DNA of 38,578 bases, from contig PNOC01000034.1 in the NCBI GenBank assembly GCA_013824615.1, positions 1 to 38,578 on the forward strand, written 5' to 3'. Below, piece by piece: positions 1-38,578 of the stretch. Source of the stretch: Thermodesulfovibrio sp. GTDB taxonomy: Bacteria; Nitrospirota; Thermodesulfovibrionia; Thermodesulfovibrionales; UBA6898. Below the pieces are notes generated by a model. The model did no database searches. It was given only the letters and a program-made list of their open reading frames with translations, and was not told the origin of the DNA. Each line of letters starts with the position of its first letter. Within the stretch, counting starts at the first letter, position 1. Position numbers and translations under genes: made by a program.

Positions 1-308
1 AGCTCATTTAGCGGCGTTTCCTGTGATTTCTTGACAAATCCATGAAGAAGCACCATGGTGTCTTTCTCTACAGTGAAAAATGTTCTGGCAATACCGTCCG
101 AGATGTTTGATCTGATTTCCCAAAGGCCCTTTTCAATTTTCCTGATAAGGGGCATGCCGAGAGGCCAGCCAAACTGAGCGGTCTTAATATCCTCGCCGAC
201 GGCTTTTCGATCTTCTCTCCTCAAATCCTTGAGCCATTCCCGCACGGGTTCTGCGCCGCTCTCACTTCGATAGAAAATAACCCGCAGAATAGGCTCTCTA
301 TACTCCAT
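1..308 (-). CDS. HigB/Gp49-like (RelE-superfamily) toxin, partial
   Basis: The reading frame opens at an ATG at 308 and runs off the left edge after about 102 codons without a stop. The translation has the layout of the phage Gp49/HigB-like family (PF05973): an N-terminal FYRSESGAEPVREWL segment, a central IEKGLWEIRS strand pair, and a C-terminal LLHGFVKKSQETP motif. Members of this family are ribosome-dependent mRNA endonucleases of type II toxin-antitoxin systems. In HigBA-type loci the toxin gene comes first and an HTH antitoxin follows, so the antitoxin would lie beyond position 1, which I cannot see. No ribosome-binding site precedes the ATG, and the promoter (separate entry) places the transcription start almost on the start codon. 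The family call is confident; toxicity is not shown. Confidence 0.85.
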   Translation of the reverse strand, partial: MEYREPILRVIFYRSESGAEPVREWLKDLRREDRKAVGEDIKTAQFGWPLGMPLIRKIEKGLWEIRSNISDGIARTFFTVEKDTMVLLHGFVKKSQETPLNE

Positions 309-313
309 GAGGT

Positions 314-342
314 AATGTACCTTAATTGGTACATATTGTCAA
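314..342 (-). promoter_or_regulatory. Promoter with embedded palindromic operator for the toxin gene
   Basis: Read on the minus strand, a consensus -35 TTGACA (337-342) is followed by a 17-bp spacer and a -10 TACATT (314-319). A perfect inverted repeat, ATGTACC-N6-GGTACAT (315-334), fills the spacer and overlaps the -10. This is the placement expected for an autorepressing toxin-antitoxin operator. The -10 ends 5 bases before the start codon, so the mRNA would be leaderless. Confidence 0.7.
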
Positions 343-401
343 CTCTCATCCTGAAAATGCTTTTTAATGCCTCTGGTCCTGCTCCCGTTGCACGATAATT
401 C

Positions 402-410
402 TGATACAAT
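402..410 (+). promoter_or_regulatory. Extended -10 promoter for the FabG-like gene
   Basis: TGATACAAT matches the extended -10 pattern (TG-N-TACAAT). No good -35 is visible. The predicted start of transcription, near 417, is about 3 bases before the ATG at 420, and no Shine-Dalgarno sequence is present, so this mRNA too may be nearly leaderless. Confidence 0.45.
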
Positions 411-419
411 AACATCACG

Positions 420-1136
420 ATGAATACAAAGATCGCCCTTATCACCGGGGCCTCCAGGGGGCTCGGCAGGACAATAGCCCTGACCCTTGCCAGGCATGGA
501 TTCACTATAATTGTCAATTATCTCTCTGCGCAGGACAAAGCTGAAGAGGTTGCCCGGACTGCTGGTGGAAGTTCCTGTACCATCAGGGCCGATGTGGGCG
601 ACAGCGAACAGGTAACGGCACTGGCAGCTGAGATCGAAGACCGTTTCGGGCAGCTTGACGTTCTTGTCAACAACGCAGGAATAACTGCGGACAACATACT
701 TTTGAGGCAGACCGAAGAGGAGTGGGACCGCGTCATCAAGACTAACCTCACCGGATGCTTCCTCATAACCAGGTCCCTGAGTCCGCTCATGATTAAAACC
801 GGCGGGGGGCATATCATCAATATCGCCTCTCATTCAGGCATAAAGGGCAAGGCCGGACAGCCTGCCTATAGCGCATCGAAGGCCGGTATCATCGGGTTAA
901 CGCTCTCTTCGGCGGAGGAACTTGCGGAGTACAGTATTCGGGTCAATGCTGTAATGCCGGGTTATCTTCCAACAGATATGGGCAGTCTTTCGGAGCGGGC
1001 AATGAACGAGGCCCGGGCAAAAAGTCTCCTGAAGTGTCTCTCCAGCGACCAGGAAACAGCAGATTTCATTGCGTATCTGGTGACTACTGCACACATCACC
1101 GGTCAGGTCTTCAGTCTCGACAGCAGGTTATTCTGA
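420..1136 (+). CDS. 3-oxoacyl-ACP reductase-like short-chain dehydrogenase (FabG-like)
   Basis: A 238-residue classical SDR. The N-terminal TGASRGLG motif (residues 9-16) binds the dinucleotide, NNAG (84-87) stabilises the central sheet, and the catalytic set is visible as N109, S137, Y150 and K154 in YSASK. These features match NADPH-dependent 3-oxoacyl-ACP reductases of fatty-acid synthesis, which reduce beta-ketoacyl-ACP to the 3-hydroxy form in the cytosol. FabG homologues are hard to separate from other SDRs by sequence. The next gene on the strand is bioD, so this could be a dedicated reductase for pimeloyl-ACP synthesis, as extra fatty-acid genes occur in the biotin clusters of some anaerobes; that is inference. 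The protein is slightly shorter than the usual 245 residues, and its C-terminus is intact. Confidence 0.85.
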   Translation: MNTKIALITGASRGLGRTIALTLARHGFTIIVNYLSAQDKAEEVARTAGGSSCTIRADVGDSEQVTALAAEIEDRFGQLDVLVNNAGITADNILLRQTEEEWDRVIKTNLTGCFLITRSLSPLMIKTGGGHIINIASHSGIKGKAGQPAYSASKAGIIGLTLSSAEELAEYSIRVNAVMPGYLPTDMGSLSERAMNEARAKSLLKCLSSDQETADFIAYLVTTAHITGQVFSLDSRLF

Positions 1137-1142
1137 TATAAT
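1134..1142 (+). promoter_or_regulatory. Extended -10 promoter candidate for bioD
   Basis: TGATATAAT is an exact extended -10 match and overlaps the stop codon of the FabG-like gene. No convincing -35 lies upstream. Transcription from here would cross the repeat pair at 1164-1250 before reaching bioD. Confidence 0.4.
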
Positions 1143-1163
1143 AGACTTAACTATTCTGGTTGA

Positions 1164-1250
1164 CTGGATTCCCCGATCAAGTCGGGGAATGACAGACAAA
1201 ATCATACCGATATACTTGTCATCCTCGGGCTTGACCCGGGGATCCAGGAT
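1164..1250. repeat. Inverted pair of dRS3-like palindromic repeats
   Basis: Two related hairpin units face each other. Unit 1 has arms ATTCCCCGA (1168-1176) and TCGGGGAAT (1182-1190). Unit 2 has arms ATCCTCGGG (1221-1229) and CCCGGGGAT (1235-1243). The reverse complement of unit 2 matches unit 1 over about 32 bases, including flanking CTGGAT and ATGACA. A third solitary unit lies at 34714-34741. The core resembles the ATTCCC-N8-GGGAAT element named dRS3 in Neisseria, and similar units are scattered in many genomes. Confidence 0.75.
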
Positions 1251-1313
1251 GTTGAAGTACAACAGAGATCATTTTTTGCCGAGCAACCGACGGATAGTTA
1301 TTGCGGGGGTAAT

Positions 1314-2018
1314 ATGCCAAAAGGTTTTTTTGTAACCGGGACAGACACGGGCGTGGGCAAGACTATTATGTCCATGGCGCTCATCAGGGCACTGGAGATG
1401 CTCGGCATCAGGGTCGGGGCCATGAAGCCGATTGAGTCCGGCTGCGGCCGGGAAGGCGATGTTCTCATACCCTTCGACGGCATGGCGTTGAAACAGACCG
1501 CCCGCATGGAAGAACCTGCCACACTCATAACACCATGCTGTTTCGAATCCCCACTGGCGCCTTTTCCTGCATCCGAGATTGAATTGAGAAAAGTAAACAT
1601 CCCTGCCATAAAAAATGCCTTTGCAAAATTGGCACAGAAATACGAGGCGATGGTTGTGGAAGGCGTCGGCGGTCTCCTGGTGCCGATCAAAAAAAACTAT
1701 GCAGTCATCAACCTCGCCGCGGATATCGGGCTCCCCCTGCTCGTTGTGGCAAAGCCGGGCCTCGGGACGATTAACCACACGCTGCTGACCGTCAAGTACG
1801 CCCTGCGCGAAGGCCTGACCGTGGCAGGAGTGATAATCAACTACACCATGCCTCCTGAAAATAATTTAGCCGAAGAAACAAATGTGCAGGTTCTAAATAA
1901 AATCTGCCCGGTCCCGGTTATCGGCATATCTCCATATCTGAAAAACATAACGGAAGAGGCTTTGGAAAAAACAGTTCGAAAGAATTTCGATATGCAGGTA
2001 CTGAGAAGATATTTGTAA
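1314..2018 (+). CDS. bioD: ATP-dependent dethiobiotin synthetase BioD
   Basis: This 234-residue protein has the family's usual length. The P-loop GTDTGVGKT (residues 9-17) and the KPIESG motif (K38) near the N-terminus are the BioD signature, and EGVGGLLVPI supplies the second conserved loop. The enzyme closes the ureido ring of dethiobiotin from 7,8-diaminopelargonic acid, CO2 and ATP, the penultimate step of biotin synthesis, in the cytosol. The ATG is preceded by a GGGGG ribosome-binding site at suitable spacing. No other bio gene is present in the window. The FabG-like gene 180 bases upstream is on the same strand and separated by a repeat pair, so common transcription is uncertain. The gene converges with the kinase gene ending at 2098, and no clear terminator separates them. 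Confidence 0.95.
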   Translation: MPKGFFVTGTDTGVGKTIMSMALIRALEMLGIRVGAMKPIESGCGREGDVLIPFDGMALKQTARMEEPATLITPCCFESPLAPFPASEIELRKVNIPAIKNAFAKLAQKYEAMVVEGVGGLLVPIKKNYAVINLAADIGLPLLVVAKPGLGTINHTLLTVKYALREGLTVAGVIINYTMPPENNLAEETNVQVLNKICPVPVIGISPYLKNITEEALEKTVRKNFDMQVLRRYL

Positions 2019-2097
2019 GGGAACCTCAAGCCATCCAGGTTCATTTTCCAGGCCATTCCTGCACGGCGGGCGCTCTGCAGGGAGTTCCGACAGGCAA

Positions 2098-4335
2098 TCA
2101 GTCCAAGCTGTTTCTGTCCAGCATCTCTCTTATTTTGGCCAGAAGATCGTGCGGGGTTACCGGTTTTGAGATGAAGTCCATATTTTCTTCCAGCACCCCT
2201 CTTGTATTGATTACGTCAGCAGTATATCCGCTCGTGAAGAGAATTTTCATATCAGGACGTATCTCTTTGATATGATCATAAACCTCTTTTCCGCTTTTCT
2301 TCGGCATGATAACATCAAGGATGACAAGCTGGATACTGCCCGCAAACTCATCAAATCTGTTTATCGCATTCTCTCCATCAACTGCCGCAACGACCGTATA
2401 GCCAAATCCCTCGAGCACGCTGTGCATCAGCCCCCGTACTTCGTCATTATCCTCGGCAACCAGGATGGTCTCTGTCCCGCCTTTCGGCCCGGCCACCGCT
2501 ACGGTCTTTACCCCTTCAGCCGCTGCCTCGGTCAGGGGCAGATAAACCCTGAAGGTCGTCCCTCTGCCGGGTTCACTGTATACACTGATATGGCCATTAT
2601 GCTGCTTGACTATCCCATACGCCATGGACAGTCCGAGCCCCGTGCCCTTTCCAATCTCTTTGGTCGTAAAAAAGGGATCAAATATCTTCTGTCTTGTTGC
2701 TTCATCCATGCCCTGCCCGGAATCAGTCACCGCGACCATGGCATAGAGGCCGGGCTTCTCAATTATGTTGGCCGCAATATAATCTTCGCCAAGCTGCACT
2801 ATTTCTGTGCTGACCGAAAGCTGACCACCCCGGGGCATGGCATCGCGGGCGTTTGTGCAGAGATTCATCAGCACCTGCTCAATCTGGCCGGGATCAACGG
2901 TAACCGTCAAGTTCCTTTCTGAAAGAAGAGTCTTAAACTCAATATCCTCCCCGATCAGCCTCATCAGGAGCTTCTCAATGCCCCTGATAAGCCGGTTCAG
3001 GTCTGTCTGCTTCGGACTAATCACCTGTTTTCTGCTGAAGGCAAGAAGCTGCCTGGTCAGGTCAGCCGATTTTTCAGCAGAATTGAGTATCTGAATCACC
3101 AGAGATCTGAGGGGACTGTTATTCTCGATCTGCATGTCCAGCAGGCTGCCGCAGCCGATTATGACCTGCAGCATATTATTGAAATCATGGGCCACGCCAC
3201 CGGCAAGATGTCCGACCGCTTCCATCTTCTGTGCCTGCTGCAACTGTATTTCGAGCTTCTGTTTTTCATGTTCTGCCTCACGTCGCTCGGAAATATCTCT
3301 GGCCAGCCCCATAATAAAACTATGCCCGCTGATTTCCTGCAGTCCCATACGTATCTCGACCGGGAAATGAGTGTTGTCCTTTCTCTGGTGCAGGCTTTCA
3401 CAGGTGATGGGAGCAAAAGGCCGCAGGTCTGCCCAGGGCTTTTGCTGCAATTCACCGTCCCGGCCACCTGGCTCGATATCACTGAGCGTCATGCCGCTGA
3501 GCAGCTCCTGCCGCGAATAACCGAGACTCGCACAGGCCTGCTGGTTGACATCAATGATCACCCCCTGGGGATCAAAAAGAAAAAAAGCATCAACAGCCTG
3601 ATCAACAAGAGTATGAAAACGCTTCTCGCTCTCGAATAGTTCAGCGTTTCTCTTTTCGATCTTCCCGATCATCGCATTGAAAGAGTCGACGAGCTGTCCC
3701 ACCTCGTCATTGCCCTGTTTCTCGGCCCGCAGCGAGTAATCCTGCTGTTGCGAGATCTGCCTGGCTGACGAAGCAAGAGACAGAATGGGTTCGGCTATCA
3801 GCCTCTGCATATAGGAGATCAGCAGGGAGGCCAGACCAAGGGAGATCAGCACCACCAGAAGCATCATCGACAAAGCAAACAGGCGATTCCTGCTGATTGC
3901 TCTCATATCGTCGAACAAGGTAAGGGACCCGATCACCGTGCCACCCACGGTAATATTCCGGCTTACCTTCAAAAAACCGGGCACTGTTTTGTCCGAAGGA
4001 TCATCAGGTTTTTGAGTATCGCCGCCGGGGGGCGTTCCATACAGCGCAAAAATGTTGCCGGCCTGATCCCTGACAACCGCATACTTCACCGAACTGTTGA
4101 CCGACAGGGAAGCGAGGACACGCTCGGCATCCTCAGGGATCCGGAAGGCCAGGGAAGCCTCGCAATTACGGGCTATGACTTGCGCCAGCCCCGTAATCCC
4201 CTCTTCATACGACTGCCGGAAATGGGCTGTCGTCATGACATAAAAAATAATACAGGAGATCAGCACGGCAGCGGCTCCTGCTCCGAGCAGAAGCACCGTC
4301 AGCTTCTTCCCTATGGTCATATCCCTGAACTTCAT
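2098..4335 (-). CDS. CHASE8-type hybrid sensor histidine kinase (HAMP-PAS-HisKA-HATPase-REC)
   Basis: I start this 745-residue protein at the ATG at 4335; upstream in-frame codons overlap the preceding gene. Order: membrane helix near residues 11-33; a periplasmic segment with the GLAQVIARNCEASLAF and AVVRDQAGNIFALY motifs typical of CHASE8 sensors; a second helix near 150; HAMP; PAS; HisKA with phosphoacceptor H383 (AHDFNN); HATPase with N-box NLCTNARDAMP and G-boxes; and a C-terminal receiver with D674 (VILDVIMP). It should autophosphorylate in response to an envelope signal and pass phosphate to its own receiver, with unknown further partners. It is the last gene of the TonB receptor/YfiR operon. 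CHASE8 with HAMP is also the sensory half of the diguanylate cyclase YfiN, so a link to the upstream YfiR protein is plausible. Confidence 0.9.
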   Translation of the reverse strand: MKFRDMTIGKKLTVLLLGAGAAAVLISCIIFYVMTTAHFRQSYEEGITGLAQVIARNCEASLAFRIPEDAERVLASLSVNSSVKYAVVRDQAGNIFALYGTPPGGDTQKPDDPSDKTVPGFLKVSRNITVGGTVIGSLTLFDDMRAISRNRLFALSMMLLVVLISLGLASLLISYMQRLIAEPILSLASSARQISQQQDYSLRAEKQGNDEVGQLVDSFNAMIGKIEKRNAELFESEKRFHTLVDQAVDAFFLFDPQGVIIDVNQQACASLGYSRQELLSGMTLSDIEPGGRDGELQQKPWADLRPFAPITCESLHQRKDNTHFPVEIRMGLQEISGHSFIMGLARDISERREAEHEKQKLEIQLQQAQKMEAVGHLAGGVAHDFNNMLQVIIGCGSLLDMQIENNSPLRSLVIQILNSAEKSADLTRQLLAFSRKQVISPKQTDLNRLIRGIEKLLMRLIGEDIEFKTLLSERNLTVTVDPGQIEQVLMNLCTNARDAMPRGGQLSVSTEIVQLGEDYIAANIIEKPGLYAMVAVTDSGQGMDEATRQKIFDPFFTTKEIGKGTGLGLSMAYGIVKQHNGHISVYSEPGRGTTFRVYLPLTEAAAEGVKTVAVAGPKGGTETILVAEDNDEVRGLMHSVLEGFGYTVVAAVDGENAINRFDEFAGSIQLVILDVIMPKKSGKEVYDHIKEIRPDMKILFTSGYTADVINTRGVLEENMDFISKPVTPHDLLAKIREMLDRNSLD

Positions 4336-4370
4336 TGCCCGAGGGCACTCTTCCCGGCAAACACCATGAC

Positions 4371-4961
4371 TCAGGGTCCTTCGACGATCCGGACCGCAAT
4401 CGTCAGCAACTGAGCACTTAAACGGAGTCCTGCCCTGTCCGAAGCCGCCCGGTTGATCGTCCAGCGGATCTTTCCTCCGCTCTGCACCAGATTGATCATA
4501 CCGCCTGCTGATATAAAATTCTCCGTGTCGGCCACCGTGAGCACCGGAGAATCCTTCAGTCTGGCGATAATCCGCCTGAAATTCCCTTTTTCGGTCTGAC
4601 TCACGAAAAGAAGATGACACTCGCCGAAATCCATATGATCCTGGTAGGGGCCGTACTGGATAATCCTGACCGGCTTCATGCCGCTTCTACGCACGTCCGC
4701 CTGCAAGTCTGCCAGGGCCTCACCAAAGGGAGATTCCCCGACAATGCCGATCACCATGGCACCGTCTTTTGACACGGTGCGCCTGGATTCAGGCCACTGC
4801 ACAAACTGGAGGAAATTATAGAGGTAGACCGCCTTGAGTTCGTATTCCCTAACCGACGGCTGCTCGGCATAACTGACCCGCTGCAGCGGAACGGCCGACA
4901 CAAAAGAGAAGGTGCAGGAAAAAATTATACCGCAGAGTACGAAATTTCTGAAACGTTTCAG
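4371..4961 (-). CDS. YfiR-like periplasmic protein (DUF4154), CTG start
   Basis: A 196-residue secreted protein. The mature part has the DUF4154 pattern: an EYELKAVYLYNFLQFVQWP opening, GIVGESPFGEAL, a CHLLFVSQ strand, and a C-terminal NLVQSGGKIRWTINRAAS stretch. YfiR of Pseudomonas is the periplasmic repressor of the membrane cyclase YfiN. No ATG exists in this frame. A GTG at 4901 would cut through the signal peptide, whereas a CTG at 4961 restores a full one (KRFR, then a hydrophobic core ending before AEQ). That CTG overlaps the TonB receptor's TGA stop (CTGA) and lies 8 bases after GAGGT, so translational coupling is likely. The adjacent CHASE8 kinase is the natural partner. The domain call is firm; the CTG start is inferred. 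Confidence 0.82.
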   Translation of the reverse strand: MKRFRNFVLCGIIFSCTFSFVSAVPLQRVSYAEQPSVREYELKAVYLYNFLQFVQWPESRRTVSKDGAMVIGIVGESPFGEALADLQADVRRSGMKPVRIIQYGPYQDHMDFGECHLLFVSQTEKGNFRRIIARLKDSPVLTVADTENFISAGGMINLVQSGGKIRWTINRAASDRAGLRLSAQLLTIAVRIVEGP

Positions 4962-7048
4962 AAGCTATACCTCAGTTCAGCCCAGAAACTGCGATGCTGC
5001 AGGGGGTAGTCATTCGGGATCACGGCAGGACCTGGTTCGCGTGCATCGTTGTCAAAAAGATTTCTCACCGCAACGGCCAAATCACAGTGTTTTAGTATGT
5101 TCTTCTTCCTCAGCGTCATATTGACAAGGTCGTAATCCTTTATCTTCGGTCTCGTGTCGCCTGCTGCCCGGTGACGGTCCATGACTCTGAAATACTGGCC
5201 GTCAACAGACCACTCAGGCATGAATTTCCAGTGTGCATTTGCATAGAACTTCATGGCGGGCACATCAGGAACAACAGCCCCTGTGGCAGAGTCGGTCGAC
5301 CGCTGATACGAGAAATTGGCGCGAAGTTTCAGGGCTTCAGTCGCGACCCACTCGGTCTCGACCTCGAAACCCCGTCCCTTCTGGTCACGGGCATTCTGAG
5401 CTGTTTTTGTAGTCGCCGGTGCAGGATCAGCCAGATAGTCAATTAGTCCCTTAATGCGGTACTCAAAGAGATTCAGCCCGAACCGTAAGGCTCGGAGCGG
5501 ACGATAATCAAAGGCAAGTTCGTATGTGTTTATAGTCTCGGCGTCAAGATTGTTATTGCCTATAGTGGCCGGGTTATTCTGCTGATGCAGTTCCCCGAAT
5601 GTCGGGGGCCTGAAGGCCCTGCCATAGAGCAGCTTGGTAACCAGTTCGGGCGCTGTCTTCCAGACGATGGCAATCCTCGGGCTGATGGCGTTACCGAAGT
5701 CGGAATAGTCGTCATACCGCACTCCTGCAGTCAGTGCCCAGTTCCTGGCAAAGGCCCATTCATCCTGAATTCCGGCATAAGAAAGTCTTCGGTGCTGATC
5801 TTTCAGATATACATACGGCGTATTGGAAATATCCACAAGCGGCCCGAACTGCACCGGAATCCCGGGCCCGTAGTTTTTTTCCTGAAAGGTATCTGTGTTG
5901 AAGTTGTTTATGCCGAATGACAGCCTAATCCTGTGATCGTTGAACTTCCTGTAGTCCCCCGTGAATTCAATGCCCCCATTTAATTCCTTGACTCCGGGAC
6001 GGCCGATGGCATTTCTATAGTCAGGGGGAAAGAAATAAAAAGTATTTCTTCCCCAATTATATGAACCACTGACTCTGGTCGTAAGATCAAAATCCTGCAC
6101 CAGCTCTTTTTCGGTATAGACAAGCGACGCCAGAAGAGCATGACTGTCTGCTCTGCTCCTTCCGCTGTTGAGCGTGTTGCTCACCCCGGCGCCAATGCCA
6201 TTCCCCAGCATCCAGAAGCCATTAAGATTCAGCCGGAACTTCTCCCTTGTTACCGTCAGACTCGTATTGAACGTTTCATAATGCGTATCCAGAGGTCCGG
6301 GGGCCAGAGAGGGATACCCGCTTCCGAGCGCATCTTTCTCTATAATTCTCTTTTTGTCTCCCTCACCTTTTGCATATTCTGCCCCGAGAGCCACATCCCA
6401 GCCTCTATATGAACCGCCATGCTGCGCCCATAGGTCATAGGATCCGAAGGATCCTCCCCGGAATCCCGCATTGCTGCCATTTATATCCCTGCCATCTTTG
6501 GTGATGATGTTTATAGCCCCTGCAAAGGCATCAGCCCCGAGCACGGCAGAGCCTGGTCCCCGGATAATTTCTATCCGTGCAATCGTCGAAACAGGCATCC
6601 TGAAGGAGGCCGGTTTACCCCCGTTATTGTTGCTTTTCAGCGACTGTCCATCGATAAGGAGAAGCACCTGCGGGTTCAGCTGTGAATAGACTCCCCGTAT
6701 GCTCCATGTTGAGGTAAATACATTGGTAGCGCTCGGCTGCACATGCAGTCCCGGTACCGTCTCAAGTATTTCATCGAGTGTTGCTGCCCCCATATCCTCG
6801 ATATCCTGTGCCGTAATTACCGTTGCCACAGAAGGCGCGAGTTTCAGAGGCTTCAGCGTCCCGGTAGCAATAGCAACGTCCAGCTCAATCAGCTCTGCCA
6901 GGCCTTTCGTAAGGAGTGATGCCATGGCAACCGTTTCATCAGTGCCCGAAGACGCCCATCCGGGGGCAGGCGGGAAGATGAAAACAATAAATGCTATTGC
7001 TGCGGCATGCAAAGTCTTTTTCAGGAACCGGGCAGTCGTGATAAACAT
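4958..7048 (-). CDS. TonB-dependent outer-membrane receptor
   Basis: The chosen ATG (7048) follows GATGAGGTTGCC, a good ribosome-binding site, and begins a signal peptide (RFLKKTLHAAAIAFIVF...GWA). The 696-residue product has the plug domain (ATLDEILETVPGLHV, WSIRGV, VLLLIDGQSL, IEIIRGPGSAVLGADAFAGAINIIT) followed by a 22-strand-type barrel ending in an aromatic terminal strand (ELRYSF). A TonB-box-like ELDVAIA lies before the plug. Receptors of this type import siderophores, heme, cobalamin or other scarce ligands using TonB energy; the ligand cannot be read from sequence. No Fur box or cobalamin riboswitch was recognised upstream. The stop codon overlaps the start of the YfiR-like gene, which argues that the receptor works with this envelope sensor. 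Confidence 0.92.
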   Translation of the reverse strand: MFITTARFLKKTLHAAAIAFIVFIFPPAPGWASSGTDETVAMASLLTKGLAELIELDVAIATGTLKPLKLAPSVATVITAQDIEDMGAATLDEILETVPGLHVQPSATNVFTSTWSIRGVYSQLNPQVLLLIDGQSLKSNNNGGKPASFRMPVSTIARIEIIRGPGSAVLGADAFAGAINIITKDGRDINGSNAGFRGGSFGSYDLWAQHGGSYRGWDVALGAEYAKGEGDKKRIIEKDALGSGYPSLAPGPLDTHYETFNTSLTVTREKFRLNLNGFWMLGNGIGAGVSNTLNSGRSRADSHALLASLVYTEKELVQDFDLTTRVSGSYNWGRNTFYFFPPDYRNAIGRPGVKELNGGIEFTGDYRKFNDHRIRLSFGINNFNTDTFQEKNYGPGIPVQFGPLVDISNTPYVYLKDQHRRLSYAGIQDEWAFARNWALTAGVRYDDYSDFGNAISPRIAIVWKTAPELVTKLLYGRAFRPPTFGELHQQNNPATIGNNNLDAETINTYELAFDYRPLRALRFGLNLFEYRIKGLIDYLADPAPATTKTAQNARDQKGRGFEVETEWVATEALKLRANFSYQRSTDSATGAVVPDVPAMKFYANAHWKFMPEWSVDGQYFRVMDRHRAAGDTRPKIKDYDLVNMTLRKKNILKHCDLAVAVRNLFDNDAREPGPAVIPNDYPLQHRSFWAELRYSF

Positions 7049-7165
7049 GGCAACCTCATCAAAATTGATCGTCGTTAGCAGTGCTTTAATGCCAAAGACC
7101 TCCGGCATCTGCGTATGCGCTTCAATGATATCACAATCAGCATAAAAAACCTACCGGCCGGTGTG

Positions 7166-7194
7166 TTGACAGGAGGCGGGCCCGTGGATATTAT
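7166..7194 (+). promoter_or_regulatory. Strong sigma-70-type promoter of the OmpA-family gene
   Basis: TTGACA (7166-7171), a 17-bp spacer, and TATTAT (7189-7194) form a near-consensus promoter 26 bases before the ATG at 7221. A 10-bp perfect palindrome ACCGGCCGGT (7153-7162) sits immediately upstream of the -35 and could be a regulator site. The gene's ribosome-binding site is CGGAGGATCT. Confidence 0.75.
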
Positions 7195-7220
7195 AGTACA
7201 AATAATTTTTCGGAGGATCT

Positions 7221-8219
7221 ATGAGGAAATACGCACTTCTTGCGCTGTTGTTTCTAATCGCGCTGCCATTACCGGCCCGGGCCGAAATCCGGGAGGGAAG
7301 TTTTGAGATCAACCCTTTTATAGGATACTGCACCACTGCCAACTCTCCGGTATTCTGCCATAAGGATATCTTCGGCATCCGGATGGGCTATAACATAACC
7401 CGGCACTGGGAGATAGAAGGAGCCTATAACAAGGTCAATTCAAGCGCCGAACTGGTAGGCATCGATGCACTCTACCACCTGACACCTGATAAAAGATTTG
7501 TACCGTTTATTCTGGCGGGAATCGGATACGGCCATATAGAACCCAGCCGGAACCCTCACTATGACACGATGATGGGCGATGTCGGCGTGGGTTTCAAGTA
7601 TTTCCTGACCGACAATGTGGCTTTCCGGTCTGAAATCAGGGACGTCGTGACCCATTCAAACAATGTGATTGTTTCTGCCGGCTTCACCATAGCGCTCGGC
7701 GGCAAAACCAGGAAGATGGTCGCGGCGACCGTTCCCGCAGCTGAGCCGGTGATAACACCAAAGCCTGAGCCAAAACCGGAGATAAAACCGCAGCCGAAAC
7801 CGGAACCTAAATCTGAGGCAAAACCGCTGCCCGTTGCAGCTGTACCGGAAGCAAAACCCTCACCGGTAAGGATTGTCCTTGAGGATGTACACTTTGCCAA
7901 TGATAAGTACTCTCTAACTCCGGAGGCAAAAGATATTCTGCAGAGAAATATCCTGAAGCTGAAAGAGAATTCCGGCCTTGAGCTGGAGATCCAGGGGCAC
8001 ACCTCTGCGATTGGCTCAGATGAGCATAACATGAAGCTGAGCGTCAAGAGAGCTGCCATGGTCAAGGACTATCTCATTAAAGAAGGGATTGCTGAAAACA
8101 GGCTTACGGCAAAGGGCTACGGAGAGTCGCTGCCTGAAGTTCAGGAAAAAAAGCCTAAGAAAGAGTCTGTAGCAGCCAAAACAAACAGAAGGGTTCATTT
8201 CGAAATAAAGATTAAGTAA
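7221..8219 (+). CDS. OmpA-family outer-membrane protein (beta-barrel plus peptidoglycan-binding domain)
   Basis: This 332-residue protein starts with a clear signal peptide (MRKYALLALLFLIALPLPARA). Residues from about 22 to 160 alternate hydrophobic and polar residues like an eight-strand outer-membrane barrel. A linker of Pro-Lys-Pro-Glu repeats spans about 170-210, and the C-terminus is an OmpA domain with the LEIQGHTSAIGSDEHN motif and the closing NRRVHFEI motif that binds peptidoglycan. The protein probably tethers the outer membrane to the wall. It is divergent from the TonB receptor/YfiR/CHASE8 operon. In Pseudomonas the OmpA-domain lipoprotein YfiB sequesters YfiR, so this neighbour could play a related role; note that it has a barrel rather than a lipobox. 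A bidirectional terminator follows. Confidence 0.9.
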   Translation: MRKYALLALLFLIALPLPARAEIREGSFEINPFIGYCTTANSPVFCHKDIFGIRMGYNITRHWEIEGAYNKVNSSAELVGIDALYHLTPDKRFVPFILAGIGYGHIEPSRNPHYDTMMGDVGVGFKYFLTDNVAFRSEIRDVVTHSNNVIVSAGFTIALGGKTRKMVAATVPAAEPVITPKPEPKPEIKPQPKPEPKSEAKPLPVAAVPEAKPSPVRIVLEDVHFANDKYSLTPEAKDILQRNILKLKENSGLELEIQGHTSAIGSDEHNMKLSVKRAAMVKDYLIKEGIAENRLTAKGYGESLPEVQEKKPKKESVAAKTNRRVHFEIKIK

Positions 8220-8238
8220 ATTGACGGCCTGAGAAAAA

Positions 8239-8278
8239 CAGCGCTGACTGATACATCTCAGTCAGCGCTGTTTTTTTT
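8239..8278. terminator. Bidirectional intrinsic terminator
   Basis: A 13-bp perfect stem (8239-8251 with 8258-8270, loop of 6) is followed by eight T residues on the plus strand and preceded by an A-run, so it can end both the OmpA-family gene and the convergent receiver-kinase gene. Confidence 0.9.
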
Positions 8279-8291
8279 CGATTGCTCTCTT

Positions 8292-9413
8292 TTAGAACTC
8301 AGGAGGCACCAACGAGCTCCTCGGCAGGGTAAAGCTGAAGGTACTGCCCTTGCCTGCCTCACTTTCGACCCAGATTTTTCCGTCATGAGCATCGAGGATC
8401 GTCCTGGCGATAACCAATCCGAGACCTGAACCCTTTTGATCCGGGCTCACGCGATAAAAAGCATCGAAAATGAAGGGGATATGTTTGTCCGGAATGCCGA
8501 TACCGGTATCCCGAACCTCAAACAGTATTTCCGTTTCCGAAACCTTTACCGCAACATTTACGGTACCACCGGGCTTATTGTACTTAACGGCATTTTGAAG
8601 CAGATTTGCAATTACGCGCTGAATCATTCTCTCATCGGCCAGAATAACCGGCAGCGGTTCCGCCGGGAAAAAATATTCGACACTTATGTCTTTCTGGACA
8701 GCCTCCAGTTTTATACCCTCGATCTGCTTCAGTACTGCAGTCTTGACATCAAAGTCACCCTTTACCGGCAGATATCCCTTTGTCTCAAAGCGTGAAAACT
8801 CTATGAAGCCGGTCAGCAGTTCTTCAGCTGTTTTCAGGCTGTCGTCTATTAATAATAGATCGTCTTTCAGATCTCGAGTCTTGCCCGACAGAAAGCGTTT
8901 TAATACCCAGGTTGAAGGGATGATAGCGTTTTTGATGTCGTGCGCAAACATAGAGAGAACGCTTTTGCGTTCCCGTTCGAGTTTTTTGATTTCTTCCAGC
9001 TTACTCTCAAGTTCTGTCAACAGTCTTTGACGTTCAATTGAATAGCGGATAGCCTTCAAAAGCGAGGCGCTGTCTATCGCACCCTTCACAAGGTAGTCCT
9101 GTGCTCCGCTGCGAACCGCCTGTATTGCAAGCGTTTCATCGCTCAATCCTGACAGCACAATTACCGGAACGCGCGGATACCGGGCATGGAGCTTAAGAAA
9201 GGACTCAATCCCTCTGCTTTCGGGAAGACCGAGATCCGTCACAACAATATCAAATGTTTCCGTCGCGAGATTTTCGAGAGCGGAGGAAAGGCTTGGCGAC
9301 CATTGCACCTGTATATCGATATTATTCATATGCCGAAAAGACCTCCGGATAATTGCAACGTCATCCGGATTGTCTTCGACCAATAAAACCTTTATCTGCT
9401 CCTGATACTCCAA
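8292..9413 (-). CDS. Receiver-histidine kinase fusion (REC-HisKA-HATPase)
   Basis: A 373-residue soluble protein. An N-terminal receiver carries the acidic pair EDNPDD and phosphoacceptor D60 (VVTDLGLPE), with K110 (YLVKGA) as the conserved lysine. A coiled-coil linker (about 125-150) leads to HisKA with H158 (FAHDIKN) and an HATPase domain with NLLQNAVKYN, DTGIGIP and GSGLGLVIA boxes. No membrane segment is present, so it should be a cytosolic kinase controlled by phosphorylation of its own receiver from another kinase. The start codon is TTG at 9413, just after GGGAGG; no alternative start preserves the first receiver strand. The plus-strand kinases begin about 250-360 bases away, divergently, and could be its phosphodonors. 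Confidence 0.9.
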   Translation of the reverse strand: MEYQEQIKVLLVEDNPDDVAIIRRSFRHMNNIDIQVQWSPSLSSALENLATETFDIVVTDLGLPESRGIESFLKLHARYPRVPVIVLSGLSDETLAIQAVRSGAQDYLVKGAIDSASLLKAIRYSIERQRLLTELESKLEEIKKLERERKSVLSMFAHDIKNAIIPSTWVLKRFLSGKTRDLKDDLLLIDDSLKTAEELLTGFIEFSRFETKGYLPVKGDFDVKTAVLKQIEGIKLEAVQKDISVEYFFPAEPLPVILADERMIQRVIANLLQNAVKYNKPGGTVNVAVKVSETEILFEVRDTGIGIPDKHIPFIFDAFYRVSPDQKGSGLGLVIARTILDAHDGKIWVESEAGKGSTFSFTLPRSSLVPPEF

Positions 9414-9496
9414 TTGCCTCCCATTAAGCTGATCAGATTATCAATGCTGTTTTCACTTCCCACCGTCATGGGCAGAATTCGAATGCCTCTTCGTTC

Positions 9497-9530
9497 GGTC
9501 TGTGTCGGGTTTTCGATTTGCCGACAGACC
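9497..9530. other. Intergenic hairpin
   Basis: Arms GGTCTGTGTCGG (9497-9508) and CCGACAGACC (9521-9530) form a stem of about 10 pairs with a small bulge. No T-tract follows on either strand, so it is not a standard terminator. It lies in the divergent intergenic region of the signalling genes. A TATAAT at 9579-9584 is a possible -10 for the downstream plus-strand genes. Confidence 0.4.
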
Positions 9531-9662
9531 TTCAGACCTCATAAGCAGTGATCCCTATTTGTCCCATCCTTTGCCTATTATAATGAACCCGAAACAAATT
9601 GTCACGGGTGGTAGGACTCTATCAACAAATACCCTTTTTTTGATAAAATACGCAAAGTGGAT

Positions 9663-9779
9663 ATGGACAAAGACATGGATCTCGCAGCAGCAGCCGAGTT
9701 GCGCCGCCGTGCTGAGGAACAACAGAAATCAAAAATGCCTGATTCGGGTATTCCCGGTACGGTCGATGGGGCGCGGTGA
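9663..9779 (+). pseudogene. 38-codon ORF resembling the N-terminus of a PAS kinase (probable remnant)
   Basis: An ATG at 9663 opens a short frame containing DLAAAAELRRRAEEQQKSK and ending TVDGAR-stop. The AAELRRRAEE start and the following linker with a late VDGAR closely resemble, from memory, the leading segment of many PAS-domain histidine kinases, which then continue into an LLHELQVHQIELE-type helix that is absent here. Its TGA overlaps the GTG start of the MASE3 kinase (GTGA), so the frame may now act as a translated leader that couples to the kinase. It is either a 5' relic left when a different kinase was recombined in, or a small functional upstream ORF. Confidence 0.5.
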
Positions 9780-12409
9780 GACATGTGATCGAGAACTCTG
9801 AGCAGCATTCGCAAGACAATAAAGTGCTCCCTTATTTTATATTCTTCCTCACAATTTGCGGCCTTTACGCAAGCAGCACCCATTCTTATCTCCTGTTCCA
9901 CAGCCTCGTTGAAGTCATCTGCGTGGTGGTGGTTCTGACTATTTTCGCCCTGTCCTGGAATACACGAAAGTTGCTGGATAACCACTATATTTTGTTTCTC
10001 GGCATCTCCTTTCTTTCCTCGGCCTCCTTCGAGCTGGTCCATACGTTTGCCTTCAAAGGTTTCGGGGTCTTTCCGGGCCATGATGCCAATCTTCCTACCC
10101 AGCTCTGGATCGCTTTCCGGTACGTGTTCAGCATATCATTTCTGATCGCCCCGGCATTTATCACACGACGGTTGAACGCTGCGGCTACGCTGACTTTCTA
10201 TGCCATCGTAACCGCACTCCTGTTCGCCGCAATTTTTTCCGGGGTCTTCCCTGATTGTTTTATTGAAGGCCAGGGATTGACCCCGTTCAAGATCTACAGC
10301 GAGTACGTCATTATTATCACGCTGCTTGCTGCTCTCGGCCTGCTGATCAGGAAACGCGCATTTTTTGACCCGCATGTCCTGAGGATGCTGTTATTTTCCA
10401 TTATAAGCGCCGTGGCAGCTGAGGTTGCTTTTACCCGGTACTTCAGCGTGTACGGCGCGGCTAATCTTGCCGGACACCTGTTTCTGTTCCTCTCTGCCGG
10501 CCTGATCTATCGGGCGATCGTCGTAACAGGGGTTGAGAATCCCATGGCGGTTATCTTTCGAAACCTGGAGAAGAATGAAGAGCAGATGCAGTTATTCATC
10601 GAGTTCTCTCCTGTTGCCCTGGCCATGTTCGATCGCGACATGCGCTACCTGCGCGTCAGCCGTCGCTGGCGCAGCGACTACGGACTCGGAGAGCGCGACC
10701 TGACGGGTGTATCTCATTATGAGGTCTTTCCGGAAATATCCGGTCAGTGGAAAGAGGCCCATCGCCGCGGCCTTGCAGGCGAGGTGCTGCGGGAAGAAGC
10801 CGACCGCTTCGATCGGGCAGATGGATCGGTGCAGTGGGTGCGCTGGGAAATCCGGCCATGGTACGACAATGCCGCTCATGTTGGCGGAATCGTGATCTTC
10901 GCTGAAGATATCACCGAGAGAAAGCAGGCCGAGGAGGCGTTGCGGGAGAGCGAGCTGTTCTACCGGCAGACGCTTGACTCAATCCCGGGCATGGTGTTCA
11001 CGACGAGGACTGACGGCTATTGCGATTATCAAAGTCAGCAGTGGGTCGATTTCACCGGCGTGCCGATGAGCGAGCATCTGGGTGACGGATGGAACAGACT
11101 GCTGCATCCTGAAGACCGGCCGCGCGCATTTGACGCCTGGCGGGCGGCGGTGGAGGAACGCGCACCGTATGATCTTGAGTACCGGGTCCGGCGGCATGAC
11201 GGCGCATACGAATGGTTCAAGGTTCACGGCCGCCCTATTCGCAATACCGCGGGAGAGATCGTCCGCTGGTTCGGCACAGCGCTGAACATCGACCGCCTGC
11301 TCAAGGCACAGGAGGCTCTTCGGAAGAGTGAGGAGGATATGGCCCGCGCCCAGGCAGTGGTCAATGTCGGAAGCTGGCGTCTGGATGTCAGACGGAATGT
11401 CCTTACCTGGTCCGACGAGAACCATCGCATTTTCGGTATTCCGAAGGGAACGCCGCTGAATTATGAGACGTTTCTTTCCACAGTACACCCTGATGACCGA
11501 CTGTATGTCGATACCCGATGGAAGGCGGGAGCCCGCGGAGAGCCTTATGACATTGAGCATCGCATCATTGCCAACGGAACCGTCAAATGGCTGCGGGAGA
11601 AGGCATATCTGGAATTAGGCGAAGACGGAGATCTGCTCGGCGGGTTCGGAATCACCCAGGATATCACCGAGCGCAAGAAGGCTGAGGAGGATATGCTCCA
11701 GCTGAGCATGGACCTGGCGGCAAGGAACCTGGAACTGGAGGATCTGAATAAGGAAATGGAGGCGTTTACCTATTCAGTTTCCCACGATCTGCGGGCTCCT
11801 CTTCGCGCAATCTCGGCTTTTGCCGGTTTTCTGTCCAGGGATTACTTCGAAAGACTTGACGATCAGGCTAAAGATTATCTGACGCGCATAAGCCGGGGTG
11901 CGGTAAAGATGAACACACTCATTGACGACCTTTTGAATTTTTCGAAGTTGACGAGGCAAAAGGTCAGCCTGAAGGAGGTCGACATGTCTGCACTGGCCGC
12001 TTCCATTGTTTCCGGACTTCGCGAGTCAGCTCCCGGCAGGAGTGTTGAAGTTTTGATAGAGAACGGCCTTAACGCTTCAGCGGATCCGTCGCTCATGGAG
12101 ATCGTCCTTTCAAACCTTGTTGAAAACGCATGGAAATTCACGTCGAAAACCGCAGAGGCACGGATTGAGTTCGGAACTGTTGAAAACGAGGGAAAGACCG
12201 TCTTTTATGTAAGAGATAATGGTTCAGGCTTCAACCCGCAATATGCGGCGACGATGTTTCAGCCCTTTCACCGTTTTCATTCCTGTGAGGACTTTGAGGG
12301 GACCGGCATCGGACTCTCCATTGTCGAGCGTTTAATCCGCAGACACGGCGGTAAGGTATGGGCTGAGGGAGAAGTGGAAAAGGGGGCGACGTTCTACTTT
12401 ACGTTATAA
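9776..12409 (+). CDS. MASE3 membrane sensor histidine kinase with three PAS domains
   Basis: An 877-residue kinase with a GTG start overlapping the small upstream ORF. Residues about 15-260 form a seven- to eight-helix membrane module with the MASE3 pattern (SFLSSASFELVHTFAFKG, LWIAFRY). Three PAS/PAC units follow at about 265-385, 390-510 and 515-635, each ending in a PAC-like stretch such as GIVIFAEDITERK or GGFGITQDITERK. HisKA has H670 (SVSHDLRAPLRAI) and the HATPase is complete (NLVENAWKF, DNGSGFN, GTGIGLSIV). MASE3 probably senses a membrane-related cue; PAS units may bind heme, flavin or small ligands, not determinable here. The SVSHDLRAP kinase type commonly pairs with Rcp1-like single receivers, one of which lies at 14357. 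Confidence 0.92.
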   Translation: MRHVIENSEQHSQDNKVLPYFIFFLTICGLYASSTHSYLLFHSLVEVICVVVVLTIFALSWNTRKLLDNHYILFLGISFLSSASFELVHTFAFKGFGVFPGHDANLPTQLWIAFRYVFSISFLIAPAFITRRLNAAATLTFYAIVTALLFAAIFSGVFPDCFIEGQGLTPFKIYSEYVIIITLLAALGLLIRKRAFFDPHVLRMLLFSIISAVAAEVAFTRYFSVYGAANLAGHLFLFLSAGLIYRAIVVTGVENPMAVIFRNLEKNEEQMQLFIEFSPVALAMFDRDMRYLRVSRRWRSDYGLGERDLTGVSHYEVFPEISGQWKEAHRRGLAGEVLREEADRFDRADGSVQWVRWEIRPWYDNAAHVGGIVIFAEDITERKQAEEALRESELFYRQTLDSIPGMVFTTRTDGYCDYQSQQWVDFTGVPMSEHLGDGWNRLLHPEDRPRAFDAWRAAVEERAPYDLEYRVRRHDGAYEWFKVHGRPIRNTAGEIVRWFGTALNIDRLLKAQEALRKSEEDMARAQAVVNVGSWRLDVRRNVLTWSDENHRIFGIPKGTPLNYETFLSTVHPDDRLYVDTRWKAGARGEPYDIEHRIIANGTVKWLREKAYLELGEDGDLLGGFGITQDITERKKAEEDMLQLSMDLAARNLELEDLNKEMEAFTYSVSHDLRAPLRAISAFAGFLSRDYFERLDDQAKDYLTRISRGAVKMNTLIDDLLNFSKLTRQKVSLKEVDMSALAASIVSGLRESAPGRSVEVLIENGLNASADPSLMEIVLSNLVENAWKFTSKTAEARIEFGTVENEGKTVFYVRDNGSGFNPQYAATMFQPFHRFHSCEDFEGTGIGLSIVERLIRRHGGKVWAEGEVEKGATFYFTL

Positions 12410-12431
12410 CCCGAAACACACAACGGAATCT

Positions 12432-14321
12432 ATGTCTATAAGAACTAAACTGATCCTGCTATTCACCGCCTTTGCAATTGTGACTCTGACGGTTTTCGGC
12501 ACTGTTGTTTTTTTTCAGGCCTCCGAAATCCTGCGATCTGTGCGCATTGCCCAATTGAACAACATAGCTGATCTCAAGAAAGACAAAATCGAGACCTTCT
12601 ACCGGGAGCGTGAAAGCGATATCAGATCAGCCCAGAATTTATTCATTCTCAAACAGAACCTTCCTCTTTTGATCAGGCATATCACTGACCGGAACCTTCC
12701 CGAATACAACTCAGAATATAACAAGGTTCGGGGCATCATTGACGACCAGATCAAAACATTTCAGCAATCGTCTGGATCATATCTGAATATCATGCTCGTA
12801 GATCCTCAGGGCAGTATCGTATACATTAGCAACACCGGACATGACGTGCCGGCGCTTGGCAAGAGAATCGAAGACGAGAGGGCTTTCCTTGCTGCAAAAA
12901 ATGCTGTCTTTTTTACCGATGTTCATCTCGACAGGGTGGCAGGCAATACTTTTGAAATTCGCGCACTGGGTCCGCTCAGGGACCTGAAGGGCGCTTTTAT
13001 CGGCATAATCGTCATTGATATTGATATGTCACCCATCTATCAGTCTCTCCAGGACACCACCGGGCTGGGAACAACAGGAGAGGCCCTGATCGCGCAAAAA
13101 CAGGGAAATGAGGTGCTTTTTCTGAGCCCCCTCCGCCATGCACCGGATGCAGCCCTAAAGAAAAGAGTTCCATTTACCAATAGCACAGGATATGCGGCGC
13201 AGAAGGCTGCCCACGGTGAAAACGGGTCCGGGATCGCATTTGACTACGCGGAAAAAGAGGTGCTGGCCGCATGGAGGTACATTCCATCGCTACGGTGGGG
13301 GCTCGTTACAAAGATAGAGACATCCGAGGCCTTTGCCCCGGTCGGGCAATTAAAAACGATCTTTGTCGTTGTGGGAGCATTGATCGTGTTCCTCGGAATC
13401 ATTGCTGCGATCTTTATCGCAAATACCGTGACAGGACCGGTTTTGGCCCTGCAAAAAGGCGCTGAGGCCATTACCGCAGGCAACCTGAGTCACCGGGTGG
13501 GGACCGATGCGAACGATGAAATCGGCCGTCTTGCACAGAGCTTCGACACCATGACGGAGACGCTGGTCCGGGATATCACCCGGCGTGAGAAGGCCGAGGA
13601 AGAGGCCATGGAGTTGAATAAAAACCTTGAGCATCATGTCCGTCAGCTCGAAGAATCGATTCGTGAACTGGATGCCTTCAGCTACTCTGTTTCGCACGAC
13701 CTGCGCTCTCCCCTGCGGAGTATCGACGGGTTCAGTCAGGCGTTGCTTGAGGATTATAAAGACAAGCTGGATGCAGAAGGCAGAGACTTTCTCGATCGCA
13801 TACGCGGCGCGGCTCAGCGCATGTCGCAGCTTATTGATGACCTTCTCAAGCTGTCCCGCATAGCGCGTTTTGAAATGAAACAGGAGCGCGTGGACCTCGG
13901 CTCCCTCGCGAACAGCATAGCGCAAAAACTGACGCAACGCCAGCCGGAACGCACGGCAGAGATCGTCATTGCTGACGGCCTCATCGCGCAGGGAGATGAA
14001 CGACTGCTGACTATTGTGCTTGAAAATCTCTTTGCCAACGCATGGAAATTCAGTGAAACACAGACAAAGACTGTGATAGAATTCGGGACGTCCCTGCAAT
14101 CCGGATCTCTTGTCTATTTTATCAGGGACAACGGCGTCGGATTTGACATGTCCTATGCGGAGAAGCTGTTCAGCCCGTTCCAGAGACTGCATCGTCAGAC
14201 CGAATTCGCCGGTACGGGAATCGGTCTGGCCACGGTCAAGCGTATCATCAATCGTCATGGCGGGCGGGTCTGGATCGAGAGCGAGACAAACAAGGGAACA
14301 ACGGTGTATTTTACGTTATAA
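12432..14321 (+). CDS. Transmembrane sensor histidine kinase (dCache-like sensor, HAMP, HisKA, HATPase)
   Basis: A 629-residue kinase beginning 22 bases after the MASE3 kinase. Membrane helices at about 8-30 and 300-325 flank a periplasmic domain of roughly 270 residues with dCache features (VDPQGSIVYISNTG, ALGPLRDLKGAFIGIIVIDID, GLGTTGEALIA). Then come HAMP (ANTVTGPVLALQKGAEAITAGNLSHRV is the core region), a coiled coil, HisKA with H422 (SVSHDLRSPLRSI) and a full HATPase (NLFANAWKF, DNGVGFD, GTGIGLATV). dCache sensors bind small extracellular ligands such as amino acids or organic acids. Its catalytic half closely parallels the preceding kinase, including the ending TVYFTL against TFYFTL, suggesting duplication of the transmitter with different sensor ends. 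Confidence 0.92.
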   Translation: MSIRTKLILLFTAFAIVTLTVFGTVVFFQASEILRSVRIAQLNNIADLKKDKIETFYRERESDIRSAQNLFILKQNLPLLIRHITDRNLPEYNSEYNKVRGIIDDQIKTFQQSSGSYLNIMLVDPQGSIVYISNTGHDVPALGKRIEDERAFLAAKNAVFFTDVHLDRVAGNTFEIRALGPLRDLKGAFIGIIVIDIDMSPIYQSLQDTTGLGTTGEALIAQKQGNEVLFLSPLRHAPDAALKKRVPFTNSTGYAAQKAAHGENGSGIAFDYAEKEVLAAWRYIPSLRWGLVTKIETSEAFAPVGQLKTIFVVVGALIVFLGIIAAIFIANTVTGPVLALQKGAEAITAGNLSHRVGTDANDEIGRLAQSFDTMTETLVRDITRREKAEEEAMELNKNLEHHVRQLEESIRELDAFSYSVSHDLRSPLRSIDGFSQALLEDYKDKLDAEGRDFLDRIRGAAQRMSQLIDDLLKLSRIARFEMKQERVDLGSLANSIAQKLTQRQPERTAEIVIADGLIAQGDERLLTIVLENLFANAWKFSETQTKTVIEFGTSLQSGSLVYFIRDNGVGFDMSYAEKLFSPFQRLHRQTEFAGTGIGLATVKRIINRHGGRVWIESETNKGTTVYFTL

Positions 14322-14356
14322 TTCAGGATAACCCAAATAGTACAAGGGAGAGAAGC

Positions 14357-14788
14357 ATGAAAACAAAAATTATTCTTTTGGTCGAAGACAACCCTGACGA
14401 CGTGACGCTTACACTCCGTGCGTTAAAGAAGAGCAATATCATGAACGAAGTTGTCGTGGCGCAGGACGGAGTCGAGGCACTGGACTATCTATTCGGCGCG
14501 GGTAAATACTCCGACCGCGATACGCGGATTCTGCCGCAGGTGGTGCTGCTGGACCTGAAGATGCCCCGCATGGATGGCCTGGAAGTCCTGCAGCGTGTGC
14601 GGAGCGATGAGCGTACGAAACTCCTGCCGGTGGTCATGCTCACGACATCGAGCGAAGACAGGGACCGAATCGAGAGCTACAAGCTGGGGGCGAACAGTTA
14701 TATCAGAAAGCCCGTAGACTTTGAACAGTTTGTGAGCGCTGTGCATCAGCTCGGGCTATACTGGCTTGTCCTGAATGAAGCGCCCTAA
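14357..14788 (+). CDS. Rcp1-type single-domain response regulator
   Basis: A 143-residue stand-alone receiver preceded by a strong AGGGAGAG ribosome-binding site 35 bases after the kinase. Acidic residues E10-D11 (VEDNPDD), phosphoacceptor D66 (VVLLDLKMPRMDG), the LTTSSEDRD switch strand and the YIRKPVDF lysine are all present. The extended loop YLFGAGKYSDRDTRILP between helix 2 and strand 3 is the hallmark of Rcp1, the partner of cyanobacterial phytochrome kinases. With no output domain it probably acts as a phosphate shuttle or a protein-binding regulator for one or both upstream kinases, or for the receiver-kinase at 8292-9413. Confidence 0.93.
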   Translation: MKTKIILLVEDNPDDVTLTLRALKKSNIMNEVVVAQDGVEALDYLFGAGKYSDRDTRILPQVVLLDLKMPRMDGLEVLQRVRSDERTKLLPVVMLTTSSEDRDRIESYKLGANSYIRKPVDFEQFVSAVHQLGLYWLVLNEAP

Positions 14789-14804
14789 GAATAAAGTCAC
14801 AAGT

Positions 14805-14935
14805 CTATAGAGTCTCAAGCCCCGGTTTTTTTTTGTTTCTTTGGATGCCCAGTCGTTGCATCTTCGATTCAAGCGTTTTAGGATTGATGCCTAAAAAAGC
14901 GAATCGGCCCTGCCAGTTTCCCGCGCATCCCTGTA
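14805..14935 (-). pseudogene. Fossil C-terminus of an NtrC-family regulator (Fis-type HTH)
   Basis: On the minus strand a frame ending at TAG 14805 reads GNWQGRFAFLGINPKTLES, then KMQRLGIQRNK. This is the recognisable last helix-turn-helix of sigma-54-dependent activators (HTH_8: a NW...A..LGIN..TL..KM..LGI pattern). No receiver or AAA+ domain precedes it. Instead the same DNA, in another frame, encodes the last residues of the AtpI-like protein. The piece is therefore a remnant of a lost regulator gene, and the AtpI-like gene now borrows a stop codon from it. The left boundary of the homology is approximate. Confidence 0.65.
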
Positions 14936-15262
14936 ACCCTCGATCAGCACGACGGCAAAGACGATCGTAAACCCCGCAAGGATCCCGAAGATATTGACAA
15001 GCTTCAGATAAACGATAATCCCGAGCACCAGAAAGAGCATGACCAGTCTGAACTGGCTGAGGAAGATCATGCGGCCCATGCCCTGCCCCGCACCGAGGAG
15101 GCCCATGACTCCCCGGACCAGACCCCTGAAATTAATCAGTGCCAATAGACCGCCCGCCAGGACACCCGCAGGCAGGCGCCACCATTCGATGAACGCCGAG
15201 GCTAGTGCCGCCGGTATGAGTACCATGACCGAGTTCCTATAAATCTTTTGTATCAGATCCAC
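14891..15262 (-). CDS. AtpI-like ATP synthase subunit I family protein
   Basis: A 123-residue protein with four predicted membrane helices (about 12-28, 34-50, 68-85, 88-108), matching the small, poorly conserved AtpI/ATP-synthase I family that assists c-ring assembly of F0. A GTG at 15262 overlaps the upstream AtpZ gene by 26 bases; the alternative ATG at 15226 has a better-placed AGGA but loses the family's N-terminal amphipathic stretch. The final residues (about RDARETGRADSLF) lie in DNA that in another frame encodes an HTH remnant, so the natural C-terminus may have been replaced. In intact operons atpB and atpE follow; here they do not. Confidence 0.75.
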   Translation of the reverse strand: MDLIQKIYRNSVMVLIPAALASAFIEWWRLPAGVLAGGLLALINFRGLVRGVMGLLGAGQGMGRMIFLSQFRLVMLFLVLGIIVYLKLVNIFGILAGFTIVFAVVLIEGYRDARETGRADSLF

Positions 15263-15464
15263 GGTCCTCTTTCTGTACCATCCTGAAGATCTCCCTGAAC
15301 CCGGAGACGATGCCCAGCAGCAGGAAGATGATTGTCAGCCACGGCCTGGTCGAAAAGACTCCATCCAGCCAATAGCCGATCGCAAGCCCGATAAAGGTCG
15401 ATACCACGAGGTTCAACCCGATCATCCAGGCCTTCATATATTCACGCGAGAACCCGAGGCCCAT
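15237..15464 (-). CDS. AtpZ-like F0F1-ATPase accessory membrane protein
   Basis: A 75-residue protein with two membrane helices (about 12-30 and 42-62) separated by the GYWLDGVFSTRPWLTIIFLLLG signature region, typical of the AtpZ/PF09527 family. These proteins precede AtpI in ATP synthase operons and are proposed to form a small cation channel or assembly factor with it. The gene overlaps the AtpI-like gene, as usual for this pair. It lies downstream of an intrinsic terminator that ends the NrfD operon, and no promoter is obvious in the 20 bases left between, so expression may depend on read-through. No other ATP synthase gene is in the window. Confidence 0.8.
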   Translation of the reverse strand: MGLGFSREYMKAWMIGLNLVVSTFIGLAIGYWLDGVFSTRPWLTIIFLLLGIVSGFREIFRMVQKEDRGSDTKDL

Positions 15465-15481
15465 CTATGATTCTCTCTGAA

Positions 15482-15520
15482 ACAAAAAAGAAGCCCTGCC
15501 CGAGAGTAACGGACAGGGCT
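15482..15520 (-). terminator. Intrinsic terminator after the NrfD gene
   Basis: Read on the minus strand, an 11-bp stem (15510-15520 with 15492-15502, one G-U pair, loop of 7) is followed by a T-rich tract at 15482-15491. It lies 19 bases past the NrfD stop codon. Confidence 0.85.
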
Positions 15521-15538
15521 GGAAAATATCTCTCAAGC

Positions 15539-16792
15539 TCAGTGAGTCTCCTTGAGATTAAAGACCGGGAATATTTTGGCGATAAACCAAAACAGGACAA
15601 ACGGCATGATAAATATCGAAAGCGCACCAAACAGACCCTCTTTGAACGTCTCCCAATCATGAGGAATAATCGGCAGGTGGTAATGCATATAACCTGCAAA
15701 CGAGAGGGAAAACGCCTGACCGCCGATAACGACATTCCAGCGCATCATGAAGACCCCGAAGAGTACCAGCAGGACTCCGAGTACAGCCCTCCTGATCGTC
15801 AGACCGGGCAGCAGGAAGAGGATGAACGGCAGAAGGTTGCCGACGCCATATTGCATAATGAATATATCGATGAAATCCCTGCCGTAAATAACGCTGCGCA
15901 GCACATCCCACGATTTCACCGCAGTATAGCCCCTGAATATCAGGTCAAGCAGTTCAAGGGTTATGGCAAAGACCAGAAAGAAAAGGAGATAGCGCGCGGT
16001 CATCTTGATAACGTTCAGTTCGGCGCTCTTGAACTCCTCGGGAGAGCGATAACCGGCATACGAGGCCCTTTTTCGCGAATCCAGGAATTTTCTGACCTCC
16101 ATGGTTACGATATACGTCAGCATGCAGAGCGCAATGCCCGAGACGATAGCCGACATGATAAAGATGACCGGCATAAGCGGGGTCATCCAGAGCGCATTCG
16201 CCTTGACCGATCCGAAGATGAAGCCCGCATACCCGTGCAGAAAGCAGGCGACAGGGATACCGATGGCCGCAAGGATTTTGATCGCCTTTTCGTCGCGCTT
16301 CAGCGATTCCTCGCTGAGATCATAAACCCCCAGTGTGAGCGTGCAGAATATCAGAAACTTAAACCACTCGGCAATCGTCTTATCCTGCTTCTCTTTCAGC
16401 GGCAGGGCGATTTCAACAAAGTGCTTTCGGTAAAGAAACCAGAGTTCCGAGGCCACAATCGCACCATAGGTAGAAAAAACGATACCGAACGCGGCAATCG
16501 CCGAGGTAAAATGCGGGGTCATCATGACATTGATCCCCCGCAGCGGATGCTGCAGATGCAGCACAATCGGCATCGGTGCGGCAAAAAGAAGTGCAAAGGA
16601 GAAAACCAGAGCAAACCTGGCCATATCCTTCAGTTCCTTTATGCCAAAAACATGATACAGTGATGAAAGCACAAACGCCCCGGCGACCAGGCCGGTCATG
16701 AACGGATACATGACGATCTGGACCGACCAGTAGATAAATTCGTTCGGATAGACAAACAGCTCTTTTACTGTCCAGATTTCACCGTGAACCAT
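15539..16792 (-). CDS. NrfD/PsrC-family quinone-interacting membrane subunit (CbcU-like)
   Basis: A 417-residue polytopic protein with about ten hydrophobic helices. The opening IYWSVQIVMYPFMTGLVAGAFVLSSL and the following LHLQHPLRGINVMMTPHFTSA match the NrfD superfamily, whose members oxidise or reduce quinones at the periplasmic face and hand electrons to an Fe-S partner. It starts two bases after the stop of the Fe-S gene, so the two are cotranscribed. The order tetraheme cytochrome, Fe-S protein, NrfD without a molybdopterin subunit matches the Cbc4 (CbcSTU) complexes described in Geobacter, suggesting menaquinol-to-cytochrome electron flow. The direction of flow cannot be seen from sequence. 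Confidence 0.88.
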   Translation of the reverse strand: MVHGEIWTVKELFVYPNEFIYWSVQIVMYPFMTGLVAGAFVLSSLYHVFGIKELKDMARFALVFSFALLFAAPMPIVLHLQHPLRGINVMMTPHFTSAIAAFGIVFSTYGAIVASELWFLYRKHFVEIALPLKEKQDKTIAEWFKFLIFCTLTLGVYDLSEESLKRDEKAIKILAAIGIPVACFLHGYAGFIFGSVKANALWMTPLMPVIFIMSAIVSGIALCMLTYIVTMEVRKFLDSRKRASYAGYRSPEEFKSAELNVIKMTARYLLFFLVFAITLELLDLIFRGYTAVKSWDVLRSVIYGRDFIDIFIMQYGVGNLLPFILFLLPGLTIRRAVLGVLLVLFGVFMMRWNVVIGGQAFSLSFAGYMHYHLPIIPHDWETFKEGLFGALSIFIMPFVLFWFIAKIFPVFNLKETH

Positions 16793-16793
16793 C

Positions 16794-17576
16794 TTATTTC
16801 ACCTCCCTGTCAAGCCCTATATAGAAGACCTGGGGCTTTGTCCCATATTCTTCCTTCAGGATGCCGACCCGCTCGGTCATGATGATTTTGGTGACCGGGT
16901 CTTTCGGATCCTTCATGTTGCCGATCTGCCTCGCCCCGAACGGACATGCCTGAACGCACGCAGTCTTCAGCCCCTTGGTAATCCGGTGGTAGCAGAAATT
17001 GCATTTTTCGGCCGTATGGTACTTCGGATGGAAAAACCGGACACCGTAAGGGCAACCCATAATGCAGTAACCGCAGCCGATACACCATGACCTGTCAACC
17101 AATACAACCCCGTCAGGCGTCTGATAGGTCGCCCCGACCGGACAGACCTGAACACAAGGCGGGTTTTCGCACTGGTTGCAGAGCTTCGGCACAAAAAACG
17201 CCTTCTGGATATCCTCAGACTTGATGTCTTCATATTTTCCCTGACCAAGATCTATCTTGCTAGTTATAAACCCGTCCCGGGCACCTTTGGGGGTATCTGC
17301 ATGGAATTTTCCGTCTTTGGTAAACACGTACCGCTCGACCCAGGTCCGGGTAACATTGGCATCGTAGGGTATCTCATTTTCATTCTTACAGGCCTTTACG
17401 CAGAGCCCGCAGCCGACACATTTATAGGTATCAACCAGAAACACCCAGCGCACCTTGGCCCCATCATCCTTGCCGGCAAACATCTTTCTCGGGTTGACGA
17501 TCTCAAGGGCTGCCAGAGGCAGTGTTATACCCGCAACCCCTATGGCCGCTTTTTTCAGAAATTCTCTTCTTTTCAT
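16794..17576 (-). CDS. Tat-exported four-cluster ferredoxin subunit (CbcT/DsrO/PsrB-like)
   Basis: A 260-residue protein with a twin-arginine leader (KRREFLKKAAIGVAGITLPLAA). Four cysteine groups for [4Fe-4S] clusters are visible: CVGCGLCVKAC near residue 53, CNQCENPPCVQVC near 133, CIGCGYCIMGC near 165, and CNFCYHRITKG with CVQACPFGA near 193-210. The family carries electrons between a membrane NrfD subunit and a catalytic or cytochrome partner. Its ATG overlaps the stop of the upstream tetraheme gene (ATGA), and the NrfD gene follows after one base, so stoichiometric expression is likely. No catalytic molybdopterin subunit is encoded nearby. Confidence 0.92.
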   Translation of the reverse strand: MKRREFLKKAAIGVAGITLPLAALEIVNPRKMFAGKDDGAKVRWVFLVDTYKCVGCGLCVKACKNENEIPYDANVTRTWVERYVFTKDGKFHADTPKGARDGFITSKIDLGQGKYEDIKSEDIQKAFFVPKLCNQCENPPCVQVCPVGATYQTPDGVVLVDRSWCIGCGYCIMGCPYGVRFFHPKYHTAEKCNFCYHRITKGLKTACVQACPFGARQIGNMKDPKDPVTKIIMTERVGILKEEYGTKPQVFYIGLDREVK

Positions 17577-18046
17577 TTCAGTCCCTCCAGTGAAGGCTTG
17601 TGCGGGTTATGACAGGAGACGCATTCGGTGCCGGCATTGTGTTGTTCAGGATCTATACCCCTGATGCTTGCCCTCCCGCTCGAGGGATAAGCCAATTTTG
17701 CATGACAGCGCAGACACTGACCTCGACTTCTGTCGATCGGCAGTTTTTCCGGATCGGAAGGGTGCTCAAACGCCGGACCGTGGCAATTCTCGCACTGGAT
17801 GATCATATGCGGGGACTGGGAGATGCTTTCAAGCTTGTCCGCATGGCAGTCCTTGCAGTATTCTGCCCCCTGATACTTGACCTTGAAAGCTTTCCATTCC
17901 TCGATATTGCCTGTCCTGTACCAGCCGTACATATAACCGTTCTCATGGGAACTGAAGTCCTTAGGAACATAGAAAAGCCTGAAGATGAGGACAAGGCCAA
18001 TAAGGCCAAGGACGACCATTAATGGTCTGAAGACGTGGTTCTTCAT
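17573..18046 (-). CDS. Membrane-anchored tetraheme c-type cytochrome (CbcS-like)
   Basis: The ATG at 18046, preceded by GAGG at 8 bases, gives 157 residues; an in-frame GTG three codons earlier overlaps that ribosome-binding site. A membrane anchor (about 8-25) is followed by four CXXCH heme sites: CKDCH 64-68, CENCH 85-89, CLRCH 111-115 and CVSCH 142-146. HGPAFEH and CHNPHKP resemble NapC/NrfH- and cytochrome c7-like segments. It probably exchanges electrons with the Fe-S/NrfD pair at the periplasmic side of the membrane. The stop codon overlaps the next gene's start. The fourth heme motif lies near the C-terminus. Confidence 0.9.
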   Translation of the reverse strand: MKNHVFRPLMVVLGLIGLVLIFRLFYVPKDFSSHENGYMYGWYRTGNIEEWKAFKVKYQGAEYCKDCHADKLESISQSPHMIIQCENCHGPAFEHPSDPEKLPIDRSRGQCLRCHAKLAYPSSGRASIRGIDPEQHNAGTECVSCHNPHKPSLEGLK

Positions 18047-18086
18047 GAAACGCACCTCTCTCTGCTATTTAGTATTTACGTATCAA

Positions 18087-18506
18087 TTATACAGGAAATT
18101 CAGATTTGAAGTCATTTTTGAACGCCAGAAGAATTACGTAAGGAATAACCTCAAACAGATATGCTGCCACAGTAGCCCAGAAATTCATGATACAGAGGAC
18201 CTTCCAGTCTATCACCCCTTCCTTGAAATAAGAGTGTCCGATATAGCAGAGGGTAAAAAAGAATCCCCAGATAATCGGGATGACAAATGCCATGAGTACC
18301 AGCATCCGGTATGGTTTGCGCGCTGCAAGTTTCCAGGTAAGCGCAGCAAAAATAAAATAGGGAAGAAAGACCCGGTACGCATCATAAAGATTATTCAGAA
18401 TAAAGGAATTACTTTCCCGGTTGAGCAGCGAAAAAACAAGCAGGGCAAGGCACCAGGCCGCAAAAGGAAAAAAAAGCGCCACTTGAAAAAAGCGCGCCTG
18501 AGTCAT
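18087..18506 (-). CDS. Small four-helix membrane protein of unknown function
   Basis: A 139-residue hydrophobic protein with four likely membrane helices at about 7-27, 44-60, 69-92 and 104-128. I do not recognise the family. It is the first gene of the tetraheme/Fe-S/NrfD operon, separated by 40 bases, so it may help assemble or anchor that complex. No heme motif, signal cleavage site or catalytic motif is visible. The upstream 240 bases carry the terminator of the 11-heme cytochrome gene but no clear promoter. Confidence 0.65.
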   Translation of the reverse strand: MTQARFFQVALFFPFAAWCLALLVFSLLNRESNSFILNNLYDAYRVFLPYFIFAALTWKLAARKPYRMLVLMAFVIPIIWGFFFTLCYIGHSYFKEGVIDWKVLCIMNFWATVAAYLFEVIPYVILLAFKNDFKSEFPV

Positions 18507-18652
18507 ATTCTGCTCATAGACATCATGAGATTAATTTATAGGTCTGCAGCCGGCTTGTCAACGTGAAGTTCTGCTTATCATGAGGCCTCATAGCAGGCAG
18601 TTCATATCTGTCCGGCCGACATTGGATATGCTGGGAAACATATGAGCCCACT

Positions 18653-18693
18653 AAAAAAGCAGGAAGAAAGGGCTAACGCCCCGTCTTCCTGCT
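18653..18693 (-). terminator. Intrinsic terminator after the 11-heme cytochrome
   Basis: On the minus strand, arms AGCAGGAAGA (18684-18693) and TCTTCCTGCT (18658-18667) enclose an inner GGGC/GCCC stem, followed by TTTTTT. A second small palindrome, GCGGTTC-T-GAACCGC, lies at 18707-18721 between it and the stop codon. Confidence 0.85.
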
Positions 18694-18744
18694 GATAAGG
18701 GAACCCGCGGTTCTGAACCGCAGGCTTACTCGGTATCCAACCGT

Positions 18745-19743
18745 CTACTGCTGAATAAAGGTCTTCGGGTCCTTGTACTCATGGCACTTCACGCATTCCT
18801 TTTTGGCCTGCGCCGGCGTTACCCGCCAGACATGAGGTTTGTGGCAGTCTTTACATTTCAGACCCATATCAATATGCATCGCATGTTTACCGACCTTCGC
18901 CGTATTCGGATGACAATTGGCGCAGTTGCCCCAGTCAGGCCGTGCTGTCTTGTGCGGCTTATGGCACTGGTAGCAGTCGAACTGCATCGGTGCATCGGCA
19001 GGCACGACGATCTTGATCGCCCGCTTGATCGTCTTCTCGTCCGGCTGATAGTGGGTTACGTCCAGCGTGGCATCGGCCAGGAGCTCTTTTCTGACGTTTT
19101 CTCCTCCGTGGCAGTAGAGACATTTCTTCCGGCCCGGTTTCAGGTCCTTGGTCCGGTCTGTATGGCAGTTCAGGCAGGCCATAGCCTCCATGCCTATACC
19201 GTGGACCTCACGGCCTTCATGGCACTTGACACAAAACCGCGGTTCGGCAGTAAATTTATGGATCTTGTACCCGTGACACTGGACGCACTGGATCTTCTCC
19301 ATGAAGACATGCTTTGCATGCAGCTGCGAATTGTTCACCAGCTTTGCGGTCGGAGCCTTCTCATTCTTTTCCCAGTGGCAGGAGTAGCAGATCTTCCAGG
19401 CCACAATCGTCTCGCCATGCCGCGGGGCAACAGACTTCACGCCCATGAAGACAAAGCGGTACATCTGGACCATCTGTTCTTTCTTTGACGAATGATGACA
19501 CTCGTGGCAATTGATCATTTTATGTTCACTCACTGTCCAGGCATTGTTCGCATCATCATGGACATGACAGGTCATACAGGCCTTGGGATCATTCTCGAAA
19601 TAATCATTGATCCTGAAGGCAACGTAGCCCATAAGACCGATGAACATCAGCATGCCGACCGCAATGATAATCTTGGCCCTGACCGACAGCCCTTCATTCA
19701 CCCACGTCAGCAACTTTCCAACAAGCGTAATAGGATTAAACAT
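18745..19743 (-). CDS. Undecaheme membrane-anchored c-type cytochrome (NapC/NirT-like N-terminus)
   Basis: A 332-residue protein with one N-terminal helix (about 22-43) and eleven CXXCH sites starting at residues 56, 79, 119, 153, 171, 190, 208, 257, 274, 297 and 317. The first part (DPKACMTCH, ending in a CHECHHSSK site) resembles NapC/NirT quinol dehydrogenases, which draw electrons from menaquinol. The rest looks like an appended multiheme wire, with KPH motifs after hemes 8 and 10. It would carry electrons across the periplasm, perhaps to an outer-membrane conduit or a terminal reductase not in the window. GGGAGG precedes the ATG. It lies 31 bases after hemL on the same strand. Confidence 0.9.
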   Translation of the reverse strand: MFNPITLVGKLLTWVNEGLSVRAKIIIAVGMLMFIGLMGYVAFRINDYFENDPKACMTCHVHDDANNAWTVSEHKMINCHECHHSSKKEQMVQMYRFVFMGVKSVAPRHGETIVAWKICYSCHWEKNEKAPTAKLVNNSQLHAKHVFMEKIQCVQCHGYKIHKFTAEPRFCVKCHEGREVHGIGMEAMACLNCHTDRTKDLKPGRKKCLYCHGGENVRKELLADATLDVTHYQPDEKTIKRAIKIVVPADAPMQFDCYQCHKPHKTARPDWGNCANCHPNTAKVGKHAMHIDMGLKCKDCHKPHVWRVTPAQAKKECVKCHEYKDPKTFIQQ

Positions 19744-19774
19744 GAATAAAACCTCCCACCTCTGAATACATTAT

Positions 19775-21061
19775 TTATATTTTTTTAAGCGCTTCGTATG
19801 CAGCTGATACCGTCCGGGCAATATCTTTCTCTGTGTGGGCAAGCGACATAAACCCCGCCTCGAACTGAGAGGGAGCTATGTTGATTCCCTGCTGAAGCAT
19901 CTCGGCAAAGAAACGTCCGAACTTCTTTGTGTCGGCCATCTTTGCGGAAGGATAGTCAACAACCTCGGTGTCCGTAAAATAGGTGCAGAACATGCTGCCG
20001 GCACGGTAAAACCGGGTGGCAACCCCCGCACGCTTCGCAGCATCACGGAGTCCTGCTTCGAGCATGGCTGACTTCACTTCCATCCTCGCATACGTTCCGG
20101 CTTTTGACAACTCTTTCAGAGTCTCAATCCCTGCAGTCATCGCCAGGGGATTACCCGAGAGCGTCCCCGCCTGATACACCGGCCCTTCGGGAGAAACCAA
20201 TGCCATAATATCTTTTCTGCCGCCATAAGCACCAACAGGAAGTCCGCCGCCAATGACCTTGCCGAGGCAAGTCATGTCCGGTTTTATTCCGTAATATTTC
20301 TGTGCCCCTCCGAAGGAGACCCTGAAACCGGTCATCACTTCGTCAAAGATCAGGATGATGCCATGTTTTTTTGTCGCTGCCCTGAGGGTCTCCAGGAACC
20401 CCGGTTTCGGAAGCACGCAGCCGATATTGCCGACAACCGGCTCAACGATAACACAGGCTATTTCCCGCCAATCCTTCTCGATCATGCTCGTCAGCGCCGC
20501 ACTATCGTTATAGGGAAGCGTAATGGTATTTTTCGCGTAGGACTTCGGCACTCCCGGACTGTCCGGCAGACCAAACGTCGCGGCGCCGGAACCGGCCTTC
20601 ACCAAGAGACCATCTGCATGGCCATGATAGCAGCCATCGAACTTGATGATTTTGTCTCTCCCGGTGAACCCCCGGGCAACGCGGATAGCGCTCATCGTCG
20701 CCTCGGTGCCTGAGTTGACCATCCTGACCTTGTCCATCGACGGATAAATCCTGAGCACCTGCTCTGCCAGCTCAATCTCAAGCGCCGTCGGTGCACCGTA
20801 GCTCGTCCCCCTGTCAACCGCCTTTTTTAAGGCTTTTATGACAGCAGAATGCGCGTGGCCAAGAATCATGGGACCCCAGGACAGCACATAATCAATATAG
20901 GAGTTGCCGTCCGCATCATAAATCCGGGAGCCTTTGGCATGATCGATGAACAACGGATTGCCGCCGACCGCCCGGAAAGCGCGCACCGGGCTGTTGACCC
21001 CTCCGGGAATACTCTTGCTTGCCTTTTTAAACAACCTGCGTGACTCAGTAAATTTTTTCAT
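19775..21061 (-). CDS. hemL: Glutamate-1-semialdehyde 2,1-aminomutase
   Basis: I start at the ATG at 21061 (428 residues, the family's usual length); a GTG six codons upstream is possible. The class-III aminotransferase fold is clear: [13 protein letters not shown] near the N-terminus, the [16 protein letters not shown] phosphate-binding region, [11 protein letters not shown], and the pyridoxal-phosphate lysine K268 in [17 protein letters not shown]. The enzyme converts glutamate-1-semialdehyde to 5-aminolevulinate, the last step of the C5 route into heme, in the cytosol. The gene leads directly into the undecaheme cytochrome gene, which suggests matched supply and demand of heme. Confidence 0.97.
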
Positions 21062-21195
21062 AACTCTATAATTTATCACAAATAATTTTTCAATGTCAAA
21101 AATGGTTACAAAAGCCCGGAATATATGCTATAACTATAGCCAGTATTTTTTATACTTTTATTCTTTAAATTACCGTTACATGGAGGAGGATAGAC

Positions 21196-22179
21196 ATGAT
21201 GAAAAGAATTCTGATCGCAATAATAGTCCTTGCAGCCCTTGCCGCCTGCAACAAAAAGCCGGCAGAACCGAAGGCGGAAAAAGGTGCGGTTCTCGCCAAG
21301 GTAGGCGCTGCCGTGATCACGGAAGGCGACCTCGAGCGGGAACTGAAGTCTTTACCAGACTATGCGCAGCAGATGTTTTCTGATGAAAAGGGCAAGGAAA
21401 AGTTTGTCGAAGAACTGGTAAAAAAAGAGATGCTTTATCAGGAAGCAGTCAAGAAGGGCCTGGACAAGTCAGCGGATTTTGTAAAGAAAGTGGAAGAGTT
21501 CAAGAAACTCACCCTGGTCTCCGAGCTTCTGGAAAAAGAGATCATGGCCAGGACCAAGGTCTCTGACCAGGAAGCAAAGGAATACTATGAAAAACATAAG
21601 GAAGAATTTGTAACTACCAGCCAGATTAAGGCAAGCCATATCCTGGTGAAGACTGAGGATGAGGCGGTCAACGTACTTGCCCGACTGAAGAAGGGCGAAA
21701 AGTTTGAAGAGATCGCCAAAAAAGACTCTCTGGACAAGGGGTCTGCAAAGAGCGGTGGAGATCTCGGATTTTTTGCGCGCGGACAGATGGTCCCGGAGTT
21801 TGAAAAAGCTGCGGCCGAACTGAAGCCCGGTGAAATCAGCAAGCCGGTCAAGTCCAATTACGGATTTCACATTATTAAGGTAACAGACAAGAAAACCGGC
21901 CCGGTCATCGAATACGACCGCATCAAGGACCTGATCAGTCAGAAACTGTCCGGTGAACGCCAGAAGGAATCCTTTGACAAATATGTTACTGAGTTGAAAA
22001 AGACCTATACGGTCGAGATCATGAAGGACGCCCTGGCAAAGCCGAAGGAAGGCGCTAAAGAAGGCCCAAAGGAAAGCAATGCAAAGGCAACGGCCGACAA
22101 GCCTGCTGCTGAGAAGAAAGATGCTCCGAAAAAAGACGAGACGCCAAAGAAGGAAGAAGCAAGGCCAAAAGCTCATTAG
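21196..22179 (+). CDS. PpiC-type peptidyl-prolyl isomerase lipoprotein (SurA/PrsA-like)
   Basis: A 327-residue protein with a lipoprotein signal (ILIAIIVLAALAAC, lipidated Cys18). Residues about 30-140 form a SurA-like helical chaperone region (VITEGDLERELKSLPDYAQQMF), and a parvulin/rotamase domain spans about 143-235 (ASHILVKTEDEA, GGDLGFFARGQMVPEFEKAA, GFHIIKV). The C-terminal 55 residues are a Lys/Pro/Glu-rich, likely unstructured tail. It should assist folding of outer-membrane or periplasmic proteins, plausibly the abundant envelope cytochromes nearby. A GGAGGAGG ribosome-binding site lies six bases before the ATG at 21196. The tail and its repeats are low-complexity. Confidence 0.92.
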   Translation: MMKRILIAIIVLAALAACNKKPAEPKAEKGAVLAKVGAAVITEGDLERELKSLPDYAQQMFSDEKGKEKFVEELVKKEMLYQEAVKKGLDKSADFVKKVEEFKKLTLVSELLEKEIMARTKVSDQEAKEYYEKHKEEFVTTSQIKASHILVKTEDEAVNVLARLKKGEKFEEIAKKDSLDKGSAKSGGDLGFFARGQMVPEFEKAAAELKPGEISKPVKSNYGFHIIKVTDKKTGPVIEYDRIKDLISQKLSGERQKESFDKYVTELKKTYTVEIMKDALAKPKEGAKEGPKESNAKATADKPAAEKKDAPKKDETPKKEEARPKAH

Positions 22180-22199
22180 AATATATCAGGATGCAGAAA

Positions 22200-22235
22200 C
22201 AAAGAGAGGGCCGCTTCCGCCCTCTCTTTGTTTTT
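22200..22235 (+). terminator. Intrinsic terminator of the PpiC gene
   Basis: An 11-bp perfect stem (22200-22210 with 22220-22230), a nine-base loop and five T residues follow the stop codon by about 20 bases. Confidence 0.93.
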
Positions 22236-22307
22236 ATAGAACAACGAACCTCCATCAAATAACTGAAACCGCAATAAAACATCCTTAAAAAATATTCAGA
22301 ATAATTA

Positions 22308-22357
22308 TTGACATAATTTTATCGCATGGGCTATTATTGATATAGGTTATCATTATC
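22308..22357 (+). promoter_or_regulatory. fur promoter with overlapping Fur box
   Basis: TTGACA (22308-22313) and TATTAT (22332-22337) are separated by 18 bp. The 19-bp sequence GATATAGGTTATCATTATC (22339-22357) matches 15 of 19 positions of the classical Fur box and covers the predicted transcription start, ending exactly before the GTG start of fur. This points to iron-dependent autorepression. Confidence 0.72.
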
Positions 22358-22801
22358 GTGATGGAACATATGATTAAACATACGGCAAAGGATATTTTCA
22401 GAAACTATATACAGGAAAAAGGTCTGCGAAATACCCGGCAGCGGGAAGCAATTCTTGATGTGTTCTTTTCTGCGGATAAACATATTACCGTTGAAGAATT
22501 GTTTAACAAGATGAAAATAACGGTCCCCGAGATAGGTTACGCAACGGTTCATCGAAATTTGAGTTTGTTATGTGAATGTGGCCTGGCCGATGAAATAAAG
22601 ATCGGAAAACAAAAAGCCCGGTATGAACCCAAATTCGGACAAGAGCATCATGACCATCTTATCTGTATAAAATGCGGCAAATTCATAGAAGTCAGCGACA
22701 GTAAAATAGAAAAACTGCAGAACAAACTTGCAGAAGCGAACGATTTCATTCCCGTGAAACATACGCTGGAGATTTTCGGAATTTGCAGAGAATGTAAATA
22801 A
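22358..22801 (+). CDS. Fur-family metal-responsive repressor
   Basis: A 147-residue regulator. The winged-helix part (GLRNTRQREAILDVFFSADKHITVEELF, ATVHRNLSLLCECGL) is followed by the metal-binding dimer domain with EHHDHLICIKCGK and a C-terminal CRECK pair, giving the two CXXC structural zinc sites of Fur/PerR. The start may be GTG 22358, ATG 22361 or ATG 22370. Its location directly before feoB, with Fur-box-like sequences in front of both genes, supports an iron-sensing Fur rather than PerR or Zur. When iron is plentiful it should repress itself and the Feo operon. Confidence 0.9.
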   Translation: MMEHMIKHTAKDIFRNYIQEKGLRNTRQREAILDVFFSADKHITVEELFNKMKITVPEIGYATVHRNLSLLCECGLADEIKIGKQKARYEPKFGQEHHDHLICIKCGKFIEVSDSKIEKLQNKLAEANDFIPVKHTLEIFGICRECK

Positions 22802-22819
22802 TTTTTTTGCACTTGCAGT

Positions 22820-22838
22820 GATAATGATATTCATGTGC
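22820..22838 (+). promoter_or_regulatory. Second Fur-box-like site, before feoB
   Basis: GATAATGATATTCATGTGC shares 15 of 19 positions with the classical Fur box, including an exact left half. It lies 27 bases before the feoB start and 18 bases after the fur stop codon. A consensus ribosome-binding site AGGAGGT follows. Confidence 0.65.
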
Positions 22839-22864
22839 ATTAATGATCCAGGAGGTCACTACTA

Positions 22865-24856
22865 TTGAGCCTGTTTAGAAAGAATAGATCGTACCATGCC
22901 GGACAATCCGCGTCCGTATCAGCTGCCAAGAAGGTTGCCCTGGTAGGAAATCCGAATGTCGGCAAGAGTGTACTCTTCAATGTGCTAACCGGTTCGTACG
23001 TGACCGTATCAAACTATCCCGGAACCTCGGTTGAAGTCACCCGCGGCGTGTCAACCATTAAAGGGCAACCGTTTGAGATTATCGACACGCCGGGTATGTA
23101 TTCTCTCCTTCCCATAACAGAAGAAGAGCGCGTGGCCAGGAATATACTCTTAAAGGAATCTCCGGATGTTGTCATTCACGTGCTTGACGCGCGCAATCTG
23201 GAACGAATGCTGCCGATGACCATTCAGCTGATTGAAGCCGGGCTGCCGACAATACTTGTTGTCAATATTATGGACGAGGCAGAGAGAATAGGAATCAGCA
23301 TCGACATTCCGCGTCTTAGTGCACGACTGGGGATTCCGGTAATCGGTGCGGCAACAACAACAAAAAGAGGGGTTTCGGAAATAAGAAGAAGTATCGCTGA
23401 ATTCGATCCCCGACAGCAGGTCAATTTCAATTACACCAGTAAACTTGAAAATGATCTGTCAGAGATTGCCTCATTGCTTAGAGGCGAGTACAGGCTTTCA
23501 CATAAAGCCGTTGCCCTGCTGCTTCTGCAAAGGGATAATGAAGTTGCTGAACTGGTGAAGCGCCTCGAAGGATCCGGCTATCAGGACATAGCTGTCAAGG
23601 TTAAGGAAAAGACCTTTGATCGCAGGGAGTCTTTTCATCTGGATCTCTCGATGGAAAGGAGGGCAATTGTAACGGATCTGATAAGGGATGTCTTTAAGGC
23701 TCCTGACAAGAGGAAAGTGACATTCAGCGAGAAACTGTCCCGCTGGACGGTCAGGCCGCTCACCGGGATACCCCTCCTGTTGATAATCCTCTATTTCGGG
23801 CTCTATCAGTTTGTCGGGGTTTTTGGTGCCGGTACCGTCGTGGATTTTCTGGAAAAAAAAGTGTTTGAAGGGATATTCACCCCCTGGATTACAGAGGTGG
23901 TTAAGCACCTTATCCCCTGGGAAACAATCCAGGAGCTCTTTGTCGGTGAATATGGCATAATCACCCTGGGAATCCGCTATGCAGTCGGCATCATACTTCC
24001 GATTGTGGCGACCTTTTTCCTGTTTTTTTCTATACTCGAAGACAGCGGTTATTTCCCCAGATTGGCCCTCCTTGTAGATCGCCTCTTCAAAAGGATAGGT
24101 CTATCCGGGCGCGCGGTAATCCCCATGGTGCTTGGATTCGGGTGTGATACCATGGCTACCATGGTCACGAGGACACTTGAGACGGTGCGGGAAAGGATTA
24201 TTGCGACCTTTCTCCTTGCGCTTGCAATACCATGTTCTGCACAACTGGGAGTCATTCTGGCCCTTCTATCAAAGGAAAAAGGGGCCTTATTCGTATGGGG
24301 AGGATTCATGCTCCTGCTCTTTTTGTCAGTTGGCTTCCTGGCATCAAAAGTAATGCCGGGCGACAGGCCCATATTCTATATGGAGTTGCCCCCCATGAGA
24401 TTGCCTCAGTGGTCCAACGTTTTGACCAAAACGTATACGAGGATGCAGTGGTATTTCATTGAGATACTTCCCCTGTTTATTCTTATCTCGATACTTCTAT
24501 GGTTTGGAAAGATTACGCATTTATTCGAAAAAATGGTGGAATGGTTCAGCCCGGTAATGGCTTCTCTCGGGCTCCCTAAAGAGACAGCCGTGGCCTTTAT
24601 TTTCGGTTTTTTCAGGCGGGATTATGGTGCCGCCGGGTTATTTGATCTTCAAACTCAAGGATTGCTTGATGCACGTCAACTGACCGTTGCGGCTGTAACT
24701 TTGACAATTTTCATTCCCTGCGTGGCCCAGTTTCTTATAATGAAAAAAGAACGCGGGTTGAAAATTGCGCTGCTGATTGGTGTCATGGTAAGTTGTATAG
24801 CATTCGGGAGTGGTTATCTTCTTAATAAACTGCTTATGATAACGGAAATATTGTAA
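22865..24856 (+). CDS. feoB: Ferrous iron transporter FeoB
   Basis: A 663-residue protein with a TTG start set by AGGAGGT. The N-terminal G domain has G1 GNPNVGKS (28-35), G2 region NYPGTS (50-55), G3 DTPG (74-77) and G4 NIMD (134-137). A helical spacer (about 190-290) precedes the polytopic Nramp-unrelated FeoB permease core with two gate halves (GRAVIPMVLGFGCDTMATMVTRT and VAFIFGFFRRDYGAAGL). It imports Fe2+ across the inner membrane under low-oxygen conditions, using GTP. It is somewhat shorter than E. coli FeoB (773 residues). The stop overlaps the next gene's ATG (TAATG). A stand-alone feoA is missing; its role may be taken by the fused FeoA at 25078. Confidence 0.96.
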   Translation: MSLFRKNRSYHAGQSASVSAAKKVALVGNPNVGKSVLFNVLTGSYVTVSNYPGTSVEVTRGVSTIKGQPFEIIDTPGMYSLLPITEEERVARNILLKESPDVVIHVLDARNLERMLPMTIQLIEAGLPTILVVNIMDEAERIGISIDIPRLSARLGIPVIGAATTTKRGVSEIRRSIAEFDPRQQVNFNYTSKLENDLSEIASLLRGEYRLSHKAVALLLLQRDNEVAELVKRLEGSGYQDIAVKVKEKTFDRRESFHLDLSMERRAIVTDLIRDVFKAPDKRKVTFSEKLSRWTVRPLTGIPLLLIILYFGLYQFVGVFGAGTVVDFLEKKVFEGIFTPWITEVVKHLIPWETIQELFVGEYGIITLGIRYAVGIILPIVATFFLFFSILEDSGYFPRLALLVDRLFKRIGLSGRAVIPMVLGFGCDTMATMVTRTLETVRERIIATFLLALAIPCSAQLGVILALLSKEKGALFVWGGFMLLLFLSVGFLASKVMPGDRPIFYMELPPMRLPQWSNVLTKTYTRMQWYFIEILPLFILISILLWFGKITHLFEKMVEWFSPVMASLGLPKETAVAFIFGFFRRDYGAAGLFDLQTQGLLDARQLTVAAVTLTIFIPCVAQFLIMKKERGLKIALLIGVMVSCIAFGSGYLLNKLLMITEIL

Positions 24857-25047
24857 TGCATTGCGGTTTCTGCGGACATGATTTTAACGAAAAAGAAGGG
24901 ATTCAGGGGTGCAAAAACTGTCCGATGGCAGCAGGCTGTAAAATGATAAAATGCCCGAAATGCAACTACGAAAACCCGGCCGAGCCGTTCTGGTTGAAGA
25001 GGCTAAAAGTTTTTTTTACTAAAGGGGCCAGCAAGTCGTTACTATGA
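24856..25047 (+). CDS. Small zinc-ribbon protein of the Feo operon
   Basis: A 63-residue protein with seven cysteines at residues 3, 6, 19, 22, 28, 33 and 36 (CGFC, CKNCPMAAGC, CPKC), followed by a basic tail. Two or three CXXC pairs suggest a zinc ribbon or possibly an Fe-S or iron-sensing site. The ATG overlaps the feoB stop, so synthesis is coupled to the transporter. Small cysteine-rich proteins after feoB include FeoC in enterobacteria, but this one has no winged-helix part, so I do not call it FeoC. A role in tuning FeoB is inference from position. Confidence 0.8.
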   Translation: MHCGFCGHDFNEKEGIQGCKNCPMAAGCKMIKCPKCNYENPAEPFWLKRLKVFFTKGASKSLL

Positions 25048-25077
25048 ATAACCATACCACGAAAAGGAGAGGATCAC

Positions 25078-25722
25078 ATGAAACTTTCAGATAAGGCCGA
25101 AGAGATATTGGAGGCAATGTGGATTGCTATTGAGGAAAATGGGAAGGAATTTGCTGACATTAAGGAGATCGGCATTGATCCGGAAGACCAGTCCTATGCT
25201 GAACTTACTGGGTTAGGACTTATCGCGTTAAAGGAACGACGTGCCTATTTTATAAAAGAAGGAAAAGAGGAAGGACGTCAGACTATCCGACGGCATCGAC
25301 TCGCCGAGCGTCTCCTGATGGATGTCTTAGATATACGCGGCGAAGAAGGAGACCGCAGGGCGTGCCAGTTTGAACACCTGCTTAAAGAAGGTATTGATAC
25401 AAAGGTTTGCATAATGCTGAACCACCCGGCAACGTGTCCCCACGGTAAAAATATCCCGCAAGGGGAATGCTGCAGTGAGGCAAGAAATAGCGGAAACCTC
25501 GGAGTGTTGCCATTGACGGAGCTGAAAGCAAATGAGGAGGGTGAAATAGCTTTTATTCAAACTAAAGACTCAAATAAAATGCATAAACTCATGGCAATGG
25601 GAGTATTGCCGGGGAATCGCATTCTTCTCCTGCAGAATTTTCCTTCCTATATATTTCGAATCGGATACTCCGAGTTTGCAATTGACACGGATATGGCTCG
25701 TGAAATATTTGTAAGACAATAG
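25078..25722 (+). CDS. DtxR-family regulator fused to a FeoA domain
   Basis: A 214-residue protein. Residues 1-70 form a DtxR-like winged helix (SDKAEEILEAMWIA, LTGLGLIALKERRAYFI). The dimer/metal domain follows with HRLAERLLMDVLDI, CQFEHLLKEGID, and the CPHGKNIPQGECC segment. The last about 75 residues are a FeoA/SH3-like domain (PLTELKANEEGEIAFIQTKD, KLMAMGVLPGNRILLLQ). DtxR proteins repress iron genes with Fe2+ or Mn2+; FeoA docks on FeoB. It may act as regulator, transporter partner or both. AGGAGA precedes the ATG. The recognition helix is shorter than in typical DtxR, so DNA binding is less certain than the family assignment. Confidence 0.88.
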   Translation: MKLSDKAEEILEAMWIAIEENGKEFADIKEIGIDPEDQSYAELTGLGLIALKERRAYFIKEGKEEGRQTIRRHRLAERLLMDVLDIRGEEGDRRACQFEHLLKEGIDTKVCIMLNHPATCPHGKNIPQGECCSEARNSGNLGVLPLTELKANEEGEIAFIQTKDSNKMHKLMAMGVLPGNRILLLQNFPSYIFRIGYSEFAIDTDMAREIFVRQ

Positions 25723-25851
25723 GAGCATCTGACAAAATAAGATCCGGCGGTAAAAACGGCAGGATGCCTACGACGAGAGTCCATAAGCGGGAATATAAAG
25801 CGAGCATCAGGGGCAGCGGAACTGTTGTAGACTACATGAAATATGCAGGCC

Positions 25852-26196
25852 TCAGCTGTATTCGATCACAATCTCATAGTCAACAGAAGCATGGTCAGCA
25901 TCGACGGCGTCGACCTTTCCTGCGCAGTCCAGCTTACCTTTCTGGACCTTCTTCCGGGCCTTCACCATGGAGGCAACAACAGCAGTCAGATCAAACCCGC
26001 CCCCGTCACAACCTTTCACCAGGCAATCCATATTAAAATAGGCAAAAGACGTCGGAAAAATATTCACCGTCCGCACCATAAGGACATGATTTACCGTCTT
26101 CTGGTAATAGGTCATCTGGATGGCAATACCGGAAACTGAGGGATAGCGCACGGAAATCAAACCAGCAGCGAACATACTCTGCTTTTTTAATTCCAT
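25852..26196 (-). CDS. Conserved-looking small hypothetical protein
   Basis: A 114-residue frame whose translation looks like a real protein: balanced composition, an SVSGIAIQMTYYQKT segment, a central FPTSFAYFNMDCLVKGCDGG motif with a CX5C pair, and a charged C-terminus ending in DYEIVIEYS. I do not recognise a characterised family. The start is uncertain: ATG 26196 has no good ribosome-binding site, and ATG 26175 (preceded by AGAG) is an alternative. It lies downstream of the cold-shock gene's terminator on the same strand and converges with the DtxR-FeoA gene. No signal peptide is present. The CX5C cysteines could bind a metal. Confidence 0.6.
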   Translation of the reverse strand: MELKKQSMFAAGLISVRYPSVSGIAIQMTYYQKTVNHVLMVRTVNIFPTSFAYFNMDCLVKGCDGGGFDLTAVVASMVKARKKVQKGKLDCAGKVDAVDADHASVDYEIVIEYS

Positions 26197-26235
26197 CTTT
26201 GCGGCGTAATGATTCCTGTTAGCTATGTCTACCTC

Positions 26236-26261
26236 AAAAATCCCCCCGCGGATGCGGGGGG
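26236..26261 (-). terminator. Intrinsic terminator of the cold-shock gene
   Basis: An 8-bp GC-only stem (26254-26261 with 26242-26249) is followed on the minus strand by a T tract at 26236-26241. It lies 15 bases after the csp stop codon. Confidence 0.88.
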
Positions 26262-26276
26262 AATATCACTGATCAA

Positions 26277-26477
26277 TTACTGTTTTACGACGTTGACTGC
26301 CTTGGGGCCTTTCGGACCCTTTTCAGTATCAAAACTGACTGAATCACCCTCAGCAATGGTCTTGAAACCGTTGCCCTGGATGGATGAATAGTGCACAAAA
26401 ACATCGCTGCCGTCTTCGCTGGTAATAAAGCCGAAGCCCTTGGACTCGTTAAACCACTTCACCGTACCATTAGCCAT
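26277..26477 (-). CDS. Cold-shock domain RNA chaperone (CspA family)
   Basis: A 66-residue single cold-shock domain of standard length. RNP1 (KGFGFI, residues about 13-18) and RNP2 (VFVHYS, about 27-32) are intact, and the basic/aromatic nucleic-acid face is conserved ([11 protein letters not shown]). It binds single-stranded RNA or DNA and melts secondary structure. AAGGAGG lies 7 bases before the ATG. The 110-base leader holds an intrinsic terminator (separate entry), so expression may depend on antitermination, an activity known for E. coli CspA, CspC and CspE. Confidence 0.96.
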
Positions 26478-26523
26478 TTTTTACCTCCTTGTGTATAAAC
26501 TGAAGCTCAGAAAGTGCCACCAC

Positions 26524-26560
26524 AATAAAAAAGACCACAAAGCTAAAAGTCTTTGTGGCC
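26524..26560 (-). terminator. Intrinsic terminator inside the csp leader (possible attenuator)
   Basis: On the minus strand, a 10-bp stem, GGCCACAAAG (26551-26560) with CTTTGTGGTC (26533-26542), containing one G-U pair, an 8-base loop and a run TTTTTTATT (26524-26532) form a textbook terminator. It lies between the csp promoter (26595-26624) and the csp start codon, so about 65 nucleotides would be released as a short RNA unless the polymerase reads through. Confidence 0.8.
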
Positions 26561-26594
26561 TTACCAATCCAAAAACCTCTGAAACTCTGTAATT

Positions 26595-26624
26595 AGATTA
26601 CCATACCTGTTGATAAGGAATCAA
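26595..26624 (-). promoter_or_regulatory. Promoter candidate for the csp leader
   Basis: TTGATT (26619-26624), an 18-bp spacer and TAATCT (26595-26600) on the minus strand predict a start near 26588. No better promoter is seen between the leader terminator and the csp ribosome-binding site. Confidence 0.5.
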
Positions 26625-26666
26625 CCGCAATTGAGGAACAACAGCAAATCACCAGCTTAATAAGCT

Positions 26667-27185
26667 ATGCTAAAAGATATGACCGAGAAACCAAGCAGAA
26701 CGCAGAAAAAAAAAGAAGCCGAGGCACTGCAGGAGTATGGCGTCAAACTGGTAAAGCTCCGGGATGACCAGATTAACTCGATTGCCCTGCCTGAAGAGAT
26801 ACTCGACGCCGTCAGGCTGGCAAAAACCCTCGAGCACGGCGCCCTGCGCAGGCAGCTGCAGTATATCGGCACGCTGATGCGGAAGCATAATGTTGCGTCG
26901 ATCAAAGAGATTCTCGACAATACAGAACTGTCGAACAAAAAGATAGCCCGGTCAATAAGGGAAATAGAACGCTGGAGGGACAACCTCCTGTCGGGCAGCG
27001 AGACCGTGCTGAAGGAAATAACCGGCAGATGCCCCGAGGCAGATCTTCCCTATGTATCAGAGCTGGTTCTAAAAGCCAGGACAGAGAAAGAGGCCGGAAA
27101 ACCTCCCCGTACAGCAAGAATACTCTTCCGCTACCTGAAAAACCTGCATAGCGGACAGCAGCCAGGGAATACAGAAAAACTTTAG
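26667..27185 (+). CDS. darP: DarP/YjgA-family ribosome-associated protein (DUF615)
   Basis: A 172-residue highly charged helical protein. The opening PSRTQKKKEAEALQEYG, the LPEEILDAVRLAKTLEHGALRRQLQYIGTLMR stretch, and a C-terminal PPRTARILFRYLK match the YjgA/DarP family, which associates with late 50S ribosomal precursors and promotes peptidyl-transferase-centre maturation. The ATG at 26667 or 26679 could be the start; neither has a strong ribosome-binding site. It lies 74 bases before prfC on the same strand, giving a small translation-related group, and is divergent from the csp gene. Confidence 0.9.
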   Translation: MLKDMTEKPSRTQKKKEAEALQEYGVKLVKLRDDQINSIALPEEILDAVRLAKTLEHGALRRQLQYIGTLMRKHNVASIKEILDNTELSNKKIARSIREIERWRDNLLSGSETVLKEITGRCPEADLPYVSELVLKARTEKEAGKPPRTARILFRYLKNLHSGQQPGNTEKL

Positions 27186-27258
27186 TTGCCTCAACAGGGG
27201 GAATTTGTTTAAAATATTGAGTTAACCCGTAAAGATTCTCTCAAGAGGTAGCCATAAA

Positions 27259-28881
27259 ATGTATTCAGACGAAATCAGCAAAAGAAGGACCTTCGCCATC
27301 ATCAGCCACCCGGATGCCGGAAAAACAACGCTCACTGAAAAGCTCCTGCTGTTCGGGGGGGCCATCCAGACAGCTGGTGCGGTGAAATCGAATAAGATCA
27401 AGAAAAGCACCTCTTCCGACTTCATGGAAATAGAGAGACAGCGAGGGATATCCGTAGCAACCTCTGTCATGAATTTCGAATACAACGGCCAGAAGATCAA
27501 TCTCCTGGACACCCCCGGCCATAAGGACTTTGCAGAGGATGTCTACCGCACGCTGACCGCCGTGGACAGCGTTATCATCGTGGTCGACTGCGTCAAAGGG
27601 GTTGAAGAGCAGACCGAAAAGCTGATGGAGGTCTGCAGGATGAGAAAGACCCCGGTCATAGTCTTTATCAACAAACTGGACCGTGAAGGGAAAAGGCCCT
27701 TTGAACTCCTCGATGAGATTGAAGCAAAACTGCGCATCAGGGTGCGGCCGTTGAGCTGGCCCATCAGCATGGGGGCTTCCTTCAAAGGCGTTTATAACCT
27801 CTACGACAAGAGCCTCAACCTGTTCCGTCCCGGCGGGGCCTCAATCGCTGAAGAGGTGTTGGCCGTGAGCAATATTTCCGACAGCATCCTCGACGAGCGG
27901 GTGGGCGAATTCGCAGCGCAGCTCCGGGAAGATGTGGCCCTCATCGACGGGGTTTACGAGCCTTTTGAGCGCCAGGCCTATCTTGACGCAGACCTGGCAC
28001 CGGTCTTCTTCGGAAGTGCTGTTAACAACTTCGGGGTGAAGGAACTGCTCAACACCTTCACGACCATTGCGCCCCCTCCCCTGAGCAGGCCGGCGGACAC
28101 CCGCTCTATCCATCCGAGCGAGAAGAATTTCACCGGTTTTGTTTTCAAGATCCACGCAAACATCGACCCGCGCCACCGCGACAGGATAGCCTTTCTGCGT
28201 ATCTGCTCAGGCAAGTTTGAAAGGAACAAGTTCTTCCATCATGTCCGGTTGGGAAAAGACTTCAAGTTCAGAAGTCCGAGCAGTTTCCTGGCCCAGGAAA
28301 AAAATCTCATCGAGGAGGCCTATCCCGGAGACGTAATCGGCCTTTACGATACCGGCAATTTCAAGATAGGCGATACCCTCACCGAGGGCGAAAAGATAAT
28401 GTTCCACGGGATACCGAGCTTTTCTCCGGAGGTCTTCAAAGAGGTGATGAACACCGACCCCATGCGGTCCAAACAGCTGGAGAAGGGCCTGGAACAACTT
28501 ACCGACGAAGGAGTGGCACAACTCTTTATCCAGCAGCGGGGCAACAAGAGGATAATCGGCACCGTCGGGGAACTCCAGTTTGATGTCATACAATACCGCC
28601 TGCTCCACGAATACGGCGCCTCATGCCGCTTTGTCCCGCTCAACTATAACAAGGCCTGCTGGCTTACGGCCAAAGACAGCAAGAAGCTGGCTGAGTTTAC
28701 CCGGTACCGGTCAGAGCACCTGTTTACGGACAAGGACGACAACCTCGTCTATTTCTCGGCCTCGGACTGGACCCTGGACCGGGTGAGGGAAGATAACCCC
28801 GGCGTCGAATTCCATTTCAGCTCAGAGATGAATTCGGGGATGAATTCGGGAACCACGGGAGAAAAATCCTCCGCTGCCTGA
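27259..28881 (+). CDS. prfC: Peptide chain release factor 3
   Basis: A 540-residue translational GTPase of the RF3 type. GTP-binding motifs: SHPDAGKTT (16-24), DTPGHKDF, and [10 protein letters not shown]3-specific segments follow, including [47 protein letters not shown] and the C-terminal [18 protein letters not shown]. It releases RF1/RF2 from the ribosome after peptide release and can act in quality control. The length is near the usual 530. The C-terminal tail contains a 12-bp tandem duplication (28828-28851) giving MNSGMNSG, beyond the conserved fold. Confidence 0.97.
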
Positions 28882-28906
28882 CCTCGACTGACCCGGCATC
28901 GCTTTT

Positions 28907-29548
28907 TCAGGAGACCAGGAAGTCTGAAGCATGATCTCCGATAACCTCCAGGCAGTCCAGGAGAGCATGGTCCGAGTCGAGTTCAAACAGGGTTACCTGG
29001 TCCGGATAAGCTGCCGCGTAGTCTCTGCTACTCTGTATTTTTATCGTCGCGTCGTTTATGCCGTGCAATATCCGCACCGGCGCAGGAGAAGACCCCGGCG
29101 CAGCATAGGAAATTCCATCCCGATGAAAATCATACCTCAGCGCTAGTTCTTCTTTGAAACCGAAATGTGGAACCTTAATGCTTCCTTCTTTCTCCCATGC
29201 AGTGAACAGTTCGTCAGGGAACGGCAACGAGCTGTATGAAAGCACCGGCGCAAGCAGCAGGAGTTTTTTCACCCCGCCGAATCTCCGGGCGTAGTGCAGG
29301 GCAACAAGACTCCCGAGCGAACTTGCACTTATGCTTATGCTGCCCAGGTCGCGGTCCAGTATATATTGCCGGAGCCGGTTGATCATGCCGGTCACGGTCA
29401 GGAATTCGAAATCCGTGGGGGTTGGATTGAAGTCAGGGACAAGAAACTCCACGCCGGGGCAGTCTGCCAATCGCTGCCGCAGATAGAGGGCCTTGGCGGA
29501 CTGACCTGAAGAGGCGAATCCATGCAGGTGGAGAATTATCTTTTTCAT
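28907..29548 (-). CDS. YqiA/YcfP-like alpha/beta-hydrolase (UPF0227)
   Basis: A 213-residue single-domain hydrolase without signal peptide. The oxyanion-loop LHGFASSGQSAKA opens the fold. The nucleophile elbow is SASSLGS with Ser77 the likely nucleophile, the acid lies in HGINDATI, and the histidine in DSDHALLD. E. coli YqiA has esterase activity on short acyl and CoA esters. The natural substrate is unknown. It converges with prfC and is followed on the same strand by the GNAT/CoA-ligase gene's region at higher coordinates, with about 60 bases between, but no sign of common function. Confidence 0.85.
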   Translation of the reverse strand: MKKIILHLHGFASSGQSAKALYLRQRLADCPGVEFLVPDFNPTPTDFEFLTVTGMINRLRQYILDRDLGSISISASSLGSLVALHYARRFGGVKKLLLLAPVLSYSSLPFPDELFTAWEKEGSIKVPHFGFKEELALRYDFHRDGISYAAPGSSPAPVRILHGINDATIKIQSSRDYAAAYPDQVTLFELDSDHALLDCLEVIGDHASDFLVS

Positions 29549-29608
29549 TGCCCTGTATTACACCACTGCAATATCATGGCATCCGCAACCTCATTGTAAA
29601 TTCATAAA

Positions 29609-32317
29609 TCATTCGAAGTTCTGGGCAGAAAAACAGATCCGCGCATCCACGACAGCACAGCCGGATCCCTTGTCGAAGACCATAAGCGGATTGATTTCCA
29701 TTTCCAATATCTCGGGAAAATCTTCTATCATGGCCGAGAATCTGAGCAAAATTTCCCTGAGGATATCGAGATCCTTTGGTTCGCTCCCACGCCAGCCCGT
29801 GAGGAGGGGAAGGCTCTTAAGCTGTGAGAACATGACGTCAGGGTCCTTATCGTTCAGGGGGTGCAGAGCAAAGGCAACGTCCTTGTTCAGCTCGACGTAT
29901 ATCCCTCCCATGCCGACCATGACAAGCGGTCCGAATACAGGATCAAGGGACATGCCGACAATAACCTCCTGGCCGCCACTGAGCATCGGCTGGACAACAA
30001 CGCCTTCAAAAGCAGCGCCGTGGCCGGCCTCATCAAGGCGGCTCCGGATAGCCGTAAATGCCTGTTCAGCCTCGGTCTTATTCTGAATATTCAGAACAAT
30101 TCCTCCAACATCAGTTTTATGCGTAATGGTTGACGAACGCAGCTTCATGACAACCGGAAAGCCGATATCGCCGGCAGCTTCTGCGGCGTCCGATGCGTTC
30201 TCAGCCTGTCGCATTGCCAGAACAGGAATGCCATATTCCTTCAGCAGGCCGACCGCAACTTCCTGCGGGAGCCAGCCACCCTGTTTCATATCGGCCTTTT
30301 GACCGGCAAGGTAACGCCGTGCCCTCTCCTCATTGATATCCGCAAATACCACCGTGCTTCCCAGATCAAGTTTTCTGTATTGGGCATACGGCCAGGCACG
30401 TGAAAGGGCCTTTACCGCATCCTCGGGGAAGACATACAGGGGAATGCTTCTGCCATTGTCCAGCGTTAACCTGACCGCGGCAGTCTCCGACATCATAAAA
30501 CATGCGAGCACCGGCTTGTCTCCCTGATAGTTCTCCATAGCCCTTCTTATGCCCGCGGAAACCTCCTCCGGTGCCCTCAGAGGAATATTGATTACAATAA
30601 TGCTGTCGACCTCCTCTGCAGCAAGAAGAACGTTCAGCGCTTTTTCAAAATGTTCACCAGGGGCGGACGCGATCATGTCAACGGGATTGGCGACCGCCGC
30701 TTCCTTCGGCAAAAAAGCGGAAAGCTTCTGCTGCGTCCCAACGGAAAGCGGCGGAACCTCAAGCCCCCATCCTATGGCAGCGTCGGCCGCAAGGACGCCC
30801 GGTCCCCCGGCATTGGTGAGAATTGCCACCCTCGGTCCCAGGGGCAAGGGCTGATGGGCCAGGCCCTTGGCCACATTGAACATTTCTTCAATGGTGTCGA
30901 CGCGTATAATGCCTGCCTTTCTGAACAGCACATCCACCGCAATATCCGATGCGGCAAGGGCGCCGGTATGAGAACTGGCCGCTCTGCTCCCCACTTCACT
31001 CCGTCCGGATTTTACCGCTATGATAGGTTTTTTCTGTGAAACGCGTCGTGCAATACGGCTGAACCTTCTCGTATTGCCAAAGGTTTCCAGATAGAGGAGA
31101 ATGACCCTGGTGTTTTCATCATCCTCCCAGAACTCCAGCAGGTCATTCGAGGAGATGTCAACCCGGTTGCCGATGCTTGCAAAGTGGGCAATGCCAAGGT
31201 TATTGTTTTTCGCATAGTCCAGCAGCGCCAGGCCCAGAGCCCCGCTGTGGGTCCCGATGCTCAGGGTGCCGCGAGGCGGATTGGTAGGGGCAAAGGTGGC
31301 ATTTAAATTCACCTGGGGATCCGTATTCATGATCCCAAGGCAATTGGGACCTATGCAGCGCATACCGTATGAAAATACTTTTTCCCTGAGCTGTTTCTGT
31401 CGCTCTCTTCCCTCATCCCCTGCCTCTGAAAAACCGGCAGAAATAACCAGTACCCCCCAGACCCCCCTCTTGCCGCACTGATCAACAACATCAAGCACCA
31501 TTTTTGCGGGAACAACAATAACAACAAGATCAACGTTTCCCGGAACTTCGTCAATTGTCGGATAACAGAGCACACCGTTAATTGACGCAGCGTTGGGGTT
31601 AACCGGGAAAATTGTCCCGCTGAAGTTGCCGTAAAGAAGATTGCGAAATACCTTCCCCCCAACGCTTTCGGGGTCACGGGACGCACCCACCACCACCACG
31701 CTCTTGGGATACACAATTCTCCGCATCCCCGCAGAGCGGGCTATATGTTCACGACGCTCCTGCCGTTTTGAAAACTCTTCCTGTTCTTCCAGGTCAAAGA
31801 TGATCTCATATCTGCCTTCCTTGACTGTCTTCGTCAGTCGGAAACCGCTCTCCTCAAATGCGCTGAGCATGCGCGTGTTCTCGGGAAGCACATGGGCCAC
31901 AAATTTTCTGATTTTATATTTGGCCGCGGCCTGAGCAAGTTTTTCGAGCAGTGCCGTTCCGATACCCTGGGTCTGGATGTCGTCTTCAACAGCAAAGGCT
32001 ATTTCAGCAGATTTCCTGTCCGTCTCAAGAAACCACCTGCCGACCGCGCGGATACTTTCATCCTCGCCCTCGCCACTGAGCCCGACATACGCGTACATAT
32101 CAGGGGGATGTATCTCTGTAAAATAATCCAGTTCCTGCTCACTGATATGCGCCTTGGTATAGCCGAACCGGAAATACCGGGTCTGCGGGCTCATGCGGTA
32201 GAAAAAATCTCTCAGTTTTTCCTTATCCTCAGATCCAATGGGTCTGACTTTAAAGGTATGCCCGTCTCTCAGTATAACTCGTATAACTTCAGGAATATCT
32301 GTTACTTTTATCTCCAT
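29609..32317 (-). CDS. GNAT acetyltransferase fused to ADP-forming acyl-CoA synthetase (Pat/ACD-like)
   Basis: A 902-residue fusion. An N-terminal GNAT domain (about 15-175) has the acetyl-CoA loop DIQTQGIGTALL (113-124). Then come a CoA-binding Rossmann domain (about 200-300, SVVVVGASRDPESVGG), two succinyl-CoA-ligase-like domains with THSGALGLALLDYA and H450 in SSHTGALAASD (the phosphorylated histidine of active NDP-forming synthetases), and an ATP-grasp domain (about 690-895). Protein lysine acetyltransferases of the PatZ type have the same parts but with GNAT at the C-terminus and often a dead ligase. Here the His is kept, so the protein may both make or sense acyl-CoA and acylate proteins. 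AAGGTGG precedes the ATG. Confidence 0.9.
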   Translation of the reverse strand: MEIKVTDIPEVIRVILRDGHTFKVRPIGSEDKEKLRDFFYRMSPQTRYFRFGYTKAHISEQELDYFTEIHPPDMYAYVGLSGEGEDESIRAVGRWFLETDRKSAEIAFAVEDDIQTQGIGTALLEKLAQAAAKYKIRKFVAHVLPENTRMLSAFEESGFRLTKTVKEGRYEIIFDLEEQEEFSKRQERREHIARSAGMRRIVYPKSVVVVGASRDPESVGGKVFRNLLYGNFSGTIFPVNPNAASINGVLCYPTIDEVPGNVDLVVIVVPAKMVLDVVDQCGKRGVWGVLVISAGFSEAGDEGRERQKQLREKVFSYGMRCIGPNCLGIMNTDPQVNLNATFAPTNPPRGTLSIGTHSGALGLALLDYAKNNNLGIAHFASIGNRVDISSNDLLEFWEDDENTRVILLYLETFGNTRRFSRIARRVSQKKPIIAVKSGRSEVGSRAASSHTGALAASDIAVDVLFRKAGIIRVDTIEEMFNVAKGLAHQPLPLGPRVAILTNAGGPGVLAADAAIGWGLEVPPLSVGTQQKLSAFLPKEAAVANPVDMIASAPGEHFEKALNVLLAAEEVDSIIVINIPLRAPEEVSAGIRRAMENYQGDKPVLACFMMSETAAVRLTLDNGRSIPLYVFPEDAVKALSRAWPYAQYRKLDLGSTVVFADINEERARRYLAGQKADMKQGGWLPQEVAVGLLKEYGIPVLAMRQAENASDAAEAAGDIGFPVVMKLRSSTITHKTDVGGIVLNIQNKTEAEQAFTAIRSRLDEAGHGAAFEGVVVQPMLSGGQEVIVGMSLDPVFGPLVMVGMGGIYVELNKDVAFALHPLNDKDPDVMFSQLKSLPLLTGWRGSEPKDLDILREILLRFSAMIEDFPEILEMEINPLMVFDKGSGCAVVDARICFSAQNFE

Positions 32318-32726
32318 AATCTGCCACCTTTCGTGCTGCTTCTGCTGCTAATCCGAGGTGCTATTTAAAACTATCCTGCTTCTACACCCGTTCCATACTG
32401 TACAATATCAAAGCCTGTTAATATACCAGCAGGAGATCTTTCCTCTAAGCTGGTCCACGCTCATGCCCTTCACGGTCTCATTGTAGCACACTAAGGTAGA
32501 CAGGTTAAGCAGGGAGGAAATAATGCAGTGTGGGCTCAACGGCAAATAGAAACAGAGTCTTTTCCAGACTGCCACCTCCTTGATTGCTACAATACGAGAC
32601 AGCTACTCGATCGCGATCCAGTCGAGAAACGGCGATTGACCCCAGGTTCCGACACGATCCTTTTCATCTGATCCTCCAGTTGTGAGGAACCCTGCGGCAG
32701 CGACCGCAGGGTGTAATAGTTATGAA
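32318..32726. other. 409-base region without a firm gene
   Basis: Contains a 9-bp perfect hairpin (ACCCTGCGG 32689-32697 with CCGCAGGGT 32704-32712) 15 bases after the fibre gene's stop, without T-tract, and two short minus-strand frames: 32587-32667 (26 codons, GGAGG five bases before ATG) and 32603-32719 (no ATG, ending QSPFLDWIAIE). The rest shows no recognisable gene, RNA or repeat; no confident promoter for the GNAT fusion gene was found. Confidence 0.5.
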
Positions 32727-34595
32727 TTACGGAACATACTCCATCGCAAAATGAGAAGCGCCATCTCCAGAGCCAATGCTTAAAGATGATCCTGAATTCT
32801 GAAGAGCCATTACCTCAACGTAATCCCCTGCGTTCATAAACCCAGTAGTTGTAACCACAACCTGGGTATTCGCTCCAGTAACAGCAGGCACTATGGCTGA
32901 GGCAACATTTGTCGTGCCTCCTTGTTTGAGATACACCTGACGAAATCCGGTTGCATTTGTCTGAAACCAAATGATGGCGCTCATCCGGTAATAGCCTGTG
33001 ACAGGAACTGTGAATAGCGATGGATTTACAGCTGTATTGTGGATATCGCCAATATTATAACTATCAGTATCAAAGCCCATAGACGTAGAATTGCCTGAGG
33101 TCACATCGGCCGGCAATGTCGTGAAATAGGCCCTGACTTTAGGAGCTTGGGTTATGCTTCCGTATGGGATGTTGATTATGGCTGAGCCGTCTCCACTAAA
33201 ATAATTTGCTTTCACTGAGCCTGCCACATCGAGCTTCACCGTCGGGGCTCCGCTGCCGATGCCGACGTTGCCGTTTTTGAGCACCACCACGGCGTCTGAG
33301 CGGGCCGCATCTGAAGTCCCGTTGCCGATGACGAAAAGGCGGTCGGTAGGGACCCATGAATTAACATTTCCGAAAACAGGATTGTTGTATCGCCCTATGA
33401 CTGTCTCTTCACAAGATGCCGCAGTGGTGTCTGCGCCCATGGCCGTGGAGGCAAATCCACTCGCGGTGGTTCTAAAGCCCATGGCTGTGGAAACCATGCC
33501 ACTGGCGGTTGTGGAGAAACCCATGGCCGTGGAAGCCCAGTCGCTGGCCGTTGTAGAGGAACCCATGGCCGTGGAATCTCCTGCGCTGGCCGTTGTGACG
33601 TAACCCATGGCCGTGGAATTTCCTCCGCTGGCGGTTGTTAGAACGCCCATGGCCGTGGAATCATCTCCACTGGCCGTTGTGAAGTAACCCATGGCAGTGG
33701 ATATTACTCCGCTGGCGGTTGTTCCAGCGCCAATGGCCGTGGAGATTAGGCCAATGTTAACATCGTCCCACCCCGCTTGCCCGTATGCGCTTCCAGCCCG
33801 AAAGGCCGCCTTTTTCGGATACCACATCATGCGCTCTCCAGGCCCCTCCTTCGGGATAGTACCCTGGCCGTAAGTGCCCTCAAAAAGCACCCCGTCGCTG
33901 CTGGTTACATGAAGACCCGCAGCAATCGCATCCGTGCCAATTCCGACCCGACCCCCGGTCTTAGCCAGCGAAACATCACCCTCCAGATATATCGAGGCCC
34001 CCGCTGTCGGGGTTGCGTTTGGCGTAATTGCATCTACCGGGGCAGGTGTCTTCTGAAGGCTCTGTGGGTCAGCGGCCTTCGCTGTTTCGACGATCTCATA
34101 CATCGGTTTGTTTGCCTGAACACCAGCTGCAAGAGACTGCTGGCGAGCAAGGTATTTCTCGACTGCGCCTGCCACCCGTTCTTCGAAGGCCGCAGAAGAT
34201 AGCGTCAGCTCCACTTCAAACTTCACCCCCTGAGACCACTGCCCGTGGCCCTGTGCATCCAGACCCCTCACATACCAGACATAGCTCCCCTCACCAAGGC
34301 ACTGGCCTGACGACGGCGTCCAGGAAAGCGCAGGAGCCGGCACCCTATGGGAAAGCACCGGCCTGCCGGTCCGGGCATCCATATCCTCGCGCGAAAGGGC
34401 ATCGCCGCTCAGGGCTTCGTATGCCGAAAGCTCGTAAGACAATGCCCCAGCCCCCGGCCCCCAGCTGAAGGTCGGGCAGGCGTCCGACGTGCCCGCACCG
34501 CCCGGTGATACCGGCACCGCCGTATCAGCCCATACTGCACCGGCAGATGCCACCATGAGCATGATCAGAATAAGTCCCCTCAGAAGTTTATTCAT
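32727..34595 (-). CDS. Secreted fibre with YadA-type head repeats and C1q-like C-terminal domain
   Basis: The ATG at 34595, after GAGGAGGAG, starts a signal peptide (MNKLLRGLILIMLMVASAGAVWA); 622 residues. Residues about 24-130 resemble a fibronectin-III-like strand domain (CPTFSWGPGAGALSYELSAYE, GSYVWYVRGLDAQGHGQW). Residues 285-396 are eight 14-residue head repeats of STAMGxxTTASGxx type, as in trimeric autotransporter (YadA/Hep_Hag) heads. After a NVGIGSGAPTVKLDVAGSV connector, residues about 475-622 form a jelly-roll with C1q/TNF features (YFTTLPADVTSG, GYYRMSAIIWFQ, GDYVEVMAL). Both modules trimerise in known proteins. No membrane anchor or LPXTG motif is present, so how it is held at the surface is unclear. 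Confidence 0.85.
   Translation of the reverse strand: MNKLLRGLILIMLMVASAGAVWADTAVPVSPGGAGTSDACPTFSWGPGAGALSYELSAYEALSGDALSREDMDARTGRPVLSHRVPAPALSWTPSSGQCLGEGSYVWYVRGLDAQGHGQWSQGVKFEVELTLSSAAFEERVAGAVEKYLARQQSLAAGVQANKPMYEIVETAKAADPQSLQKTPAPVDAITPNATPTAGASIYLEGDVSLAKTGGRVGIGTDAIAAGLHVTSSDGVLFEGTYGQGTIPKEGPGERMMWYPKKAAFRAGSAYGQAGWDDVNIGLISTAIGAGTTASGVISTAMGYFTTASGDDSTAMGVLTTASGGNSTAMGYVTTASAGDSTAMGSSTTASDWASTAMGFSTTASGMVSTAMGFRTTASGFASTAMGADTTAASCEETVIGRYNNPVFGNVNSWVPTDRLFVIGNGTSDAARSDAVVVLKNGNVGIGSGAPTVKLDVAGSVKANYFSGDGSAIINIPYGSITQAPKVRAYFTTLPADVTSGNSTSMGFDTDSYNIGDIHNTAVNPSLFTVPVTGYYRMSAIIWFQTNATGFRQVYLKQGGTTNVASAIVPAVTGANTQVVVTTTGFMNAGDYVEVMALQNSGSSLSIGSGDGASHFAMEYVP
33408..33743 (-). repeat. 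Eight tandem 42-bp repeats encoding head repeats
   Basis: Eight in-frame 42-bp units, each encoding 14 residues of the STA(M/I)GxxTTAS pattern, lie inside the fibre gene. The codons for STAMG and TTAS are strongly conserved between units, while the intervening codons differ, consistent with repeated duplication followed by drift. Copy number could vary by slippage or recombination. Confidence 0.85.
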
Positions 34596-35054
34596 AATTC
34601 TCCTCCTCATTGATAATTGCATTGGATTTTTCGAGGTCAACATACAGCATTAGACGGACGAAGGGAAATTTCCGGCTCATTTACAAGAAAGTTGAATGCG
34701 GCATACGTCTCAATGGATTCCCGCCTGCGCGGGAATGACGGACAATATTTTGGAGGGAAGAAACGTGTTGATCTGAAAATACGAAAACAGGATAGCTGAA
34801 AAAATGATTTTAGACTCCACCCGACCGTTACCCCAAGCTGCTGCCTCCATATACCAACGGCTTTTTTTATCGTTAATTTTACCCCCCTTGCGTTCTGACT
34901 GTCAATCGGATAATTCGCGGATAATTCTCGGGGTTAACGGTTACTGGGCTCACCGAAAGTCGAAAGAACGGAATTGTCATTTTACGAACCCGTCAAAGGT
35001 CAAATAATGCTAAGATGTCTGTATATAGACTGATACTGCTGATAAGGGGGGCCT
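34596..35054. other. 459-base divergent intergenic region
   Basis: Lies between the fibre gene (minus) and UPF0182 gene (plus). It contains a dRS3-like repeat (34714-34741), an 11-bp tandem direct repeat CGGATAATTCG / CGGATAATTCT (34907-34928) and a near-palindrome GTCTGTATATAGAC (35013-35026) shortly before the UPF0182 ribosome-binding site. A possible minus-strand TTGACC for the fibre gene is weak. No gene is supported. Confidence 0.5.
34714..34741. repeat. Solitary dRS3-like repeat
   Basis: ATTCCC (34717-34722), an 8-base spacer and GGGAAT (34731-34736) match the dRS3 core exactly, and the flanks TGGATTCCC and GAATGACGGACAA match the pair at 1164-1250. In frame it reads MDSRLRGNDG, a peptide often seen in spurious annotations. 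Confidence 0.75.
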
Positions 35055-37754
35055 ATGCCCGGTAGATCACCACGAATGATAATCTCACTCTCACTGAGCC
35101 TGCTTCTGGTTCTGCTGTTTCTGCCCCAGTTCCTTTCGTTATATATCGACTGGCTCTGGTTTAAGGATCTCAATTTCGTAAAAATATTCCTGACAAGGAT
35201 AAATGCACAGGCTGTGACAGGGACTGCCGGGTTGCTGGCGGGTTTCCTCATCGCCTACGTGAACCTGTGGTATGCCCTGCACGCTACCAAAGGCAGAGCG
35301 ATTGCCCTGACTTTTGCCAACCAGGCAATGCCGCAGCTGAATATCCTGAAACACCTGGATTCCCTGAAATTTATCGTGCCGCTTGGCATCGGAGCCTTTG
35401 CGGCGCTTCTGATGAACAACAACTGGATGAAGTTCCTCTATTATTATCACAGTGTTGCTGCTGGATATGCTGATCCGATTTTCAACAAGGATATCTCTTT
35501 CTACCTCTTCACCCTCCCTGCATATGAAACAGCAACCTCGGTCATGATGTTCATTCTCACGGCCTCGCTGGTCATCTCCAGCCTCGTCTACCTTGTGCGG
35601 GGGGCCGTGTTTCCGACCCCGACAGGGTTTGTCGCCGAACGCACCGTCTACGCCCATCTCTCAGTGCTGGGGGCTCTTGTTTTTCTTCTTCTGGCCTTCC
35701 AGACCTATACGGGGATGCATACGCTCCTGAGTACCTCTCATGGTCATGTGGCAGGCGCCATATACACCGACGTCCACGCAGTAATCCCGTTTATGAAGGC
35801 CCGGATTGTTATGGCTCTCGCTGCGGCAGTCCTGTTCCTCTGCAACATCTACCTGCGGCGCACCCTGGTATTTACCGGAACCGCAGTCCTGTATGTAGCG
35901 GTATCGTTTATAGGAAATTCTGTCTACCCGGCTGTTCTGCAGAAGCTGGTCGTAGCCCCGAATGAACTGGTAAAGGAGACACCGTATATCAACAACAATA
36001 TAGCCTTTACGCGGAAGGGCTTCGGGCTCGACACCGTAGAGGAGCGGGACATCTCAGGCAGCACCACCATAAACAGGAATGATATAACAAAAAACAGCGC
36101 GACGATAAAGAATATACGACTATGGGACCACCGGCCGCTGCTCGATACCTTCAGTCAGATCCAGGAAATACGCACCTACTATGATTTCACCACGGTCGGC
36201 AACGACCGCTACAGGATCAACGGGGAGTACCGGCAGACCATGCTTTCTCCCCGGGAACTCTCCACGGAAAACATCCCGACGCGAAACTGGATCAACGAGA
36301 CCCTTACTTTCACGCACGGATACGGATTGACGCTGGGACCGGTCAACCAGGTAACGCCTGAAGGACTGCCGGTGCTCCTGATAAAGGATATCCCCCCGGT
36401 CTCATCCGTGGCAGATATCAAAGTCACCCGGCCGGAAATCTACTACGGCAAGTTGTCGAGTAAATATGTGATCGTCAATACAAAATCAAAGGAGTTCGAT
36501 TATCCCTCAGGTGAGGCGAATGTCTTTACCGAGTATGCGGGGAAAAGTGGCATTGTCATTGATTCCTTCCTGAAAAAACTGGCCTTTTCTGCTCATTTCG
36601 GTTCGCTCAAACTGTTTCTCTCGAACGACATTACCGGCAAGAGCCGGATCCTGTACAACAGGAATATCCTCGAACGGGTCAGCAAGGTGATGCCGTTTCT
36701 CATGTTCGACAACGACCCCTACATGGTTGTCTCCAATGATGGCCAGCTCTACTGGATATACGACGCCTACACCGTAAGCGGAAGATTCCCCTATTCGCAG
36801 CCGCTCCGGAACGGAATTAATTACATGCGAAACGCGGTCAAGGTAACGATCAATGCCTATGACGGCAGCATGCGCTTCTATATTGCGGACAAGGATGACC
36901 CCATAATCAGGACCATAAGCAGGATATTCCCCGGGACTCTCCAGTCCCTCTCGGATATGCCTGCCGACCTGAAGAGTCATGTGCGCTACCCGCTGGATAT
37001 CTTCGGGATACAGAGCCAGGTCTATTCCACCTATCATATGGAAGTACCCCAGATCTTCTATAACAGAGAAGACCAGTGGGAGATTCCTGCCATGGGAAAA
37101 AGCGCCAAGGAAGAGGTGATGGAGCCCTACTACACTATCATGAAACTGCCGGAAGAGAAGCAGGAAGAGTTCATCCTGATGCTGCCTTTTAACCCCAAGA
37201 AAAAAGATAACCTCTCGGCCTGGATGGTGGCCCGCAGTGACGGCGAGAACTACGGAAAACTGGTGGTCTACCGTTTCCCGAAAGACCGGCTGGTCTACGG
37301 ACCAAAACAGATTGTGGCCCGTATCAATCAGGACACCGAAATTTCACGCCAGATATCCCTCTGGGACCAGCGCGGCTCGCAGGTGATCCAGGGCACCCTG
37401 CTGGTGATTCCGATAGAGAACTCCCTGATCTATGTGCAGCCGCTCTACCTGAAGGCCGACAAAGGCAAGATACCTGAACTCAAAAGGGTCGTCGTTGCCT
37501 ATGAAAACCGCATAGCCATGGAAGAAACACTCGATGCTGCACTTTCAAAGATCTTCGGCGAGGTGAGGGTCTCAGAGGAAACAGCAGCTCCGATGTCTCC
37601 GCTGCTTGCTCCCGTCAAAGCTGGAAAAGGCCTTGCCTCCACTGCCGGGGCCCATTATGACCGGGCCATGAAGGCGCAGAGGGAAGGCAACTGGGCTTTG
37701 TATGGCGAAGAAATAAAAAAACTCGGTGAAATCATCCGGAATATGCAGCAATAA
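35055..37754 (+). CDS. UPF0182-family membrane protein
   Basis: An 899-residue protein. The first about 300 residues hold seven hydrophobic helices (MIISLSLSLLLVLLFLP near residue 11, then helices near 55, 105, 150, 195, 245 and 280), and the rest is a large presumably extracytoplasmic region with the family segments DHRPLLDTFSQIQEIRTYYDF, YTVSGRFPYS and HVRYPLDIFGIQSQVYSTYHM. The UPF0182 (PF03699) family is widespread and uncharacterised. AAGGGGGGCC precedes the ATG. The C-terminal end (about 845-899) is a predicted helix seen in many members. It probably shares an mRNA with the next gene, nine bases downstream. Confidence 0.9.
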   Translation: MPGRSPRMIISLSLSLLLVLLFLPQFLSLYIDWLWFKDLNFVKIFLTRINAQAVTGTAGLLAGFLIAYVNLWYALHATKGRAIALTFANQAMPQLNILKHLDSLKFIVPLGIGAFAALLMNNNWMKFLYYYHSVAAGYADPIFNKDISFYLFTLPAYETATSVMMFILTASLVISSLVYLVRGAVFPTPTGFVAERTVYAHLSVLGALVFLLLAFQTYTGMHTLLSTSHGHVAGAIYTDVHAVIPFMKARIVMALAAAVLFLCNIYLRRTLVFTGTAVLYVAVSFIGNSVYPAVLQKLVVAPNELVKETPYINNNIAFTRKGFGLDTVEERDISGSTTINRNDITKNSATIKNIRLWDHRPLLDTFSQIQEIRTYYDFTTVGNDRYRINGEYRQTMLSPRELSTENIPTRNWINETLTFTHGYGLTLGPVNQVTPEGLPVLLIKDIPPVSSVADIKVTRPEIYYGKLSSKYVIVNTKSKEFDYPSGEANVFTEYAGKSGIVIDSFLKKLAFSAHFGSLKLFLSNDITGKSRILYNRNILERVSKVMPFLMFDNDPYMVVSNDGQLYWIYDAYTVSGRFPYSQPLRNGINYMRNAVKVTINAYDGSMRFYIADKDDPIIRTISRIFPGTLQSLSDMPADLKSHVRYPLDIFGIQSQVYSTYHMEVPQIFYNREDQWEIPAMGKSAKEEVMEPYYTIMKLPEEKQEEFILMLPFNPKKKDNLSAWMVARSDGENYGKLVVYRFPKDRLVYGPKQIVARINQDTEISRQISLWDQRGSQVIQGTLLVIPIENSLIYVQPLYLKADKGKIPELKRVVVAYENRIAMEETLDAALSKIFGEVRVSEETAAPMSPLLAPVKAGKGLASTAGAHYDRAMKAQREGNWALYGEEIKKLGEIIRNMQQ

Positions 37755-37763
37755 GAGAATACC

Positions 37764-38578
37764 ATGCGACATGCGACTGGCAAGACGGTAAAACAGAAAG
37801 ACGTTAGCAATAAAGGCGTCCCGCCACTTGTTCTCTCTCTGCTGCAGCCTGATTTCTATCCGCACCGCCCGGACAGCGTCAAGCTGGTCCAGACGCATAT
37901 CTCGTGGGTCTTCCTTGCAGGAAATCTGGTTTACAAAATAAAGAAACCTCTGGACTTTGGGTTCCTGAACTACAGTACCCTCATTCTGCGCAAAAAGGCC
38001 TGCGAAACAGAAGTGCTGCTTAACCGCAGGTTGTCACAAGGGGTCTACCTGGGAACGGCCGCCATCTATAAGAAGGGAAAGGGGTTCTCTCTCTCCCCGC
38101 ACGGGAAACCGGTTGAATATGCGGTGGTCATGCGCCGCCTGCCGGAAGAGCGCTTTCTCTCAACCCTTCTCTCCCGCGGACAAGCCACCGCAGCACAGAT
38201 CAGGCTCGTGGCACGCCATATAGCTGCCTTTCACGCAAATGCAGCACCGGCCATGAGTAAGCTGAATAAAATATCCGCCCTGGAGCAGAACCTGAGAGAG
38301 AACTTCCGGCAGACCCTGCCCTATCTGGGACAGACGGTTAAAGAAAAGGATTATCTTGTTGTCTGGAACTATAACCGCACGTTCCTTGAGCAGCGGCGTC
38401 CGCTCCTTCAAAAGCGCATCACCGGAGGATATATCCGCGACGGCCACGGAGACCTGCATGCCGAACATATCTGCCTGGAAAGGGGCGTCCAGATCTATGA
38501 CTGCATAGAGTTCAGCCCCCGCATCCGGCAGGGAGATGTTGCAGCAGATGTTGCCTTCCTGTACATGGACCTCCTCTA
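37764..38578 (+). CDS. COG2187 aminoglycoside-phosphotransferase-like kinase, partial
   Basis: The frame starts at ATG 37764 and runs to the right edge (271 codons). The translation contains an N-terminal ATP-binding half (THISWVFLAGNLVYKIKKPLDF, with lysine KIKK for phosphate contact; EYAVVMRRLPEERFL hinge) and the Brenner-type catalytic loop IRDGHGDLHAEHICL followed by the YDCIEFSPRIRQGDVAADVAF segment carrying the metal-binding Asp. COG2187 proteins often continue into a P-loop ATPase domain, which would lie beyond this window. The substrate is unknown; resistance to aminoglycosides should not be assumed from the name. In the window it follows UPF0182 closely. Confidence 0.85.
   Translation, partial: MRHATGKTVKQKDVSNKGVPPLVLSLLQPDFYPHRPDSVKLVQTHISWVFLAGNLVYKIKKPLDFGFLNYSTLILRKKACETEVLLNRRLSQGVYLGTAAIYKKGKGFSLSPHGKPVEYAVVMRRLPEERFLSTLLSRGQATAAQIRLVARHIAAFHANAAPAMSKLNKISALEQNLRENFRQTLPYLGQTVKEKDYLVVWNYNRTFLEQRRPLLQKRITGGYIRDGHGDLHAEHICLERGVQIYDCIEFSPRIRQGDVAADVAFLYMDLL

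Follow-up and report, generated by a model that had tools for sequence, protein, structure and literature searches.

An operon for a TonB receptor, a YfiR-family protein and a CHASE8 kinase: a probable trans-envelope signalling system

In a stretch of 38,578 nucleotides from Thermodesulfovibrio sp. (hereafter, the window), the genes for a TonB-dependent receptor, a YfiR-family protein and a CHASE8 kinase form a tightly packed operon that runs from position 7108 to 2098 on the minus strand. We consider it probable (roughly 0.6) that these genes encode a three-part trans-envelope signalling system, in which YfiR sets the kinase through its CHASE8 domain and the receptor stands in the place of YfiB. 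According to this model, periplasmic YfiR would bind the CHASE8 domain of the inner-membrane hybrid kinase with the face that Pseudomonas YfiR presents to YfiN, and would thereby set kinase activity, presumably by repression. The receptor, when loaded or energised, would alter the amount of YfiR that is free for kinase binding, and phosphate would pass from the kinase first to its receiver and then to a regulator that is probably encoded elsewhere. If true, this would be a further widespread route, beside the FecA/FecR type, for instructing a cytoplasmic regulator from an outer-membrane receptor.

The operon and its products

The operon and the genes next to it are as follows.

4958..7108, minus strand: TonB-dependent receptor (profile search: Plug E 2.8e-21, barrel E 5e-42)
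4371..4961, minus strand: YfiR-like periplasmic protein, DUF4154 (PF13689 E 3.4e-40, 137.9 bits)
2098..4335 (5' end approximate), minus strand: hybrid histidine kinase (CHASE8, HAMP, PAS, HATPase and receiver matches)
7221-8219, plus strand: OmpA-domain protein (OprF-like barrel and OmpA domain)
8292-9413, strand of the operon: receiver-kinase gene, adjoining the OmpA gene and apart from the operon

Elsewhere in the window, the product of 32727-34643 contains YadA head repeats.

The cluster of three genes had been proposed in an earlier note on this DNA, and the profile matches of all three products bear it out. The minus-strand starts given there for YfiR and the kinase were those of a list of open reading frames, and have been corrected to a CTG at 4961 and to approximately 4335, respectively. 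No ATG is found where the YfiR frame begins; the probable CTG start overlaps the receptor stop codon as CTGA, and the codons that follow it specify a signal-peptide-like N-terminus. The translational overlap between receptor and YfiR that had been claimed is thus real. An identical CTGA overlap is found at the YfiR start of a congeneric locus (L067, 5837-5839), and in the locus of a relative (L071) the ATG of YfiR overlaps TAA.

Profile searches of the 3.6 Mb genome detected eight TonB plugs, a single YfiR and a single strong CHASE8 match. Among 206 genomes of the class, YfiR is above the cut-off in 42; there are 43 strong CHASE8 matches, of which 42 immediately follow a YfiR gene. Given these numbers, the grouping of the trio is beyond chance.

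The YfiR-like protein scores far above the PF13689 cut-off (24.9 bits), and its AlphaFold model (pLDDT 90) has YfiR entries as the best PDB matches (TM 0.7-0.8). The model of the sensor half of the kinase (pLDDT 91) matches PAS-like periplasmic sensors (CitA, LapD ortholog); it should be noted that both are single-chain models, which say nothing on a complex. Since the mature YfiR domain contains a single cysteine, the redox signal suggested earlier is unlikely, at least of the disulfide kind.

The kinase is composed of a first transmembrane helix, the periplasmic CHASE8 sensor (PF17152, E 3.5e-11), a second transmembrane helix, HAMP, PAS, the kinase core and a C-terminal receiver. Its sensor half matches the DgcN/YfiN model (E 7.4e-23). 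The HisKA score of 22.9 bits is below the Pfam cut-off of 26.9; the H-box (HDFNN) and the N, G1 and G2 boxes are present, as are the Asp and Lys of the receiver. The profile search of the window kinase returned no GGDEF family match, and the output consists of the kinase core and the receiver.

For the receptor, the likely start is the ATG at 7048, followed by the signal peptide MFITTARFLKKTLHAA... Domain analysis of the window receptor found no N-terminal signalling domain. A short, conserved N-terminal segment lies ahead of the plug, and comparison of YfiR-linked receptors places a conserved segment between signal peptide and plug, with the consensus DLTELSLEELMNxEVTSVSKK.

Conservation of the gene order

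Loci were taken from samples of Desulfuromonadia, Acidobacteriota, Verrucomicrobiota, Desulfobacterota, Bacteroidota and Pseudomonadota, together with 80 named loci; identical YfiR domains were removed, and 426 distinct loci with room on both flanks were counted. The counts are descriptive, because the loci are not a random sample and the neighbour models were built from the window and refined by iteration. A receptor immediately before YfiR and CHASE8 immediately after it were found in 265 loci from several phyla, CHASE8 only, with no detected receptor, in 82, the receptor only in 28, neither in 42, and YfiR fused to a kinase in 9 (five of them behind a receptor). The earlier note had proposed a search for the same gene order in other genomes, and the order proved to be conserved in relatives. 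Both the receptor's association with the YfiR/CHASE8 pair and the kinase output that it had claimed are conserved across phyla. Complete genes mostly have a kinase as output, some with a receiver and some without it, and GGDEF outputs are common in Desulfuromonadia. The recurrence of the trio in many phyla suggests a common, little-studied route by which signals at the outer membrane reach the inside of the cell.

Several variants were observed. In loci L486-L490, and also L491-L494, a YfiR domain is fused to a histidine kinase through a long coiled coil and one membrane helix, and CHASE8 is absent; in L486-L490, a TonB receptor gene lies ahead of the fusion on the same strand. In L275, one open frame (3949-4863) holds the receptor C-terminus and YfiR, which may be a fusion or a sequencing error. 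A single genome, that of Fulvivirga imtechensis, contains twelve YfiR-family genes.

The divergent OmpA-domain gene, for which the earlier note had implied a YfiB-like role, was rejected as the YfiB counterpart: it scores 60 bits on the YfiB model, whose cut-off is 128, and is not conserved beside the trio. Only six other loci have an OmpA gene next to YfiR, and five of these lack a receptor. Within the operon and its OmpA neighbour, no YfiB lipoprotein gene was found. Five loci that lack a receptor and have a GGDEF output, that of E. coli among them, carry a YfiB-type gene beside YfiR, which in this small sample fits replacement of YfiB by the receptor.

The gene order might also be due to co-regulation alone, e.g., of genes for uptake of iron or of hydrophobic substrates beside an unrelated sensor; in its favour, TonB receptors often adjoin regulators in general. 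We regard this explanation as very improbable, since order and orientation are kept across phyla and YfiR and CHASE8 display a pattern of inter-protein coupling.

Coevolution of YfiR with CHASE8 and with the receptor

We aligned 360 YfiR/CHASE8 pairs and applied a pseudolikelihood coupling analysis to 355 of them; mean-field DCA was noisier. Periplasmic positions account for 27 of the 40 highest-ranking inter-protein pairs (binomial P 0.009). Neighbour-supported pairs make up 17 of the top 40 and all of them are periplasmic, compared to 0 of 13 in the membrane or cytoplasm (permutation P ~0.001). At an equal number of iterations (55), 23 of 40 pairs were neighbour-supported in the real data versus 4 and 8 of 40 in two pairing shuffles, a lenient control because shuffling also strips shared ancestry and only two shuffles were made. 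With 360 pairs in place of 293, several cluster pairs moved up and some noise pairs moved down; others, involving HAMP, stayed high. Couplings of HAMP columns reach a similar height, the top-ranked pair of the 355-pair analysis among them, and single coupled pairs are therefore no proof.

Two clusters were found. In the first, YfiR columns 144 and 147 (C-terminal helix) and F127 are coupled to CHASE8 columns 61-79; by alignment, F127 corresponds to PAO1 F162, and the coupled CHASE8 helix is the equivalent of AAVVF. In the second, basic YfiR columns 18 and 54 are coupled to acidic CHASE8 columns 140 and 142; in the alignment, these YfiR columns coincide with or adjoin PAO1 S57 and A89, which are YfiB contacts (PMC4887326). 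The coupled positions coincide with the YfiR-YfiN patch mapped genetically in Pseudomonas (PMC3375315). In the pair counts, the window clade combines W at the F162 column with I or V, never D, at CHASE8 column 72, a pattern that may represent one event. A periplasmic contact between YfiR and CHASE8 is thus predicted, on the basis of sequence covariation, on the face known from Pseudomonas, in agreement with the pairing proposed in the earlier note; with the gene order conserved and the couplings clustered, both the shared neighbourhood and the predicted contact on which that proposal was staked have been found.

For the receptor and YfiR, 116 pairs were analysed; the real maximum z is 6.3, and shuffles gave 5.7-7.2. 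The receptor N-terminus accounts for 8 of 30 receptor-YfiR couplings versus 5-6 of 30 in the shuffles. An earlier run with 113 pairs was more suggestive and is not to be leaned on. Several results go against the main reading: this coupling within the range of the shuffles, the 82 of 426 loci without a receptor, and the kinase score of 165 against 194 bits on the model of YfiR-associated kinases. The first two are what would be expected if YfiR and the CHASE8 kinase sense the periplasm themselves, with the receptor being a regulated transporter whose imported substrate is detected by YfiR or CHASE8, with no receptor-YfiR contact. Weak binding of small molecules in the YfiB pocket of PAO1 YfiR (PMC4887326) also favours this alternative, whereas the strong conservation of the N-terminal periplasmic segment in the linked receptors may argue against it; we judge it a minority possibility, considerably less likely than signalling with the receptor in the place of YfiB. 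A more specific form of the latter can be put forward only tentatively: the N-terminal segment of the receptor may bind YfiR on its CHASE8 face, so that loading or TonB pull hands YfiR between receptor and kinase. Such a relay would be widespread and could explain hydrocarbon reporting by OmpS and TOL_0244. In Thalassolituus, growth on n-C28 raises TOL_0244 sevenfold; it shares 40% similarity with OmpS (B5T_01485), which is reported to be indispensable for the sensing of alkanes by Alcanivorax (PMC6304351); the trio thus yields a testable proposal on receptors of the TOL_0244/OmpS type and the alkane response.

Relation to known systems

A literature text search, with most subscription papers outside it, returned no paper on TOL_0243 or on a receptor-YfiR relay, and no publication in which the receptor takes YfiB's part at the outer membrane. 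NCBIfam (2026) contains models for the TOL_0244 receptor (NF053590), the YfiR-like TOL_0243 (NF053591) and the YfiR-associated kinase (NF053592). The window YfiR is above the cut-off of its model (128.5 against 125 bits), whereas the window receptor (132.1 against 645) and kinase (165-169 against 194) are below theirs.

The earlier proposal that YfiR is rewired here to a histidine kinase is supported; however, it is not novel. In silico, Malone et al. 2012 (PMC3375315) reported Yfi modules whose output is a kinase, that of Geobacter sp. M21 among them, as well as modules with GGDEF-EAL or other outputs. The kinase modules resemble the window operon in the combination of YfiR with a sensor kinase and in that YfiB is mostly missing; TonB receptors are unmentioned in the text of that paper, whereas the window operon includes one. 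Compared to YfiBNR (Pseudomonas aeruginosa; YfiR-DgcN-YfiB in E. coli), the window system has a kinase and receiver in place of GGDEF, an operon with a TonB receptor upstream and without YfiB, and no conserved cysteine pairs. The YfiR family and fold, the CHASE8-HAMP sensor half and the predicted contact face are the same in both.
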